Source of the DNA: Gammaproteobacteria bacterium
GTDB lineage: Bacteria > Pseudomonadota > Gammaproteobacteria > Steroidobacterales > Woeseiaceae
Direction: 5' to 3'
DNA length: 64,000 nucleotides
NCBI GenBank assembly: GCA_029861535.1
Contig: JAOTZC010000001.1
Location: forward strand, 124,001-188,000
The stretch's first letter is position 1. Every line of letters begins with the position of its first letter. A program made the position numbers and the translations under genes. The notes beneath the pieces were generated by a model. That model did not search any database, was not told the DNA's origin, and saw only the letters and a program-made list of their open reading frames with translations. This document shows positions 1 to 64,000 of the stretch, in pieces.

Positions 1-1
1 G

Positions 2-1621
2 CCACAGCCGAAGTCTGGCGCATTGATGGATCGGCTCACGAGGCGCTACACGGCCGGCCTGAGTTGGGAGCTGAGTCACCCGTGGTGGACTGGGCTCGGC
101 ATCGCGCTGATCTGCGTTATTGGTGTGACGCCGATGGCAGCCAAACTGGTCAAATTCGACATGTTCCCGCAGGACGTCGGCCGGCGCTTGTTCATGCCGT
201 ATCACATCGAGGGTCAGCACTCGCTCGAGCGCATCGAGGCGACCGTCGACACGATAGAAAACTACCTGTATTCGCATCAGGAAGAGTTCAACATTCGCTC
301 CGTTTACAGCTATTACGAGCAAGGCCGCGCCGAATCGACGCTGCTCCTAACAAACGAAGACGATGCGACACTATCGACCAAGGAAATAATCGACAAGATC
401 ATAGAAGATTTACCGACGATTGCGATCGGTAATCCAAGCTTTCAGTTCGAACAAGAAGGCGGCGGTGAAGGCTTTTCGCTACAGGTCAGCGGTGACTCAA
501 CTAAATTGCTGAACGAACTCGGTGTCGAGGTTGCCCGCGCGTTATCGACGATAGAGGGACTCGATGATGTCCGCAGTGATGCGGAAACGGGCGAAATGGA
601 GGTTCGAGTGACGATCGATCGCGACCGCGCGGCAGCGGTCGGGATGACGGCGGCCAGTATTTCGCAGTCGATCAGCATTGCGATGCGCGGCGAAAATCTT
701 CGTGAATTCCGTGGTGACATGGGCGAAGTTGCCGTCAGGATCGCTTTTCGTGATAACGACCGGCAAAGTATTGAGCAACTCTCCGATATGTCTTTGTACA
801 CACCCGATGGCCGGCGGATTTCACTCGGCAGCGTCGCAAAATTTCACCTCGGTCGATCGCCGGATGTTATTCGTCGTACTGATCGACAGACCGCCGTCAT
901 CTTGTCGGCAACGCTCGATGATGAGTTAAGCCTTGATGACGTCAAACCGTCGGTCGAAGGTTTGATGTCGCAGATCGACCTGCCACCGGGGTATAGCTGG
1001 AAGTTCGGTCGCGGCTTCGATCGTGAGGACGACACTCAAGAAATGATGATGCAGAATATTATGCTTGGCGTTGCTTGCATTTTTTTGGTCATGGCGGCGC
1101 TATTCGAATCGCTGCTGCTGCCGTTTTCAATCATCCTCGGGTCGATCGTGTTTTCGATCTTCGGCGTATTTCTGTTCTTTGCCGCGACCGGTACCACATT
1201 CTCGTTCATGGCGATGATTGGCATTATGATCCTTATTGGGGTCGTCGTAAATAATGGCATCGTGCTTGTCGATCACGTTAACAATCTGCGCCAGGATGGT
1301 CTCGCGCGTCGTGATGCCATCATTTTGGCGGGGCGTGATCGATTGCGTCCGATTCTGATGACCGTCGCGACGACTATTGTTGGGCTGACGCCGCTAGCGC
1401 TCGGAACGACACAGATCGGCGGTGATGGGCCACCCTACTACCCTATGGCCCGCGCAATCATCGGTGGCCTAGCATTTTCGACTGTCGTATCGCTGCTCGT
1501 CGTGCCGGCACTGTACGTGTATTTCGATAATCTGGCCGCATGGGGCCGCAAAGTTATGCGGACCGCCCGCGATGCGACAGCGCAGGCGCCGCAGCCGGTT
1601 GCAACCGGTACCGACGCCTGA
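2..1621 (+). CDS. Efflux RND transporter permease subunit (AcrB/CusA-type), C-terminal part, truncated by window start
   Basis: Frame is open to the window edge; RND-type TM segments (IMLGVACIFLVMAALFESLLLPFSIILG..., MIGIMILIGVVVNNGIVLVDHVNNLR, RLRPILMTVATTIVGLTPLALG). Confidence 0.93.
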   Translation, partial: PQPKSGALMDRLTRRYTAGLSWELSHPWWTGLGIALICVIGVTPMAAKLVKFDMFPQDVGRRLFMPYHIEGQHSLERIEATVDTIENYLYSHQEEFNIRSVYSYYEQGRAESTLLLTNEDDATLSTKEIIDKIIEDLPTIAIGNPSFQFEQEGGGEGFSLQVSGDSTKLLNELGVEVARALSTIEGLDDVRSDAETGEMEVRVTIDRDRAAAVGMTAASISQSISIAMRGENLREFRGDMGEVAVRIAFRDNDRQSIEQLSDMSLYTPDGRRISLGSVAKFHLGRSPDVIRRTDRQTAVILSATLDDELSLDDVKPSVEGLMSQIDLPPGYSWKFGRGFDREDDTQEMMMQNIMLGVACIFLVMAALFESLLLPFSIILGSIVFSIFGVFLFFAATGTTFSFMAMIGIMILIGVVVNNGIVLVDHVNNLRQDGLARRDAIILAGRDRLRPILMTVATTIVGLTPLALGTTQIGGDGPPYYPMARAIIGGLAFSTVVSLLVVPALYVYFDNLAAWGRKVMRTARDATAQAPQPVATGTDA

Positions 1622-2387
1622 CAGCAACCGTACCGACCGCGAAAAGTCCGAGGACCATGACGCTCAACCAGTCGGCGGCTCCTCCGCCCCCGTGATTGAC
1701 GACAATCGGCGTCGACGCGATTACAGGCGTATCGAGCTGAGAATCCTCAAGCGGCAAGAATGCAAGCTCCGACGTATTTTCGGGCCCGAAGTCGGCGACG
1801 AATGAACCGTCCCAGGTGTCGAACAGCTCAACCAATATGTCATAACTGCCTGTCGGATAGCCGGCCAGCAACTCAGTAACAATGACATATTCGTCATCAC
1901 TGCTCGCGCCGAAGATCGAGAACGTCTCGGTTTCCGCATATTCGATCCACGGGCCACCGTCAAGGCTCAAATATACAACAGCAAAGACTTCGGCATGGGC
2001 AAAATACGTGTCGGCATCAAACAGCAAATCAATACCGTGGTAATAACCATCACGATCCTCGTCGGCAAATAATTCGACGTCGACCGTGTAAAACCAAAAA
2101 TCCGTGTTTGGCGTACGCGACTCTGTCGACGACGATTTTCGTTGTTCACTGCCACGCGTACCGTCGCTGCGTTTGCCGTTTTTCAGGAGCGGCTCCAGCG
2201 TGTTTGTCGATACCTTGTTCGGTGCGATCTGTTCGCGACCATCATCGGCGAAAAAAGCGCTTTCCGAAACGCGCATATCCTCAACGGCCGGTGCATCGGC
2301 TGCCGCAACAGCTAGCCCCGATATTCCTGCAAGTGCGATTATCACCGCGAACCGCGTCCACCGTGAAAAGCGTGTTGTCGTTTCCAT
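1554..2387 (-). CDS. Secreted hypothetical protein, choice-of-anchor H-like, with C-terminal Gly-rich/TM/Arg-rich sorting signal
   Basis: Start at METTTRFSRWTRF (signal peptide); C-terminus HGGGGAADWLSVMVLGLFAVGTVAVRRRYR resembles GlyGly-CTERM signals; body VDVELFADEDRDGYYHGIDLLFDADTYFAHAEVFAVVYLSLDGGPW. Confidence 0.7.
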   Translation of the reverse strand: METTTRFSRWTRFAVIIALAGISGLAVAAADAPAVEDMRVSESAFFADDGREQIAPNKVSTNTLEPLLKNGKRSDGTRGSEQRKSSSTESRTPNTDFWFYTVDVELFADEDRDGYYHGIDLLFDADTYFAHAEVFAVVYLSLDGGPWIEYAETETFSIFGASSDDEYVIVTELLAGYPTGSYDILVELFDTWDGSFVADFGPENTSELAFLPLEDSQLDTPVIASTPIVVNHGGGGAADWLSVMVLGLFAVGTVAVRRRYRLQPAAAPALSHRGRSA

Positions 2388-2526
2388 AGTCCCGTCCTTC
2401 TTATCCATCGTGGATGGAACCATTTAATACCTCGACGCATGAATTGAAGCTGAACTTGTAGGCAGAATCGATGCAACATGCCATCATGCGCCGCGTCCGA
2501 CACGATTCATCGCCCGGTGTTCATCT

Positions 2527-3459
2527 ATGGTTCAGGAAAGTCACGACGAATCGGTCGGTAAAGCGATCGGCTGGCTGTTACTCGGCATTGCTGGCGGACT
2601 TGGTCTGGATCTTTGTGCGAAGGCACTATTGGCCAGCTACTCTCTCGAGCAGTTCGTCTTTTTGCGCAGCCTCGCCGGACTGACGATATTTTTCTTGTTA
2701 GCGAAGCAATTCGGCGGTCTACGAAGCCTCGCGACGGCCCGTTGGAAGTGGCATGTCCTGCGAACGTTGTTTGCAAGTGGCGCAATGTTCGGTTTCTTTT
2801 TTGGCCTTGCGCATATGCCGCTCGTTAACGCTTTGACTCTTGGTTTTACAGCGCCGCTAATGGTAACGGCGCTCGCTGTGCCCTTCCTTGGTGAGCATGT
2901 CGGCTGGCGCCGCTGGCTGGCTGTCATCGTTGGCTTTGGCGGCGTTCTCATTGTTTTGCGTCCTGGCGCCGGACTGTTGTCGCCGGCTTCGATCGCCGTG
3001 CTCATCGCTGCTTTTTGCTATGCGTGCCTAGCCATTACTGCACGCCATCTGGGCAAGACGGAAAACAGTTTTTCGTTATCAGTATATGTTATCGCAGGGC
3101 CGCTGCTGATCTCTGGCGTGCTTTCTATTGATGGCGCCTGGGTGGCGCCGGATGCCGCTGGCTGGACGCTGTTTATCCTCGCAGGTTCATGCTCGGTAAT
3201 CGCATGGATCGGGATTATTGGTGGCTATCGTCGCGCGTCGCCAGCGGTACTCGCCCCTTTCGAATACACGGCATTGCTTGGTGGTGCCGCCGCAGGTTAC
3301 CTGATCTGGGACGAAGTGCCGGACCGATGGGTGGTTATCGGCGCGATCGTCATCATCGCATCGGGATTGTTCGTGGTATACCGTGAAATCGGCAGCGTTA
3401 TCAGTGGACGCTACTTGCGGGCATCCACTGCAAGCTTGAGCCAATCGTCAAATGACTAA
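2527..3459 (+). CDS. DMT superfamily (EamA) transporter
   Basis: About 10 TM segments, two EamA-like halves, PLMVTALAVPFLGEHVGWRRWLAVIVGFGGVLIVLRPG. Confidence 0.92.
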   Translation: MVQESHDESVGKAIGWLLLGIAGGLGLDLCAKALLASYSLEQFVFLRSLAGLTIFFLLAKQFGGLRSLATARWKWHVLRTLFASGAMFGFFFGLAHMPLVNALTLGFTAPLMVTALAVPFLGEHVGWRRWLAVIVGFGGVLIVLRPGAGLLSPASIAVLIAAFCYACLAITARHLGKTENSFSLSVYVIAGPLLISGVLSIDGAWVAPDAAGWTLFILAGSCSVIAWIGIIGGYRRASPAVLAPFEYTALLGGAAAGYLIWDEVPDRWVVIGAIVIIASGLFVVYREIGSVISGRYLRASTASLSQSSND

Positions 3460-3482
3460 GGTTTAACGAGTAGACCGGGCTA

Positions 3483-3932
3483 TCAGCCCGAAACCCGTCC
3501 GGCATTCAGACCCGCGATCTGTGCTGGTGTCACGCCCAAGGCAACGGCGGTACGATTAAAGAAGTCGACCTCGAGCACGCTAACGTCCTGATCACTGCGC
3601 ATGACATCGGCGAGAGCTTGTATCGTGCCGGCCCGGTGTTCGTCCGTCAGCTTCTTTTGCACGCTGGCCAGGTACTTGCGCAGATTGGCTTCGGCATACA
3701 ATTCGGCACGTGCGGCGACACGCACGTCTGCCTCACTAAAATCATCACCGGTGCGTTCTTTGAGGATTTCACGAATCCGACTAACCTCGGCCGATTGAAT
3801 ATTTATGTCCGCATCCGCGGCCCTGGCAAGGGTCATCAGCAGCACTTCCTTGTATAGCTCGTTTTGCTCATCCTCACTTATGTCGGAGCCGCCGAAAATT
3901 TTCAATACGTTCTTGAGATCTGCAATCGCCAT
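3483..3932 (-). CDS. TerB family (tellurite-resistance-like) protein
   Basis: 149 aa; SEDEQNELYKEVLLMTLARAADADINIQSAEVSRIREIL is TerB-like. Confidence 0.75.
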   Translation of the reverse strand: MAIADLKNVLKIFGGSDISEDEQNELYKEVLLMTLARAADADINIQSAEVSRIREILKERTGDDFSEADVRVAARAELYAEANLRKYLASVQKKLTDEHRAGTIQALADVMRSDQDVSVLEVDFFNRTAVALGVTPAQIAGLNAGRVSG

Positions 3933-4079
3933 TTATTCTCTCACTCTCTGTTCTTGATTGTTTTCAACGCAGTCATTTGCTGCTGGCTGTTGCCAAAGTA
4001 TACACGCGAATACGGCCAAGTCATCGTGGCAATGCCTCGATATCGTGGCGGTCGTCGTGGTTACCGGCGTGGACACTCC

Positions 4080-5414
4080 TCACTGCCTGCGACGCATTGC
4101 CTGCCGCTGCCCGTAGGTGAGCGAGCGCCACAGCCACTCGGCAGGGCCAAACCGATAGCGCGCCAGCCACCAGGGGCTCAGAGCGAGCTGCAGCGCGACC
4201 AGGCCGACCGCGAACCACATTTGCCAAAACCGTGGGACCGTGCCGTATAGCCCGAATCCATAGCCGTAGAAAATCGTCGTCATGACAACCGAATGCATCA
4301 GATAGTTGGTCAGCGCCATTCGACCTACCGCCGCAAAGCGATCCACCAGCACCCTGAGAACGCCGGTTTTGACGATTAGCATGACCAGCCCGATATGGCC
4401 CAACGCGACGAAAATGCTACCTATATAGTTGGGAATCATGCCGACCCTGAGCATATAAAGCGGCTCAAACGCATGCCAATACGCGTTCACGGCGCTGAAT
4501 GTTGTCAGTGGCAATCCCACGGTGTAGCCCGCAATCATCAAATTGCGATACAGGCGCACACTTTCTTTAGCGCTCAAGATACCGAGCTTCATGAGCGCCA
4601 TGCCTATCAGCATCATGCCGCCAACGCGCCACACTATGAAAAACGGAAGCCCCTCCATTTGAAACGACCAGACGAACGGTACGCGGTGTTCCAAGTTATC
4701 GGCGTAGCCACCACTGTAAGCTATGAGTTCTTTTTCGAGCTCTTCTTGTCCCGGTACGAGAAAACTGCGCTCCTCCGCCCATTCGTCAATCGTTGCCTGA
4801 TCCGCCTCGCTGAGCGTCTCGCCAGCCGCTTGCTGCACCAGAAGCGCCTCCGCCCGGATTTTCAGATCTTGCATGTACGTGCCGCCGGCGAATGAAAACA
4901 ATAATGTGACCGGTAATAGCAGACTCGCGATGACAATCAGCGTTATTGGCGATTTTTTTCGGAAGACATAAATGATCATGCCGACGACGGCGTAGAAAAA
5001 CAGAATGTCGCCGAACCAGATCAAGTATGCGTGTATCAGACCAAGTACGAGCAGCCAGAACTGTCGCCGGTACAAAATACCAGCGAAGCGTACGCCCTGC
5101 TCCTCTGCACGCTCCGCCATGAGGATCATTCCCGCACCGAACAGCATCGAGAAAATGCTCATGAACTTTTGATCGAACAGGATATGGGTGAAAAACCACG
5201 TTCCAATGTTGAGTGGCTCGAGCCCACCCATGGCAAGCGGGTTGCTGTAGGCGATGAACGGCATGGCGAACGCATAGATGTTCATGACCAGTATGCCGAG
5301 TACAGCAACGCCGCGGAGCACGTCGAGGCTAATCAAGCGCTCGGAGCTGCTAACAGGTTCGGCCGTAACGCCGGAAGCAGTCGCATCGATTTCAGCGTCG
5401 GTCACTGCATTCAT
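4080..5414 (-). CDS. DUF418 domain-containing membrane protein (YeiB-like)
   Basis: RLISLDVLRGVAVLGILVMNIYAFAMP N-terminus and C-terminal GRMALTNYLMHSVVMTTIFYGYGFGLYG... DUF418 pattern. Confidence 0.92.
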   Translation of the reverse strand: MNAVTDAEIDATASGVTAEPVSSSERLISLDVLRGVAVLGILVMNIYAFAMPFIAYSNPLAMGGLEPLNIGTWFFTHILFDQKFMSIFSMLFGAGMILMAERAEEQGVRFAGILYRRQFWLLVLGLIHAYLIWFGDILFFYAVVGMIIYVFRKKSPITLIVIASLLLPVTLLFSFAGGTYMQDLKIRAEALLVQQAAGETLSEADQATIDEWAEERSFLVPGQEELEKELIAYSGGYADNLEHRVPFVWSFQMEGLPFFIVWRVGGMMLIGMALMKLGILSAKESVRLYRNLMIAGYTVGLPLTTFSAVNAYWHAFEPLYMLRVGMIPNYIGSIFVALGHIGLVMLIVKTGVLRVLVDRFAAVGRMALTNYLMHSVVMTTIFYGYGFGLYGTVPRFWQMWFAVGLVALQLALSPWWLARYRFGPAEWLWRSLTYGQRQAMRRRQ

Positions 5415-5530
5415 CGTTCTTTTTCGGCGATTATCGGGCCGCGAGCGGGCGCGTCTGCGGCGCGGCTAGCTGTTTAGAATAGCGCATTAAGTGTTGCTTT
5501 CATACTCCTGTTTTTTGTCGATATTTTTAC

Positions 5531-5558
5531 TTGATTTTTGCCGATCGCACGACATACT
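5531..5558 (+). promoter_or_regulatory. Candidate sigma70-like promoter for the small structured locus
   Basis: TTGATT (5531-5536), 16-nt spacer, CATACT (5553-5558), placed 5' of the perfect Shine-Dalgarno. Confidence 0.35.
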
Positions 5559-5576
5559 GAGCCGCGGGCTAACAAC

Positions 5577-5592
5577 TTAAAGGAGGTGATCC
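5577..5592 (+). promoter_or_regulatory. Near-perfect extended Shine-Dalgarno (TTAAAGGAGGTGATCC)
   Basis: At least 13 contiguous nt (AAGGAGGTGATCC) complementary to the canonical 16S rRNA 3' tail (GGAUCACCUCCUU); GGAGG lies 6 nt before ATG 5593. Confidence 0.75.
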
Positions 5593-5673
5593 ATGTCTAG
5601 TGAGATTGAAAAGGTATCGCAGGAGCCGGCCGGTCTTATTCGGATGATGGAGAAACCTTCCCAAATCCTCTGA
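5593..5673 (+). CDS. Candidate small ORF, 26 aa (MSSEIEKVSQEPAGLIRMMEKPSQIL); absent from the supplied ORF track
   Basis: ATG at ideal spacing from the perfect SD, TGA stop at 5671-5673, then a terminator hairpin. Confidence 0.5.
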   Translation: MSSEIEKVSQEPAGLIRMMEKPSQIL

Positions 5674-5702
5674 CTACCGTTTCCGATACCGATCTCACCA
5701 CC

Positions 5703-5733
5703 AAAGGCCGCCGCAAGGCGGCCTTTGTTTTAG
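5703..5733 (+). terminator. Rho-independent terminator, first and strongest unit of the array
   Basis: AAAGGCCGCC-GCAA-GGCGGCCTTTGTTTT: 10-bp stem, GCAA tetraloop, T-rich tail. Confidence 0.85.
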
Positions 5734-5900
5734 GCAAGTCGCCGCCGCAAGGCGGCCTTTGTTTTAGGCAAGTCGCCGCCGCAAGGCGGCCTTTGTTTTA
5801 AGTAAGTCGCCGCCGCAAGGCGGCCTTTGTTTTAGGCGAGTCGCCGCCGCAAGGCGGCCTTTGTTTTAGGCGAGTCGCCGCCGCAAGGCCGTTTTGTTTA
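5703..5900 (+). repeat. Tandem array of six 34-bp units (last one degenerate), each carrying a GC-rich hairpin plus T-rich tail
   Basis: Unit GCCGCCGCAAGGCGGCCTTTGTTTTAGGCAAGTC starts at 5707, 5741, 5775, 5809, 5843, 5877. Copies 1=2 and 4=5 are identical; copy 3 differs in the spacer; copy 6 is degenerate. Confidence 0.95.
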
Positions 5901-5938
5901 GCCGTTACCCTCGTGAGGCAACGGCGCCTTCATCAACG

Positions 5939-6709
5939 TTACTCGGCCGGGGCCGGAATACGACGTCGAATGGTCGCGTTATAGACACGCGCATCATCGC
6001 ATTCATACAGCTCGCCGATTAGTTCACCGTGTTTCTGGTAGCCGCCGCCATTGCCGTATAGATCGTAGAATTGGCCAAGCACCGTGTAGTTTTCGAAACT
6101 TTCGACCATCTTGAAATCGAATTCGGCGCCACCGCCACCAAAAACCGGGAACAACATCCAGCTGCCGCCCTCGTAGCCTGCCTCGACCTGGTATTCAGCC
6201 CACGCATTGCTAGCTTCCAAGACCTCCGGAAACGCCTTACCGTCATGAACATTGCAATCGCTAAATGTGATCACGATGTTGTCCGGCGACGGACCTTCGG
6301 GCGGTGCCTTTATCTCCGTTGACGCAAAGTTTGAGTGCGTGTCGCAGGTAACGGCAGCGGCAAACTTTTCCGCGTGCTCGCCGCCTTCGCTTAACCACAT
6401 ATCTGTGCCGGCGCCCATAGCCTCACCGTTCGTCCACGCGCCGAGCCAACCAATGTCGAAAGTTTCGGCACCGAAGTAGTACGGTGTCACCGTTGCGGCC
6501 CAATAGGTCGTTACCTCTTTCTTATTCAAAAATTTGCTCCAGGCATCGATCGCCTTTTCCATATCGGCGGGACCTTTGCCTTCATTGTAATTGCAGGTAA
6601 AGGTTTCTACCGGGTAGAACCGCGGGCCTTCGGCTTCTTCTTGTGCAAACGCAATTCCCGACACCAGCGCGACGGTCGCCGACAAAACGGCGATTAAAAA
6701 TGTTTTCAT
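5939..6709 (-). CDS. Secreted hypothetical protein (256 aa)
   Basis: Signal peptide MKTFLIAVLSATVALVSGIAFAQ; no family recognised. Confidence 0.75.
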   Translation of the reverse strand: MKTFLIAVLSATVALVSGIAFAQEEAEGPRFYPVETFTCNYNEGKGPADMEKAIDAWSKFLNKKEVTTYWAATVTPYYFGAETFDIGWLGAWTNGEAMGAGTDMWLSEGGEHAEKFAAAVTCDTHSNFASTEIKAPPEGPSPDNIVITFSDCNVHDGKAFPEVLEASNAWAEYQVEAGYEGGSWMLFPVFGGGGAEFDFKMVESFENYTVLGQFYDLYGNGGGYQKHGELIGELYECDDARVYNATIRRRIPAPAE

Positions 6710-6802
6710 TTTTGTCCCCTAAGGTTTTTCGATTATTCTTACCGGGCAATGCCGGTGCATACATTATAGACGAGCAATGACACGCGGCCAGCGGCACAAA
6801 TG

Positions 6803-8071
6803 CTAGCCCAGGATATCGGCCACGGAGTCTAATAATTTATTGATTTCATTGGCATTATTGTAATGTACCGGGCCAACACGAACGGCGCCGCCGGTGTCGA
6901 GTATGCCGAGGCTTTTCACCGCTTCGAGGGCATAGTTGTGTCCACTCCAAACAAATATTCCGCGCTCCGCCAGTTGCTTCGCGATATTGGCGGGCCTTGC
7001 CGATGCGTGTGTAAACGCCACCGTTGGAACACGACGATCTAGTGCATCGTTTCCCGTGATGCCCTGTATGGTAATTCCAGGTAAAGACTGAAGGCCCGCG
7101 AGCAACTGTTCGGACAAGGATCGCTCGTAGTCAAACAGACAATCCATCGCGGCGCGCACATATTTTCGTCGTCCGTTCAAATTCGCATGCGCTGCGAGCC
7201 AATCTTCAGCCATTGTTTCGCCAATCCACGCGAAATAGTCAACCGCTGCTGCGGTTCCGGCCATGCCTTCGTGACTTTGAGTTCCGGTTTCAAAACACCA
7301 CGGCAGTTCATCAGGTGCAGGACGAACCTTGTACGGCTGCAGCGATTCCAGAACTTCCCGACGACCCCACAAAATGCCTTGATGTGGTCCGAAAAACTTA
7401 TACGCCGATAGCACCAGAAAATCGCAGCCGATGGCCTGCACATCGGTTACGACGTGCGGCGCCGATTGCACCGCATCGATGTACGTCATTGCTCCAACCG
7501 CACGCGCACGCCGGCATATCTCAGTTATGTCATTGATCGTTCCGGTCAGATTACTTGCGCCGCCAACACACACCAGCTTGGTTCGTTCATTCAACAATTC
7601 ATCGAGCGCGCTAAGATCGAATTCGAAGGTATCGCGATCGAACGGTAACCAGCGAATTTTTAGGTCCAGATCCCGCGCGAGAAGCACCCAAGGATGCACG
7701 TTAGCGTCGTGATCCATCTGCGTCAGAATAATTTCGTCACCCGATGAAAACGTTTTCCCGATCGAGCGCGACACGTGCAACGTGATGGTCGTCATGTTTT
7801 GGCCGAAAATAATTTCGTCGGACGACGACGCGTTTAGAAAGTCCGCCATGGCTCGATGCGCGTCATCGACAACAGCATCGGCCAGTTTGGATGTCTTAAA
7901 ATGACCGCCAAGATTGGCATTGGCATTTAGCAGGCAGTCGACCATACGATCAATAACTATCTGCGGCACCTGCGTTCCGGCCGGGTTATCCAAATAGATT
8001 CGTGGCTTACCGTTATCAGTAATGCTGAGCGCTGGGAACTGCGAACGTACATTTTCGGGATTAAAAGGCAT
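6803..8071 (-). CDS. Cysteine desulfurase-like class V PLP aminotransferase
   Basis: YLDNPAGTQVPQIVIDRMVDCL, DAVQSAPHVVTDVQAIGCDFLVLSAYKFFGPHQGILWGRREVLE (PLP Lys motif). Confidence 0.92.
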   Translation of the reverse strand: MPFNPENVRSQFPALSITDNGKPRIYLDNPAGTQVPQIVIDRMVDCLLNANANLGGHFKTSKLADAVVDDAHRAMADFLNASSSDEIIFGQNMTTITLHVSRSIGKTFSSGDEIILTQMDHDANVHPWVLLARDLDLKIRWLPFDRDTFEFDLSALDELLNERTKLVCVGGASNLTGTINDITEICRRARAVGAMTYIDAVQSAPHVVTDVQAIGCDFLVLSAYKFFGPHQGILWGRREVLESLQPYKVRPAPDELPWCFETGTQSHEGMAGTAAAVDYFAWIGETMAEDWLAAHANLNGRRKYVRAAMDCLFDYERSLSEQLLAGLQSLPGITIQGITGNDALDRRVPTVAFTHASARPANIAKQLAERGIFVWSGHNYALEAVKSLGILDTGGAVRVGPVHYNNANEINKLLDSVADILG

Positions 8072-8083
8072 AATTGGGCGGTT

Positions 8084-8290
8084 TTACTCCTGTGCGTTGC
8101 CGCCCCATTTCTCACGATGCGCATCTTCGGCTCGCTGGCGCACCTTCTGGTGCCGGCGAGTCAGCAGCAATGAATCGGGATCACAAACCTCGGCCTTGAT
8201 GATTCCTAAATCGTACGCAGCATCAAACAGACTGGGATACCAGCGCTCCCAGTTTGGTAGTAGAGATTCGACTTCATCGCGAAGATTCAT
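8084..8290 (-). CDS. Small hypothetical protein, probably cotranscribed with the cysteine desulfurase-like gene
   Basis: Start at MNLRDEVESLLPNWERWYPSLFDAAYDLGIIKAEVCDPDSLLL; stop lies 12 nt before the next start. Confidence 0.5.
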   Translation of the reverse strand: MNLRDEVESLLPNWERWYPSLFDAAYDLGIIKAEVCDPDSLLLTRRHQKVRQRAEDAHREKWGGNAQE

Positions 8291-8381
8291 GCCGGCAATG
8301 TAACTTAGCGCATGCGCTGTGACAATCACGCTTTAACATCGGCACAAGCTATAGTAGACCGGCAGGCGATTATCGTACGGC

Positions 8382-8720
8382 TTATTCCTCGAGCAATCGC
8401 AGACCGAACATCAGTGCCGCGAACAATATGCCGCCGAGTGCGATCATTGGTACTGGAGGAATCCAGCTCATCGATACACTGACGACTTCTACTGGCAACG
8501 ACTTTACAAAACCAAAAAGCATCGTCGTGAGCATGCTCAGCGGTTTTAGTGAGACGGCTGCGCCAATAGCAGCAGCAATCGGCAGCGCTAGTCGGCGAAT
8601 CCAGAGGCGTCGCCTGATTTTTCGCACAACGCGCACACTGAACCCATCGTCCGCGATTGGCTCGGAGCGAAATAGCGCTTCGAGCATCTGATCGTCCGGG
8701 TCTTTGATCTTGTCAGCCAT
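8382..8720 (-). CDS. Putative anti-sigma factor/membrane regulator of the adjacent ECF sigma factor
   Basis: MADKIKDPDDQMLEALFRSEPIADDGFSVRVVRKIRRR followed by two TM segments; start overlaps the sigma gene stop. Confidence 0.7.
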   Translation of the reverse strand: MADKIKDPDDQMLEALFRSEPIADDGFSVRVVRKIRRRLWIRRLALPIAAAIGAAVSLKPLSMLTTMLFGFVKSLPVEVVSVSMSWIPPVPMIALGGILFAALMFGLRLLEE

Positions 8721-9282
8721 GTTGATAATCTTTGATTTCAAAACTCGTCCTGATCTTTTCTTTGCCGCGAAAAATGATTGACTTTATAGTGCCCACGGGT
8801 TGGTCTGTAGCTTCGCTTATTTCGCGATGCGACAATCCGCAGGCGTAGGACATCACCATTATTGCGCGCTCGTCTGCCGATAGAACGGCAAGCAGCTTGT
8901 CGAGATCAGAAACTTCATCTGACGGCACAGTGTAACTCCTCGACTCCGCATCTGCGACATGACCTGCCTGTTCGAGAATTTCAGCATAGCGTTTTGACTT
9001 TCGTTTTGATTGCAGAAAGGTCGTATAGGCGACTTTCAGCAACCAGCCAATAAACGATCCGCGCCCCGAATACGTTTGCAGCTTTTCCCACGCATGCATA
9101 AAACAGTCCTGGGCCAGATCGTCCGCAGCCACGGTATCGCCCGTCAATTTTCGCAAAAAGTTTCTGACCTGTGACTGATGCCGGCGAATCAGCTCGCCGA
9201 ACGCACCAGTGTCGTTGGCCGATACGACGCGCGCGACGAGGTGGTGATCCTCGGCGTCGGGGGATGTCCGGATCTCGGAAAT
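8713..9282 (-). CDS. ECF RNA polymerase sigma factor with probable non-canonical start (ATT at 9282-9280 or CTG at 9285-9283)
   Basis: Conserved region 2 (...GAFGELIRRHQSQVRNFLRKLTGDTVAADDLAQDCFMHAWEKLQTY) extends upstream of the TTG start at 9156 given in the ORF track; region 4 LSHREISEATDQPVGTIKSIIFRGKEKIR. Confidence 0.85.
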   Translation of the reverse strand: MSEIRTSPDAEDHHLVARVVSANDTGAFGELIRRHQSQVRNFLRKLTGDTVAADDLAQDCFMHAWEKLQTYSGRGSFIGWLLKVAYTTFLQSKRKSKRYAEILEQAGHVADAESRSYTVPSDEVSDLDKLLAVLSADERAIMVMSYACGLSHREISEATDQPVGTIKSIIFRGKEKIRTSFEIKDYQHG

Positions 9283-9644
9283 CAGTCACGCTCCGCATAA
9301 CGGTACATGATCATATACGCCAGGCCGATGGCCAACGGAAACGCTGCGCCTGCCAGGCAGCCGCGCAGGGCATGGCCACTTGGGTCTGGCACCGCGAGTC
9401 CACACAGCGCCAGGCCGACTGCCAGCGCCAGCCAGATCAACCCGAGTCGCAGATCCTTACTTTTCCCTGATCGCGGCTGTCCGAGCCGGTCAATCAGTTC
9501 AGGGCTCAGTTCTTGGCCCTTGTCCAATGCCAATCGAATCGTTTGTTGCATGTCATGCCGGTTTTTCTGTCGGAACCAGAAAAACAGCCCGAGGACGACA
9601 GTTATTCCGATGAACATTGAAATCGGTATCATTTCTTCAGACAC
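9282..9644 (-). CDS. Small membrane protein (DUF6249-like), encoded upstream of the ECF sigma factor
   Basis: Start VSEEMIPISMFIGITVVLGLFFWFRQKNRHDMQQTIRLALDKGQELSPELIDRLG, then two more TM segments. Confidence 0.65.
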   Translation of the reverse strand: MSEEMIPISMFIGITVVLGLFFWFRQKNRHDMQQTIRLALDKGQELSPELIDRLGQPRSGKSKDLRLGLIWLALAVGLALCGLAVPDPSGHALRGCLAGAAFPLAIGLAYMIMYRYAERD

Positions 9645-9956
9645 AGTGCTTACTCCAGTTTTAGTTACAAAATTTTGGTCTTCACTGATCAGATGCACGC
9701 CACGCAGCAATCGGATGCATATAACTATCTTATTGTTTTTATTGCCATAATTATAGAGTATTCGGGCGCGATTGCGCGATGGGCTTAAAAACAATGGCAC
9801 AACGCCGTCGTTGCGGTCGTCACAGAGTTCGGCCGCACCGTGTGGGTCAACGGCACATGCGGCGCGGATCACGGCACGGCCACTCAAGAGCTTAAATCAC
9901 CGCAGCAGCGATAATTGCCTAACCCCGATCATTTCGGGTTTGCGTTTGTATCGGGC

Positions 9957-10802
9957 ATGGACGCTATTGCCCAGACAATCCGTTTACCCGCCATCAATCT
10001 ACGCGATCCCCGTTATTACCAGATTGCAGTCTTGAGTTCGCTGGTGACTTTTGGTGTCGTCGGGCTCGACTTCGGCATTAGTGCCTATAACGCAATCGCC
10101 ATCGTATTTACCGCACTCGTCGTGCAACTCGCGGCGACGAAACTGACCGGCCTACCAAAATTCGACCCGTTGAGTCCGCTTATCACGGCCTTGTCTTTGA
10201 CGCTGCTACTGCGTACCGACATGGTGACGCTGGCAGCGCTGGCAGCCGCGATCGCGATCGGTAGTAAATTTCTGGTTCGAATTCGCGGTAAGCACGTCTT
10301 CAATCCAGCCAACCTCGCAATCGTTACGCTGATGCTGGCGAGCGACCACGCGTGGATATCTTCGGGTCAATGGGGTAGCGCTGCGATTGGTGCATTTGCT
10401 CTCGCCTGCCTCGGCTTTGTTGTGCTAACTCGCGCGAAACGGTCTGAGACGACCGTCATGTTCTTGTTTACATATGCCACGTTGCTCTTTGCGCGCGCGC
10501 TATGGCTCGGCGATCCGCTCGCGATTCCGCTACACCAGCTGCAAAACGGCGCGCTGCTGATTTTCGCGTTCTTCATGATTTCCGACCCAAAGACGACGCC
10601 GAATACACGCTCGGGCCGTGTGATCTATGGCTCACTGGTCGCCGGTGTCGCCGTATTTATCCAGTTCGTCCTTTACGAGCCCAGTGCCCCGGTGCTTGCG
10701 TTAATTGTGTGTGCACCTGTCGTGCCACTGATCGACATGCTGCGCCGCGGCGAGACTTACAACTGGTCCTACCCGGCCGGCTTTTCCAAAGGAGTATCTT
10801 GA
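9957..10802 (+). CDS. RnfD/NqrB-like (NQR2_RnfD_RnfE family) membrane protein
   Basis: Multi-TM; GKHVFNPANLAIVTLML and FFMISDPKTTPNTRSGRVIYG match the RnfD/NqrB pattern. Confidence 0.82.
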   Translation: MDAIAQTIRLPAINLRDPRYYQIAVLSSLVTFGVVGLDFGISAYNAIAIVFTALVVQLAATKLTGLPKFDPLSPLITALSLTLLLRTDMVTLAALAAAIAIGSKFLVRIRGKHVFNPANLAIVTLMLASDHAWISSGQWGSAAIGAFALACLGFVVLTRAKRSETTVMFLFTYATLLFARALWLGDPLAIPLHQLQNGALLIFAFFMISDPKTTPNTRSGRVIYGSLVAGVAVFIQFVLYEPSAPVLALIVCAPVVPLIDMLRRGETYNWSYPAGFSKGVS

Positions 10803-12136
10803 TGCGATCCCTCGTTTTAGTACTAACTGCCACCGTGACTGTTGCATTGGCGCAAACAGCTCAGGCGTTTTGCGGCTTTTACGTCGCGAAGGCCGATACC
10901 AGTCTTTTCAATCGTGCGTCGCAGGTTGTTCTCGTTCGTGACGGCAACCGTACGGTGCTGACGATGGCCAACGACTTCGAAGGCGACGTTAAAGACTTTG
11001 CCGTCGTAATTCCAGTCCCGAGTTTTATCGAGCGAGAACAGATCAACGTTGCCGACAAAGGATTGATCGACCACCTGGATGCCTACACCGCGCCCAGACT
11101 CGTCGAGTACTTCGATCCCGACCCTTGTAAGCGCTACGTGATGGAGCAATTCTCGATTGCTGGTGCGCAACCTAGATCTAGCGCCGAAATGGACCGCCGT
11201 GCGCGCGCACTCGGCGTGACTATCGAGGCAAGTTATACCGTTGGCGAATACGACATACTTATTCTGTCCGGCAAGGAAAGCAAAGGATTGATCCGCTGGC
11301 TCAACGACAGCGGCTACAAGATCCCAAAAGGCGCCAACAAAGTTGTTGGCAGCTATTTGAAGCAGGACATGCGCTTCTTCGTCGCCAAAGTGAATCTCGA
11401 AGAGCAAAAGAGAGCCGGCGTCACCTACCTTCGCCCGCTCCAAATCGCATTTGAAAGCAACAAGTTCATGTTGCCGATTCGGCTGGGCACCTTGAACGCT
11501 GACGGCATGCAAGAACTCTACGTTTATACGCTAACGAAAACGGGTCGCGTCGAGACCACGAATTATCGTACCGTCAAACTCCCGAGCAACACCGAAGTGC
11601 CGGAATTCGTGCAAGCGGAATTCAGCGAATTCTATCGCTCGATGTTCGAGAAACAAGTCGAAATGCAAGATCGGCGCGCCGTATTTCTCGAGTATGCCTG
11701 GGACATGGCGTGGTGCGACCCGTGCGCGGCCGATCCGCTGTCCGCCGACCAATTACGTAAGCTGGGCGTTTTCTGGGTCGGCGGGAATAAACCGCAGCAA
11801 GGTCGGATAGCACCGCAGCAGGCACAGAACGTGTTTGTGACTCGTCTACATGTGCGCTATGACGCCGAGCATTTCCCGGAAGACTTAATGTTCCAGGAAA
11901 CCGGCGACCGGCAGAACTTTCAGGGCCGTTATGTCATTCGGCATCCGTTCAAGGGCGAATCCACTTGCGATAATGCGAACTATCAGGCTGAGCTCAAGAA
12001 GCGTCAGGAACGCGAAGCACAGCAGCTTGCCAACCTTACGGGCTGGGATATCGATGACATCCGGACGAAAATTCCGCTGATCGCAAACAACACACCCGAG
12101 CAGAACGTGCCCTGGTGGAAACAACTTTGGAATTAA
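10802..12136 (+). CDS. DUF2330 domain-containing secreted protein
   Basis: Signal peptide MRSLVLVLTATVTVALAQTAQAFCGFYV; NDFEGDVKDFAVVIPVP is characteristic; TGATG overlap with the RnfD-like gene. Confidence 0.88.
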   Translation: MRSLVLVLTATVTVALAQTAQAFCGFYVAKADTSLFNRASQVVLVRDGNRTVLTMANDFEGDVKDFAVVIPVPSFIEREQINVADKGLIDHLDAYTAPRLVEYFDPDPCKRYVMEQFSIAGAQPRSSAEMDRRARALGVTIEASYTVGEYDILILSGKESKGLIRWLNDSGYKIPKGANKVVGSYLKQDMRFFVAKVNLEEQKRAGVTYLRPLQIAFESNKFMLPIRLGTLNADGMQELYVYTLTKTGRVETTNYRTVKLPSNTEVPEFVQAEFSEFYRSMFEKQVEMQDRRAVFLEYAWDMAWCDPCAADPLSADQLRKLGVFWVGGNKPQQGRIAPQQAQNVFVTRLHVRYDAEHFPEDLMFQETGDRQNFQGRYVIRHPFKGESTCDNANYQAELKKRQEREAQQLANLTGWDIDDIRTKIPLIANNTPEQNVPWWKQLWN

Positions 12137-12150
12137 TACAAGGTCAGTCA

Positions 12151-12181
12151 AATAACCCGCACGATGCGTGCGGGTTATTTT
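12151..12181. terminator. Strong intrinsic terminator between convergent genes
   Basis: AATAACCCGCACG-ATG-CGTGCGGGTTATT(TT): 13-bp perfect stem, A-tract and T-tract flanks. Confidence 0.9.
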
Positions 12182-13284
12182 CACACGCCTTGCGCGGTCC
12201 ATGCCGCGAGTAGTTCGGTCTCCCGCTCCGGCGTCATTTCAAAGCGCGCATTGGCGATGCGTTCGTCGGCCAGCGTATCCCACCAAGCCATCAGGTCGCG
12301 AATTGTTTCCCGAATCGGCCGGTTTCTGAGTCCGGCGGTCCGGGCGCGTTCGCCGCTAATGCTCGACACATGCGCGTACTCGCCAGAAATTGGATGGTAG
12401 ATCGGTACGGCGACGTCGTTGGCCGCTAGAAACGCATCGTCGATCCAGATGGGCTCGACGGTACTCGATGTGATCGCCTGACAGTCCTCGAGGAGGTTGC
12501 CAAACGTATATGAGCCGATCGGCGTCACGGTGTTATAGGTGCCAAGCGTACGGCGCTCGACGCAGTCGACAACAAAGTTGGCCAGATCGCGGACATCGAT
12601 AAGCTGTAGCGGATGTGCTGCCGAACCCGGCCACAGCATGACCCCACCTTTTTGCGTGCGAACCGGCCAGTAGGTAAAGCGGTCGGTATGGTCACCCGGC
12701 CCGCATATGTACGTCGGCCGAAGCACGGTAAATCGATCGTCGCCAACTTCCTCCGCCGCCCACTGTTCACACAGAACCTTTAGCGCTCCGTAGTTTTGCC
12801 AACTAAACTCCTCGGGGACATCGTCAATCGTCGCGAGCGTAGAATCCTCATTGTTTGGCTGTGCATAGCTTGCATAAGTCGAAATCGTTGAGATAAACAA
12901 ATACTGACCGATATTGTCAGATAGCACGCGCGCCGAGTGCCGTACGTGCTGTGGCATGTATCCCGAATTGTCGATCACGACATCCCAACGCCGGCCCTGC
13001 AGCCCTTCGAGGTCACCGGCTCGGTCACCTTTTATGGTCTCGAGATCCGGGAACAACGAATTGTTCGTGCGTCCGCGGTTGAACAACGTGACGTTATGTC
13101 CGCGTCGCAATGCCTCTCGAACCATGTGTGGGCCGATAAAACCGGTTCCGCCGAGCACAAGGAGGTTCATCGAGCGGCGTCTCTCTCGCCCGTTCGATGC
13201 CGCGGCTGACGCCGGCAAGCCCACCATACCGACGGCACTACCGAGTAAACCCGCTTTGAGAATTTCTCGTCTGTTGCTCGTCAT
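12181..13284 (-). CDS. NAD-dependent epimerase/dehydratase family protein with Tat-like leader
   Basis: MTSNRREILKAGLLGSAVGMVGLPASAAA (twin-arginine-like), then MNLLVLGGTGFIGPHMVREALRRGHNVTLFNRG. Confidence 0.88.
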   Translation of the reverse strand: MTSNRREILKAGLLGSAVGMVGLPASAAASNGRERRRSMNLLVLGGTGFIGPHMVREALRRGHNVTLFNRGRTNNSLFPDLETIKGDRAGDLEGLQGRRWDVVIDNSGYMPQHVRHSARVLSDNIGQYLFISTISTYASYAQPNNEDSTLATIDDVPEEFSWQNYGALKVLCEQWAAEEVGDDRFTVLRPTYICGPGDHTDRFTYWPVRTQKGGVMLWPGSAAHPLQLIDVRDLANFVVDCVERRTLGTYNTVTPIGSYTFGNLLEDCQAITSSTVEPIWIDDAFLAANDVAVPIYHPISGEYAHVSSISGERARTAGLRNRPIRETIRDLMAWWDTLADERIANARFEMTPERETELLAAWTAQGV

Positions 13285-13301
13285 CGCATATTCGCAGGAG
13301 T

Positions 13302-14357
13302 TTATCTGTAACGCTTCAGGATCTTTCGCAGTTCGTCCGCACCGGGATGTAAGGATTCGAGTGGCAAGCGTGCCAGCGGCGTATCAACGTTTCCCATCAG
13401 ATCATGCATTTCCTTGCGCGACTCATCCAGATACAGCAATCCAGTTGTGATCTCGCCTCTATTGAAGTGATCGCGCAAGTATTTGAAACTGGATGCCCTA
13501 CTTGTCGGATCATAGCGTTTGTCCATTTTGCGCAACACGATCTTGCTACCGTCGTGCAGCTCGACCGGCATCGCTTCGCCGTCGTCATACGCCACCTTTA
13601 ATTCTTCCGCCGGCGGCACGTAATCCATATCCACAACTTGATGATAAAACTGGCGCGTGTGCGCATAACTCTTGGTTGATCCTTCATGATCGTTAAACGT
13701 AACGCACGGACTGATGACATCAACCAGCGCGAATCCGTCATGCAATAGCGCGCCCTGAATTAACGGCACGAGTTGTTCTTTGTCACCGGAAAAACTTCGG
13801 GCGATATACGTGGCACCGAGGCTCAGCGCGGTACTGACCGAGTCGATCGGTTCTTGCTGGTTCGCCATGCCTTTCTTTGGCTTGCTACCAATGTCCGCCG
13901 ATGCGGAAAACTGACCTTTGGTCAGCCCGTACACGCCATTGTTCTCAATGATGTAACACATGTTGAGATTGCGCCGGATCGCATGCACGAACTGACCAAG
14001 ACCAATCGACAATGAATCGCCATCGCCGGAGACGCCGATGTACGTCAGGTCGCGATTTGCAGCGTTGGCTCCAGTTGTCACCGATGGCATGCGTCCGTGA
14101 ACCGCGTTAAAACCATGTGACTGACTGACAAAATAGGCCGGCGTTTTCGACGAGCAACCGATGCCACTCATCTTTGCCAAATTGTGCGGCTCGATATTCA
14201 ATTCAAAAACAGCCTGGATAATGGCCGTCGTTACCGAATCATGTCCGCATCCTGCGCACAGTGTTGACACCGTACCTTCGTAATCACGCGATGTCAGGCC
14301 GAGTTTATTCCGCGGCAAACCCGGGTGCGCGACTTTTGGCTTAGCGATATACGTCAT
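13302..14357 (-). CDS. 2-oxoacid:acceptor (ferredoxin) oxidoreductase subunit beta
   Basis: TLCAGCGHDSVTTAIIQAVFELNIEPHNLAKMSGIGCSSKTPAYF (TPP-binding subunit). Confidence 0.93.
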   Translation of the reverse strand: MTYIAKPKVAHPGLPRNKLGLTSRDYEGTVSTLCAGCGHDSVTTAIIQAVFELNIEPHNLAKMSGIGCSSKTPAYFVSQSHGFNAVHGRMPSVTTGANAANRDLTYIGVSGDGDSLSIGLGQFVHAIRRNLNMCYIIENNGVYGLTKGQFSASADIGSKPKKGMANQQEPIDSVSTALSLGATYIARSFSGDKEQLVPLIQGALLHDGFALVDVISPCVTFNDHEGSTKSYAHTRQFYHQVVDMDYVPPAEELKVAYDDGEAMPVELHDGSKIVLRKMDKRYDPTSRASSFKYLRDHFNRGEITTGLLYLDESRKEMHDLMGNVDTPLARLPLESLHPGADELRKILKRYR

Positions 14358-16156
14358 GCGGCACGCCCCTTAGATATTTCTGCCAGCACACCGTCAACGA
14401 CAAAGCCGGCATTTATCGGCACACCGTTATAGTGCAGCAACGAGATCAACTTGGACTGATCGGCCTCAATATCGAGTATCAGAAGGCTACGGAGCTGAGC
14501 ATCACGATTCTGCTCGACGACGTAAATGACTTCGTGATCCTCGATGAATTGTCGGATTTCGTCACTGAACGGAAATGCCTTGGCGCGGCAGTAGTTGAGG
14601 TTTACGTTCTGCTCACGCAGCCGGTCAAGCGCTTCGACACAAGCCGCGTGACCGCTACCAATTGTCAGTAATCCCGCTTTGTTGAATTTCGAATATTCGA
14701 TGTCCGGTTTCGGCAGTGTTTTACGTGCCGTTTCCCACTTCACCAGCAAGCGGTCGACAACGTCTTGATAGTCCACCGGGTTCTCTGTGTACCCGCCGTG
14801 TTTCGTATGCCCCGATCCACGCGTGAAATAGGATCCCTTGGGATGAACGCCCGGCAATGAGCGATACGGAATGCCATCACCGTCCACGTCGAGATAACGG
14901 TAGAAATTCTCCATGTGTTCGAGATCATCGGCACTTAAGATTTTGCCGCGATCGGGCACGTAGGACTCATCCCATTCAAACTCCGGAATCATCCAATCGT
15001 TCATGCCAATGTCCAGGTCGGACAACACCATCACTGGCGTTTGCAGTCGCTCCGCAATGTCGAACGACTGCACGGCCATATGAAAACACTCGTATGGGTC
15101 GGCCGGAAAAAGCAATACGTGCCTTGTATCACCGTGCGACGCATATGCGCAGCTGAGAATGTCCGACTGCTGCGTGCGTGTCGGCATGCCGGTGGATGGA
15201 CCTGTCCGCTGCACGTCGAAAATGACCGCTGGAATCTCGGCGTAATAAGCATAGCCGATGAACTCGTTCATGAGCGAAATGCCAGGGCCGCTGGTTGGTG
15301 TGAATGACCGTGCACCGTTCCAGCTTGCGCCGAGAACCATACCAATCGCCGCGAGCTCATCTTCGGCCTGGATAATGCAATAGGTGCGTTTGCCGGTCTT
15401 AGGTTCAACGCGGTATTTCCCGCAGAAATTCCGAAATGCATCCATTAGCGATGTGGATGGCGTGATCGGATACCATGCGCCGACGGTCGCGCCGGCGTAC
15501 ATGCAACCGAGACCCGCGGCCGTATTGCCGTCGATAACGATATGTCCTTTGGTCTTGTCCATCGCCGCAACTTTTTTCGGCAGCGGGCAGATAAAATTTT
15601 CGATTGCATAATCATAACCTAGCCTTATCGCCTGCATGTTCGATTCGATCAGGTGTGACTTGTCAGCAAATGTCTCTTCTAGCAAAGCAGTGATAATGTC
15701 GAGATCGATCTCCAACAACGCAGCGACAACGCCGACATACGCGATGTTCTTCATCAGAATGCGCGCACGAGCGCCTTCAAAAGTTTCGTTGCACATCCGT
15801 GATAGCGGTACACCCAATACCGTAATGTCTTCACGATCGATGAGCTTACTGCGCGGCCAGGTTGAGTCGTAGATTAGCCAGCCGCCGGGCGACACGTCGC
15901 CCAAGTCTTTTACGTAAGTTTGCGCATTCATCGCGACCATTATGTCGAGTCGGCCCGAGCGCGACTGGTAGCCCTCGCCAGTCACGCGAATCTCATACCA
16001 CGTTGGCAGCCCCTGAATGTTTGACGGAAAATAGTTTTTGCCGACAACCGGGATGCCCATACGGAAAATTGCCTTGCGCAACAAGCCGTTCGCGCTGGCT
16101 GACCCGGTGCCATTGACCGTAGCGATCTTGATGACGACGTCGTTAATTGTTGCCAC
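14354..16156 (-). CDS. 2-oxoacid:acceptor oxidoreductase subunit alpha (fused gamma-alpha)
   Basis: N-terminal gamma domain (GTGSASANGLLRKAIFRMGIPVVGKNYFPSNIQGLPTWYEIRV) plus alpha domain (GNTAAGLGCMYAGATVGAWYPITPSTSLMDAF); ATGA overlap with beta. Confidence 0.93.
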   Translation of the reverse strand: MATINDVVIKIATVNGTGSASANGLLRKAIFRMGIPVVGKNYFPSNIQGLPTWYEIRVTGEGYQSRSGRLDIMVAMNAQTYVKDLGDVSPGGWLIYDSTWPRSKLIDREDITVLGVPLSRMCNETFEGARARILMKNIAYVGVVAALLEIDLDIITALLEETFADKSHLIESNMQAIRLGYDYAIENFICPLPKKVAAMDKTKGHIVIDGNTAAGLGCMYAGATVGAWYPITPSTSLMDAFRNFCGKYRVEPKTGKRTYCIIQAEDELAAIGMVLGASWNGARSFTPTSGPGISLMNEFIGYAYYAEIPAVIFDVQRTGPSTGMPTRTQQSDILSCAYASHGDTRHVLLFPADPYECFHMAVQSFDIAERLQTPVMVLSDLDIGMNDWMIPEFEWDESYVPDRGKILSADDLEHMENFYRYLDVDGDGIPYRSLPGVHPKGSYFTRGSGHTKHGGYTENPVDYQDVVDRLLVKWETARKTLPKPDIEYSKFNKAGLLTIGSGHAACVEALDRLREQNVNLNYCRAKAFPFSDEIRQFIEDHEVIYVVEQNRDAQLRSLLILDIEADQSKLISLLHYNGVPINAGFVVDGVLAEISKGRAA

Positions 16157-16170
16157 TCGAATTCCTTATC

Positions 16171-17982
16171 TCAGGCGGCGGTGATCTTTGCGGCTTTCGC
16201 ATCTTCCGCCTCGTCGGCGGCATATGACAGTAGGACCGTCGATTTTTGCATATCCCAAGCGCCCGTCGGGCAGCGTTCGGCACAAAGGCTGCAATGAACG
16301 CAGAGATCTTCGTCTTTGACCATGACACGACCCGTCTGTGGCAGGTCTCCTGACACGTATAGCGCCTGATCGCGGTTTTCAGCCGGCGCCGACAACCGAC
16401 CGCGAAGCTCATCCTCTTCGCCATTTACAGTAATCGTCAAGCAGTTGACAGGACAGATGTCGATGCACGCGTCGCATTCAATACACAGATCGGCCGCGAA
16501 CACCGTCTGTATATCGCAATTCAGGCAACGCTCGACTTCCTGGATTGTCTGTTCCACGGTAAATCCCAGCTCAACCTCGATATCGAGCTTTTTGAATCGT
16601 TCCTTCAGATCAACATGCGGCATCAGTCGGCGAGCGGCCGGATCATAATCGTTCGAATAGCTCCATTCGTGCATGCCCATTTTTTGACTGGACAGGTTTA
16701 TGCCGGCTGGCAACCTGTCATAGATGTCTTCGTCGTGGCAGTATTTATGAATAGAGATTGCGGCTTCGTGGCCGTGCGCAACAGCCCATATGATATTTAA
16801 CGGCCCAAACGCCGAGTCGCCGCCGAAAAATACACCATCGCGCGAACACATCATCGTTTGTTTATTAACGACCGGGCAGTCCCACTCGTTAAACTCGATG
16901 CCGATGTCGCGCTCAATCCATGGGAACGCATTGTCCTGACCGATTGCGAGTATCACGTCGTCGCAAGGAATGATCACTTCGTCCACCGCGGTTCCGCGAT
17001 CAATACCGCCGTTATCGTCGAACTTGTATTCCATGATGTCGAACTTCATTCCGGTAAGCTTGCCATTTTCGAGAACAAACTCTTTCGGTGAATGATTGAC
17101 GACGATTTCGACATCCTCTTCTTCCGCGTCATCGAGCTCCCAATCGGACGCCTTGAAAAAGCCGCGCGGTTTTCGCGCCATAACTTTGACCGTCTTCGCT
17201 CCCAGCCGAAGCGACGTACGGCAACAATCCATCGCGGTGTTGCCGACGCCGATAATCAGGACCTGCTCGCCGATCGTGTCGATATGTTCAAAGGCAACGG
17301 ACTCAAGCCAGTCAATACCAATGTAAATGCGATCGTTGTCGTATCGGCCGGGAATTTCCAGGTTCTTGCCGCGCGGCGCGCCGGTGCCAACGAAGACCGC
17401 ATCGAATTCCTTGCTGTCGAGTAGCTTTTTGAGGCTTTCGATGCGGTGCTCGAACTTCAGGTCCACACCCATATCGACGATGTAACTGATCTCCTCGTCG
17501 AGAACCGCCGGAGGTAGCCGGAATCTGGGAATGTTCGTTCGCATCAGACCGCCCGTCGTATCCAGGGCCTCGAATATCGTGACGTCGTAACCGAGCGGAC
17601 AAAGATCGTTCGCGACGGTGAGTGACGCGCAGCCGGCACCAATCAACGCGACTTTTTTTCCATTCTTTTTGGCGGGCGGCCGTGGCAGACGATGCGTTAT
17701 GTCATCTCGGTGATCTGCGGCCACGCGCTTGAGACGGCAAATAGCGACCGGTTTGTCCTCGACTCTGCTGCGCCGGCATGCGGGCTCACACGGTCGATCG
17801 CATACCCGACCCAGGATTCCCGGAAATACGTTTGATTGACGATTCTCGATGTAAGCGTCACTGAATCGGCCCTGTGCGATCAGGCGAATGTATTCGGGTA
17901 CGTCGGTATGGGCCGGGCAGGCCCACTGGCAGTCGACTACTTTATGAAAGTAATCGGGATTGGAAGTATCTGTGGGATTCAT
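16171..17982 (-). CDS. GltD-like NAD(P)/FAD oxidoreductase with C-terminal 2x[4Fe-4S] ferredoxin domain
   Basis: KKVALIGAGCASLTVANDLCPLGYDVTIFEALDTTGGLMRTNIPRFRLP; ferredoxin motifs CIECDACIDICPVNC and CVHCSLCAERCPTGAW. Confidence 0.92.
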   Translation of the reverse strand: MNPTDTSNPDYFHKVVDCQWACPAHTDVPEYIRLIAQGRFSDAYIENRQSNVFPGILGRVCDRPCEPACRRSRVEDKPVAICRLKRVAADHRDDITHRLPRPPAKKNGKKVALIGAGCASLTVANDLCPLGYDVTIFEALDTTGGLMRTNIPRFRLPPAVLDEEISYIVDMGVDLKFEHRIESLKKLLDSKEFDAVFVGTGAPRGKNLEIPGRYDNDRIYIGIDWLESVAFEHIDTIGEQVLIIGVGNTAMDCCRTSLRLGAKTVKVMARKPRGFFKASDWELDDAEEEDVEIVVNHSPKEFVLENGKLTGMKFDIMEYKFDDNGGIDRGTAVDEVIIPCDDVILAIGQDNAFPWIERDIGIEFNEWDCPVVNKQTMMCSRDGVFFGGDSAFGPLNIIWAVAHGHEAAISIHKYCHDEDIYDRLPAGINLSSQKMGMHEWSYSNDYDPAARRLMPHVDLKERFKKLDIEVELGFTVEQTIQEVERCLNCDIQTVFAADLCIECDACIDICPVNCLTITVNGEEDELRGRLSAPAENRDQALYVSGDLPQTGRVMVKDEDLCVHCSLCAERCPTGAWDMQKSTVLLSYAADEAEDAKAAKITAA

Positions 17983-18092
17983 TCGGGCGCCGCGAACGCT
18001 GGTTACTTTCGAAGCTCGATTTCCTAATGGGCGCTAGCATAACGGGATCGGTCGGAAAGTAAACAGTTGCTGACATCGCCTCTGCATAGCCC

Positions 18093-19445
18093 TCAAGAGC
18101 GTTTGCGCGCAAAGTCCATTCGTCGACCCGCGATCACTCCAGTCAGGCCTCCATCGCGATACACGATTTGTCCGTTGACGATCGTCGTATCGATCGTAGC
18201 GGAAAACTGATGGCCTTCGAATGGTGACCAGCCACACTTGGCTAATACATTGGACGAACTCACCTGATACGGTCGATCCGGGTCTACGATGACCAGATCG
18301 GCGAACCAGCCTTCGCGAACATAGCCGCGCTCGTTAACGCCAAAAATATCGGCGGGAGCATGGCATGCTTTGTCGACTATCAACTCATGACTAATCTGGC
18401 CATCAGCCGCAAGATCGAACAATGTCAACAACGCGTGCTGCACCAGCGGCAAGCCCGCTGGCGCTTCGAAATACTGACGCGCTTTTTCGTCGCTGGTGTG
18501 CGGTGCATGATCGGTTGCGACGATGTCAATGCGGCCATCATTTAGCGCCTGCACCAAAGCCTCACGATCCTGGCGCGATTTGATAGCCGGGTTGCACTTG
18601 ATCAGCGAACCAAGGTCGGCATACCGAGAATCATCAAACCACAGATGATGCACACAGACCTCGGCCGTGACGCGTTTGTCTAATCGATGCGCGTCGGAAA
18701 ACAATCCCATCTCGATCGCCGTTGTCAGGTGTAACACGTGCAACAACGCCTTATGACGTGTCGCCAAGTCGAGCGCGAATGTCGACGACTTGATACAGGC
18801 CTCGGCCGAACGGATATTTGGGTGCTCCTCGAACGGCACGTCCTCGCCGAAACGTTCGCGCGCCCGCGCTTCATTTGCCCAGATAGTCGGCGAGTCTTCA
18901 CAGTGGGTAACAACAATAATCGGCGCGTGTTCGAAAATCTTCTCGAGCGACTCTTTGTCGTCAACGAGCATGTCACCCGTTGACGCACCCATGAACACCT
19001 TGATTCCACAGGCATCGCCAATAGCGAGCGCTTTTATTTGCTCCACATTGCTATTAGTGGCTCCCAGATAAAAACCGTAATTCGCTGTACAGCGACCGTG
19101 GGCACGTTCGTATTTATTGGCCAGGTTTTCGCCGGTCACAGTCAGCGGTTTGACATTCGGCATGTCCATGAAGCTCGTGATCCCGCCGGCCACGGCGGCC
19201 GCGGATTCTGTCGCGAGATCGCCCTTGTGAGTCATGCCGGGCTCACGAAAATGTACCTGATCATCGATCATTCCCGGCAGCAGATACTTGCTAGTCGCGT
19301 CTATGACCTTTGTGCCAGCACCGGCTGTAATGGCGGCGCCAATTTTTTCGATGCGCGCCCCACGGATCAGGACATCGGCATCGATAATGTTACCTTCATT
19401 GATCAAACGCGCATTCGTAATCAGTAATTTGTCATTGTTGCTCAT
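18093..19445 (-). CDS. pyrC: Dihydroorotase (cyclic amidohydrolase)
   Basis: LITNARLINEGNIIDADVLIRGARIEKIG..., DDQVHFREPGMTHKGDLATESAAAVAGG, DIVATDHAPHTSDEK. Confidence 0.9.
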   Translation of the reverse strand: MSNNDKLLITNARLINEGNIIDADVLIRGARIEKIGAAITAGAGTKVIDATSKYLLPGMIDDQVHFREPGMTHKGDLATESAAAVAGGITSFMDMPNVKPLTVTGENLANKYERAHGRCTANYGFYLGATNSNVEQIKALAIGDACGIKVFMGASTGDMLVDDKESLEKIFEHAPIIVVTHCEDSPTIWANEARARERFGEDVPFEEHPNIRSAEACIKSSTFALDLATRHKALLHVLHLTTAIEMGLFSDAHRLDKRVTAEVCVHHLWFDDSRYADLGSLIKCNPAIKSRQDREALVQALNDGRIDIVATDHAPHTSDEKARQYFEAPAGLPLVQHALLTLFDLAADGQISHELIVDKACHAPADIFGVNERGYVREGWFADLVIVDPDRPYQVSSSNVLAKCGWSPFEGHQFSATIDTTIVNGQIVYRDGGLTGVIAGRRMDFARKRS

Positions 19446-19640
19446 GCATTCGTGCCGCAGCGGGGTTGAGCCTACATTATGAAAGTGTCTGTCCGTAATT
19501 GCCACGGCGGCCTCAAACACCACGGACGACCTTGCAGCCCACCGGCCACTCAATAAGTGCTACAAGTCGAGACACCTCACAAACTTTTGCGGGCGCGCGT
19601 TGGGTGTGCGATAACCCATCCTTCAACAGAGCATCGCAAA

Positions 19641-21158
19641 TTGAATACTCAGGATTACATTACTCGCATCGATTCTGCCCGCGTTTACGACGTCGCCGAC
19701 AGGACGCCGCTTGAACGTGCAAATAATCTCTCCCAGCGCATGGAAAACACGATTCTGATGAAGCGTGAGGACCTGCAGCCGATCCATTCCTTCAAATTGA
19801 GAGGCGCGTACAACAAGATTGCCGGGCTCTCCGATGACGTCGTGTCCAAAGGCGTCATTTGCAGCTCTGCCGGCAATCATGCGCAAGGCGTCGCCTTGGC
19901 GGCCAAGCGTCGCAATGTGCGCGCGGTGGTCGTCATGCCCGTCACGACCCCAAACATAAAAGTCGACGCAGTCCGGGTGCTCGGCGGCGAGGTGATATTG
20001 CACGGCGACAATTATGACGATGCCTACGCACATGCCCGTGAGCTCGAGATCAGCGATAAGCTGGTTTTTATTCACCCATTCGACGATCCGGACGTCATAG
20101 CCGGACAGGGAACGATTGGCGCCGAGATCCTACAGCAAGCCGAGGCCACGATTGACGCAATATTTGTTCCAATCGGTGGCGGTGGCCTAATTGCAGGCAT
20201 CGCGGTATACGTCAAAACGAAGAATCCGGACATTCGCGTCATTGGTGTCGAACCGGCCGACTCGGCAGCAATGCGGGATTCGCTCAACGCCGGCGCGCCG
20301 ATAACACTCGAGCATGTAGGCATCTTTGCTGACGGTGTCGCCGTACGTCGCGTTGGCGACCTAAGCTTTCAACTGTGCGCGCAGTTCGTGGATGAAATCC
20401 TTACGGTCGATACTGACCAAGTGTGTGCTGCGATCCGGGATATATTTGAGGACACACGATCAATCGTCGAACCTGCGGGCGGGCTCGCGGTTGCCGGTGC
20501 GAAGAAATACGTCGCCGACAACAACATTTCTGGCAAGACTTTGGTCACAATCAACTGTGGCGCCAACGTCAACTTCGATCGCCTACGGCATATTGCCGAG
20601 CGCGCGGCCGTCGGTGAGCAGCAGGAGATGTTATTGGCAGCGGAAATTCCGGAAGAACCTGGCAGCTTTCGCCGGTTCTGTGAAACGATCGGTCGTCGCG
20701 GTATTACTGAATTCAACTACCGCTACAGCGACAATCAGAACGCGCATGTCTTTGCCGGCGTGCAACTTTCGCGCGGAATGCAGGAACGCCTCGAACTGTT
20801 GCAGAAACTGAGCGATGCCGGCTATCCGGTCATCGATTTGAGTGACAATGAGATGGCCAAACTGCACGTCCGCCATATGGTCGGTGGTCGGTCGCCGCAC
20901 ATTGCCAACGAACGGCTGTTTCGTTTTGAATTCCCGGAGCGGCCCGGCGCCCTGCTCGAATTTCTTGATGCGATAGGCACGAACTGGAATATCAGCCTGT
21001 TTCATTATCGCAATCATGGCTCGGACTACGGTCGAATTCTGGCAGGAATTGACGTCGCGATGAACGAGACCGACGAACTCGAAAAACATTTAACCAAACT
21101 CGGCTACACATATTGGGAAGAAAGTAACAATCCTGCGTACGCGATGTTCCTTGCCTGA
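19641..21158 (+). CDS. ilvA: Threonine ammonia-lyase, biosynthetic (probable TTG start)
   Basis: MKREDLQPIHSFKLRGAYNKI, SSAGNHAQGVALAAKRRNVRAVVVMP, two C-terminal ACT-like domains. Confidence 0.95.
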   Translation: MNTQDYITRIDSARVYDVADRTPLERANNLSQRMENTILMKREDLQPIHSFKLRGAYNKIAGLSDDVVSKGVICSSAGNHAQGVALAAKRRNVRAVVVMPVTTPNIKVDAVRVLGGEVILHGDNYDDAYAHARELEISDKLVFIHPFDDPDVIAGQGTIGAEILQQAEATIDAIFVPIGGGGLIAGIAVYVKTKNPDIRVIGVEPADSAAMRDSLNAGAPITLEHVGIFADGVAVRRVGDLSFQLCAQFVDEILTVDTDQVCAAIRDIFEDTRSIVEPAGGLAVAGAKKYVADNNISGKTLVTINCGANVNFDRLRHIAERAAVGEQQEMLLAAEIPEEPGSFRRFCETIGRRGITEFNYRYSDNQNAHVFAGVQLSRGMQERLELLQKLSDAGYPVIDLSDNEMAKLHVRHMVGGRSPHIANERLFRFEFPERPGALLEFLDAIGTNWNISLFHYRNHGSDYGRILAGIDVAMNETDELEKHLTKLGYTYWEESNNPAYAMFLA

Positions 21159-21176
21159 CGCCGATCACTCCATCGA

Positions 21177-21947
21177 TCAGTCCCGGTACGATTTGTCGAC
21201 GCGATCCAGTTTTCGTAACAGTCCGGGCCAGACAAGTTGACCGCCGAGACCGCGAGTAACCTGTTCGGCCTGCGCCTGAATCCCATCGACAATTGGCTGT
21301 GGCACTTTAATCAGGTCAGCGGTGGTCGATTGCGCCAGCAGCTGTATTTGACAGGCCGTTTCGAAGACGTACATCAACAAAAATGCGTCGGCGATTGATG
21401 GTCCGGTGGTCAGTAGGCCGTGATTACGAAGCATCAGGCAATTCTTGTCGCCGAGATCATTAACCAGCCGTGGTTTCTCGTCGTCATTGAGTGCGACACC
21501 TTCATAGTCGTGGTACGCCAGCGTCGAGTAAGCAAATAGTGACGTCTGCGAAATAGGCTGGAGGCCTTCGGCCTGCGCCGAAACCGCTACTCCGGCCTTG
21601 GAATGGGTGTGCAGTACACAGACAATATCAGGGCGCGCCTGATGCACCGCACTATGGATCACGAAACCGGCCGGATTAATGGCGTTCGGCGACTCGAGAA
21701 CCTTTTCGCCATGCAGGTCGACCTTGACCAGACTACTCGCCGTCATTTCCTCGAATAGCATGCCGTAGGCATTAATCAGAAAGTGTTCGTCGGGCCCGGG
21801 CACCCGCGCCGAGACATGTGTGAACACCAGATCATCCCAGCCATGCATCGCAATGATGCGGTAGCAGGCCGCGAGGTCGACGCGTAGCTGCCATTCCTCC
21901 TCCGATACCCGATCGCGAATGCTTGAGGTCATAAGGATTTGCTCCAA
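21177..21947 (-). CDS. Class II aldolase/adducin family protein
   Basis: ACYRIIAMHGWDDLVFTHVSARVPG, HTHSKAGVAVSAQ, LMLRNHGLLTTGPS. Confidence 0.92.
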   Translation of the reverse strand: MEQILMTSSIRDRVSEEEWQLRVDLAACYRIIAMHGWDDLVFTHVSARVPGPDEHFLINAYGMLFEEMTASSLVKVDLHGEKVLESPNAINPAGFVIHSAVHQARPDIVCVLHTHSKAGVAVSAQAEGLQPISQTSLFAYSTLAYHDYEGVALNDDEKPRLVNDLGDKNCLMLRNHGLLTTGPSIADAFLLMYVFETACQIQLLAQSTTADLIKVPQPIVDGIQAQAEQVTRGLGGQLVWPGLLRKLDRVDKSYRD

Positions 21948-22139
21948 TCGCGCAGCTTATAACGCATCAGCATAACCATCCGCCATCTCGGTTGCATTTG
22001 TAACTCAATGACCACGGCTTTTGCGCCCTTATTCCAATACGGTAGCAACCATTCGCCAACGTCATGCATCAAACTAACAAGATAGAGAGGTGGGCGTGAC
22101 AAACTGAAAATCCCTTATGCTGTTTGTTTCGTACCGATT

Positions 22140-22168
22140 GGCGGTGGCCTCGGCCACCGCCTTTTTTT
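22140..22168 (+). terminator. Strong + strand intrinsic terminator with no annotated + strand gene immediately upstream
   Basis: GGCGGTGGC-CTCG-GCCACCGCCTTTTTTT: 9-bp perfect GC stem, tetraloop, 7 T. Confidence 0.9.
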
Positions 22169-22170
22169 CA

Positions 22171-24234
22171 CTACCACATTTCTCGCATTCGCGACGCAAC
22201 GTCGATCTTGGTGGCCGACCGGGAACGCAGCGCGCTGCTGTTTACGTCGCGTCGCCCCTCAAAGCAGGTCTCCATCGTTTCAAGTAAGCGCTCGGTAACA
22301 AAGCGACTGCGCGCACCGTAAACGTGCTTGTCGCCATCTCGGCGCTGTTGTGTAACATGAAACCGCAGCGGTGCAATTAGAGCCAATGTCTGTTTCGCGC
22401 GCGTCATAGCAACATACATCAGCCGCCGCTCTTCTTCTATTAGCTCCGGCTTGCCCGTCGAAAACTCCGACGGAAAGCTACCGTCAGAGACGTTTAACAG
22501 GAATACTGCATCCCATTCCTGGCCCTTGGCCGAATGCACCGTCGACAGAATCAAATAATCTTCGTCGAGCAACGGATCGCCGCACTGGTCGCCGGCCGCT
22601 GACGGCGGATCCAGCGTAAGCTCGGTTAGAAACCGTTCACGCGTCGAGTACCGTCCAGATATCTGTTCAAGTTGCTCGAGATCCGCTTCGCGGGTTTCGA
22701 TGCTGTCATAAAGCCGTTCCAGATGCGGCTGATACCAATGTCGGGTTTGCGTCAGTTGCGCCTGCCAGCCCTGCTCGTCGAGCTCCGCCGATGATAGCGA
22801 TAACATCAGATCACAAAAGGCCGGCCAGTCATCGGCAGTCGACGACGGCGGTTGAAACCCTCGTAATGAACCAAAATGATAGTCACCGCCGCGCAGTGCG
22901 TCGAAACACTTCGCGGCGTTAGCCGGCCCCATGCCGGGCAGCAACTTCAACACCCGGAATGCCGCCACTTCGTTTTTCGGGTTCTCCGCCCACTTCAAAA
23001 CAGACAAGATGTCTTTGACGTGGGCGGCCTCCAGAAACTTTAGTCCACCATACTTAACGTACGGAATATTTCTTCGCACCAGCTCGAGCTCAAGTCGATC
23101 GCTGCAATGCGCGCCGCGAAACAATACCGCCTGGTCCATAAGCTGCATCCCGGTTTCACGATTCGCGAGCACCGCCTCTACAACATATTCAGCCTCCGCA
23201 TCGCCGTCCTCGACGGTTATGTACTGTGGCTTGCCACCCGCATGTTGTTTGGAGAACAGATTTTTTCGGTATTGCCGTTCGCTTTCGGCAATCAGACAGT
23301 TTGCGCTGTCGAGGATTGGCTGGGTCGAGCGGTAGTTCTGTTCGAGCATAATCACCTGCGCCGATGGCATGTATTGATCCGGAAAGTTGAGAATATTTTC
23401 GACCTCTGCCGCCCGAAACGAATAAATTGACTGTGCATCGTCACCAACAACGGTCACACCACGGCCATCTGGCTTCAATGCGTTGAGAATTTCCGCCTGA
23501 ACACGATTCGTATCCTGATACTCGTCGATGAGCACGTGATCGAAACAGCCGCCGATCACACTCGCGAACTCAGGTTCAGCAACGAGATGGCGCCAATAAA
23601 GCAGCAAGTCGTCGTAATCCAAGGCCTGAGTCTGTTGTTTCTTGAGCACATACTTTTTGTACAGGTCTCGAAGTTCTTGCTCCCAGTCCGAACACCACGG
23701 ATAGGTAACGTCAATTGTCTCGGCGAGCGGGGTTTGCGCATTGACGGTGCGCGAATAGATCGCCAGGCAAGTGTCTTTCTTTGGAAAACGCCGCGCCTTT
23801 CTTGATAGCCCCAGTTCGTGTCGAACGACGTCCATCAGGTCTGCCGAATCGCCGCGATCGAGCACCGAAAAACCCGGATCGAGACCCAGATTATGGGCGA
23901 AGCGCCGTAACAGCCGGTTCGCGATCGAGTGAAACGTACCCGACCAGGGCAACCGACACGACGACGGCGACGCGCCAGCCTGAGTTTTCAATGCACGGCG
24001 CACAATGGACTCGACGCGGCGCGTCATTTCTTCCGCGGCACGCCGCGTAAACGTCAGCAACAAGATACGTTCGGGGTCAACGCCCTCGACAATCAGATGC
24101 GCAACTCGGTGCGCCAGCGTCATGGTTTTGCCGGTGCCCGCACCGGCGATGACGAGCAGCGGGCCGGCCCCAAAATGGCGCTTTCCATCGCGCGCACCAA
24201 AGCTCGCCGCCTGCCGTTGCGCCGGGTTCAGCAT
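22171..24234 (-). CDS. UvrD/Rep-family ATP-dependent DNA helicase
   Basis: LNPAQRQAASF...GPLLVIAGAGTGKTMTLAHRVAHLI, DHVLIDEYQDTNRVQAEIL, VVGDDAQSIYSFRAAE. Confidence 0.93.
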   Translation of the reverse strand: MLNPAQRQAASFGARDGKRHFGAGPLLVIAGAGTGKTMTLAHRVAHLIVEGVDPERILLLTFTRRAAEEMTRRVESIVRRALKTQAGASPSSCRLPWSGTFHSIANRLLRRFAHNLGLDPGFSVLDRGDSADLMDVVRHELGLSRKARRFPKKDTCLAIYSRTVNAQTPLAETIDVTYPWCSDWEQELRDLYKKYVLKKQQTQALDYDDLLLYWRHLVAEPEFASVIGGCFDHVLIDEYQDTNRVQAEILNALKPDGRGVTVVGDDAQSIYSFRAAEVENILNFPDQYMPSAQVIMLEQNYRSTQPILDSANCLIAESERQYRKNLFSKQHAGGKPQYITVEDGDAEAEYVVEAVLANRETGMQLMDQAVLFRGAHCSDRLELELVRRNIPYVKYGGLKFLEAAHVKDILSVLKWAENPKNEVAAFRVLKLLPGMGPANAAKCFDALRGGDYHFGSLRGFQPPSSTADDWPAFCDLMLSLSSAELDEQGWQAQLTQTRHWYQPHLERLYDSIETREADLEQLEQISGRYSTRERFLTELTLDPPSAAGDQCGDPLLDEDYLILSTVHSAKGQEWDAVFLLNVSDGSFPSEFSTGKPELIEEERRLMYVAMTRAKQTLALIAPLRFHVTQQRRDGDKHVYGARSRFVTERLLETMETCFEGRRDVNSSALRSRSATKIDVASRMREMW

Positions 24235-24328
24235 CTCCAGGTAGCCGCAGCGACCCGGATTGGCGCGGTCGTCTATTTTGTGTCCTAGTTTGGCGGCTGC
24301 CACAGGCTTGCCCATCACTCCAAAAGAT

Positions 24329-24344
24329 CTGTATTTTTATACAG
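24329..24344. promoter_or_regulatory. LexA/SOS box upstream of the UvrD-like helicase gene
   Basis: CTGT-ATTTTTAT-ACAG matches CTGT-N8-ACAG, followed by TA as in TACTGTATATATATACAGTA. Confidence 0.85.
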
Positions 24345-24449
24345 TACTGGATGGATTTACAAGGGTATCGCTAAGAACGACGTGTTCGAGCTGCCCGCGC
24401 CGCCGGGGGGGCCGGACAGGACTCGGACGCAGACGCTGGCAGCCCTAGG

Positions 24450-25334
24450 TCAGGCCAGAAACGACTCGATGGCGGACGCCAGCGCGCGTGGCGCCTCGAA
24501 ATGCATCATATGGCCGGAATCTTCGATGACTACCGTCGATGCCTGTGGGAATGGCAGGTCCAAACTGCCGGTGTTGAGGCGCGAATCCGCGGCATTCGCG
24601 AATTCGCTGTCGCTGCCGGCGACCAGCAACACCGGCGCTTTGACGTTACGCCAGCAGGCTTCACTCTCGGCACGTCGATACAACACCGCATTTGGCAACT
24701 TATGCCTTGGATTTGCCCGTAGAACGACTTGCCCATCACTCTCAGCAGCCCAACAACGCGCGACGAATTCGGCACGCGGGCGGCCAATGCGAGGACTGCG
24801 TTTCATGATCCGCTCCGCAAGCGAACTAAAGTCCGGATAGCTGGAAAACGCCGGCTCGGACCGACCCGCCTTGATCCAGCGACGGTATCTGGCCGGCGCT
24901 TCGCCGGGGTCGGTGTCGTTTAGACCGAATCCCTCGACGTTGACGAACGCACTCACTCTAGCCGGCATTGCGCCAGCAAAAAGCCCACCAACATTGGCGC
25001 CCATGCTGTGACCAATCAAACGGGCCGGCTCGTTTGGACTGTAAATATCGATCAGTCGGTCGAGATCTGCGAGGTAATCGGGAAACCAAAACGCCGCAAC
25101 GTCGGCTGCTGACCCGCCAAAGCCGCGAAAATCGGGTGCGACGATAAACCAATCTTCGCTGAATTGGTCGACGACAAACTGAAAGGTCGCGCTGGCGTCA
25201 CCCCAGCCATGCAACCAGAATAGCAACGGCTGTTTCGGGTCTCCCCATTCGCTAACTTCGTAGTCGACGCGACGAATCCAATGCCGTGAAGTGCGTCGCG
25301 GAACTCGTTCTTTGTAGATGTCGGGATTGCTCAT
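24450..25334 (-). CDS. Alpha/beta hydrolase
   Basis: LFWLHGWGDASATFQFVVDQF, LIGHSMGANVGGLFAG (nucleophile elbow), DSGHMMHFEAP. Confidence 0.92.
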   Translation of the reverse strand: MSNPDIYKERVPRRTSRHWIRRVDYEVSEWGDPKQPLLFWLHGWGDASATFQFVVDQFSEDWFIVAPDFRGFGGSAADVAAFWFPDYLADLDRLIDIYSPNEPARLIGHSMGANVGGLFAGAMPARVSAFVNVEGFGLNDTDPGEAPARYRRWIKAGRSEPAFSSYPDFSSLAERIMKRSPRIGRPRAEFVARCWAAESDGQVVLRANPRHKLPNAVLYRRAESEACWRNVKAPVLLVAGSDSEFANAADSRLNTGSLDLPFPQASTVVIEDSGHMMHFEAPRALASAIESFLA

Positions 25335-25393
25335 GTCGTGTATAAACTTAAGTCTAAGCAGTTTGGCGCAAACAATCACAACCGCCCGCCCGA

Positions 25394-27754
25394 ATGACCA
25401 CTGAAATCGCAATCGTCCTCGGCATTCTTACCGTCTCGTTGATACTTTTTATCAGCGAAGTCATCCGCATGGATCTGGTTGCTCTTCTGGTGCTAGGTGC
25501 ACTCGCGATCACCGGCCTGGTGACGCCAAACGAAGCGCTCGCAGGTTTCAGTAACAGTGCGGTGATTACGGTCTGGGCCATGTTTATCCTGAGCGAGGGC
25601 CTGACCCGAACCGGCATCGCCGACATTATCGGCCGCCAGGTCATGCGGCTCGCGGGCAGGCGTGAGGGGCCGATGATCGTCGTCATAATGATCACTGGCG
25701 CGGTACTGTCCGCATTCATGAACAATATCGGCGTAGCTGCGTTAATGCTGCCGGTGGTCATCGACATTGCGCGACGGACGCGAATACCGCCGTCGCGTCT
25801 GTTAATGCCACTCGCCTATTCGACGCTACTCGGTGGCCTGATGACGATGATCGGCACCCCGCCAAATCTGTTGATTAGCGAATCGCTGACACAGTTTGGC
25901 TATGCGGGCTTCGAGTTATTCGATTTCACGCCAATTGGCGCCGGTGTCATGGTCGTCGGCGTGCTGTTTGTTGCCGTGTTCGGCCGGCTGTTGTTGCCGA
26001 CGAAAAAGACCAAACGAGACAAGCATGTCAGCCAACGTAGCCTGCGATCGCGTTACAAACTGCATGAACGCACGTTTCTATTGCGCGTTCCGTCGAATTC
26101 GGTCCTTGTTGGCAAGACGCTCGCCGAAAGCCGTATCGGCAGTTCTACCGGACTAATCATTCTGTCTTTGCTACGCGACGGCCGCAGTGAAACGCTGCCA
26201 AGCCGACAAACCCTGCTACGGGGCGGCGATGGACTGCTCGTGCAGGGTCGCATCGATCAATTTCGTGAGCTGCGACGTTGGAGCGACCTGGTCATCGAGC
26301 GCGAGGCGCCTGTGCTGAAGTCGATGGTTGCGTCGAAAGTCATCTATGCTGAGGTAACGATTACCGACGGCTCGCCACTGGTATCCGAGTTGATACGCCA
26401 CGCCGGATTTCGGTCGCGTTTCGGTGTTGCGGTAGTGGGCCTGATGCGTAAAGGCGGTTACCGACTGACGAATCTCGCGTACGTGCCGCTCAAAGCGAAT
26501 GATCGTGTATTAGTGCAGGGCGAAGTGGATTCGATAGAGCAGCTCGAGAAATTCTCGGACTTCACGGATGTCGAGATATTCAGCGAGGATCAGCTCGCCG
26601 AGCAATATCACGCCGACGAACGCATGTTTGTTGTGCGTGTGCCGAAGCAGAGCGATCTGGCCGGCGCGACATTGAGCAAGAGCCGCCTCGCCGACGCGTT
26701 CGATTTTCGTGTTCTTGCAGTTTTCCGCGACGGCCAACTCAAGGTTATGCCGCGCGGCGACGACGTGCTGGACGGCGGCGACCTGCTATTGATCGAAGGG
26801 CAACCCAGCGATCTGGATGTGTTACGTGGCTTGCAGGATCTGGAAATCGACACCAGTTTGCCAACCAATCTTGGCGCACTCGAATCCGAGCGCCTGACTC
26901 TGATGGATGCAACCCTGGACCCGCGTACTCGAATCGCCGGAAAGACCGTTGGAGAAATGAATTTTCGCGAGCGACACGGCATCGAACTAGTGGGTATCTG
27001 GCGCGAGGGCGAACCGGTCGGTACGGACCTCGCAGACGAGCGTCTACAAATCGGTGATGCACTGCTGTTACTCGGTCCACGTGACCGGCTGCAGTTGCTT
27101 TCGTCAGACACGGACTTCCTGGTACTGACGCCACTCGGCCAGGCGCCTCCGGACACGCGTCGCGCGCCACTGGCTGCGCTGATCATGTTTGGCGTTGTCG
27201 CAAGCGTCATGATGGGCTATGCGCCAATTGCAATCGCGGCAGTCGTTGGCGGCAGCGTCATGGTGTTGCTTGGCTGCATGACTATGGAGCATGCGTACCG
27301 TGCCATCGACTGGCGCGCGATTTTCTTGATCGCCGGCATGCTACCGCTGGGCACGGCCATGCAACAGACAGGGGCTGCAACCTACCTTGCCGGTCAGGTC
27401 ATGAACCTGCTTGGCGCGGCGGGACCGTGGCCCGTGATTATGGGGCTCTACATTCTGACAGCGATGGCAACGATGATCATTCCGACGGCAGCGCTCGTCG
27501 TACTGATGTCGCCAATCGTGCTATCCGCCATGTCAGATATGGGCCTCGCGCCGGAAACCGCGATGATGGCTGTTGCGATGGCAGCATCAGCAAGCTTCAC
27601 CAGCCCAATATCTCACCCTGCCAACATCTTGGTCATGGGCCCGGGCGGCTATCGTTTTGTCGACTATCTAAAAGTTGGCGTGCCGCTGACGATAGTTGTA
27701 TTCATAACTGTCATGGCATTGTTACCTATACTTTGGCCACTGACACCGGTTTAA
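25394..27754 (+). CDS. SLC13-family anion permease with central RCK_C/TrkA-C domains
   Basis: NIGVAALMLPVVIDIARR...GGLMTMIGTPPNLL; four RCK_C-like repeats between the TM halves. Confidence 0.92.
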   Translation: MTTEIAIVLGILTVSLILFISEVIRMDLVALLVLGALAITGLVTPNEALAGFSNSAVITVWAMFILSEGLTRTGIADIIGRQVMRLAGRREGPMIVVIMITGAVLSAFMNNIGVAALMLPVVIDIARRTRIPPSRLLMPLAYSTLLGGLMTMIGTPPNLLISESLTQFGYAGFELFDFTPIGAGVMVVGVLFVAVFGRLLLPTKKTKRDKHVSQRSLRSRYKLHERTFLLRVPSNSVLVGKTLAESRIGSSTGLIILSLLRDGRSETLPSRQTLLRGGDGLLVQGRIDQFRELRRWSDLVIEREAPVLKSMVASKVIYAEVTITDGSPLVSELIRHAGFRSRFGVAVVGLMRKGGYRLTNLAYVPLKANDRVLVQGEVDSIEQLEKFSDFTDVEIFSEDQLAEQYHADERMFVVRVPKQSDLAGATLSKSRLADAFDFRVLAVFRDGQLKVMPRGDDVLDGGDLLLIEGQPSDLDVLRGLQDLEIDTSLPTNLGALESERLTLMDATLDPRTRIAGKTVGEMNFRERHGIELVGIWREGEPVGTDLADERLQIGDALLLLGPRDRLQLLSSDTDFLVLTPLGQAPPDTRRAPLAALIMFGVVASVMMGYAPIAIAAVVGGSVMVLLGCMTMEHAYRAIDWRAIFLIAGMLPLGTAMQQTGAATYLAGQVMNLLGAAGPWPVIMGLYILTAMATMIIPTAALVVLMSPIVLSAMSDMGLAPETAMMAVAMAASASFTSPISHPANILVMGPGGYRFVDYLKVGVPLTIVVFITVMALLPILWPLTPV

Positions 27755-27821
27755 GATGCGCAAGACGTCGACGGCCGTACTTCCGCACGGTACGCTTTCG
27801 CCTTGATTGGCGAGGAAGTTC

Positions 27822-29036
27822 ATGAGCAAACAGGTCGTTATCGTCGGTGCCGGACACGCCTCCGGTCAGGTCGTCGCAACACTGAAGCAAAAACAATACG
27901 ATGGCCGAATAGTGCTCGTCGGCGAGGAAGCGTACTTACCATATCAACGTCCGCCGCTATCGAAAAAGTTTCTCGCAGGGATGCTCGCGGCAGAGCGCTT
28001 GTATGTAAAGCCTGAAAGTTTTTACGACAGCCCGGACATCGAAGTCCGTTTGAGCACCCACGTCGACTCCATCGACCGCGCTTCCAAGACAGTGGTGACC
28101 GACCAGCGTGATGTCATTCCCTATGACTCACTGATCCTTGCGATTGGGGCGCGCGCCCGAAAGCTGCCGGTCGAGGGCAGTATGCTCGCAGGCATTTACT
28201 ACCTGCGCAGCATCGACGATGTTAATGGCATACGCGATGAACTGGATAAAGCAAAGTCGCTGGTGATCGTTGGCGGTGGCTACATCGGCCTCGAAGTTGC
28301 TGCAGTCACTCGACAGCTGGGCCTCGACGTGACGGTCATCGAAATGACCGATCGTGTCATGAGCCGTGTGGTCTCCGAAGACGTGTCCGCATTTTTCCAG
28401 CGGGAACATTTTGCACATGGCGTGAAATTGATGTTGTCGACCGGGCTATGTCGGTTTCGGGGTGACGATCGTGTCACTGCAGTCGAGACCGACGACGGCC
28501 AACGCATACCAGCCGATTTCGTCGTCGTTGGCGTCGGTATAACTCCGAACGTCGAACTTGCGGAGGCAGCCGGTCTCAATGTCGACGATGGAATCGTTGT
28601 TGATGAACATTGCTTGACCAGCGGCGCAGATATTTACGCAATCGGTGATTGCACATCGCACCCGAACAATATCTACGGTCGTCGAATGCGGCTCGAATCG
28701 GTTCACAACGCGCTTGAACAAGCGAAAACTGCCGCCGCAAATGTTTGTGGCGAAAAACAAAAGTATGCCCAAGTACCGTGGTTCTGGTCGGATCAGTATG
28801 ACCTGAAACTGCAGATTGCCGGCGTGTCACAAGGCTATGACGATATAGTCATCCGCGGCGACGTAGATAGTCGCTCGTTTTCTTGTTTGTACTTGAAGGA
28901 AGGAACTCTGATCGCAGTCGACGCGATCAATGCCCCACACGATTTCGTGCAATCGAAATTGCTGATCGCCAACGCGGCAGCTCCCGACAGGACCCAACTC
29001 GCCAATACCGACGTGATGTTAAAAGACCTCGCGTAA
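27822..29036 (+). CDS. FAD-dependent ferredoxin/rubredoxin reductase-type NAD(P) oxidoreductase
   Basis: MSKQVVIVGAGHASGQVVATLKQKQYDGRIVLVGEEAYLPYQRPPLSKKFLAG. Confidence 0.93.
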   Translation: MSKQVVIVGAGHASGQVVATLKQKQYDGRIVLVGEEAYLPYQRPPLSKKFLAGMLAAERLYVKPESFYDSPDIEVRLSTHVDSIDRASKTVVTDQRDVIPYDSLILAIGARARKLPVEGSMLAGIYYLRSIDDVNGIRDELDKAKSLVIVGGGYIGLEVAAVTRQLGLDVTVIEMTDRVMSRVVSEDVSAFFQREHFAHGVKLMLSTGLCRFRGDDRVTAVETDDGQRIPADFVVVGVGITPNVELAEAAGLNVDDGIVVDEHCLTSGADIYAIGDCTSHPNNIYGRRMRLESVHNALEQAKTAAANVCGEKQKYAQVPWFWSDQYDLKLQIAGVSQGYDDIVIRGDVDSRSFSCLYLKEGTLIAVDAINAPHDFVQSKLLIANAAAPDRTQLANTDVMLKDLA

Positions 29037-29042
29037 CGGCAA

Positions 29043-29762
29043 TTATGGGCTGACCGAATTTGCCGTAGAAATATCGAGTTCATCGTTTCGACGCGGCAGC
29101 TCAATCGTCAACTGCCCATCCATTGCCACCGGCCCCAATTCGACGGAATACGCTTTCGCTGTCAACGTTTCGGTCGCCTCGGACTCGAGACCCAAAAACT
29201 CGCCGCTGCCGCCGAATACGCTTGCGGTTCCAAGCGCGCCAGGTCCGTTGGTGATTGTTCCGTGCCAGCTGCCCTTCCAGCCGTTGCCGGAACCCCAATG
29301 GGCTGGTACAACGATATCGCGGAGGAAGTTCCAGTAGTTTTCGCTCTGCGCGATCATCATCGTTCCTTGATCAGGCAAATAGACATACCAGACGCTGTCA
29401 ACCAGAGCCTCTCCGTTCAAGACCCGCGTCCGTTCCGAGCGCGACGAAAACTTGATGCCGATTCCGACCGGCTGGTTGCGCGCGTCGCGCAGCATGGTTA
29501 CCAGCGTTTCGGTCTGCCGTATTGGCGCTTCCCAAAGTTGCAGAACTTTCGCCGGGTGCGGGTGCATGCGCGACTCACCGTCATTCGTATAGACAATCGC
29601 ATGATCGGCAACGGCGGAATAATTCAGACTGAATTGCCGCTGGTCGCTGACCGACAGCGGCGACAATGCCGACTGTGACGTTATTGGATTGTAGTAAAGA
29701 AGACCGATCGCCGCGGCGCCGCCGGTCGCTATTCCAAAGATAAGTGCGATTAGGAATCTCAT
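29043..29762 (-). CDS. Membrane-anchored hypothetical protein, apparent paralog of 29759..30364
   Basis: N-terminal TM; MLRDARNQPVGIGIKFSS...VWYVYLPDQGTMMIAQ resembles the upstream gene product. Confidence 0.7.
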   Translation of the reverse strand: MRFLIALIFGIATGGAAAIGLLYYNPITSQSALSPLSVSDQRQFSLNYSAVADHAIVYTNDGESRMHPHPAKVLQLWEAPIRQTETLVTMLRDARNQPVGIGIKFSSRSERTRVLNGEALVDSVWYVYLPDQGTMMIAQSENYWNFLRDIVVPAHWGSGNGWKGSWHGTITNGPGALGTASVFGGSGEFLGLESEATETLTAKAYSVELGPVAMDGQLTIELPRRNDELDISTANSVSP

Positions 29763-30364
29763 TCGACACTTTCCTCGACATCGACCGGTTCAGTGGAAAC
29801 AAATGTCGCAACGAGCTCAATTCGACCAGCTGGTGCGTCGGCCGCACCGGTCGTATCGGAAACCCAACGTTCCGACACCGTGCCAATGAGACTGTCAAAC
29901 TCGCGTGTTCCGGCGCGCATCTCGCCGCTATGACCATCATCGGCGATTTCCGGATTCAACGATATGTACATCGAACCGCGCGCTGGCAGGTGGACTACCC
30001 ACTCGATGACGCTGCCAAGCTGCTCATTATTCGCCGCCAGCCGACTCGCAACGCCGACAACCGCGTTGCGCGAGTTTCTGACCTTGAACAGTTCGGTTCG
30101 CGAGCCGTCAAAGATCGGGCTTTCTGGCCATGCAAGGCCGGGCGGCAGTGGTTTTTCGCTGTCCCGATCACCGACCATGATTCGATCCATCGGAATGTTT
30201 ACCTGGAAAGACTCGGAATTGCCGCCGTTCGGCGTTACCGAAATAACCGACACCTCTCGGTGCTGATCAACGACCGGCACAAAATGCAGCGCCGCAAGTA
30301 CACCTGCGACACCCAGAATGATTCCGGCGATAAACGTCTTAATCACAAAAGTTCCTAATTTCAC
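29759..30364 (-). CDS. Membrane-anchored hypothetical protein
   Basis: N-terminal TM; KVRNSRNAVVGVASRLAANNEQLGSVIEWVVHLPARGSMYISLN; ATGA overlap with the downstream gene. Confidence 0.7.
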   Translation of the reverse strand: MKLGTFVIKTFIAGIILGVAGVLAALHFVPVVDQHREVSVISVTPNGGNSESFQVNIPMDRIMVGDRDSEKPLPPGLAWPESPIFDGSRTELFKVRNSRNAVVGVASRLAANNEQLGSVIEWVVHLPARGSMYISLNPEIADDGHSGEMRAGTREFDSLIGTVSERWVSDTTGAADAPAGRIELVATFVSTEPVDVEESVE

Positions 30365-30566
30365 AGCCCCGTCGGGCGACTGGCATCAAGTTTAGTTAAA
30401 TTGCATCAATGGTCACACTGCCGTTTTCCAAAGTGTGACGGAGCGCACATTGAACTGGCCGGGCAAGCGATCAAGGTGCCAATAAGTGTCTCGACAGCAG
30501 CGGTTTTTCTATCGGCGACGATCGCTTACACTGCCGCCATGACGACGAGCGAACAGGAAGGCGACG

Positions 30567-31322
30567 TTGCATAACCGTGCGTTGAAACCGGTCTGTCTTT
30601 GGTCCGGGCCAAGAAACGTATCAACAGCGCTAATGTACAGCTTCGCCCAGCTCGACAACGTGCGGGCGATCGACGAGCCGCTGTATGGCCATTATCTGCG
30701 CGTAACTGGCGCTGCCCATCCAGGGCGAGATGAGATCATTGCAGCAATGAACTGCGATGGCCAAGCGGTTATGGATGAACTGATTCGCACTCAACGAGAG
30801 AATCCCTTGCCGCGATTGTTCGTAAAACACATGGCGCACCATCTCGTCGACCTCGACCTTGCGTTCCTCGCACGTACTTGCAACGTATTTTTGATTCGCG
30901 ATCCGCACGAAATGTTGCCGTCACTGACGATCCAGCTACCCAACGCCGAGCTTGTTGATACGGGCCTGAAGCGACAGTCACAACTCTTCGATAAGATGCG
31001 CGATAAGGGGCGGGCGCCATTAGTTCTCGATTCGCGCGAGCTGTTGCTGAATCCTAGCTATGTCCTTCAGCAGCTTTGCCAGGCCATCGGATTGCCGTTT
31101 TCTGAATCGATGCTGAAGTGGCCGGCGGGAGAACGTGCGGAGGATGGCGTTTGGGCGCCGCATTGGTATCACGCCGTGCATCAAAGTACCGGGTTTCAGG
31201 CATACAGGGAAAAAACCGATTTTCCTGCAACGCTGTTGCCGTTGCTTGAAGAATGTCAGCCCTGGTACGAGCATTTGTTCGCGCATGCATTACGCGCATA
31301 CCAAGTTGGAGAAAAACAGTGA
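30567..31322 (+). CDS. Sulfotransferase-like (P-loop) protein
   Basis: VCLWSGPRNVSTALMYSFAQLDNVRAIDEPLYGHYLRVTG is a sulfotransferase-like P-loop motif. Confidence 0.85.
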   Translation: MHNRALKPVCLWSGPRNVSTALMYSFAQLDNVRAIDEPLYGHYLRVTGAAHPGRDEIIAAMNCDGQAVMDELIRTQRENPLPRLFVKHMAHHLVDLDLAFLARTCNVFLIRDPHEMLPSLTIQLPNAELVDTGLKRQSQLFDKMRDKGRAPLVLDSRELLLNPSYVLQQLCQAIGLPFSESMLKWPAGERAEDGVWAPHWYHAVHQSTGFQAYREKTDFPATLLPLLEECQPWYEHLFAHALRAYQVGEKQ

Positions 31323-32218
31323 GCCTGCCCGATCTTCGCAATAATGACATTCTCATTGGCATCAACGACGAGCTGCTGCCACGCAATCAGGCGCGCGTCT
31401 CGGTATTTGACAGTGTTGTTCAGGGTGGAGACGCCGTTTGGGAGGGATTGCGCGTTTACCGCGGCCGTATCGCCGCACTTGAGCAACATCTCGAACGCAT
31501 GCAAGACTCGGCAAAAGCATTGGCGTTTGCATCAATACCAAGCCAGGACGAAGTCAAACAAGCTATCTTCCGCACGCTTGAGGCGAATGATATGCGCGAC
31601 GATGTCCACATCCGGCTCACGCTGACGCGTGGAGAGAAAATCACATCCGGCATGAACCCGCGATTCAATAGATCAGGATGCACACTTATCGTGCTCGCGG
31701 AATGGAAACCGCCTGTCTATTCTGACGACGGCATTCGCGTGGTAACTGCGGCGACACGTAGGAATACACCTGAGTGTCTCGACTCAAAAATTCACCACAA
31801 TAATTTGCTCAACAACATATTGGCATCAATTGAAGCGAACGCTGCCGGCGTAGACAGCGCAATTATGCTCGATGTCAATGGCTTCATTTCGGAAACCAAT
31901 GACACGAATTTGTTTATTGTCAAAAAGGGCATCATAAGAACGCCGCACGCCGACAGCTGTCTGCCCGGCCTGACTCGGCGCATGATTCTCCATATCTGCG
32001 CAAACCTGGACATCAAAGCTGAGGAACGAAACTTATCATTGACGGAGTTGTACACGGCGGACGAAGTTTTTACGTCCGGTACGATGGGAGAATTGACCCC
32101 GGTCCTTGAAGCGGACGGCAGGACAATCGGTGAGGGTTCGGTCGGTCCGTTGACCCAACGTATGCAGGACTTGCACCGTGAGCACGCTTACGAAACCGGC
32201 ACGCCATTGCCTTTCTAG
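31319..32218 (+). CDS. Class IV PLP aminotransferase (BCAT/D-amino-acid transaminase-like), GTG start
   Basis: GTG overlaps the TGA of the upstream gene; VSVFDSVVQGGDAVWEGLRVYRG, DSKIHHNNLLNNILASIEAN, LPGLTRRMILHI. Confidence 0.9.
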   Translation: MSLPDLRNNDILIGINDELLPRNQARVSVFDSVVQGGDAVWEGLRVYRGRIAALEQHLERMQDSAKALAFASIPSQDEVKQAIFRTLEANDMRDDVHIRLTLTRGEKITSGMNPRFNRSGCTLIVLAEWKPPVYSDDGIRVVTAATRRNTPECLDSKIHHNNLLNNILASIEANAAGVDSAIMLDVNGFISETNDTNLFIVKKGIIRTPHADSCLPGLTRRMILHICANLDIKAEERNLSLTELYTADEVFTSGTMGELTPVLEADGRTIGEGSVGPLTQRMQDLHREHAYETGTPLPF

Positions 32219-32221
32219 AAG

Positions 32222-33802
32222 CTAATCGGCAGCGAAATAGCGCTCGAGATATTCGTCCAGGCTAATGACGTCGGATTCCTCAATGTCGCGCTGACGTTCG
32301 ATCGACTCTCGTGCCTCTCGTTCGAGCTCTTGCTTGTGGCCGGCATCCAGTGGTGCGATAGACTTGAAGTAATCGCGATGTCCGTGTGCAACCGACAGCG
32401 CGAAATCAAAAAAGCCGCAATCGGCCGCGCGCAGTTCTGACAGTACTCGCGCTGATGGCGTCGCCTCTGCATCATCAACCAAACTCATCATCACTTGCAC
32501 CGCCGTAGTGTAGGTGTCGCTACCCTCTCCTTTGTCAATGACTTCGGCAACGGCGGCAACACAGGAAAGGATTTCCCGCGCCCAGTCGGCCAGATCGATC
32601 GCCTCGCCATCTCGGTACAATAAGAGTACCGGGTCGCGTCCGAATTTTGCCGTTTGCAGCTGATTCGTAGCGGCTTCATCGAGGGCTTTGTCGCCAATCG
32701 GCGGACTCGTCTCGAGCAGGCAATACACTAGAAACGCCTCGATGAAGCGCATGGTGTTCTGATTGATGCCGCAAGGATCGAATATATTGATATCGAGCGA
32801 GCGGACTTCGACATATTCGATGCCACCACGTCGTAGCGCCGCGGTTGGCCGTTCACCCGACTTCGCGACGCGCTTAGGTCGAATCGAGCTGTAGTATTCG
32901 TTCTCAATTTGTAAGAGATTCGCGTTTAGCTGTCGATATTTGCCGTCAACCTTGACGCCGATTTTCTCGTACGCCGGCTCTGGCGTTCGAATTGCCGCAG
33001 ACAAATCACGAATATAGTCGTCTACGCTGTTCAGACTAATATTTATGCGTGACTGGCTTTGGTTGTTATAGCCAAGATCACTCATGCGTAACGAGGTGCC
33101 AAACGGTTCGTACCAGGTTTCGTCGTTAAATGAGGGCAGCTGTATGTCATCATCGCCCATGAACGTCTTACATAGCGCCGGCGACGCTCCAAAAAGATAC
33201 AATAGAATCCAACCGTAGCGGCGAAAATTGCGTATAAGTCCCATGTATTGTTCGGAACGAAACGTGGCTTCGTCACCCCCGTTACCGAGAATTTGCTGAT
33301 AAATTGGCCAGAACGTCGTCGGCAGCGAATAGTTGAAATGCACGCCGGCAATTGTTTGCATATGGCGTCCGTATCGATGACCCAGGCCACGCCGGTAAAT
33401 CGTTTTCATCTGTCCCACATTTGAGCCACCGTAGCGCGCCAGCGGAATATTTCTATCATCGGGTATGCGGCAGGGCATGCTCGCGACCCAAATAAGCTCG
33501 TCTTCAAGATGTTCATACGTGAACTGATGGATGTCACAGACTGCGCGCAGCGCTTCCCAGGTATTCGCAAATGGTGGCGTCACAAACTCGAGCAGCGCTT
33601 CTGAAAAATCTGTCGTAATGAACGCACTTGCTAATGCCGAGCCGAGTGATTTGGGATGTGGCTTATGCGACAAATATCCAGACGCATCGATACGCAGGGA
33701 TTCCTTTTCCACACCTTTATGCCCACCGGCGATCGATGGCACAGATGCATTTGAATCGATGTTTGCGAGCGCCGACAGTCGCTTTTCGAATGGCATGGTC
33801 AC
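32222..33802 (-). CDS. gshA: Glutamate--cysteine ligase
   Basis: GGHKGVEKESLRIDASGYLSHKPHPKSLGSAL, GVHFNYSLPTTFW, YVEVRSLDINIFDPCGIN. Confidence 0.95.
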   Translation of the reverse strand: MTMPFEKRLSALANIDSNASVPSIAGGHKGVEKESLRIDASGYLSHKPHPKSLGSALASAFITTDFSEALLEFVTPPFANTWEALRAVCDIHQFTYEHLEDELIWVASMPCRIPDDRNIPLARYGGSNVGQMKTIYRRGLGHRYGRHMQTIAGVHFNYSLPTTFWPIYQQILGNGGDEATFRSEQYMGLIRNFRRYGWILLYLFGASPALCKTFMGDDDIQLPSFNDETWYEPFGTSLRMSDLGYNNQSQSRINISLNSVDDYIRDLSAAIRTPEPAYEKIGVKVDGKYRQLNANLLQIENEYYSSIRPKRVAKSGERPTAALRRGGIEYVEVRSLDINIFDPCGINQNTMRFIEAFLVYCLLETSPPIGDKALDEAATNQLQTAKFGRDPVLLLYRDGEAIDLADWAREILSCVAAVAEVIDKGEGSDTYTTAVQVMMSLVDDAEATPSARVLSELRAADCGFFDFALSVAHGHRDYFKSIAPLDAGHKQELEREARESIERQRDIEESDVISLDEYLERYFAAD

Positions 33803-33918
33803 GCAGCAGTTTTACCATAAGCGTCAAACGCACGTTACTCAAAAGCGTCTTATGTCGAACCTGTGCTGACCTGCGCGGTCCAACTCCTCACCGGCAGAAC
33901 GCATTTGTATGAACTACA

Positions 33919-34329
33919 ATGAAAGGACCGATGAGTATGCCAGTCCGCAACCCGATGATCGTTTTTTGCCTGTTTGCGCTCGGAATGCTTGCCGCCGATC
34001 CAGCATACGCATTTCGCTGCAAGAGCAAACTTGTAAAAGACGGCATGCATGAGCAGCAGGTTATTGCGATATGCGGTCAGCCAACGACCAGACGAGACCT
34101 CGGCTACGCGGTTCGCAGCCTGAGCTTCGGCTGGCAGCGCGTGCCATCGGGAGGTTTTCATCGAAGCTATTACCCTGCTTATAGCCATTTGCAGCAGGAA
34201 GTCATCGTGACCGAGTACGTCTACAACTTTGGGCCGCGCAAACTGATGCGGCGACTCATCTTCGAGGGTGGCGTTTTGGTCAATATTGAGACGATCGGCT
34301 ACGGCTATATCGAAAAGCAGCCCCGATAA
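33919..34329 (+). CDS. DUF2845 domain-containing secreted protein
   Basis: Signal peptide; FRCKSKLVKDGMHEQQVIAICGQPTTRRDLG. Confidence 0.8.
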   Translation: MKGPMSMPVRNPMIVFCLFALGMLAADPAYAFRCKSKLVKDGMHEQQVIAICGQPTTRRDLGYAVRSLSFGWQRVPSGGFHRSYYPAYSHLQQEVIVTEYVYNFGPRKLMRRLIFEGGVLVNIETIGYGYIEKQPR

Positions 34330-34410
34330 GCGCGAAATCGGTCACTTAAATACCCCGCTAACAGCAGGTACTATGCAGGCTAGTGTCTCTGACCCCATGG
34401 GTACCAGCCA

Positions 34411-34809
34411 GTGAATGATTCGAAATCACGAAGATTTCGCGACCGATCGAGCGGTCCTGCAACGCTGATTAACGATGGCTGCAAAATAACCGGGCTTGTG
34501 GCCGGCAGCGGCGACGTCCATGTCTCAGGACATATCGACGGCGATTGCGATCTCGAGGGAACGGTCAGTCTGGCAAAAAATGGCTACTGGAACGGTACGA
34601 TCAAGGCCGGCAATGTAGTTGTCGCCGGACATGTTGAGGGTGACATCATCGCCTCTGGTCGAGTGGAGATCACCGAGACGGCGCGCATTGCCGGAACGGT
34701 TGCGGCGGAGGCCATTGCGGTTGCTGAAGGCGCAATCGTCGAGGGTGTTATGAAAACAAGCACACAAGCCGAGCCCACCGGATTTATTGAGAAACGTCAC
34801 GAAGACTGA
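34411..34809 (+). CDS. Bactofilin family polymer-forming protein
   Basis: Beta-helical repeats SGDVHVSGHIDGDCDLEGTVSLAKNGYWNGTIKAGNVVVAGHVEGDIIASGRVEI. Confidence 0.88.
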   Translation: MNDSKSRRFRDRSSGPATLINDGCKITGLVAGSGDVHVSGHIDGDCDLEGTVSLAKNGYWNGTIKAGNVVVAGHVEGDIIASGRVEITETARIAGTVAAEAIAVAEGAIVEGVMKTSTQAEPTGFIEKRHED

Positions 34810-35004
34810 CGGTCAATTTTTCCATTATGTAAAATTAAGGTGTTTTCCGGGGGCCAATGCTACACTGGTCTCCAGCCCTGGCGATCCAGCACCTTTGGTG
34901 CGGTTCACCGGTCATAACAATAAGAATAACAACGAGACAGGGCCTGCAGGCTCCGCGTAAGCCGATGCGCTTTTTGCGGCAATGCCGAACAGGACTACCT
35001 ATAA

Positions 35005-37455
35005 ATGATCGGCAGTAAATTCTCTCGAAATCTACTTTTTGCTCTGGTGCTCGGCACGATAGTGACGGTCATCATGCTGTCGCTGTTTTATGGCCAATAT
35101 CGCTGGCTCGCTGGTGAGATCGTCGCCGCGAGCGCCGCCGAACATGAGCTGTTTCTTCGTCAGAGCTTCGAGCGCCGGGTTCGCGCGCAAATGCATGGCA
35201 TCGCCGACGATTTCGCGCTGACGGTAAACACCGCAGACTCGGCAGACGTACTACAGGGATTGAACCGGGCATTAGGCCGGAATGAGATGATGACCAGCAT
35301 GCGCTTTTCAGACGCGCAAGCTCGGACGCTTCAAGTCGGCAATTTCCCGACCGTCGATCTGGATGCGGCGGTCACTTGGCTGCCAGATAGCCTGATAATG
35401 ACTTATCCGGTCGGTGGTGAGAGTGGCATTTCCGGTCAACTCACCGGTGTTTTTCAGCTCGACCAGCTACACGCTGAATCGGCGGCCTTTGCCACACAAC
35501 TAGCCGACAAGGAACTTGAGCGCCGTCGTTCCAGCTACGCCTGGATTGGCGCTGGCACACTGGCTATGTTGCTGGTATGCGGTCTGGTCGTTTTGCTCGT
35601 TGCACGCGATCAGACACGGCGTATTCGTGATCTAAAACTGCAGGCCGAGAAGCTCCGTGCATCTGATTTCGGCGACCGCTTACCGGAAAATCGCGATGAC
35701 GAGCTCGGCGAGCTTGCGGCCGTATTTAATGCAATGCGTGATCGTCTCAAAACAACGACCATCAGTCGTGACTACGTCGACAGCGTATTGTCCAGCATGA
35801 ATGACGCGATTATCGTGACGACGAGCGACGGCACGATTAAGCGGATCAACAGGGCGACGACCCATCTGCTGGGATTCGAAGAAGACGAGCTAATCGACAC
35901 GTCGATCGACTACATCGTCAATTCCAAGAAAAGCCGCTCGATTATCGATGATCCACAGTCTGGCCTACCGAGCGAAGCATTTTTCGAGAGCAAATTCGGT
36001 GAGTCGATTCCGGTGTCGTATACATGCTCAATTCTCGAAGGGTTGGAAGCTGAATCAGGCGATCGAATTTACGCAGCTCAGAACATTACCGAGCGGCGCC
36101 GAGCCGAGCAACGCATTCGCTACCTTGCTCGGATCGATGCACTAACGAAAGTCCCGAATCGCATGCAATTCCAGCATTTGCTGCAGCGTGCGATCGCGCG
36201 TGGCCGGCGTAATCGTCGATCGTTGTGCCTTTTTTATGTCGACATAGATCACTTCAAGGAAATTAACGATACCTTTGGCCACCTGGCCGGCGATACAACA
36301 CTTGAGACCGTGGCGGAGCGATTGACGGCGTGTCTACCGGAAAATTCGGTCATCGGCCGGTTGGCGGGCGACGAATTTGCCGTGATTGTCGAAGGCGCAA
36401 GCGCGGACAAAAATGGCATGAGGATAACTGATGAGATCGCGAAAGAATTGCTAGCGAGGCTCGCCGACCCGCTCTTTGTCCAAGGCCACGAAGTCTTCAT
36501 GACGGCAAGCATGGGCGTCGCCTTCTATCCGCAGGATGCAGCGAACGTGATCGATCTGATTCGAAATGCCGACGCTGCTCTATATCATGCGAAGAAATCT
36601 GGCGGCAATATGCACTCTTATTATGAGCCGGCAATGAACGAGGCCAGCGTCGAACGCTTGATGACGAAGAGCAAACTCAAGCGCGCCTTCGAACGAGACG
36701 AGCTGCTCGTACACTACCAGCCGAAATACAATCTCGAGACAGGTGAGGTCTTCGGAGCAGAGGCACTGGTCCGCTGGGAGCTTCCGGAACGCGGCATGAT
36801 TCTACCCGCAGACTTTATTCCGATCGCTGAGGAGACCAACCTGATCATCGAAATCGGCGAATGGGTACTCGACAAAGTATGCGAGGACTTTCGTTATTGG
36901 CAACGGTCAGTTTCATCACCCGGTCGTGTGTCGGTCAATCTATCACTGAAGCAGTTGCGGCAAAGAAATTTTACACAGCGAATCAGTTCGATCTTGCGAA
37001 GCTACGAAGTCTCACCAACATCACTTGAACTTGAAATCACCGAAACAACGTTGATGGAAAATCCGGAACGCACGATTCAGTTGCTCGATCAACTGTACGC
37101 GCTCGGTCTACATCTGGCGATCGATGACTTTGGAACCGGTTATTCGTCGCTGAGCGCCTTGCAACAATTTCCTATCAGCACACTGAAGATCGATAAATCT
37201 TTCGTCCGAAACGTAGCGACCAGCCCTGACGATGCGACCTTAATTGGCACTATCGTGCAGATGGGCCAGAATATGAATATGGACGTCGTCGCCGAGGGCG
37301 TCGAATCAGAAGATCAGCTGAACTTCCTGCGATCGATTGGCTGTACGTATGTGCAGGGCCTGCTGTTCGGCGAACCAATGAGTTCCGACAGCTACCTGGA
37401 ATTATTGCTTGCGCAAATGGAGGGAACGGACTCTTATCGGGCCCTTTTTGCCTGA
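35005..37455 (+). CDS. Membrane HAMP-PAS-GGDEF-EAL protein
   Basis: Two TM plus HAMP; DIDHFKEINDTFGHLAGD, GRLAGDEFAVIV (degenerate GGDEF), EALVRW, DDFGTGYSSLSALQQFPISTLKIDKSFV. Confidence 0.95.
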   Translation: MIGSKFSRNLLFALVLGTIVTVIMLSLFYGQYRWLAGEIVAASAAEHELFLRQSFERRVRAQMHGIADDFALTVNTADSADVLQGLNRALGRNEMMTSMRFSDAQARTLQVGNFPTVDLDAAVTWLPDSLIMTYPVGGESGISGQLTGVFQLDQLHAESAAFATQLADKELERRRSSYAWIGAGTLAMLLVCGLVVLLVARDQTRRIRDLKLQAEKLRASDFGDRLPENRDDELGELAAVFNAMRDRLKTTTISRDYVDSVLSSMNDAIIVTTSDGTIKRINRATTHLLGFEEDELIDTSIDYIVNSKKSRSIIDDPQSGLPSEAFFESKFGESIPVSYTCSILEGLEAESGDRIYAAQNITERRRAEQRIRYLARIDALTKVPNRMQFQHLLQRAIARGRRNRRSLCLFYVDIDHFKEINDTFGHLAGDTTLETVAERLTACLPENSVIGRLAGDEFAVIVEGASADKNGMRITDEIAKELLARLADPLFVQGHEVFMTASMGVAFYPQDAANVIDLIRNADAALYHAKKSGGNMHSYYEPAMNEASVERLMTKSKLKRAFERDELLVHYQPKYNLETGEVFGAEALVRWELPERGMILPADFIPIAEETNLIIEIGEWVLDKVCEDFRYWQRSVSSPGRVSVNLSLKQLRQRNFTQRISSILRSYEVSPTSLELEITETTLMENPERTIQLLDQLYALGLHLAIDDFGTGYSSLSALQQFPISTLKIDKSFVRNVATSPDDATLIGTIVQMGQNMNMDVVAEGVESEDQLNFLRSIGCTYVQGLLFGEPMSSDSYLELLLAQMEGTDSYRALFA

Positions 37456-37564
37456 ACGCCAGCTGAACGAATCTGTTAAATCACCCTTCACTCGCCGGCT
37501 CCGTCTGCTTAGAATAGTGCGTCCCCTTTAAGCCGCCCCGGTGGCCGGAACCCAAGAAGACGCC

Positions 37565-37924
37565 ATGAACAAGACATCAACGATTGCCACAGTATCGGCC
37601 CTTTTCGCCTTGTCGCCTTTCGCGCTCGGCTGCGATTATCCACAGCGTGCGGATATTCCTAATGGCGGAACCGCATCGAAGGACGACATGCTGGCGGGCC
37701 AGAGCTCGGTCAAGGCTTATATGGCGGCAATGGACGAGTATCTTCGCTGCATCGAGCAGCAAGAGAAAGACCTGTTAGCCGAAATGACGGATATCTCTGA
37801 GGACGAACGCGCCAATCGGAATGCGGCGTTGACTAAGAAACACAATGCTGCGGTCGAAGAGATGGAACTGATTGCTGCGCGTTTCAACGAAGAAGTCCGC
37901 GCTTACAAAGCTAAAGCGGAGTAA
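37565..37924 (+). CDS. Secreted hypothetical protein
   Basis: Signal sequence MNKTSTIATVSALFALSPFALGC, then a charged helical region. Confidence 0.65.
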   Translation: MNKTSTIATVSALFALSPFALGCDYPQRADIPNGGTASKDDMLAGQSSVKAYMAAMDEYLRCIEQQEKDLLAEMTDISEDERANRNAALTKKHNAAVEEMELIAARFNEEVRAYKAKAE

Positions 37925-37930
37925 CGACGC

Positions 37931-38149
37931 CTAAAGCTTGTCGATCTCACGTTTGAGATCAAACCTATTCTCCGTAACAATGCGCTCGAGCACCTTTATG
38001 CGTTCCTCAAGTGCGTTTAGTTGTGAAAGGGTTTCGTCCAGGTTTGCGCCCTGCTGCTCGCGCACTTCACGGGTTTTGAGGTATTTGCTGATCACCGCCG
38101 TTGCGCAGCCGATCGCGACGATAAGGACAACAAAAAACAGATTATTCAT
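37931..38149 (-). CDS. PspB-like phage-shock/envelope stress protein (second copy)
   Basis: 72 aa; TM plus coiled coil LNALEERIKVLERIVTENRFDLKREIDKL. Confidence 0.72.
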   Translation of the reverse strand: MNNLFFVVLIVAIGCATAVISKYLKTREVREQQGANLDETLSQLNALEERIKVLERIVTENRFDLKREIDKL

Positions 38150-38173
38150 AAACGGTTTCCCTCAAAGATTCTT

Positions 38174-38581
38174 TTACTGATCCTGCAGGTTTTTGAATTC
38201 CCGATCGAGCGAATATCGAGACGACGTGACGTATTTCTCCAGCGCGGCAAGTCGACGATCTAGTGATCGAAACCGCCCCCGAACGTCGGCCATCGTTTGT
38301 GACGGCGATGATCGCAGCGATTGACGGAAGCGCGGATCGACTTTCGGTTCCGATACTCTCGTCGGCCTGGCCGGGACGAGAACAACGATGGCGACATAGA
38401 TAAGCGCGGCGAGTGGCGGATTCATCATAAAACCGATCACCGCAAGTACTCGAGTGACTTTCAGGTTGAATCCGAAATAATCGGCAAGGCCGGCGCAAAC
38501 CCCGGCGCAGCAAGCCCTGTCCGAGCTACGAACGAATCGGCGCTCGAAAGTCGAGGCGGAACTCGTCATAAATGTCTCCAA
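38174..38581 (-). CDS. PspC domain protein with C-terminal coiled-coil extension (second PspC)
   Basis: RACCAGVCAGLADYFGFNLKVTRVLAVIGFMM (PspC) plus LDRRLAALEKYVTSSRYSLDREFKNLQ. Confidence 0.85.
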   Translation of the reverse strand: METFMTSSASTFERRFVRSSDRACCAGVCAGLADYFGFNLKVTRVLAVIGFMMNPPLAALIYVAIVVLVPARPTRVSEPKVDPRFRQSLRSSPSQTMADVRGRFRSLDRRLAALEKYVTSSRYSLDREFKNLQDQ

Positions 38582-38874
38582 TGGTCGCGATGTCGCTGAC
38601 GCCAGAATTCGAACTCGGTCTCCCGACCCGAATAAATTAACGGCTTCTCACGAACCAGTATAGCCGCACCCAGATATATCGCGGCCGTCAGCCAGAAGAA
38701 CAGCATCAGGCTGATAACAGCAATAATTCGCACGGCACCGACCTTCAGATTGAATCGTTCGGCTATGCCTGCGCATACGCCGAAGACCCAACCGTTCTCA
38801 CGGTCGCGGTAAAAACCGCGTAGAGGCCCATAGTCGATGTTCCAGGTGCGTTGACTCATAGTTTTTTCCTCCAA
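38566..38874 (-). CDS. pspC: PspC domain protein
   Basis: ENGWVFGVCAGIAERFNLKVGAVRIIAVISLMLFFWLTAAIYLGAAILV. Confidence 0.85.
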   Translation of the reverse strand: MEEKTMSQRTWNIDYGPLRGFYRDRENGWVFGVCAGIAERFNLKVGAVRIIAVISLMLFFWLTAAIYLGAAILVREKPLIYSGRETEFEFWRQRHRDHWRHL

Positions 38875-39083
38875 TCCGGCAACTCGTCATCCAGAATCCT
38901 CTCCAGCGTGGCCAGGCGTTCTTCCATTCGCTGTGACAGCAAATACAGATCCTCCAGCATCTGCTCGTCGTCGCCTGAGATTTCGCGTGACTGTTTCCAT
39001 TTGGTCACGAAATGCAACACAACGAAAAGTGGTGCAACAATCGTCAGGAACAGTATGACCGCAAGAGTGGCCAGCTCGCTCAT
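38856..39083 (-). CDS. pspB: Phage shock protein B
   Basis: 75 aa; TM plus LLSQRMEERLATLERILDDELPDWRKKL, next to pspA and pspC. Confidence 0.85.
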   Translation of the reverse strand: MSELATLAVILFLTIVAPLFVVLHFVTKWKQSREISGDDEQMLEDLYLLSQRMEERLATLERILDDELPDWRKKL

Positions 39084-39089
39084 CGTCGA

Positions 39090-39770
39090 CTACTCAGCCG
39101 TTGTCGTACGGCGTCCTTCGACTCTTTTCTTCAGTGCCTCAAGCTCTTGCTGCACTGACTCTTCTGCTTCGAGGCCCGCGAACTCATGATTTAGGTCTTT
39201 CGGGAGACCGAGGTCGTAGGCCTCGATACGACCCTCAACATCGTCGATGCGGCGTGTGTATTGCTCGAAACGGACCATCGCGTCTTCGATCTTGTAGTCG
39301 TGAATTTTCTTACGCACGGCAAGCCGACTGTTGGCAGTTTTGTGACGCGCCAACAACGCTTTCTGTCGTGCTTTGGCGTCTTCGAGCTTCGCCTCGAGGC
39401 GCGCGATATCCTCGTTCAATTTCGCGAGGCCTTCGTCAACAGCCAGGTAGTCACTCTTCAATGCGTCGGCCGCCGCCGACACTCGAGACTTTTCAATGAG
39501 TGCCGCCTTGGCCAGGTCTTCTCGACCCTTGCGAATAGCGAGTTCGGCTTTGTCGTCCCAATCCGTTTGATCGCGATCGAGCGACTCGAGTTTGCGGTTC
39601 AGGTCCTTCTTATCCGCGATCGACCGTGCTGCCGCCGAGCGGACTTCTACCAACGTGTCCTCCATCTCCTGAATCATCAGGCGAACGATCTTCTCGGGGT
39701 CTTCTGCCTTGTCGAGTATCGCGTTGATGTTGGAGTTCACGATGTCTGAGAATCTCGTGAAAATGCCCAT
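39090..39770 (-). CDS. pspA: Phage shock protein A
   Basis: MGIFTRFSDIVNSNINAILDKAEDPEKIVRLMIQEMEDTLVEVRSAAARSIADKK, classic PspA N-terminus. Confidence 0.97.
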   Translation of the reverse strand: MGIFTRFSDIVNSNINAILDKAEDPEKIVRLMIQEMEDTLVEVRSAAARSIADKKDLNRKLESLDRDQTDWDDKAELAIRKGREDLAKAALIEKSRVSAAADALKSDYLAVDEGLAKLNEDIARLEAKLEDAKARQKALLARHKTANSRLAVRKKIHDYKIEDAMVRFEQYTRRIDDVEGRIEAYDLGLPKDLNHEFAGLEAEESVQQELEALKKRVEGRRTTTAE

Positions 39771-39812
39771 GAAACTTATCCTCTAGGAATTGGTGAATGT
39801 CACTGAATCTAC

Positions 39813-39829
39813 TGCAGTATCTGTGCCAA
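39813..39829 (-). promoter_or_regulatory. Sigma-54 (-24/-12) promoter of the psp operon
   Basis: Minus strand TTGGCACAGATACTGCA: GG and GC elements separated by 10 nt, about 45 nt 5' of the pspA start. Confidence 0.8.
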
Positions 39830-39857
39830 TTCCGATCGAAACACATAAGTTACTGTT

Positions 39858-39870
39858 TTCAATAAATTAT
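39858..39870 (+). promoter_or_regulatory. Candidate IHF site in the pspA-pspF intergenic region
   Basis: TTTCAATAAATTA, one mismatch to WATCAANNNNTTR. Confidence 0.35.
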
Positions 39871-39961
39871 TCGAACAAAACACACGCTAAATCTGAACCG
39901 TGAGTTTGGTGATTTTCACCAGTTTGTGGCATTTCTTGCCAAGATCTGGGAAAATTTACCG

Positions 39962-40978
39962 ATGGCTTTAGACCGTCCTGTGCAGGCGATTATTGGCGAG
40001 GCGCCGGTTTTTCTCGAGATGCTCGAGCATGTCTCGCGAGCCGCGCCATTATCGAAGCCAGTGCTGGTCGTTGGCGAACGGGGCACCGGTAAAGAGCTGA
40101 TTGCATCGCGTCTGCACTACCTTTCGGGCCGGTGGGAAAGCGGCTTCGTCAAGGTTAACTGTGCAGCGCTAACCGAGTCGATTCTGGAATCGGAACTCTT
40201 CGGCCACGAAGCGGGCGCGTTCACCGGCGCGTCGAAGACGCACATCGGACATTTCGAACGCGCCGACGGCGGTACCTTGATACTTGATGAGCTAGCGACG
40301 ATTTCCTTACGCATGCAGGAGAAAATTCTGCGCGTTATCGAATACGGTGAGATTCAGCGCGTCGGCGGCAATGATTTGATCAATGTCGACGTGCGAATCG
40401 TTGGTTCGACCAACGCCGATCTGCGTGCGTTGGCTGCCGACGCTACGTTTCGCGAAGACTTGCTTGACAGACTCGCATTTGACGTCATCACAATTCCGCC
40501 GCTTCGAGAGCGAGTAGAAGATATCCTACCGCTCGCTTATGCGTTTGCCATCAACATGGTGAGCGAGCTGAAGCGGCCGTTATTTCCGGGATTTGGTCCG
40601 CGCGCTTCCTCGGCGTTGCTGCAAAATCCATGGCCGGGCAACGTCCGTGAACTAAAAAACGCGGTTGAGAGGTCCGTGTATCGATCCACCGACCCCGACG
40701 AGGTCATCACCGATATCGCCTTTGATCCGTTCGATTCACCGTTCACGCTAAGCCCCGCGCGCTCGTCCGCCGGTGCACCGTCGCGACGCCGGCGACCGCC
40801 GCTGCTGCCGACGAATCTTGGCGAACGTCTGAAGGATATGGAACGAGACCTGCTCGGTGCCGCGATGGAACGCGCGCGTTTTAATCAGCGCCTAGCGGCG
40901 GATTTGCTCGGCCTTAGCTATGATCAACTGCGCGGCAAGCTGAAAAAGCACGACATCAGCCGCCGCCCCGAATACTAG
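39962..40978 (+). CDS. pspF: PspF, sigma-54-dependent activator of the psp operon (start taken at MALDRPVQ)
   Basis: AAA+ GERGTGKELIASRLHYLS, ESELFGHEAGAFTGA; C-terminal HTH; divergent from pspA. Confidence 0.93.
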   Translation: MALDRPVQAIIGEAPVFLEMLEHVSRAAPLSKPVLVVGERGTGKELIASRLHYLSGRWESGFVKVNCAALTESILESELFGHEAGAFTGASKTHIGHFERADGGTLILDELATISLRMQEKILRVIEYGEIQRVGGNDLINVDVRIVGSTNADLRALAADATFREDLLDRLAFDVITIPPLRERVEDILPLAYAFAINMVSELKRPLFPGFGPRASSALLQNPWPGNVRELKNAVERSVYRSTDPDEVITDIAFDPFDSPFTLSPARSSAGAPSRRRRPPLLPTNLGERLKDMERDLLGAAMERARFNQRLAADLLGLSYDQLRGKLKKHDISRRPEY

Positions 40979-40981
40979 GTA

Positions 40982-41902
40982 CTAATAGCTCTCGTCGCGA
41001 TAGCGGCGGACATAGATGGCTGCCGTGGTAAACAGCCCACAGACGATTAGGCCGGCCCACAGCGAAGGACTCCCCAGAAACTTCGTCAGATCGAGACTCC
41101 CGAGCATGCTGATTGTTTCCTCGGCCATCGAAAAACGCATGTCGTCGCCAAACCAACTGAACTCGTCGACATTGAACAATGGCACTTTAAACGTGCGTAC
41201 GAAGATGGCGTTGAATAGTAGGTGTGACCGCCCGGGCAACATTGCCTCGAGCATCGGCACGATGAATATCGGCAGGAAAGCCAAGAGCAGTGGCGAACGC
41301 TTGGTGTACGCAGACACAAATAGGAACCATCCAATGAACGGCGATAACCAAAGCGGCATCGCAAGCGCGACAATTAAACTTGAGATCCACATATCCGCCA
41401 ATGGCGCCGATGCCCAGATCAGATGACCGGCATTGCCCCCCTGGATAATCACCCAGATGCTGGAAAGCATTAGAACGAGCAGCTGCGTTGCGATTGCAGC
41501 GATTAAAGCGACCAGCGGAATGACCAGAATTGCCGTTATCAATTTGGAAATGACGGTTTCGGCGTCGGTAATTGGCAATGAACGCCAGAACAGGATGCTC
41601 TTGTCTTTGCGCTCCGCGTACAACGTGTCAAGGCAGTAAAATATGGTCACGATCAGTGCGCCCAACGCAAATATCGATGTGACGAAACCCAAAATACCGC
41701 CAAGCGCCATCCTACGGTGCACGTCATCCACATTTGACGCGCCGACAATCGCCATATCGACGCCTTCGCCGAACGCTGAGACCGTAACCTGGCCGGTTAG
41801 CGTCAGCACGAGAACGACAGACGCGATCGCTGCCGGCGTTACGTAAATCGAACGGTGCTCCCAGAGCTCCCGCTGTAACAGAGCTAACTGATGCCCGATC
41901 AT
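40982..41902 (-). CDS. ABC transporter permease
   Basis: Six or more TM segments; overlaps the start region of the ABC ATPase operon partner. Confidence 0.82.
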   Translation of the reverse strand: MIGHQLALLQRELWEHRSIYVTPAAIASVVLVLTLTGQVTVSAFGEGVDMAIVGASNVDDVHRRMALGGILGFVTSIFALGALIVTIFYCLDTLYAERKDKSILFWRSLPITDAETVISKLITAILVIPLVALIAAIATQLLVLMLSSIWVIIQGGNAGHLIWASAPLADMWISSLIVALAMPLWLSPFIGWFLFVSAYTKRSPLLLAFLPIFIVPMLEAMLPGRSHLLFNAIFVRTFKVPLFNVDEFSWFGDDMRFSMAEETISMLGSLDLTKFLGSPSLWAGLIVCGLFTTAAIYVRRYRDESY

Positions 41903-42756
41903 GCCTCAGCCCCCTTTACCTTTGCGACGAATACATCGGCTACCGACGGTGTATGTAATTCGCCGAGTCCGTCGAGCTTGTCGCGGCTTACGCCTTCGAA
42001 CAAAAATACGGACTTGCCGAACACTTCACGCTCGGAAATCGGCCCAAATCCTTTCGCCGCCGCAGCGTTGTCGCCGGCGGCCAGCAGCTCGACATAGGTA
42101 CCCGCGAGCGACTCCATCGGTGTATCTAACAGGATTCGACCGTTATTGATAAACATGATGTCGGTCATTAGGTTTTCGATTTCCTCAACCTGATGTGTGG
42201 TTATCAGAATTGTTCGTTCGCCATCGAAATAGTCATTTAGCAAGTTGCCGTAAAATTCTTTGCGGAAAATGATATCGAGGCCAAGTGTCGGTTCGTCGAG
42301 CACCAGAAGTTTGGCGTCGATCGCAGTGATAATCGACAGATGAAGCTGCGTCACCATTCCTTTCGACAGCTCACGCACTTTTGATTTCTTTCTGATTTTC
42401 GTACGGCTAAGCAAATCTTCGGCGCGGCGCCTATCGAAATTCGGATGCGTCGATTCAACAAAATCGAGTAACTGATTAACGCGCATCCAACGCGGCAATA
42501 CCGCAACGTCGGCAATAAAACAGATGTTTTGCATCAATTGTTTTCGTTGCTTGAACGGGTCGAGACCGAGTACAGACAGCTCTCCATCGCAGTCGGTCAA
42601 CCCAAGGACGGCCTTCAGAAGCGTTGTCTTGCCGGCACCATTGGGGCCGATAAGACCCATGATTTTCCCTTTTTCAATCTCAAAGCTGACGTTGTCCACC
42701 GCCCTCACGTCGCCGAAACTCTTGGACACATTGCGCGCAATAACAAGGCTAGTCAT
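41899..42756 (-). CDS. ABC transporter ATP-binding protein
   Basis: Walker A GPNGAGKTTLLKAVLGL; Walker B LLVLDEPTLGLD; ITTHQVEE. Confidence 0.95.
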   Translation of the reverse strand: MTSLVIARNVSKSFGDVRAVDNVSFEIEKGKIMGLIGPNGAGKTTLLKAVLGLTDCDGELSVLGLDPFKQRKQLMQNICFIADVAVLPRWMRVNQLLDFVESTHPNFDRRRAEDLLSRTKIRKKSKVRELSKGMVTQLHLSIITAIDAKLLVLDEPTLGLDIIFRKEFYGNLLNDYFDGERTILITTHQVEEIENLMTDIMFINNGRILLDTPMESLAGTYVELLAAGDNAAAAKGFGPISEREVFGKSVFLFEGVSRDKLDGLGELHTPSVADVFVAKVKGAEA

Positions 42757-43159
42757 TGTCGTCCCCTGCTCCCTTTGACGATTTTGCGTCCTTGAGCAAC
42801 TTAGCCGTGTCGAGACCGAGACGTTCAATAGTCGCGATGACCTTCGGCCATTCCTTATCGACGAATCGCGCTCGCTCGTCTATCAGTAGTTGATCACGCG
42901 CACCCGCATTGACAAACATGCCTCGACCGCGTTTTTTCTCAACCAAGCCCTCGTCAACCAATTCCTGGTAACCCTTCAGCACGGTCAGCGGATTCAGCCG
43001 ATATTCGGCAGCGACGTTGCGCACCGAGGGCAACGCATCACCATCCCCGAGGACTCCCTCGAGGATCATCGCAACGACGCGATCGCGCAGCTGACGATAA
43101 ATCGGCAGATCATCACTCCATTTCGGGTCCATATCAGTTCCGGTTGCTGCGCCAATCAC
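42749..43159 (-). CDS. GntR-family (YtrA-like) transcriptional regulator
   Basis: DDLPIYRQLRDRVVAMILEGVLGDGDALPSVRNVAAEYRLNPLTVLKGYQELVDEGLVEKKRGRGMFV. Confidence 0.93.
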   Translation of the reverse strand: MIGAATGTDMDPKWSDDLPIYRQLRDRVVAMILEGVLGDGDALPSVRNVAAEYRLNPLTVLKGYQELVDEGLVEKKRGRGMFVNAGARDQLLIDERARFVDKEWPKVIATIERLGLDTAKLLKDAKSSKGAGDDND

Positions 43160-43194
43160 TCATTGTCGTTTGTTGTTGCGATGATCAGGCGTAA

Positions 43195-43226
43195 AAAGGC
43201 GCCGGCCCGACTGACGGGGCCGGCGC
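43195..43226 (-). terminator. Intrinsic terminator on the minus strand, 3' of the 59-aa ORF
   Basis: Minus strand GCGCCGGCCC-CGTCAGTC-GGGCCGGCGCCTTTTT: 10-bp stem plus T-run. Confidence 0.85.
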
Positions 43227-43241
43227 AAATCCGTCGCTACT

Positions 43242-43421
43242 TTACTCGCCTTTGTGACGGAAACTGACATCAATATCGATCGCCAGAATGTGGCTGTCCG
43301 CGGCGGCGGTCTCTGCCGGCATAAGGGCTTCGGCCTGGCCAGCGACGAGGGCCAGACCCAGCAGCAGCATGATAGTTAGACTAATGATCTCGTTTAGATA
43401 CTGTGAGGCTTGCGCACGCAT
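43242..43421 (-). CDS. Candidate small membrane/secreted protein, 59 aa; absent from the supplied ORF track
   Basis: MRAQASQYLNEIISLTIMLLLGLALVAGQAEALMPAETAAADSHILAIDIDVSFRHKGE; signal-like TM; own promoter, operator and terminator. Confidence 0.65.
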   Translation of the reverse strand: MRAQASQYLNEIISLTIMLLLGLALVAGQAEALMPAETAAADSHILAIDIDVSFRHKGE

Positions 43422-43473
43422 CTTGCTCTGTCCCCAGCGGCTCGGCCGCCTGTTTAATTACTGAAGTGAACTA

Positions 43474-43495
43474 GTGTTATAGTTGACTATAACAC
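43474..43495. promoter_or_regulatory. Perfect 22-bp palindromic operator, likely for the YtrA-like GntR regulator
   Basis: GTGTTATAGT-TG-ACTATAACAC; overlaps a minus-strand promoter TTGCAA-16 nt-TATAGT. Confidence 0.75.
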
Positions 43496-43644
43496 CGATG
43501 CTTCAGATTGCAAGCCTTTTCTGACGAAATGTGCCAAACCCCGGTCCGGTGGCCTACACGTTAGTAAAGGGCATGATCGCGATAAATTCTCTGCCGTCCG
43601 CCGCGGCGCTTTTCAGCGTCCCGGCCGTGACCTATGCTGCCGCC

Positions 43645-44214
43645 ATGGATCACGTGCCGGAAGACAGCGCCCTGATGCTTCGCTACCGGGACGGCGATGT
43701 CAGTGCGTTCGAAATTCTCTACCGGCGCCACAATGACGCGCTCTACCGGTATTTGCTGAGACTTTGCCAAAATCGGGATACGGCTGAAGACGTTTTTCAG
43801 GAGGTCTGGGGCAAGATCATCAAAGCGCGCGAGCGCTATCGCCCAACGGCGAAATTCACGACGTTTCTTTATCGTGTAGCCCATAACTGTTTTATCGACC
43901 ATCTGCGCCGCAACCAACGCCATGATCGCAGTGTCAATATCGATCCCGACACCCAACACGCTGTGAACGTCGATCCGGACGCCGAAATCGACCGTAGCCT
44001 TGCTCGACAACGACTGGAATCGGCGCTGAAAGACTTGCCGGACGAGCAACGCGACGTATTTCTACTCTATGAGGAGGCGGATCTGAGCCTCGACGAGATT
44101 GCACTCGTGACCGGTGTCAATCGCGAAACCGCCAAGAGTCGACTCCGCTATGCCGTCAACAAACTCAAAGCTGCGATTAGCGCGCAAATCGCGGACTCGC
44201 TGGAGACATCATGA
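43645..44214 (+). CDS. ECF/RpoE-type RNA polymerase sigma factor
   Basis: LYRRHNDALYRYLLRLCQNRDTAEDVFQEVWGKIIKARERYRPTAKFTTFLYRVAHNCFIDHLRR. Confidence 0.93.
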   Translation: MDHVPEDSALMLRYRDGDVSAFEILYRRHNDALYRYLLRLCQNRDTAEDVFQEVWGKIIKARERYRPTAKFTTFLYRVAHNCFIDHLRRNQRHDRSVNIDPDTQHAVNVDPDAEIDRSLARQRLESALKDLPDEQRDVFLLYEEADLSLDEIALVTGVNRETAKSRLRYAVNKLKAAISAQIADSLETS

Positions 44215-45152
44215 CTAAAGAGCGAACACCGACCGACGCGGACGGCGTTACGGATCCGCTCGTAACAGAAACCTACGCTGAAATTGCGACCGAACTTACG
44301 CCGGCGTCAATAAACGAAGCCTTGCTGCGCCAGGCGAGTGCGCAAGCGGGGGGCACGTATTCGCGTTCATTACTTTGGCTAAGGCCGATGGCCTGGGCCG
44401 CAACTATCGGCCTATGCCTGGCGATCGTCGTTGAATTATCGAACGTGCCACAACCTGAGGCAGTGGATTTTGAACAGCGCTCACTTCTACCAGAATCACG
44501 CGCCGGTGCAGACCAGCAGGAAGAAACGCATTTCCGCGATGATAAGAGCTCAGCTGAATCAGACGGCCGGCCGAGCGGAGCTACGTCCGATACGCACAAG
44601 TTTATGGGGCCGGCCTCGACAGAGCCCGCGCGCGACTATCAGCCAGCCAGCCAGGTTGACGGCCGTCTGAAAAGTGTCCAGCGCCGCGAACAAGACGCGG
44701 CGCCAGCGGCCGCAAGCCCGACCGTCCCGGCACGAAATGGTGACAGCAGAGAAAGTGCTGCAGGGGAAATCGAGACAACAGATTTCGAGTTGAGAGAAAT
44801 GATCACAAAAGAACGCCAGATAGAAGCCGATGTAGACGCGTTCCATGTTACCGACGCACCGATACTCGACGAAGCGGCGGACATGGCGCGCTTGCGCGAA
44901 GGGCCGAACCAGGAGGCCGAATCATCGACGGTCGAATCGAGAAAGCTCGAATCGGTGGCAATTGCCGGACAGGCGATCAACGCCGATGGCATGGGCCTTG
45001 CAGCCACCTCGCGTTGCGACGCTGAATCACGCAGCGAACCGGAGTCCTGGCTCGAGTGCATCGAAGAGCTTACCGACGCTGGCCGTGCCGCCGAGGCAGA
45101 TGAAGAGCGCCAAGCGCTCGCCGATGCATTCCCGGACTTCGACATCCCCTGA
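44211..45152 (+). CDS. Putative membrane anti-sigma factor/regulator of the adjacent ECF sigma
   Basis: ATGA overlap with the sigma gene; single TM SLLWLRPMAWAATIGLCLAIVVEL, long low-complexity C-terminal region. Confidence 0.65.
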   Translation: MTKERTPTDADGVTDPLVTETYAEIATELTPASINEALLRQASAQAGGTYSRSLLWLRPMAWAATIGLCLAIVVELSNVPQPEAVDFEQRSLLPESRAGADQQEETHFRDDKSSAESDGRPSGATSDTHKFMGPASTEPARDYQPASQVDGRLKSVQRREQDAAPAAASPTVPARNGDSRESAAGEIETTDFELREMITKERQIEADVDAFHVTDAPILDEAADMARLREGPNQEAESSTVESRKLESVAIAGQAINADGMGLAATSRCDAESRSEPESWLECIEELTDAGRAAEADEERQALADAFPDFDIP

Positions 45153-45270
45153 TCTCGAAATTATATGGGTCCAAACGACGTGACGTGCCGAATCTAGTCC
45201 ACGGATGCTAGAATCGCCGCCCCTCCCCGTAGCGAATTCGGGGACACGACAAACACTTGGGACCAGAACC

Positions 45271-46248
45271 ATGACAGCACCTGTTCGCGTCACGATTACC
45301 GGCGCCGCCGGCCAGATAGGCTACCAACTCGCGTTTCGCATTGCGTCGGGCCAGATGCTCGGCAGCAAGCAGCCCATTATCTTGCAGCTATTGGAAATAC
45401 CGCCGGCGTTGCCCGCACTGAATGGCGTCGTAATGGAGCTTCATGATTGTGCATTCGACACACTTGCCGGCATCGTCGCAAGCGATGATCCGAATCTCGC
45501 GTTCAAAGACGCCGATTACGCCCTGCTAGTTGGCGCGCGACCACGCGGACCGGGCATGGAACGCAAGGACCTGCTCGAGGCTAACGCGGCAATATTTTCG
45601 GTGCAGGGCAAGGCGATCAATGAACATGCAAGCCGGGAAATCAAAGTCCTGGTTGTCGGTAATCCGGCTAACACAAATGCGCTGATCACCAGTAGTAACG
45701 CGCCGGATATCGATCCGCGGAATTTCACGGCGATGACCAGGCTCGATCACAATCGTGCGCTGGCGCAGCTGGCCGCAAAGACCGACAGCCACGTAAGCGA
45801 CATCCGCCGGATGACAATCTGGGGCAATCACTCGGCGACCCAGTATCCCGATATCCATCAAGCGACCGTCAAGGGTAAGAACGCGCCCGATTTGGTCGAT
45901 CAAGGATGGCTCGCCGATGAATTTATTCCCGTGGTGCAAAAACGCGGTGCGGCGATCATTGACGCCCGTGGCGCGTCGTCGGCCGCATCGGCCGCGTCCG
46001 CCGCAATCGATCACATGCGCGACTGGGCGCTTGGGACGCCGAACGACGACTGGGTCAGCATGGCGATACCGGCCGACGGCAGCTATGGCATCGAGCCGGG
46101 CATTGTCTATTCATATCCAGTGCGCTGCTCAGAGGGCCGCTACGAGATCGTCCAGGGCCTTGAGATCGACGATTTTAGTCGCGAACGAATGGATGCGACC
46201 GAGGCTGAGTTGCGCGAGGAGCGGGCCGCGATTGAGTCGCTACTGTAG
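45271..46248 (+). CDS. mdh: Malate dehydrogenase
   Basis: [63 protein letters not shown]. Confidence 0.96.
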
Positions 46249-46388
46249 GCGCAGACGGTACTTTAAGACTACGGCCTGAAACTATGTGATTGCCCCGATG
46301 GCGCGAGCATTACGCTAGTGATAGGGTTAATTACCGTGGCGGCGACCGCTCGAGACGCTGCTGCAATCGCAATACAGAGGTAAACATC

Positions 46389-48980
46389 TTGTCCAGTTTC
46401 GCCGCGTCTCTTTTTTGGCTGCTGCTGTTTGTTGGCGGCGGTATATATCTTACTTACCAGCGCATCGATCTGCGCAGCGCGACGATCGCGACAGGCGCCG
46501 CGCTAGTCGCGTATACATTTTTTGGCAGCTGGTCCTGGTGGTGGCTGCTGATCCTGTGGGCCGCCTTCGCTGTCATGGTCGTGCCGAACATGATCGAGCT
46601 ACGTCGCGAGAAGCTGACCAAACCGCTGCTCAAGGTCTATCGAACGATGCTGCCGTCAATGTCGGACACCGAACGCGAGGCACTCGAGGCCGGCAGCGTA
46701 TGGTGGGACGGCGAACTATTCTCAGGCATGCCGAACTGGGACCGGCTGATGTCTTTTCCGGCGCCACAACTGTCTGACGAGGAACAGGCGTTCGTCGACG
46801 GACCGTGTGAAGAGCTGTGCCGCATGATCGACGAGTGGGAGATCGCGCACGAACTCGCCGACATGCCGAAGGCTGTTTGGGATTACCTGATCGAGAAGAA
46901 ATTCTTCGCCATGATCATTCCAAAACAATTTGGCGGTCTCGAATTTTCGGCGTATGCGAATTCTGTCGTGATACAGAAACTTGCCAGCCGCAGCGCGACA
47001 GCATCGTCGACCGTTGGCGTCCCGAATTCACTCGGGCCTGCTGAATTACTGCTGCATTATGGCACCGACGAACAAAAACAACGTTACTTGCCAGGGCTCG
47101 CGAACGGCACCGAGATTCCATGTTTTGCACTAACGTCGCCTGAGGCAGGTTCAGATGCCGCGTCGCTGATCGACAGCGGAGTCGTGTGTAAAGGCAAATG
47201 GGAAGGTAAAACGATAACCGGTATCAAGCTCAACTGGAATAAGCGCTACATCACACTCGCACCGGTGGCCACAGTGCTCGGTCTCGCGTTCAAACTCTAT
47301 GACCCTGATCATCTGATCGGTGACCAGGACGAATATGGCATCACCGCCGCGTTGATTCCAACGGATATACCCGGCGTCAAAGTTGGTCGCCGCCATCATC
47401 CGTTGACGATCGCGTTTCAGAACGGCCCGACAACTGGAAAGGATGTGTTCGTGCCGCTCGACTACATCATTGGCGGTCAGGAAATGGCCGGCAAAGGCTG
47501 GAAGATGCTCGTCGAACTGTTGTCTGTCGGTCGCGCGATTACCTTGCCGTCGACCGCGGCAGGTGGTGGTCAGGCTGCCTCTTATGTAACCGGCGCGTAT
47601 GCGCGTATTCGCAAACAATTTAATATGCCAATCGCGTATTTCGAGGGTGTTGGCGAGGCGCTGACCCGAATTGCAGGAAACGCCTACATAATGAATGCGG
47701 CTGTCGCGGTTACGTCCGGCGCGATCGATCAGGGTGAGAAACCGGCGGTGCCATCAGCCATTCTGAAATATCATTGCACCGAACTCGCTCGCAGCGTCGG
47801 CAACGACGCGATGGACGTGCACGGCGGCAAGGCGATCATGATGGGGCCGAAAAATTATCTTGGCCGCGCTTACATGGCGGCGCCGATTGCAATTACCGTC
47901 GAAGGCGCCAACATATTGACGCGCAGCCTGATTATCTATGGACAAGGCGCGATCCGCTGCCATCCATTCGTATTACGCGAACTACAAGCGGCCGCAGACG
48001 AAGATCATGACCGCGGTCTGATCGAATTCGATAACGCGCTGTTTGGTCACATCGGCTATGGAATCAGCAATCTGGCGCGATCGTTCTTCCTTGCCTTGAC
48101 GCATGCGAAGTTCAGTAAGGTACCGCTGAATACGCCAACTCGTCGCTATTACCAAAATATTAATCGCTACAGTGCCGCGTTCGCTCTTGCTTCCGATTTC
48201 GCGATGCTGACGCTCGGTGGCGGCCTCAAAAAACGTGAACTGCTGTCGGCGCGACTTGGCGATGTCCTCAGTTCCATTTATCTCGCCTCCTGCGTGCTCA
48301 AACACTTCGAGAATCAGGGACGTCGCGCGACTGATCTGCCGCTGGTCGAATGGTCGGTGCGGACGCTGATGTATCGGGCACAAGAGTCACTGCATGCATT
48401 TTTGCGCAATCTGCCGAATCGTTGGGCAGCCGGATTCCTACGCTTATTCATCTTCCCACGCGGACGGACCTACTCGGCGCCTTCGGATGAAATCAGCGGC
48501 AAGGTCGTGCAACTCATTACGAGTTCGGGCGAGGCGCGCGAGCGCTTGAGCGAATTTGCCTACACTACGCTGGAACCGGGCAATCCGCTGGGCTTGCTGC
48601 AGGAAGCACTCGAACTCGCTGAGATCAATGCGCCGCTCGAAAAACGGCTCCGCCAAGCGTTTAAGGAAGGTCTAATCCATGCCGAATATCTGGGACAGCA
48701 GATAGACGAGGCCGAGAAAGCGGAAGTGATCAATTCAAAAGAAGCGAGCGCATTGCGCGAATACCATGACAAGGTCGTCGCATTGCTGGACGTAGACGAT
48801 TTTGATCCTGACGAACTGGCCAGACAGTCGACGAAACCATCCGAACCTTCTGAACCGTCGCCGGGTTCTACGCCGGAACCGACCCGAAAAGCCGCCAAGC
48901 GCAAGGCAGCGCCACGGACGAAGACCTCCAGCAGAAAAACCTCAAAAAAGACCACGACTCGCGCAAAAAAAACCAAGTAA
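46389..48980 (+). CDS. fadE: Acyl-CoA dehydrogenase, FadE-type, with Lys/Arg-rich C-terminal tail (probable TTG start)
   Basis: N-terminal TM segments; FALTSPEAGSDAASLIDSGVVCKGKWEGK; DVHGGKAIMMGPKNYLGRAYMAAPIAITVEGANILTRSLIIYGQGAIR. Confidence 0.93.
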   Translation: MSSFAASLFWLLLFVGGGIYLTYQRIDLRSATIATGAALVAYTFFGSWSWWWLLILWAAFAVMVVPNMIELRREKLTKPLLKVYRTMLPSMSDTEREALEAGSVWWDGELFSGMPNWDRLMSFPAPQLSDEEQAFVDGPCEELCRMIDEWEIAHELADMPKAVWDYLIEKKFFAMIIPKQFGGLEFSAYANSVVIQKLASRSATASSTVGVPNSLGPAELLLHYGTDEQKQRYLPGLANGTEIPCFALTSPEAGSDAASLIDSGVVCKGKWEGKTITGIKLNWNKRYITLAPVATVLGLAFKLYDPDHLIGDQDEYGITAALIPTDIPGVKVGRRHHPLTIAFQNGPTTGKDVFVPLDYIIGGQEMAGKGWKMLVELLSVGRAITLPSTAAGGGQAASYVTGAYARIRKQFNMPIAYFEGVGEALTRIAGNAYIMNAAVAVTSGAIDQGEKPAVPSAILKYHCTELARSVGNDAMDVHGGKAIMMGPKNYLGRAYMAAPIAITVEGANILTRSLIIYGQGAIRCHPFVLRELQAAADEDHDRGLIEFDNALFGHIGYGISNLARSFFLALTHAKFSKVPLNTPTRRYYQNINRYSAAFALASDFAMLTLGGGLKKRELLSARLGDVLSSIYLASCVLKHFENQGRRATDLPLVEWSVRTLMYRAQESLHAFLRNLPNRWAAGFLRLFIFPRGRTYSAPSDEISGKVVQLITSSGEARERLSEFAYTTLEPGNPLGLLQEALELAEINAPLEKRLRQAFKEGLIHAEYLGQQIDEAEKAEVINSKEASALREYHDKVVALLDVDDFDPDELARQSTKPSEPSEPSPGSTPEPTRKAAKRKAAPRTKTSSRKTSKKTTTRAKKTK

Positions 48981-48992
48981 CTCGCGAATGCC

Positions 48993-50141
48993 ATGAGTGA
49001 GCAGATCGGGGACACGCACACCTGCTTAAACTGCGGTGCGACCCTTGTGGGGCAGTACTGTGGTCAGTGCGGCCAACGCGCGGCGAGTCGGCTAATCAGT
49101 TTGTGGGAATTGCTGCGCGACGCGTTCGGCGATCTATTCGAATTGGACTCGCGCCTCTGGCGTACGCTGGTTCCGCTGCTGGTGCGTCCCGGGATCCTGA
49201 CGCGGGACTACCTCATCGGCCGACGCGCGCGTTACATGCCGCCGTTTCGCATGTATCTGGTCTTGAGTCTGGTCTTTTTCATCATCGCATTTTTCGATCC
49301 TCGACAGCAGCTCGCGATTCTCTATGAACCGGGCGATTCACCCGACGCGGAACTCGTGACAGCCGAGCGAGCGCCAATCAACGAAGAAACCCGTGAGATC
49401 CTGGAAGAGCTGGTCCGCGATGGCGTTCTCGATGAAGAGATATTGGGTCCCGACGGCCCGCTCGGGCCCGCAGCCGATGTGGAACCCGCAGCACCGACGC
49501 AAGGCGACGCCCAGGACCAAGCCGACGAAGTCGACGGCAACCAAACCGACAGCGACAATAGTGACAACCAAGCGGACGACGACGAATCGGGCTTGAATCT
49601 GACCATTGACGATGATGATCTCAATTGCACGGTAGGGGGAGCCGACTTCGACTTCGCACCGGAGTTTATTCAACGTCGCTTTTCCGAGGAGCGTCTCACG
49701 CAGGTTTGTAAACGCGTGATTGAGGTTGGCGCGGCCGGCGTATTCGCTGCCCTGCTTGACAACGTGCCTGCCGCGCTGATCATTTTGCTACCGTTGATGG
49801 CTTTCGTATTGAAGTTTCTGTACCCGTTGTCACGTCGTTACTACGTTGAGCACCTGTTGTTCTTTGTGCACTTCCATGCCTTCTTGTTCGTGCTGCTGAC
49901 GCTGCAGATTCTGTGGGCTAGATTGATCGCGCTCGTTGGGTTCCACGACGCTGTCAGTGTGCTGCCCATTGTCGCAACCTCGTTTTACATCCCGGTTTAC
50001 CTCTACAAATCGATGCGCCGCGTTTATGAACAGGGCCGCATACTCACGGTGCTGAAGTTTCTCACGCTATCGATCACGTATATGCTCGGGTTCACCCTAA
50101 TGATGTTCGGTGCGTTGCTTATCGCCGTATTCTCCGTCTAA
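48993..50141 (+). CDS. DUF3667-type membrane protein with N-terminal zinc ribbon
   Basis: TCLNCGATLVGQYCGQCGQRAASRLISLWELLRDAFGDLFELDSRLWRTL; several TM segments. Confidence 0.85.
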   Translation: MSEQIGDTHTCLNCGATLVGQYCGQCGQRAASRLISLWELLRDAFGDLFELDSRLWRTLVPLLVRPGILTRDYLIGRRARYMPPFRMYLVLSLVFFIIAFFDPRQQLAILYEPGDSPDAELVTAERAPINEETREILEELVRDGVLDEEILGPDGPLGPAADVEPAAPTQGDAQDQADEVDGNQTDSDNSDNQADDDESGLNLTIDDDDLNCTVGGADFDFAPEFIQRRFSEERLTQVCKRVIEVGAAGVFAALLDNVPAALIILLPLMAFVLKFLYPLSRRYYVEHLLFFVHFHAFLFVLLTLQILWARLIALVGFHDAVSVLPIVATSFYIPVYLYKSMRRVYEQGRILTVLKFLTLSITYMLGFTLMMFGALLIAVFSV

Positions 50142-50238
50142 GAGACAGCGTGTGCCGCGACACATAAACCACTATGATGAGCGCCTAGGAATTCGAACTG
50201 GCGAAATCTCCACTGCACAGCGAGGGGGAATAATATCA

Positions 50239-50778
50239 ATGTCGAGTCGCACCTTGAATATTAGTTTAAGCCGTTTTGTCCTCAGCAAATATCGAATCAG
50301 CGCTGCGCTCCTTAGCATCGCGCTACTGCTTTCTGCTTGCGGTCGCGATTCCACCGAGACCTCGAGCGATGAAGCACCGCCGAGCGCGGCGCGCGACGAT
50401 GCCGCGCCGATAGCAGCACTCCCTCGTACTGTGTCGCCGGCTGGTGCGAGCGTATTTTTCGTAGCGCCGGCCGACGGCGATACCGTGTCGAATCCTGTGA
50501 TGATCGAATTCGGCGTTGAGGGTATGACGATCGTCAAGGCCGGCGAGGACCAGCCTCAATCCGGTCACCATCACCTGCTTATCGATACTGCGTTGCCCGA
50601 TCTGTCGTTACCCATTCCAGCCGATGAAAACTATGTGCATTTTGGCGATGCCAGCTTATCGACTGAGCGAACGCTCGAGCCGGGCACGCATACCCTGCAG
50701 TTGCTGCTCGGGGATCATCTGCATATTCCGCACGATCCACCGGTGACGTCTGAGGTCATAACGATCATTGTCGAGTAA
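50239..50778 (+). CDS. DUF4399 domain-containing lipoprotein
   Basis: Lipobox LLSACG; VFFVAPADGDTVSNPVMIEFGVEGM...GHHHLLID. Confidence 0.85.
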   Translation: MSSRTLNISLSRFVLSKYRISAALLSIALLLSACGRDSTETSSDEAPPSAARDDAAPIAALPRTVSPAGASVFFVAPADGDTVSNPVMIEFGVEGMTIVKAGEDQPQSGHHHLLIDTALPDLSLPIPADENYVHFGDASLSTERTLEPGTHTLQLLLGDHLHIPHDPPVTSEVITIIVE

Positions 50779-50924
50779 GTCCGGGCGAATGAATGTGCCC
50801 AAATCGGCCGTTTGGACCGGCTGGAAGTGACCCAGTCCGGACAGTTTGTGTCGATGTCTGTAAATAATAGGTTGAGCGACTCGTCCGGTACCACTAAAAT
50901 CACTTGGCTAACCGGCATTCATAC

Positions 50925-52409
50925 ATGAATTATCCCGTACAGAAGAAAAAGATCGGAATCAGTGGCCTCGCCGCCTATGTGCCGCCGTACCGAGTCTGGC
51001 TCGAGGACTGGTGCGACTGGACCGGCAACCAATGGCCAAAGATCCGCGAGGTTGTCGGTCGCAGCTTTCGCGTGCGCGGTCCGGATCAAAGCGTCTACAC
51101 GATGGCGGCATCGTCTGTAATACGGCTGATTGACCAGTACGATATCGACCCGTCCAGGGTTAAGTTTTTGGGGCTTGGCACTGAATCGAGCACCGACAAC
51201 TCTGCCGGCGCGATTATTGTTAAAGGCATGGTGGACCACGCACTGGAGGCACGCGGCAAGCCGCCCATCGCACGTAGCTGCGAAGTACCTGAGTTCAAAC
51301 ACGCCTGTCTCGGTGGCGTCTATGGCATGAAAGGCGCGATTCGCCATCTGGCGCTCGATGGCGCCGGGAGTCAGGCCATCGTCGTTTGCGCCGATATCGC
51401 GGAATATGCTCGCGGTTCCAGCGGTGAGCCCACCCAAGGTGCCGGCGCCGTTGCGATGCTGCTCGAGGAGGACCCGAAGCTTGCGATCGTCGATCTCGTC
51501 GGCTCCGGCTCCGCGTCGGACTATCGAATCATGGATTTCCGCAAGCCGATGTCGCGATTCTGTGGCCAGGATCGTTCGCAGACCCATCAGGTTCAGGACT
51601 TCCCGGTATTCAATGGCAAGTATTCGACGACCTGTTATGTCGATGAAACCCTGCACGCGCTGAACGACATGTACGAAAAACGCGACCTGAACGCAATCGC
51701 TTACCTGCGTTCATTAAAGACGGTCTTTATGCATCGACCGTACCGGCGTATGCCCGAGACCGGCTGGGCTGTTTCGTATTTGTTTGCGTTGTCGAGCGGT
51801 GATGCTGAGGATCGCGCTGAACTTGCATCCTATTGCTATGACGCCGGCGTTGACCCGCACGATGTACGTGACGAAATGCTTGGTAAACCCGCGGTTGCAA
51901 CGCTGGCCGATCCCGAGCGCTTGAACTACGAGGCCTACCCACTAACGATGGCGGCGCTGCGTGCATTCCGAGCATCTCGTCGACACCGGCGTGAGATTCT
52001 CGACAAGCTTGCGATTGGTAGCGACACAATGCTCGACCTCGGCAACCTCTACACGGCAGCACTACCGGCCTGGCTGGCTGCCGGTTTCGAACAGGCACGT
52101 GACGAAGGCTCGCTGACCACCGGCGAGGAAGTGCTGACACTTGGCTACGGTAGCGGCGACGCGGCTGAAGTAATTCCGTTTTTTATCGCCGACAGTTGGC
52201 GCGAAGCGACAGCCAAGATTGGCTTCGCGGATGCAATGCGTCTGACGCTCGACCTCAATCGCGAGCAGTACGTGGCGCTGCATGACGGAAATCGCGTCAG
52301 CGGTCTCGGCTACATACCACGGAACGAATTCGTCATTGACCGCGTCGGCCGCAGCGACGAACGGCATTTCACAGACCTCGGTATCGAGTACTACCGCTAC
52401 ATCGCGTAG
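50925..52409 (+). CDS. mvaS: Hydroxymethylglutaryl-CoA synthase
   Basis: IGISGLAAYVPPYRV, LGLGTESSTDNSAG, FKHACLGGVYGMKGAI (catalytic Cys region), YARGSSGEPTQGAGAVAMLLE. Confidence 0.93.
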   Translation: MNYPVQKKKIGISGLAAYVPPYRVWLEDWCDWTGNQWPKIREVVGRSFRVRGPDQSVYTMAASSVIRLIDQYDIDPSRVKFLGLGTESSTDNSAGAIIVKGMVDHALEARGKPPIARSCEVPEFKHACLGGVYGMKGAIRHLALDGAGSQAIVVCADIAEYARGSSGEPTQGAGAVAMLLEEDPKLAIVDLVGSGSASDYRIMDFRKPMSRFCGQDRSQTHQVQDFPVFNGKYSTTCYVDETLHALNDMYEKRDLNAIAYLRSLKTVFMHRPYRRMPETGWAVSYLFALSSGDAEDRAELASYCYDAGVDPHDVRDEMLGKPAVATLADPERLNYEAYPLTMAALRAFRASRRHRREILDKLAIGSDTMLDLGNLYTAALPAWLAAGFEQARDEGSLTTGEEVLTLGYGSGDAAEVIPFFIADSWREATAKIGFADAMRLTLDLNREQYVALHDGNRVSGLGYIPRNEFVIDRVGRSDERHFTDLGIEYYRYIA

Positions 52410-52969
52410 CGCGACAATAAGTCTGCATGCTGCTCGCACAGCGTGCGCCATTCCATCCTAAACCACGGCGTAAATTGCTCTGGCCGTTCATCGAGTTCCG
52501 CATCGAGTTCTCTGCTCGACACGAAGCGAATGCGTTGAATCTCATGTTCATTCGGTTTGATGTCACCAAGCACCTTTCCTACGAAGACATGGCATAACTC
52601 GTTTTCTGATCCTGATTCGTCGAAGCGGGCGTGATAGCTGAACTTGTAGACATACTCGAGTTGCGCATTTGCATTGAGTTCGTCTCGAAGGCGGCGCTCC
52701 GTCGCCGCTTGCATATCTTCGCCGCGGCGCGGGTGACTGCAGCAGCTGTTCGACCAGTATTCTGGCCACAGCCGCTTGCTGCCGGCGCGTTGTTGCAACA
52801 ACATATTGCCATCATCGTTGAACAGAAAAACCGAAAAAGCACGATGAAGGACGCCATCGCCATTGTGACATTCGGCTTTCGACAAATGTCCGGTCTCGTT
52901 GTCATTCTCGTCGACAAGAATTAACTCCTCGACATCCGACGATACGATTCTGTGTGCGTTATTCAACAC
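52397..52969 (-). CDS. idi: Isopentenyl-diphosphate delta-isomerase type 1 (Nudix)
   Basis: EELILVDENDNETGHLSKAECHNGDGVLHRAFSVFLFNDDGNMLLQQRAGSKRLWPEYWSNSCCSHPRRGED. Confidence 0.96.
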   Translation of the reverse strand: MLNNAHRIVSSDVEELILVDENDNETGHLSKAECHNGDGVLHRAFSVFLFNDDGNMLLQQRAGSKRLWPEYWSNSCCSHPRRGEDMQAATERRLRDELNANAQLEYVYKFSYHARFDESGSENELCHVFVGKVLGDIKPNEHEIQRIRFVSSRELDAELDERPEQFTPWFRMEWRTLCEQHADLLSRYAM

Positions 52970-55175
52970 CTTGGTCCTCGTTGCCCTGCGCTGCTATGGT
53001 CATGAATCCCGCGGCTTCAAGCGCCGACGACACGACGGCTTCTCGGCCCGGGCACAGCGCGACAATGGATCCACCACCGCCCGCGCCCGTGAGCTTTGCA
53101 CCTAGCGCACCAGCCGCCCGGGCGATAGATACCATGTGCTCGAGCTCTGGCGTAGATACCTGAATCGCGTTTAGCAACCCGTGGCAAATGTTCATCAGCC
53201 CACCAAGCCGCTCGTAATCCGCCGCTGCCAGCGCGTCGGCGCCCGCAATAGTCAGCGCGTCAATCTGCTCAAACAGCGCATCGTATTGTTCTGTGGCCGC
53301 GTCGCGACGCGCACGAACCCCGGCCACCTGTTCAAGTGTGGATCCCGGACTATTGCTGCAAGCCACAACAACTGGCGGCGCTTCGAGCAATTCGATTGTT
53401 GTAATTTCAGGCGGCTCGTTACGACGATACAAGAATGGCGTAGCGAAGGTTGCTACCGTATTGTCCACGCCAGACGGCGTTCCATGTGCGAGTTTTTCGC
53501 ACTCAAACGCGATGCTGTTAACACGATCGTTGTCCAAATCAATATCGAACGCCTTACCGAGCGCGCGCGTGATCGCAACCGCGAGCGCCGCCGATGAGCC
53601 CAGACCCATTGCACGCGGCAAAGTCGTGGCAACACTCAGATTGAACGCACGATCAGCGACGCCAAGTTCGCGTGCGATTTGCAACACCGCGTCACCAATA
53701 TCGCTACCGGCTTCGATGCTCTTATCGACACCCCATGCTGGAATCGAAATAGTCGGTGAGTCACTCACCTTGGCGCTTGCGGTTACCGCGTTCTTGATCG
53801 GCATTGCGAGCGCATGCGCACCGTAAACGACAGCATGCTCGCCCAACAGGATTAGCTTCCCCGCAGCAGTGACACCGTTTGGCGTAATTTCGAGCGCACG
53901 CTTTCCGATGAGAATCTCACGTGCTTTCCAGTCTTTGATTTCGCCGCTTGCAACGAGTTCTGCGACCACGTCGTCGAATAATTTGTCCGGGACGCCGGCC
54001 CCCGCAGCAACGCTGCGGGCATGCAGACGCATGTGTCCTTGTTGAATGCCGCTAGTCGAGAGCGCACGGATCGCCGCAAAATTCTGCGCGAGACCAACCG
54101 CGGCCATCAATTCAGCCAGTTCGCGCGCCGACTCGACCCCACATATTCTCAAGCCAAGTGCCGCCGTGGCGTTAGCCTCGCGCGTGCCGCCGACGATGCC
54201 GACCTTCAACGGTATGCGAATCTCGCCTGCAAGATCACCGGTATCGCTCACCGACCAGCACGTCAGCGGCGAATACGCTCCGCCGACCGCCGCGTAAGCG
54301 TGTGCACCGGCCTCGATTGCACGCCAATCATTGCCAGTTGCAACTGCCAACGGATCAATGCCGTTCATAATGCCCTTGTTGTGCGTTGCCGCCCGGTACG
54401 GATCTGCGCACGCGATATCGTTCGCCAAGACGATGGCATCTCGAGCGCGCTTCGCCGCGTCTTCGTCCTCACCGAGATCTTTGAGCCCATAGTTAACTTT
54501 CGCGGTCACTAAAGAACGGTCTGCGAGGTTCGACAGGATTCGCATCGCGATGTTGCCGTTGCAAAGCTCCGCTAGCTGCGGCGCGATCGCTTCGCAAATC
54601 GTGTTGACCAGGTTCGCACCCATCGCGTTGCCGGTATCGACGAGCAAATGGACGACGAGTGAATTGCGACCATCTTCGAGTAACAGATTGCGAGACTCGA
54701 TATCACGGACCCCACCGCCACGACGCACGAGTCGCGGATGAACATCGTTAGCAGCGGCCAACAATGCTTGCTTCGCATTGTTTATCGCATCGATCGCCGC
54801 ATCGACATCGCTGATTCCAGTCAAATGTACCTGTCCAGCCAGCAGAGATTCGTCGCAGGCCGAATCGAATCCGCCCGCTGAACGCGCAAGCAGCGCAGAC
54901 GCGCTGAGCGCGGCGACGATTGAAGGTTCCTCGACGACCAACGGCACTAAGTAGTCGCGATCGTTGACACGAAAATTCGGTACGACGGCGAGCGGTAGGC
55001 CGAACGTCGCTATGACATTTTCGATAATCTTATCGCCAGCGGTCACAGGTAAAATCACTCGACCGTTCTTCAGAGCGTCGGCATCCGTCGACGACAACCA
55101 GCCGCGGCGCTCGAGCTCAGCAATACGTTCACCAACCGAAAGTCGATAGAAGCCCGAAATGCGAGAATCGCTCAC
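52959..55175 (-). CDS. Bifunctional class II HMG-CoA reductase-mevalonate kinase fusion
   Basis: aa 1-~430 HMGR with E83, K267 (HNKGIMNG), D283 (GNDWRAIEAGAHAYA), H381 (GHMRLHARSVA); aa ~433-738 GHMP mevalonate kinase (GKLILLGEHAVVYG, PRAMGLGSSAA, HGTPSGVDN, GALGAKLTGAGGGGSIVAL). Confidence 0.94.
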   Translation of the reverse strand: MSDSRISGFYRLSVGERIAELERRGWLSSTDADALKNGRVILPVTAGDKIIENVIATFGLPLAVVPNFRVNDRDYLVPLVVEEPSIVAALSASALLARSAGGFDSACDESLLAGQVHLTGISDVDAAIDAINNAKQALLAAANDVHPRLVRRGGGVRDIESRNLLLEDGRNSLVVHLLVDTGNAMGANLVNTICEAIAPQLAELCNGNIAMRILSNLADRSLVTAKVNYGLKDLGEDEDAAKRARDAIVLANDIACADPYRAATHNKGIMNGIDPLAVATGNDWRAIEAGAHAYAAVGGAYSPLTCWSVSDTGDLAGEIRIPLKVGIVGGTREANATAALGLRICGVESARELAELMAAVGLAQNFAAIRALSTSGIQQGHMRLHARSVAAGAGVPDKLFDDVVAELVASGEIKDWKAREILIGKRALEITPNGVTAAGKLILLGEHAVVYGAHALAMPIKNAVTASAKVSDSPTISIPAWGVDKSIEAGSDIGDAVLQIARELGVADRAFNLSVATTLPRAMGLGSSAALAVAITRALGKAFDIDLDNDRVNSIAFECEKLAHGTPSGVDNTVATFATPFLYRRNEPPEITTIELLEAPPVVVACSNSPGSTLEQVAGVRARRDAATEQYDALFEQIDALTIAGADALAAADYERLGGLMNICHGLLNAIQVSTPELEHMVSIARAAGALGAKLTGAGGGGSIVALCPGREAVVSSALEAAGFMTIAAQGNEDQGVE

Positions 55176-56119
55176 GCTCCGGCCCCATTCAGAACAACGC
55201 CGATATCGTCGATTGTCATGTCGAGCTGCCGAAAGCCAAAATCCCCGACCTTATGTGCGAATGCCTTGACAGCCTGTTTTTCTGTTCCGAGTACGATACC
55301 GATATCGCCGCCACCCGCACCACAAGGCTTGTAGACGATATTTGCCGACATTTTCTTCTCTGCAAGTGCATCATGACCAGCATCGAATATGCCGAGACCA
55401 TGGTCAATATCGAATTGCCGTAGCACCGGCACATAGTCACGATATTCGCCGACAATCGCAGCGGCATCGCCCGAGATCCAGGCTTCTGCGACGTTTGCCG
55501 CAACTTCGCTCAGCGCGCCGTTGCTGCCGCGCGTTTTTGAATCCGGCAGGCGACGAAGTTTCTCAGACGTGTTCGCGGGCACACCGCTCCACAACAACTG
55601 GTAATGGAGTCCGTCTGGCCATGCGAGCGACCGCGGCGTTTCGCCGACACAATACTCGACGAGCCCGCCGACGATACTTGTCGCAACATCGACGCCACTA
55701 CCGACACCTTGCTGAAACGCATGATGTGCTTTTTGAGAGCACCGAAATAGTTCAAGCCCGCTGATTTCGCCCCTTGCGCTCGCCGCCAATGCGCATACCA
55801 ATCCGACCGTGAGCGCTGCACTTGAGCCGATGCCAAATTTGATACCGGACGTCGAGTCCGCAAATGCACGGGTATCGAGGAGCACCGTGCCACGCCAACG
55901 ATGGATCGCAAGTGCGTCGCATGCGCACTCGAATATCCGCGTATCCTTATCGCCGGCCAATCCAATGGATTGGATGGACAAGTCGTCAGCCGCGGCAAGC
56001 GTAATGACCGCACGACGATTGACCGCCATTGACACAGCGGGCGCTCCATCAAGCACGGCGTATTCGCCCGATAGGATGACCTTACCTGGCGCGCTGCTCT
56101 TGATTGAATTCATACGCAA
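55172..56119 (-). CDS. Phosphomevalonate kinase (GHMP family)
   Basis: SSAPGKVILSGEYAVLDGAPAVSMAVNRRA, KFGIGSSAALTVGLV, GVGSGVDVATSIVGGLVEY, KPCGAGGGDIGIVLG. Confidence 0.9.
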   Translation of the reverse strand: MRMNSIKSSAPGKVILSGEYAVLDGAPAVSMAVNRRAVITLAAADDLSIQSIGLAGDKDTRIFECACDALAIHRWRGTVLLDTRAFADSTSGIKFGIGSSAALTVGLVCALAASARGEISGLELFRCSQKAHHAFQQGVGSGVDVATSIVGGLVEYCVGETPRSLAWPDGLHYQLLWSGVPANTSEKLRRLPDSKTRGSNGALSEVAANVAEAWISGDAAAIVGEYRDYVPVLRQFDIDHGLGIFDAGHDALAEKKMSANIVYKPCGAGGGDIGIVLGTEKQAVKAFAHKVGDFGFRQLDMTIDDIGVVLNGAGA

Positions 56120-57072
56120 CCAGTCAACTTAGCGCCTGCCCCAAGCTCACTTACGATGACGCGGCCAACGCCGCTTGTAGATTGCAGCGCATCGCAAACG
56201 CGAGACTCGTCGTGTGCCAGACAGATTGCTTTGACTTGCGGCCCCGCATCGATTGTAAAAAACACTCCGACGCCTTGCGTACGCAATTCGCGTACCGTTT
56301 GCAGACATTCCAAGGTTGCGGCGTTCCAGTATACGATCGGCGGCCGAGATGCCCACATGACCGAATGCATCTTTAGACAATTGTGCTCGGCGATCGCGGC
56401 GAGCTTGCCAAAATCCCGTTCCCGTATCGCTGCTCGCGCGACGTCGAGATCGTGCGTCTGGTCATCGACCCAACGGCCGTAGAACGGCGACGTCTTGCGA
56501 CTGATTTCCATTGCCTCCCCAGAACTTACCGGCTTCGGTCCTGCGGAAGTTACTGCGATAACGATCCTGAGCGGCCAGTCGCTGGAATCGAGCAATGTTT
56601 CGACCGCAACGCTATCGCCATTGTTTTCAAGTTCTGCGAAACCACCATAAAGAGATCGCGCAGCCGAACCTGATTCCAGGCCGGCAAGGCTCGCAAGCTC
56701 CGCCGTCGATCGATGTTGTCCCGCTGCAGCCGAGGCCGCAACCACTAGAGCCGCGAAAGCTGATGCCGACGACGCCAGCCCAGCGGCCACCGGAAAATTG
56801 CAATGACTGTCCACGCGCGCAGGATCACGACCCTCGCCGGCGACTGCGCTTAAGCAGCGACTGATTCGCGGCAACATCTGCTGGTCAATTTCACCATTGA
56901 CAGTGAGTACGTCGTCCTTGAGTTTGGAATCGAACTTGACGTTCATCTCCGTGTAAAGGTCCGCAAGCGTAATCGATATGGAGCCAACCGCCGGCAAGTT
57001 CAGTGTCCTGTCGCGTTTTCCCCAATATTTGATCAAGGCGATATTAGGTTGTGCTCTCGCCGTTGCCTGCAT
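56110..57072 (-). CDS. mvaD: Diphosphomevalonate decarboxylase
   Basis: QPNIALIKYWGKRDRTLNLPAVGSISITL, NFPVAAGLASSASAFAALV, FFTIDAGPQVKAICL. Confidence 0.95.
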   Translation of the reverse strand: MQATARAQPNIALIKYWGKRDRTLNLPAVGSISITLADLYTEMNVKFDSKLKDDVLTVNGEIDQQMLPRISRCLSAVAGEGRDPARVDSHCNFPVAAGLASSASAFAALVVAASAAAGQHRSTAELASLAGLESGSAARSLYGGFAELENNGDSVAVETLLDSSDWPLRIVIAVTSAGPKPVSSGEAMEISRKTSPFYGRWVDDQTHDLDVARAAIRERDFGKLAAIAEHNCLKMHSVMWASRPPIVYWNAATLECLQTVRELRTQGVGVFFTIDAGPQVKAICLAHDESRVCDALQSTSGVGRVIVSELGAGAKLTGCV

Positions 57073-57148
57073 GTTCTATCCCGGGGGCCAAGCGTTCAAA
57101 AGGACGCGAATTATAGCCCAGTCGGGTGCGAGCACTGCCGGTCAAATC

Positions 57149-58078
57149 GTGTACGCTATTGCCCCCGATCGAGCTCAAGAGACCGCCTTGCCCGCTAATT
57201 TCAAAGACCGCCTGGACTATTATCTGGACCGAGTGACGTGCAAGCTCGATGCATGTTTGCCAAGCGCTAACGAAAATCCGAAACGCTTGCACGAGGCAAT
57301 GCGATACGCCGTTTTCAATGGTGGCAAACGCATTCGACCGATGTTGGTCTATGCCGCCGGTGAGTGTGTCGGCGTCGCCGAGGAACTCCTCGATGCGCCG
57401 GCTGCGGCCATCGAGCTGATCCACGCATTTTCGTTGGTCCACGACGACCTGCCGTCGATGGATGACGATGATCTACGGCGAGGCAAACCGACGCTGCATG
57501 TAGCGTACGATGAAGCGACTGCGATCCTCGCGGCCGACGCGCTGCAACCGTTGGCGTTTTCTGTGTTGGCGGACATAGACGATGTTACTGCCGACGTCCG
57601 TACCAGCCTGGTCCGGCTCGTTGCCGACGCCTGCGGATCGATCGGCATGACTGGTGGCCAGTCGATCGATCTCGCTGCCGAAGGACAAACGCTCAGCGCC
57701 GACGAACTAGAACATATGTATGTACTGAAGACCGGCGCGCTGATTCACGCATCGGTGATGTCCGCATGCCTGCTAAAGCCTGACACACCGGATCCACAAC
57801 AACGCGCGCTCGACAGGTTTTCTCGCGCCGTCGGCATCGCGTTTCAGATTCGCGATGACCTGCTCGACATCGAAGGTGAAACCATTATTATCGGCAAACC
57901 CGCCGGTTCAGATCTTGGGCTCAGGAAAGCAACCTATCCCACGCTTCTCGGGACCGAAGCATCGCTGAAGCGTTGCGACGAATTGATTGCCGACGCTTTT
58001 CAATACCTCGAAGTCGTCGGCGATGCTGCCGAACCACTTCGCTGGCTCGCGCGTTACATAGTCCAGCGAAACAACTGA
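57149..58078 (+). CDS. ispA: Polyprenyl (farnesyl/geranylgeranyl) diphosphate synthase; start GTG 57149 or TTG 57188
   Basis: GGKRIRPMLVYAAGE, LIHAFSLVHDDLPSMDDDDLRRGKPTLH (first Asp-rich motif), FQIRDDLLDIEG (second). Confidence 0.93.
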   Translation: MYAIAPDRAQETALPANFKDRLDYYLDRVTCKLDACLPSANENPKRLHEAMRYAVFNGGKRIRPMLVYAAGECVGVAEELLDAPAAAIELIHAFSLVHDDLPSMDDDDLRRGKPTLHVAYDEATAILAADALQPLAFSVLADIDDVTADVRTSLVRLVADACGSIGMTGGQSIDLAAEGQTLSADELEHMYVLKTGALIHASVMSACLLKPDTPDPQQRALDRFSRAVGIAFQIRDDLLDIEGETIIIGKPAGSDLGLRKATYPTLLGTEASLKRCDELIADAFQYLEVVGDAAEPLRWLARYIVQRNN

Positions 58079-58082
58079 TTCG

Positions 58083-59261
58083 ATGGATTCACGTTGCATA
58101 TTGCACGTCGACATGGACGCCTTTTATGCGTCTGTTGAGCAACGCGACAATCCTGATTTGCGCGGTAAACCGCTCGTCGTAGGTGGCGGCCAGAATCGCG
58201 GTGTTGTTGCCGCGGCGAGCTACGAGTCTCGCGACTATGGAATACACTCAGCCATGCCGATGGCCGAGGCCCGGCGCCGCTGTCCGCATTTGCTGAGCGT
58301 GCGTCCACGAATGTCGCACTACAAATCCATCTCCGCCGAGATCTTCGAAGTCTTCCGCGAATTCACGCCAACGGTCGAGGGCCTGTCACTCGACGAAGCA
58401 TTCCTCGATGTCACGGCAAGTCTGAAGCTTTTTGGCACCGCAATCGATATCGCCGGCGACATCAAGCAGCGAATACATGACCGTACAGAACTTACCGCAT
58501 CCGTTGGCGTTGCGTGGAACAAGCTCGTCGCTAAGATCGCATCCGATTTGGACAAGCCGGACGGCCTGGTTGTGATTACGGCAGACAAAGCCCACGAAAG
58601 ATTGGACCCATTGCCAGTTTCGGTAATACCGGGAATCGGTCGCGAAACGCTCGCGCGATTGCACAAGATTGATATTCGAACAGTTGCCGACCTACGCCTG
58701 GCCAACAATCGGGTTATTGAACCTATCTTTGGCCGATTTACGAAAAAGACCCGCGACCGTGCTGCCGGCATTGACGATCGCCCTGTTGTTTCGTCGCGCG
58801 CTGAGAAATCGATCAGCGCCGAGGAGACTTATGATCAAGATCTCGAGATCCTGCACGACATGGAGCGCGAATTGTTGCGCCTGACTGAGCGCACGTGTCG
58901 ACGTTTACGAAAGGCGACCCTGCAAGCCGGTACCGTGCAGATAAAAATCCGGCAAGCTGATTTCAGTACGTTCACACGTCAGCGCATCATGCGGCCGCCC
59001 GGCAACGGTACAGATCAGATTTACGACGCTGCGCGAACTCTGTTGACAACATGGCTGAAAGACAATCCCGGCGCGCGCATTCGTCTGCTTGGCGTCGGTA
59101 CAAGCAAGCTCGTTGCCGCCGAACAGGCAGACTTATTTGCCGAGTCCGGCACGACGACAGCTGCCCCAGTCGACAAGGCTGTTGACGAGATTCGCGACCG
59201 CTTTGGCGATGCGTCCGTGAGCCGCGCTCGTATACTTGACCCGCACGAAGGGCGTCATTGA
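58083..59261 (+). CDS. dinB: DNA polymerase IV
   Basis: CILHVDMDAFYASVEQRDNPDLRGKPLVVGGG, SLDEAFLDVT. Confidence 0.96.
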   Translation: MDSRCILHVDMDAFYASVEQRDNPDLRGKPLVVGGGQNRGVVAAASYESRDYGIHSAMPMAEARRRCPHLLSVRPRMSHYKSISAEIFEVFREFTPTVEGLSLDEAFLDVTASLKLFGTAIDIAGDIKQRIHDRTELTASVGVAWNKLVAKIASDLDKPDGLVVITADKAHERLDPLPVSVIPGIGRETLARLHKIDIRTVADLRLANNRVIEPIFGRFTKKTRDRAAGIDDRPVVSSRAEKSISAEETYDQDLEILHDMERELLRLTERTCRRLRKATLQAGTVQIKIRQADFSTFTRQRIMRPPGNGTDQIYDAARTLLTTWLKDNPGARIRLLGVGTSKLVAAEQADLFAESGTTTAAPVDKAVDEIRDRFGDASVSRARILDPHEGRH

Positions 59262-59350
59262 CGGCCGACGAATCTGGCGGCGTCTGGAAATGAGGTAGAA
59301 TCGGGAGCCGGGCGGAGACCCGGCTGCATATAAAGCCAGCGGCGACAATA

Positions 59351-61072
59351 ATGTATACGAACTTTTTCGGCCTCAATGAAAAGCCTTTCTCGATAACGCC
59401 CGATCCGCGTTATCTGTTCATGAGCGAGCGCCACGGTGAAGCGCTGGCTCATCTCGTATATGGCGTCACTGAGTCTTGCGGCTTCGTGCAACTAACCGGA
59501 GAAGTCGGTACCGGTAAAACAACGCTTGTACGAACGTTGCTGCAGAACCGCTTGCCCGACAATGCCGATGTGGCAGTGATCCTGAATCCGCAACTTACGG
59601 CACTCGAATTCCTGCAAACCATCTGCGAGGAGCTCGGCGTTGGCGACCGCAGTGACAATGGTGACACCGTCATCGCACCCGACAGTAGCAAGGCCTTGAT
59701 CGACGCACTTAATCATTACTTACTTATGGCACACGCCGACGGGCGGCGGACAATTCTTGTTGTCGATGAGGCTCAGAATCTCGCCCGCGATGTCCTCGAG
59801 CAGGTGCGCCTGTTAACAAACCTCGAGACTTCGAAACAAAAATTGCTGCAGATCATTCTCATTGGCCAACCGGAACTGCGCGAGTTATTGGCACGAAACG
59901 ATCTGCGACAGCTCGCGCAACGTATCACCGGACGTTATCACCTCGAACCACTGTCAAGGGACGAAACGGCGGAATACATCGAGCACCGTTTACAGGTTGC
60001 CGGCGCTCTCAGTGAGGTGTTTGACAACGGCGCTAAACGCGCAACTTTCAAGTTCTCAAAGGGCGTGCCACGACTCATCAACGTCATTTGTGATCGAGCG
60101 TTGCTCGGCGCCTACAGCCGCGAATCGAGACGCGTTGATCGGCGTTTCGTCGCGCGCGCCGCGGCTGAAATTTCTGGAAAGAGCCTCGCGTGGCCGTGGC
60201 TGCGTTGGGCACCTCCGGCACTAATCGCCACCGGAGCTGCCATCGTCGCGTTTGGCGCGTGGTCCATTTTTACTCAGCAGCAGGGCACGCAACAACAGAA
60301 CGAATCAGCAGCCACTGTTCCGAGCGCAACGATCGTTGCCCAAACCGCTGCCATCGGCGCACAAGTGGACGCTTCTGCGTCGGAAATTCTGCCGCTTGCG
60401 GAGTCAGGAGCCACCGGCGTTGCCGACGAAAAAGAGGCGTCGCTCGACGAACAGTTGCTGCTCGCCAATGATCTGACGAACGTCGCAGCGGCGTTCGCGA
60501 CACTGTTTGAGCTTTGGGGGCTAAGTTATGACGGTAATGACGCCGGCTGTGATCAGGCGCAGCGGGCCGGCTTCGAATGTCTTTCGCAGCGCGGTTCATG
60601 GAACAGCTTACGTCAGCTCGACCGACCCGCGATTCTGAATCTGACCGACAGTCGCGGCTTTACCCACCGCGCCGTTCTTACAGCCATTCAAGGTGACCGC
60701 GCGGAACTATCGATTGCCGGCGTTAAGGTGTCTCATCCAATCGAACAGGTCTCCGAGCTGTGGTTTGGCCAATACCTACTGATCTGGAAACCTGCGACCG
60801 GCAGCTCCATCGCAATGGGCCCTGGAGCACGAAGTCAAAACGTCTTGTGGTTAAGACAGAGCCTCGCGGCGATCGACCGGCGTTACCGTTCAGAACCGCT
60901 CGATTCCGATTATTATGACGCGGGCCTGGAAGAGCAGGTGCGCGCGTTTCAACGAGACCATCGGCTTATGGTCGATGGTCTAGCAGGTCGACAAACACAA
61001 ATCATCATCAATTCGCTGCTCGCACCGGACGATATTCCCCGGCTTACGACACCGTTGCTGGCACGAGACTAA
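59351..61072 (+). CDS. ExeA/GspA-like AAA ATPase with C-terminal peptidoglycan-binding domain
   Basis: MYTNFFGLNEKPFSITPDPRYLFMSERHGEALAHLVYGV, GEVGTGKTTLVRTLL, VVDEAQNL; C-terminal EEQVRAFQRDHRLMVDGLAGRQT. Confidence 0.93.
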   Translation: MYTNFFGLNEKPFSITPDPRYLFMSERHGEALAHLVYGVTESCGFVQLTGEVGTGKTTLVRTLLQNRLPDNADVAVILNPQLTALEFLQTICEELGVGDRSDNGDTVIAPDSSKALIDALNHYLLMAHADGRRTILVVDEAQNLARDVLEQVRLLTNLETSKQKLLQIILIGQPELRELLARNDLRQLAQRITGRYHLEPLSRDETAEYIEHRLQVAGALSEVFDNGAKRATFKFSKGVPRLINVICDRALLGAYSRESRRVDRRFVARAAAEISGKSLAWPWLRWAPPALIATGAAIVAFGAWSIFTQQQGTQQQNESAATVPSATIVAQTAAIGAQVDASASEILPLAESGATGVADEKEASLDEQLLLANDLTNVAAAFATLFELWGLSYDGNDAGCDQAQRAGFECLSQRGSWNSLRQLDRPAILNLTDSRGFTHRAVLTAIQGDRAELSIAGVKVSHPIEQVSELWFGQYLLIWKPATGSSIAMGPGARSQNVLWLRQSLAAIDRRYRSEPLDSDYYDAGLEEQVRAFQRDHRLMVDGLAGRQTQIIINSLLAPDDIPRLTTPLLARD

Positions 61073-61075
61073 AAT

Positions 61076-61765
61076 ATGTCATTCATTCTCGATGCACTGA
61101 AAAAATCGGAAAACGATCGCCAACAACAGGCGCCGGCCGAATTCGCAACAGTACCCTCCAGTCCGGGCATGCCCAGCGCGCCGCGGTGGTTATGGGTGCT
61201 CGGCGTTTTGCTTGCAATCAATATCGTTGCGTTGCTTGGCTTTACGCTGCGTCCGAACTCATCGCAATCGGTAACACCGGCAACCGAGCAGCTTCGACCA
61301 ACCCCGGAACCTACAATCCCGATAGAGACCCAACCTGCGGCATCGCAACCGACGGCGTTCACCGAGCAACTGGAAAAAGCACGCCGCAAGCAACCGGATC
61401 GGCAAAACGTGAGCGCCAGTACGACTAATGTCGCCACGCCCGATGCCGACTCCAGCAATACTTCGCAATCGGTAGTATCTATGAACCTAAGCGATTCGGC
61501 GCCGACAGCAACAAATCAAGAAACAAATTACGCGCTATTGCCGAGCCTGATCGAATTGCAATTAAACAATGAAAGCACGTTACCCGACCTTCATGTCGAT
61601 ATTCACGTCTTTAGCGCCAATCCGTCCGATCGTTTTGTATTTATAAACATGAACAAGTATCACGAAAACGACCAGCTCAGCGAGGGTCCAGTCGTGCGCG
61701 AGATCACGCGCCATGGCGTCATACTGGACCATCGCGGTCAAACGTTTTCATTGCCGCGCGAGTAG
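61076..61765 (+). CDS. General secretion pathway protein B (GspB-like)
   Basis: MSFILDALKKSENDRQQQ start, one TM, C-terminal domain LPSLIELQLNNESTLPDLHVDIHVFSANPSDRFVFINMNKY. Confidence 0.9.
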   Translation: MSFILDALKKSENDRQQQAPAEFATVPSSPGMPSAPRWLWVLGVLLAINIVALLGFTLRPNSSQSVTPATEQLRPTPEPTIPIETQPAASQPTAFTEQLEKARRKQPDRQNVSASTTNVATPDADSSNTSQSVVSMNLSDSAPTATNQETNYALLPSLIELQLNNESTLPDLHVDIHVFSANPSDRFVFINMNKYHENDQLSEGPVVREITRHGVILDHRGQTFSLPRE

Positions 61766-61786
61766 CGGACCTCGGATCTCCTGACT

Positions 61787-63619
61787 TTGAGTAGTCCTGT
61801 TACTACGCACCTGAACGGCGACAGTTTTTCCCAAGCGTTCATTTCCGGTATCCATCGGGTCATCGACGAACAGGATTTTCTCAATCGGATCAACGTATTT
61901 CCGGTTGCGGACGGCGACACCGGCACGAATCTCAGCCTGTCGCTTGGCGCAACCCTGCCGTTATTGACTCGCACTGACGATCAACATCTGGGAACACTGC
62001 TTGCCGCCGTTGCGGACGCCTTACTCGACAGTTCACGGGGCAATTCGGGAGCGATCGTCGCGCAGTTTTTTCAGGGTGTGAGCGACTCAGCGGGTGAGAT
62101 AAGTCGATTCACGACATACACATTCAGCAAGGCGGTTACACTCGGCAGTGAGTATGCGCACGATGCATTATCCGAACCGCGTGAGGGCACGATCCTGTCT
62201 GTCATTTCCGCATTTGCAGACAGCGTTAAACGCCAATCGATTGAGTGCAATGAAGAAGATTTTAGAGTTGTCATCGAGCGAGCGGTCGAACGTGTCGAAA
62301 AAGCTCTCGCCGAAACACCGAATCAACTTGATGTACTGAGGAAGGCCGGCGTCGTGGACGCTGGCGCCAAGGGATTTGCGACGATGGTCTCCGGCATGGC
62401 CGAATATATTCGGCATGGACGCGTCGCTCCGAAGCCAGATTTATCAGCTTTGTTTAGCGAAGAACTATCATTCGCGACATCAGCCGAAGGCGCAGACTCG
62501 TCGTTTCGCTTCTGCACCGAATGCATTGTGACGGGCGCCGATATCGATCGACGAAAAATGCGTGAGTCGCTTGATCAGATCGGTGATTCTCTTGTGCTTG
62601 CCGGCACGAAGCGTAAAGCTAAAATCCATATCCACGTTGATGAACCGGAGCAAGTTTTCGAGCTTGCACGCCGTTATGGCGACCTCAGCGCCGAAAAAGC
62701 CGACGACATACATAGACAGCACGTCAGTAGTCATAACGACGCGCGCCGCTTTGCCGTTATTACCGATTCGGCCGCAGATATTCCGGACGATGACATGGAG
62801 CGCCTCGACATTCATATGGTGCCATTGCGGATTCAGTTCGGTGAACACGGCTATCTCGACAAGGTCAGTATCTCAACTGAGGAGTTTTTTCATGAGCTAG
62901 CGACCAACCCGTATCATCCGACAACATCACAGCCCGCGCCGGGCGACTTTCGTCGTCAGTTTCAGTTTCTGGCGAGCCACTTTTCAGACGTAATTTCGAT
63001 TAACGTGACAGCACGTGTCAGTGGCACATTTCACGCTGCTACCGCGGCGGCGGCGCGAGTAAATGCGCCTGGAATAATTCACGTTGTTGACTCACATAAT
63101 GCCTCGCTTGGACAGGGACTGCTGGCGATATTCGCCGCCGAATGCTCGAAGGCCGGTTTGAGTGCCGACAATACTCTGGCGAAGCTCGAGCAGATCACGG
63201 CGAAAACCCGCGCTTTCGCGATCGTCAGCGACTTACGCTACGCGGTCAAAGGTGGCCGCATCCCTGGTTACATAAAAACGATCGCTGACTTGTTGCGTTT
63301 GACGCCTGTCATCCGCACGACCTCGGATGGCCGTATTGGAACCGCCGGATTTCTACTCGGCCGCCGCAAGCGGCTACAGAAATTCGCGCGTTATATTGCA
63401 ACGCGTGTTAGCGACGACGGCCCGCTGACGGTACTGATAGGTCATGCGATTTGCCCGCAGGACGCGACTTTATTGGAGCACTTGCTACGCGACGAACTGA
63501 ACGATATTCATCGGCTGTCGATCACCGAACTCGGGACTGCGTTCGGCGTCCATGGCGGACCCGCTACACTGGTCGTCGCGACGCAACCGTCGCGCGAGCT
63601 ACCCGAAAATGTGGTTTAG
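61787..63619 (+). CDS. Fused DAK2 (FakA-like)-DegV (FakB-like) protein, TTG start
   Basis: DhaL/DAK2 domain (NRINVFPVADGDTGTNLSLSLGATLPLL, DSSRGNSGAIVAQFFQG), FakA-like middle domain, C-terminal DegV (FAVITDSAADIPDDDMERLDIHMVPLRI). Confidence 0.92.
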   Translation: MSSPVTTHLNGDSFSQAFISGIHRVIDEQDFLNRINVFPVADGDTGTNLSLSLGATLPLLTRTDDQHLGTLLAAVADALLDSSRGNSGAIVAQFFQGVSDSAGEISRFTTYTFSKAVTLGSEYAHDALSEPREGTILSVISAFADSVKRQSIECNEEDFRVVIERAVERVEKALAETPNQLDVLRKAGVVDAGAKGFATMVSGMAEYIRHGRVAPKPDLSALFSEELSFATSAEGADSSFRFCTECIVTGADIDRRKMRESLDQIGDSLVLAGTKRKAKIHIHVDEPEQVFELARRYGDLSAEKADDIHRQHVSSHNDARRFAVITDSAADIPDDDMERLDIHMVPLRIQFGEHGYLDKVSISTEEFFHELATNPYHPTTSQPAPGDFRRQFQFLASHFSDVISINVTARVSGTFHAATAAAARVNAPGIIHVVDSHNASLGQGLLAIFAAECSKAGLSADNTLAKLEQITAKTRAFAIVSDLRYAVKGGRIPGYIKTIADLLRLTPVIRTTSDGRIGTAGFLLGRRKRLQKFARYIATRVSDDGPLTVLIGHAICPQDATLLEHLLRDELNDIHRLSITELGTAFGVHGGPATLVVATQPSRELPENVV

Positions 63620-64000
63620 CCCTCTATCGCGTCGTCTGATGGTTCAATTAGGTCTTCGCCCTGATTGCGGGCATTGTTGACACGGCGATCGACCGGCCAG
63701 GCCCTTAGCCGTGGCGTGTTATCGGTGTGTATCATTTCGTCATCGCCGCCTAACCAGGCATCGGCTGAGCCTGCCTCCAGTACCATCGGCATTCGATGGT
63801 GCAAGGCGGCCATGAACTCGTTCGCTTCAGTGGTAATCAGGGTCGTCGACTGTAGCTCGTCACCTGACACTTTGTCGCGCCAGTTCTCCCACAGCCCGGC
63901 AAGCGCGAACGGCTCGCCACTCGCAAGCGAAATGAAGTACGGTGTCTTGACGTCGCGCTCACGATGCCATTCATAAAAACCATCGGCCAGTACGATACAT
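63616..64000 (-). CDS. SOS response-associated peptidase (SRAP/YedK), N-terminus cut by window end
   Basis: LADGFYEWHRERDVKTPYFISLASGEPFALAGLWENWRDK, STTLITTEANEFMAALHHRMPMVL. Confidence 0.9.
   Translation of the reverse strand, partial: CIVLADGFYEWHRERDVKTPYFISLASGEPFALAGLWENWRDKVSGDELQSTTLITTEANEFMAALHHRMPMVLEAGSADAWLGGDDEMIHTDNTPRLRAWPVDRRVNNARNQGEDLIEPSDDAIEG

Follow-up and report, generated by a model that had tools for sequence, protein, structure and literature searches.

A compact mevalonate gene cluster with a fused HMG-CoA reductase and mevalonate kinase appears to replace the MEP pathway in Woeseiaceae

A complete mevalonate (MVA) gene cluster, in which HMG-CoA reductase (HMGR) and mevalonate kinase (MvK) are joined in one protein, was found in a 64-kb stretch of DNA (hereafter the window) from a member of the Woeseiaceae, a family of Gammaproteobacteria in the order Woeseiales. 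Taking the evidence together, we consider it highly probable (about 0.9) that the host obtains IPP and DMAPP through this module alone, and that the module arose once, replaced the MEP pathway in Woeseiaceae as well as in several families related to it, and moved between phyla. Most gammaproteobacteria use the MEP route. Bacterial MVA pathways and gammaproteobacterial exceptions are already known. A survey of isoprenoid pathways in bacteria, published in 2026, puts its emphasis on diversity within Bacillota and Actinomycetota and on a subset of Bacteroidota with MVA (PMC13001223). In surface sediment of the seafloor, Woeseiales account for a mean of ~5% of the cells that can be detected, and the genome study of the order makes no mention of isoprenoids (PMC7082342). 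In the open-access literature, no published description of an HMGR-MvK fusion or of MVA in Woeseiales was found.

The layout of the locus is presented in Table 1. The six open reading frames of the original prediction lie where they had been placed, and family profiles matched their enzyme names. On the minus strand the gene order is MvaD > PMK > HMGR:MvK > Idi-1, with overlaps of 4, 4, and 11 bp. Start/stop overlaps had been predicted at every junction of this operon, and all are real; the PMK start, however, had been set at TTG 56119 and is probably ATG 56113, where it shares an ATGA with the stop of MvaD. Direct reading of the junctions gave a GTGA overlap at 55172-55175 between PMK and HMGR, with the HMGR start at GTG 55175, and the 11-bp overlap between Idi and HMGR:MvK. 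The convergent HMG-CoA synthase (HMGS) overlaps the Idi stop by 13 bp, as predicted. The prenyl diphosphate synthase is indeed divergent and is an FPP synthase, but the reading frame proposed for it was over-extended: it opens at 56978, while homology begins near 57188, where an in-frame TTG with AAGAG upstream is probably the start, leaving no overlap with MvaD.

Table 1. Genes and intergenic region of the mevalonate locus, in positions of the 64-kb window
Feature	Position	Strand	Remarks
mvaS, HMG-CoA synthase	50925..52409	+	divergent ~495-aa clade; TIGR01835 E=1.7e-46
idi, isopentenyl-diphosphate isomerase type 1	52397..52969	-	GTG start; NF002995 / TIGR02150 above cut-off
HMGR:MvK, 738 aa	52959..55175	-	GTG start; TIGR00532 and TIGR00549 in a single ORF, each above cut-off
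PMK, divergent	55172..56113	-	TIGR01220 E=1e-26; 4-bp overlaps at both ends
mvaD, diphosphomevalonate decarboxylase	56110..57072	-	first gene of the operon; TIGR01240 259 bits, cut-off 171
FPP synthase (ispA-like), divergent member	57188..58078	+	NF045485 above cut-off; start by inspection
mvaD / FPP synthase intergenic region	57073..57187	.	~115 bp, between divergent genes

The four minus-strand genes are probably expressed as one translationally coupled transcript, a reading that draws on their overlaps and on their conserved order. The order MvaD-PMK-HMGR:MvK-Idi is kept widely and across phyla, which excludes chance clustering, and the positions of HMGS and FPP synthase vary outside Woeseiaceae. 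The region between mvaD and the FPP synthase gene is a likely promoter region; no strong sigma-70 match was found within it, and promoter and terminator scans gave no signal clearly beyond chance. Elsewhere in the window, DUF3667 and DUF4399 proteins are encoded directly upstream of HMGS (48993-50141 and 50110-50778), and at 61787-63619 a DAK2-FakA-DegV protein joins fatty-acid-kinase-like A and B parts in a single ORF.

As judged from profiles and motifs, the classical (diphosphomevalonate) core set of HMGS, HMGR, MvK, PMK, MvaD, and Idi is all encoded. Profile searches placed the HMGR part (TIGR00532, 370 bits, cut-off 260), the MvK part (TIGR00549, 237 bits, cut-off 163), Idi-1 (TIGR02150, 160 bits, cut-off 106), and FPP synthase (NF045485, 329 bits, cut-off 275) above their curated thresholds. 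MvaD likewise matches diphosphomevalonate decarboxylases in the PDB with E down to 1.6e-64, and its type is diphosphomevalonate rather than phosphomevalonate decarboxylase, the latter model scoring 146 against 475 bits (NF040704). Two members are more divergent. PMK reaches 94 bits against a TIGR01220 cut-off of 166, and is best described as a predicted PMK-like GHMP kinase outside that Gram-positive-type equivalog; it matches 3k17 / 1k47 in the PDB, and the motifs GxGSSA and KPCGAGGGD are conserved in 22 homologues. HMGS scores 159 bits against 360 for the prokaryotic model TIGR01835 (E=2e-46), and lies outside that family, yet its modelled fold is the same, making it a putative divergent member of the superfamily. 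Its best PDB match is 5hwo, Myxococcus MvaS, to which the AF2 model (pLDDT 82) aligns in Foldseek with E 3e-28 at 25% identity, and the putative catalytic triad E87, C128, and H270 is invariant in 15 homologues. The original prediction had named acetoacetyl-CoA thiolase as the one step for which the window holds no gene; a candidate of 404 aa lies on a different contig of the same genome (G000:C32; TIGR01930, 403 bits, above cut-off). The profile matches thus bear out the prediction that this gammaproteobacterium has a complete MVA cluster, with the thiolase elsewhere in the genome.

On these assignments, the thiolase and the convergent HMGS would supply HMG-CoA. The fused HMGR:MvK would then act as one bifunctional protein, converting HMG-CoA to mevalonate in a step predicted to be NADPH-dependent and mevalonate to 5-phosphomevalonate. 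PMK and MvaD would carry this on to IPP, Idi-1 would form DMAPP, and the FPP synthase, transcribed divergently, would yield FPP. It should be noted that, by virtue of the fusion, the enzyme forming mevalonate would also be the one that phosphorylates it; channelling of mevalonate between the two sites is hypothetical.

Within the 738 aa of the fused protein, class II HMGR occupies residues ~1-426 and mevalonate kinase ~434-731. In a 14-protein alignment E83, K267, D283, and H381 are invariant; these are the catalytic residues, familiar from Pseudomonas mevalonii HMGR, and the numbering coincides. The direction of the reductase reaction bears on a different role for the operon, in which a P. 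mevalonii-type HMGR oxidises mevalonate and MEP still supplies isoprenoids. The name of the matched HMGR model contains "degradative", and the NAD-dependent P. mevalonii enzyme is among the nearest relatives in the PDB. In such an accessory or degradative operon, however, the linked PMK, MvaD, Idi, and FPP synthase would be needless, and congeners of the host lack ispG, ispH, and dxr. The cofactor helix also speaks against it: H146...R152 is invariant in the alignment, at the place of D146...L152 in P. mevalonii HMGR, and the substitution of H/R for D/L leads us to infer a reductive, biosynthetic role. The motif (H/Y)xSxxxR has been described for the cofactor helix of NADPH-type HMGR (PMC13370337), of which the H and the R are present here, position 3 being R and not S; this suggests NADPH as cofactor. 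With the linked genes and the helix both against it, the degradative reading was rejected as largely refuted, and we regard it as very improbable.

The reality of the fusion was considered next to its meaning. Most of the sequences come from metagenome-assembled genomes (MAGs), and a stop codon lost through an assembly or annotation error could join two genes. The fusion nevertheless occurs in dozens of independent genomes at ~41-69% domain identity, among them records of named Cryobacterium strains and genomes of the same family that consist of a single contig, and has one origin on the HMGR tree, so that an artefact is the most improbable of the alternatives weighed here. A subtler possibility is that the domains work apart, through processing or internal initiation, and that the fusion is functionally meaningless. 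In the AF2 model the two domains fold well and apart from each other, one resembling HMGR structures and the other MvK structures; confidence is low at residues 429-432 between them, domain orientation is uncertain (pTM 0.54), and linker length varies between homologues. Against this, the fusion is kept over large divergence and across phyla, and no unfused member lies within the fused clade among the best 80 matches to the fused-protein profile. We hold independent function of the domains to be improbable, though to a much lesser degree than an artefact.

That MVA might stand in for MEP was raised in the original prediction, and genome-wide searches speak for it. Profile searches for dxr (PF02670), ispH (PF02401), and ispG (PF04551) found none of them in the host genome, a weak piece of evidence by itself at 76% completeness, and none in 24/24 genomes of the same genus, several of which are 97-100% complete. 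The searches covered these three genes; with ispG and ispH absent, DXS, IspD/E/F, or a type II DXR could not yield a working MEP pathway. In a set of 40 genomes, the 7 without fused HMGR:MvK are exactly the 7 with ispG and ispH, and six of these also carry dxr, the exception being G030 (82% complete). Across 296 genomes of the order, as grouped in the genome set used, 172 score above cut-off for mvaD, 109 for dxr, and 107 for ispH; MVA and MEP occupy different families. Only family f4 is mixed, and it is split by genus: G027 (genus g4) has dxr, ispG, and ispH, and three g28 genomes have the fused gene, a contrast in which the MEP side is one genome and the clusters end at contig ends in two of the three g28 genomes. 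Two rpoB matches in G056 (C4, C131) suggest some contamination of that MAG; contamination as the source of the f4 mvaD match was rejected because the fused cluster also occurs in two sister genomes. MVA therefore appears to replace MEP in the host, and this is no peculiarity of one genome: in Woeseiaceae, and in several families related to it, MVA is the rule.

The number and direction of the switches were analysed on an rpoB tree of the 40 genomes. The distribution of MVA and MEP requires 4 changes on the best tree, but a topology with all MVA genomes in one clade is not rejected by the test either (p-AU 0.495). On that tree the MVA families are basal and the MEP families lie inside, as would be expected if the order had started from MVA and its MEP families had regained MEP genes, and not the reverse. 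However, deep support is weak, the long E. coli branch joins near the long f12 branch, and the general prevalence of MEP in the class runs counter to such a history. Ancestral MVA is therefore considered unlikely, and replacement of MEP by the module is preferred.

The trees of the individual genes are informative as to how the module spread. The relatives of the window carry Woeseiaceae labels, and in the HMGR, MvaD, and HMGS trees it falls inside a Woeseiaceae group. The cluster behaves as one coherent Woeseiaceae block, in a check of gene origin that had been proposed with the original prediction. Almost every MVA genome sampled from the order has the fusion, as do further families of the class sample. 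Among the best 80 matches to the fused-protein profile, a selection that could miss nested unfused members, the named carriers are many gammaproteobacterial MAGs, 4 Calditrichota, 3 Acidobacteriota (of which one is cut off by the end of its contig), 1 Planctomycetota MAG, 4 Cryobacterium genomes, and 1 Nakamurella-labelled MAG; MAG taxon labels may be wrong. On the HMGR tree the fusion label changes once, the fused clade has an SH-aLRT of 100, and its sister is the unfused Myxococcota; on this tree a single origin is indicated. A quick MvaD tree gave 2 changes, not 1. Cryobacterium and Salinisphaera group together with support of 99 (HMGR) and 100 (HMGS), a placement hard to explain other than by transfer of the module between phyla. 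A bolder reading is possible, but we hold it only tentatively and think it somewhat doubtful: that the fused operon is a mobile pathway-replacement module, which ousted MEP on more than one occasion within Gammaproteobacteria and also reached Actinomycetota, Calditrichota, and Acidobacteriota, and that fusion is proceeding stepwise along the operon (HMGR-MvK, then PMK-HMGR-MvK or HMGR-MvK-Idi) towards a natural multienzyme coupling mevalonate formation to phosphorylation.

Larger fusions were observed in relatives. In family f8, two closely related species carry PMK-HMGR-MvK as one reading frame (L189:8561-12799 (-) and L219:7665-11063 (+)), a possible trifunctional enzyme; a GTG lies in frame where HMGR begins, so that internal initiation is possible there. 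In a Woeseiaceae genus (G108), HMGR-MvK-Idi occupies one frame (L210:8217-11210 (+)), in a single MAG and on a long HMGR branch. A MvaD-Idi match in one frame (L204:3365-4963 (-)) in the unfused-type gammaproteobacterium G325 suggests fusion in a different MVA lineage.

If the preferred reading of MEP replacement is true, one of the commonest gammaproteobacterial groups of sediment depends on mevalonate, and insensitivity to MEP inhibitors would be expected. An order whose families, though related, use opposite pathways, as do genera within one of them, would be a good system for studying the swap of an essential pathway. Furthermore, the natural HMGR-MvK, PMK-HMGR-MvK, and HMGR-MvK-Idi proteins would be ready parts for isoprenoid engineering and for a direct test of channelling.

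In comparison with the classical bacterial MVA systems of Staphylococcus, Streptococcus, Enterococcus, and Borrelia, the window shows the same steps, enzyme families, and gene clustering, but HMGR and MvK are one protein here, PMK and HMGS are divergent, and the host is a gammaproteobacterium. Enterococcus MvaE is a bifunctional thiolase-HMGR enzyme. It resembles the window gene as a class II HMGR naturally fused to a pathway enzyme, and differs in that the partner is the upstream thiolase rather than the downstream mevalonate kinase. In the HMGR-MvK-MvaD clusters of Myxococcota and Bacillota, MvK follows directly after HMGR, as in the fused gene, but the two are separate ORFs and the gene order differs from that of the window. 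The unfused gammaproteobacterial MVA sets (L199-L208), presumably including those of Legionella and Coxiella, are likewise exceptions in their class. Legionella are reported to lack PMK and, mostly, HMGS (PMC13001223), and so differ from the window with its full set. Among the unfused clusters, L205 has weak PMK- and HMGS-like matches and L206 a weak PMK-like match; divergent families of this kind may explain the absences reported in Legionella. The original prediction had pointed to Coxiella- and Legionella-type lineages as known MVA exceptions, and the window is a gammaproteobacterial exception as well. The type is different: in the unfused sets, whose membership of Legionellales is assumed, HMGR and MvK are separate, the gene order is another, and identities are low, and the window belongs to a separate lineage of fused HMGR:MvK.

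Follow-up and report, generated by a model that had tools for sequence, protein, structure and literature searches.

On the minus strand of the window (the whole 64,000-nucleotide stretch of Woeseiaceae DNA that we analyzed), a single gene encodes a class II HMG-CoA reductase (HMGR) followed by a GHMP mevalonate kinase (MvK). The gene, its parts and its neighbors are as follows.

56978..58078, plus strand: farnesyl-diphosphate synthase (NF045485, 329 bits, cut-off 275)
56110..57072, minus strand: diphosphomevalonate decarboxylase MvaD (TIGR01240, 259 bits, cut-off 171), with a 10-nt overlap with the PMK-like gene
55172..56119, minus strand: GHMP kinase, probable phosphomevalonate kinase (PMK-like), its end sharing 4 nt with the start (GTG) of the fusion
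52959..55175, minus strand: HMGR-MvK fusion gene, 738 aa, GTG start, stop counted in
53895..55175, minus strand: class II HMGR part, aa 1–427, with catalytic Glu83, Lys267, Asp283 and His381
54720..54740, minus strand: cofactor-helix motif, aa 146–152, HPRLVRR, whose first (His) and seventh (Arg) residues are NADPH-type
53895..54047, minus strand: C-terminal three-helix flap of HMGR, aa 377–427, carrying His381 (AlphaFold2 model and 1QAX alignment)
53874..53894, minus strand: linker, aa 428–434, about 7 residues from flap helix 3 to the first kinase strand (435)
52962..53873, minus strand: mevalonate kinase part, aa 435–738, with Lys440, Glu446-His447, Ser528, Glu560, Asp571 and Lys694
52397..52969, minus strand: type 1 isopentenyl-diphosphate isomerase Idi (TIGR02150, 160 bits, cut-off 106), with an 11-nt overlap with the fusion end
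50904..52409, plus strand: divergent HMG-CoA synthase homologue (HMG_CoA_synt_N/C), convergent with the operon

One Reading Frame Encodes Both Enzymes

The frame opens with GTG at 55175 and closes with a stop codon at 52961–52959. It contains no internal stops, and stops are numerous on the opposite (plus) strand of the same stretch. The original prediction of an uninterrupted 738-aa frame at 52959–55175 was borne out, on a strand that it had left unstated. Pfam and NCBIfam scans, domain scans of the kind proposed along with that prediction, match class II HMGR and then GHMP mevalonate kinase. Both halves exceed the curated NCBIfam cut-offs (TIGR00532, class II HMGR, 370 bits vs. 260, aa 1–386; TIGR00549, mevalonate kinase, 237 bits vs. 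163, aa 437–707), as expected of two complete consecutive enzymes in one polypeptide, and Pfam places HMG-CoA_red at aa 22–386 (PF00368, 312 bits) and the two GHMP kinase domains at 496–576 and 647–719.

Alignment to the Pseudomonas mevalonii enzyme (1QAX) gives Glu83, Lys267, Asp283 and His381 identical numbers in the two proteins, as had been claimed, and these four catalytic residues are invariant in 42/42 aligned fusions. All three kinase motifs named in the original prediction are found in the kinase half (GLGSSAA at 524, HGTPSGVDN at 564 and GAKLTGAGGGG at 692); Lys440, Ser528, Glu560 and Asp571, with roles assigned by motif position, are likewise invariant in the 42 aligned fusions. The HMGR half is predicted to reduce HMG-CoA to mevalonate, and the kinase half, which shares only ~30% identity with solved MvKs, is predicted to phosphorylate mevalonate with ATP to 5-phosphomevalonate.

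We also considered an internal start that would yield a stand-alone kinase. Reading the frame revealed no ATG in codons 382–458, and the TTG at codon 444 falls within the first kinase motif, leaving no plausible candidate for a separate kinase start at the HMGR/MvK junction; the idea was dropped. After translation, proteolysis may part the two halves.

The Cofactor Motif Departs from the NADH Type

Following Miller and Kung, PMC13370337 gives Dx(V/L)xxxL as the cofactor motif of NADH-type class II HMGRs and (H/Y)xSxxxR as that of the NADPH type. The NADH-type motif occurs neither in the window's fusion (HPRLVRR) nor in the aligned fusion family, whose pattern is HPxMxxR. His146 and Arg152, each present in 41/42 aligned fusions, match the NADPH-type motif, whereas the residue at the Ser position of that motif is usually Lys, Arg or Asn. 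The proposed likeness to P. mevalonii HMGR holds at the catalytic residues but fails at the cofactor site, where HPRLVRR replaces the NADH-type sequence of that enzyme. Because the family motif is HPxMxxR rather than Dx(V/L)xxxL, NADPH is the predicted cofactor of the HMGR half, although the departure at position 3 means that use of NADPH and NADH could be mixed.

A Variable Linker Joins the Kinase to the HMGR Flap in a Structural Model

In class II HMGRs the flap moves between open and closed positions over the active site. An AlphaFold2 model of the fusion monomer (42 aligned fusions, mean pLDDT 85.5, and a pTM of 0.62 at which the domain arrangement is not firm) contains this flap, bearing the catalytic His, with helices at 377–392, 397–410 and 415–427, and the kinase appears attached to the flap that carries His381. 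Foldseek searches with the model recover P. mevalonii HMGR over ~425 residues and the mevalonate kinases of M. mazei and L. major over ~300.

The near-absence of a linker that had been claimed holds for the window (~7 residues) but not for the family, in which linkers range from very short to ~80 residues, are poorly conserved and are in some cases Pro/Ala-rich or repetitive. From the HMxLHAR motif to the first kinase motif, the distance varies between 19 and 118 residues across fusions. A Cryobacterium fusion (L043) has a linker of ~80 residues in which the five-residue unit GRESL is repeated. Since linker length varies and linker sequence is poorly conserved, the comparison leans toward a flexible tether rather than a rigid tunnel.

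Flap helices 2–3 are lost in four Woeseiaceae-type fusions (L004, G001, G032, G033). On a tree with three of these four lineages, the loss requires three changes, two of which are forced by well-supported branches; helices 2–3 were lost independently at least two times. In the loci concerned (L004; L001/L142 from G032; L141 from G001; L143 from G033) the kinase follows flap helix 1 at a distance of no more than ~20–25 residues.

Free class II HMGRs of Myxococcota (L161–L165, from G934, G912, G920, G875 and G906) also have no three-helix flap, and they end a few to ~20 residues past the catalytic-His motif. That these free enzymes can end at the same point shows helices 2–3 to be dispensable and does not imply their replacement by the kinase, which weakens flap truncation as proof of HMGR-kinase coupling.

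The Fusion Sits in a Mevalonate Pathway Operon

On the minus strand the operon runs MvaD, PMK-like kinase, fusion and Idi, with successive overlaps of 10, 4 and 11 nt. The PMK-like kinase is probably a phosphomevalonate kinase, a role suggested by its operon position: its best model, TIGR01220, scores 94 bits, below the cut-off of 166. It falls below every PMK model and, at 27–48% identity to its counterparts, is the least conserved operon member. The convergent HMG-CoA synthase homologue (501 aa) scores well below NCBIfam cut-offs and is of a type that accompanies some fusion operons. For the farnesyl-diphosphate synthase, the start of the open reading frame is probably too far upstream, with the family match beginning at ~aa 74–102. 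Elsewhere in the window, a 2-oxoacid:ferredoxin oxidoreductase pair could be read at 13302–17982 (minus strand) beside a GltD-like protein whose cysteine motifs are of the ferredoxin type.

The same MvaD-PMK-fusion-Idi order is found again in loci labeled Pseudomonadota, Calditrichota, Acidobacteriota, Planctomycetota and Nakamurella, where labels that rest on a single MAG contig (e.g., Nakamurella L016, Planctomycetota L034) may stem from binning errors.

Fusion Carriers Span Several Phyla and Show No MEP Markers

A genomic search for the same architecture, also proposed with the original prediction, recovered the one-frame fusion in several phyla. Dozens of independently assembled genomes contain one-frame homologues of 700+ aa and 45–65% identity, far more than chance could produce; in a scan with one genome per species, the fusion is present in roughly half of the 80 best loci, and among the matches listed the closest named loci are Woeseiaceae MAGs (57–61% identity). 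Carriers include Gammaproteobacteria, nearly all Calditrichota, some Myxococcota, Acidobacteriota and Planctomycetota, and, in Actinomycetota, Cryobacterium isolates. Frequencies differ widely among groups: ~10/369 Gammaproteobacteria genomes carry the fusion, as do 3/199 Acidobacteriota and 1/246 Actinomycetes genomes, the last being the Cryobacterium used as a search center. Among Calditrichota, 38/41 genomes have a match, 33 of these full-length and in one frame, and the Myxococcota matches listed include at least six one-frame fusions, with others unfused or with a stop between the parts. A plasmid search returned unfused HMGRs only and no fusion.

Among 60 related genomes, 49 carry the fusion, counted as strong matches that contig ends divide in some cases. 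Dxr was found in 9/60 and IspH in 9/60 of these relatives; the 10 genomes with either marker have no fusion, and neither marker occurs in any of the 49 fusion genomes. The missing IspH speaks against an MEP route with an unusual Dxr. One further relative (73% completeness) has neither fusion nor MEP marker. The window's own genome is 76% complete, so the absence of MEP is weak in that genome by itself and is judged from the relatives. In one relative with 100% completeness (G027), the fusion has a single further match at E ≤ 0.001, a weak GHMP hit immediately upstream, at the PMK site. The fusion thus probably belongs to the sole IPP route of its carriers, from which we infer that it would be essential in them. 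Both the wide spread of the fusion and the MEP-less state of its carriers go beyond the original prediction, which had omitted them.

A Single Origin Is Likely and Selection Acts on Both Halves

In the HMGR tree, 66 fusions group with two loci truncated at contig ends in a single clade with full SH-aLRT support, and no clean split of the fusion was seen within it. The kinase tree is in broad agreement, but its base is poorly resolved, which leaves a single origin for the fused kinase short of strict proof. Most likely, the fusion arose once and spread with the operon. Phylum-level mixing in the trees indicates lateral transfer; Cryobacterium, for example, adjoins Salinisphaera in both the HMGR and kinase trees. 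Among close pairs, dN/dS ranges from 0.016 to 0.144, with similarly low values in both halves and mostly higher values in the flap and linker; purifying selection is similar on the HMGR and kinase halves.

Virgibacillus/Oceanobacillus and some Myxococcota have an HMGR gene followed by an MvK gene, often overlapping, but these encode two polypeptides, unlike the fusion. Descent of the fusion directly from the adjacent pairs of Bacilli is unsupported: the MvKs of adjacent pairs sit on very long branches, far from the fused kinases. In four Myxococcota loci (L037, L133, L134, L136), HMGR and MvK share a frame with a single stop between them, a near-fusion of a different lineage.

Proposed Function and Alternative Explanations

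Enzymes of consecutive steps are often found fused. In the mevalonate pathway, HMGR is generally regarded as the rate-limiting step and MvK as a point of feedback control. We propose that the N-terminal class II HMGR half uses, most likely, 2 NADPH to convert HMG-CoA to mevalonate and that the C-terminal half converts mevalonate and ATP to 5-phosphomevalonate, the two being joined by a tether anchored where the HMGR flap ends. The PMK-like kinase, MvaD and Idi would lead from 5-phosphomevalonate onward to IPP and DMAPP, making the fusion the first committed part of the IPP route. The kinase would pull the reversible HMGR step forward, and the main benefits would probably be fixed 1:1 production and proximity, with no sealed tunnel. 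One frame, both domains, the catalytic residues, the operon, the lack of MEP markers and selection on both halves are observed, and the activities, cofactor and proximity benefit are predicted. It is quite likely that this is a single bifunctional biosynthetic enzyme with tethered halves on a probable sole IPP route.

A somewhat less than likely alternative is that the fusion only keeps dosage equal and helps the halves fold or stay stable together, while they work independently and their proximity is kinetically neutral. The variable linkers would suit independent halves, and Bacilli and some Myxococcota obtain the same dosage coupling from adjacent or overlapping unfused HMGR and MvK genes. 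However, one frame has been kept over great evolutionary distances, including in nearly all Calditrichota, and the fusion clade shows no clean split.

True channeling, in which mevalonate made at the HMGR site would reach the kinase site within a fixed assembly and bypass the bulk pool, appears improbable; the channeling or lowered mevalonate pool suggested in the original prediction is conjectural. The two steps are consecutive, the kinase is joined to a flap that moves over the HMGR active site, the modeled window linker is only ~7 residues long, and the four Woeseiaceae-type fusions without flap helices 2–3 have the kinase right behind the catalytic helix. Against this, linkers vary widely in length and sequence (some being long and of low complexity), in several pairs the flap and linker change more quickly than the domains, the arrangement of domains in the model (pTM 0.62) is not firm, and free HMGRs also show flap truncation. 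More doubtful still is a mechanically and spatially coupled kinase riding on the moving flap, whose opening would hand over mevalonate and part of which some lineages would have swapped for the kinase. If true, such a flap-coupled kinase would be a natural channeling enzyme for the first committed isoprenoid steps.

A catabolic, mevalonate-degrading HMGR joined to a kinase is suggested by the name of the best equivalog (TIGR00532, "degradative"), but the operon genes are biosynthetic, the carriers lack MEP markers and the NADH-type motif is absent; on these grounds we reject it as very improbable. An assembly artefact or frameshift fusing two genes has a negligible chance, since the one-frame fusion occurs in dozens of independent assemblies, including Cryobacterium and Dyella isolates, and nothing was found in its favor.

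Significance and Comparison with Known Systems

Together, these sequence comparisons indicate that the HMGR-MvK fusion is a real, old, conserved and apparently undescribed bifunctional enzyme whose function is predicted. Its parts are well known, and their joining in one chain is what appears to be undescribed: no described or tested HMGR-MvK enzyme was found among 5.39 million open-access papers, a scope within which the earlier claim that none is known to have been characterized stands and which takes in few subscription papers. Related unfused plasmid HMGRs are annotated "hydroxymethylglutaryl-CoA reductase, degradative" and the best NCBIfam model of the fusion bears the same name, so annotation as "degradative" may hide the fusion. 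With a natural HMGR-MvK enzyme, one could test directly whether the mevalonate pathway gains from proximity; the enzyme would also be a ready-made part for terpenoid engineering, and its sequence would mark mevalonate-reliant bacteria.

MvaE of Enterococcus faecalis is a bifunctional thiolase-HMGR of the mevalonate pathway (PMC13001223). Like the fusion, it is a bifunctional class II HMGR polypeptide of this pathway, but the partner of HMGR is acetoacetyl-CoA thiolase in MvaE and mevalonate kinase, the next enzyme, in the fusion. A Pfam scan found no thiolase domain in the fusion, which supports the distinction from MvaE drawn in the original prediction. The class II HMGR of P. mevalonii (1QAX) shares with the fusion its fold over ~425 residues, 46–48% identity and the catalytic residues; it is, however, stand-alone and catabolic with an NADH-type helix, whereas the fusion bears a kinase, lies in a biosynthetic operon and has an NADPH-like motif. 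Among solved structures, the closest relatives of the kinase half, all at ~30% identity, include the MvK of Methanosarcina mazei (4HAC, 6MDE), another archaeal MvK and a Leishmania MvK; the M. mazei enzyme stands alone, whereas the kinase described here is fused to HMGR.
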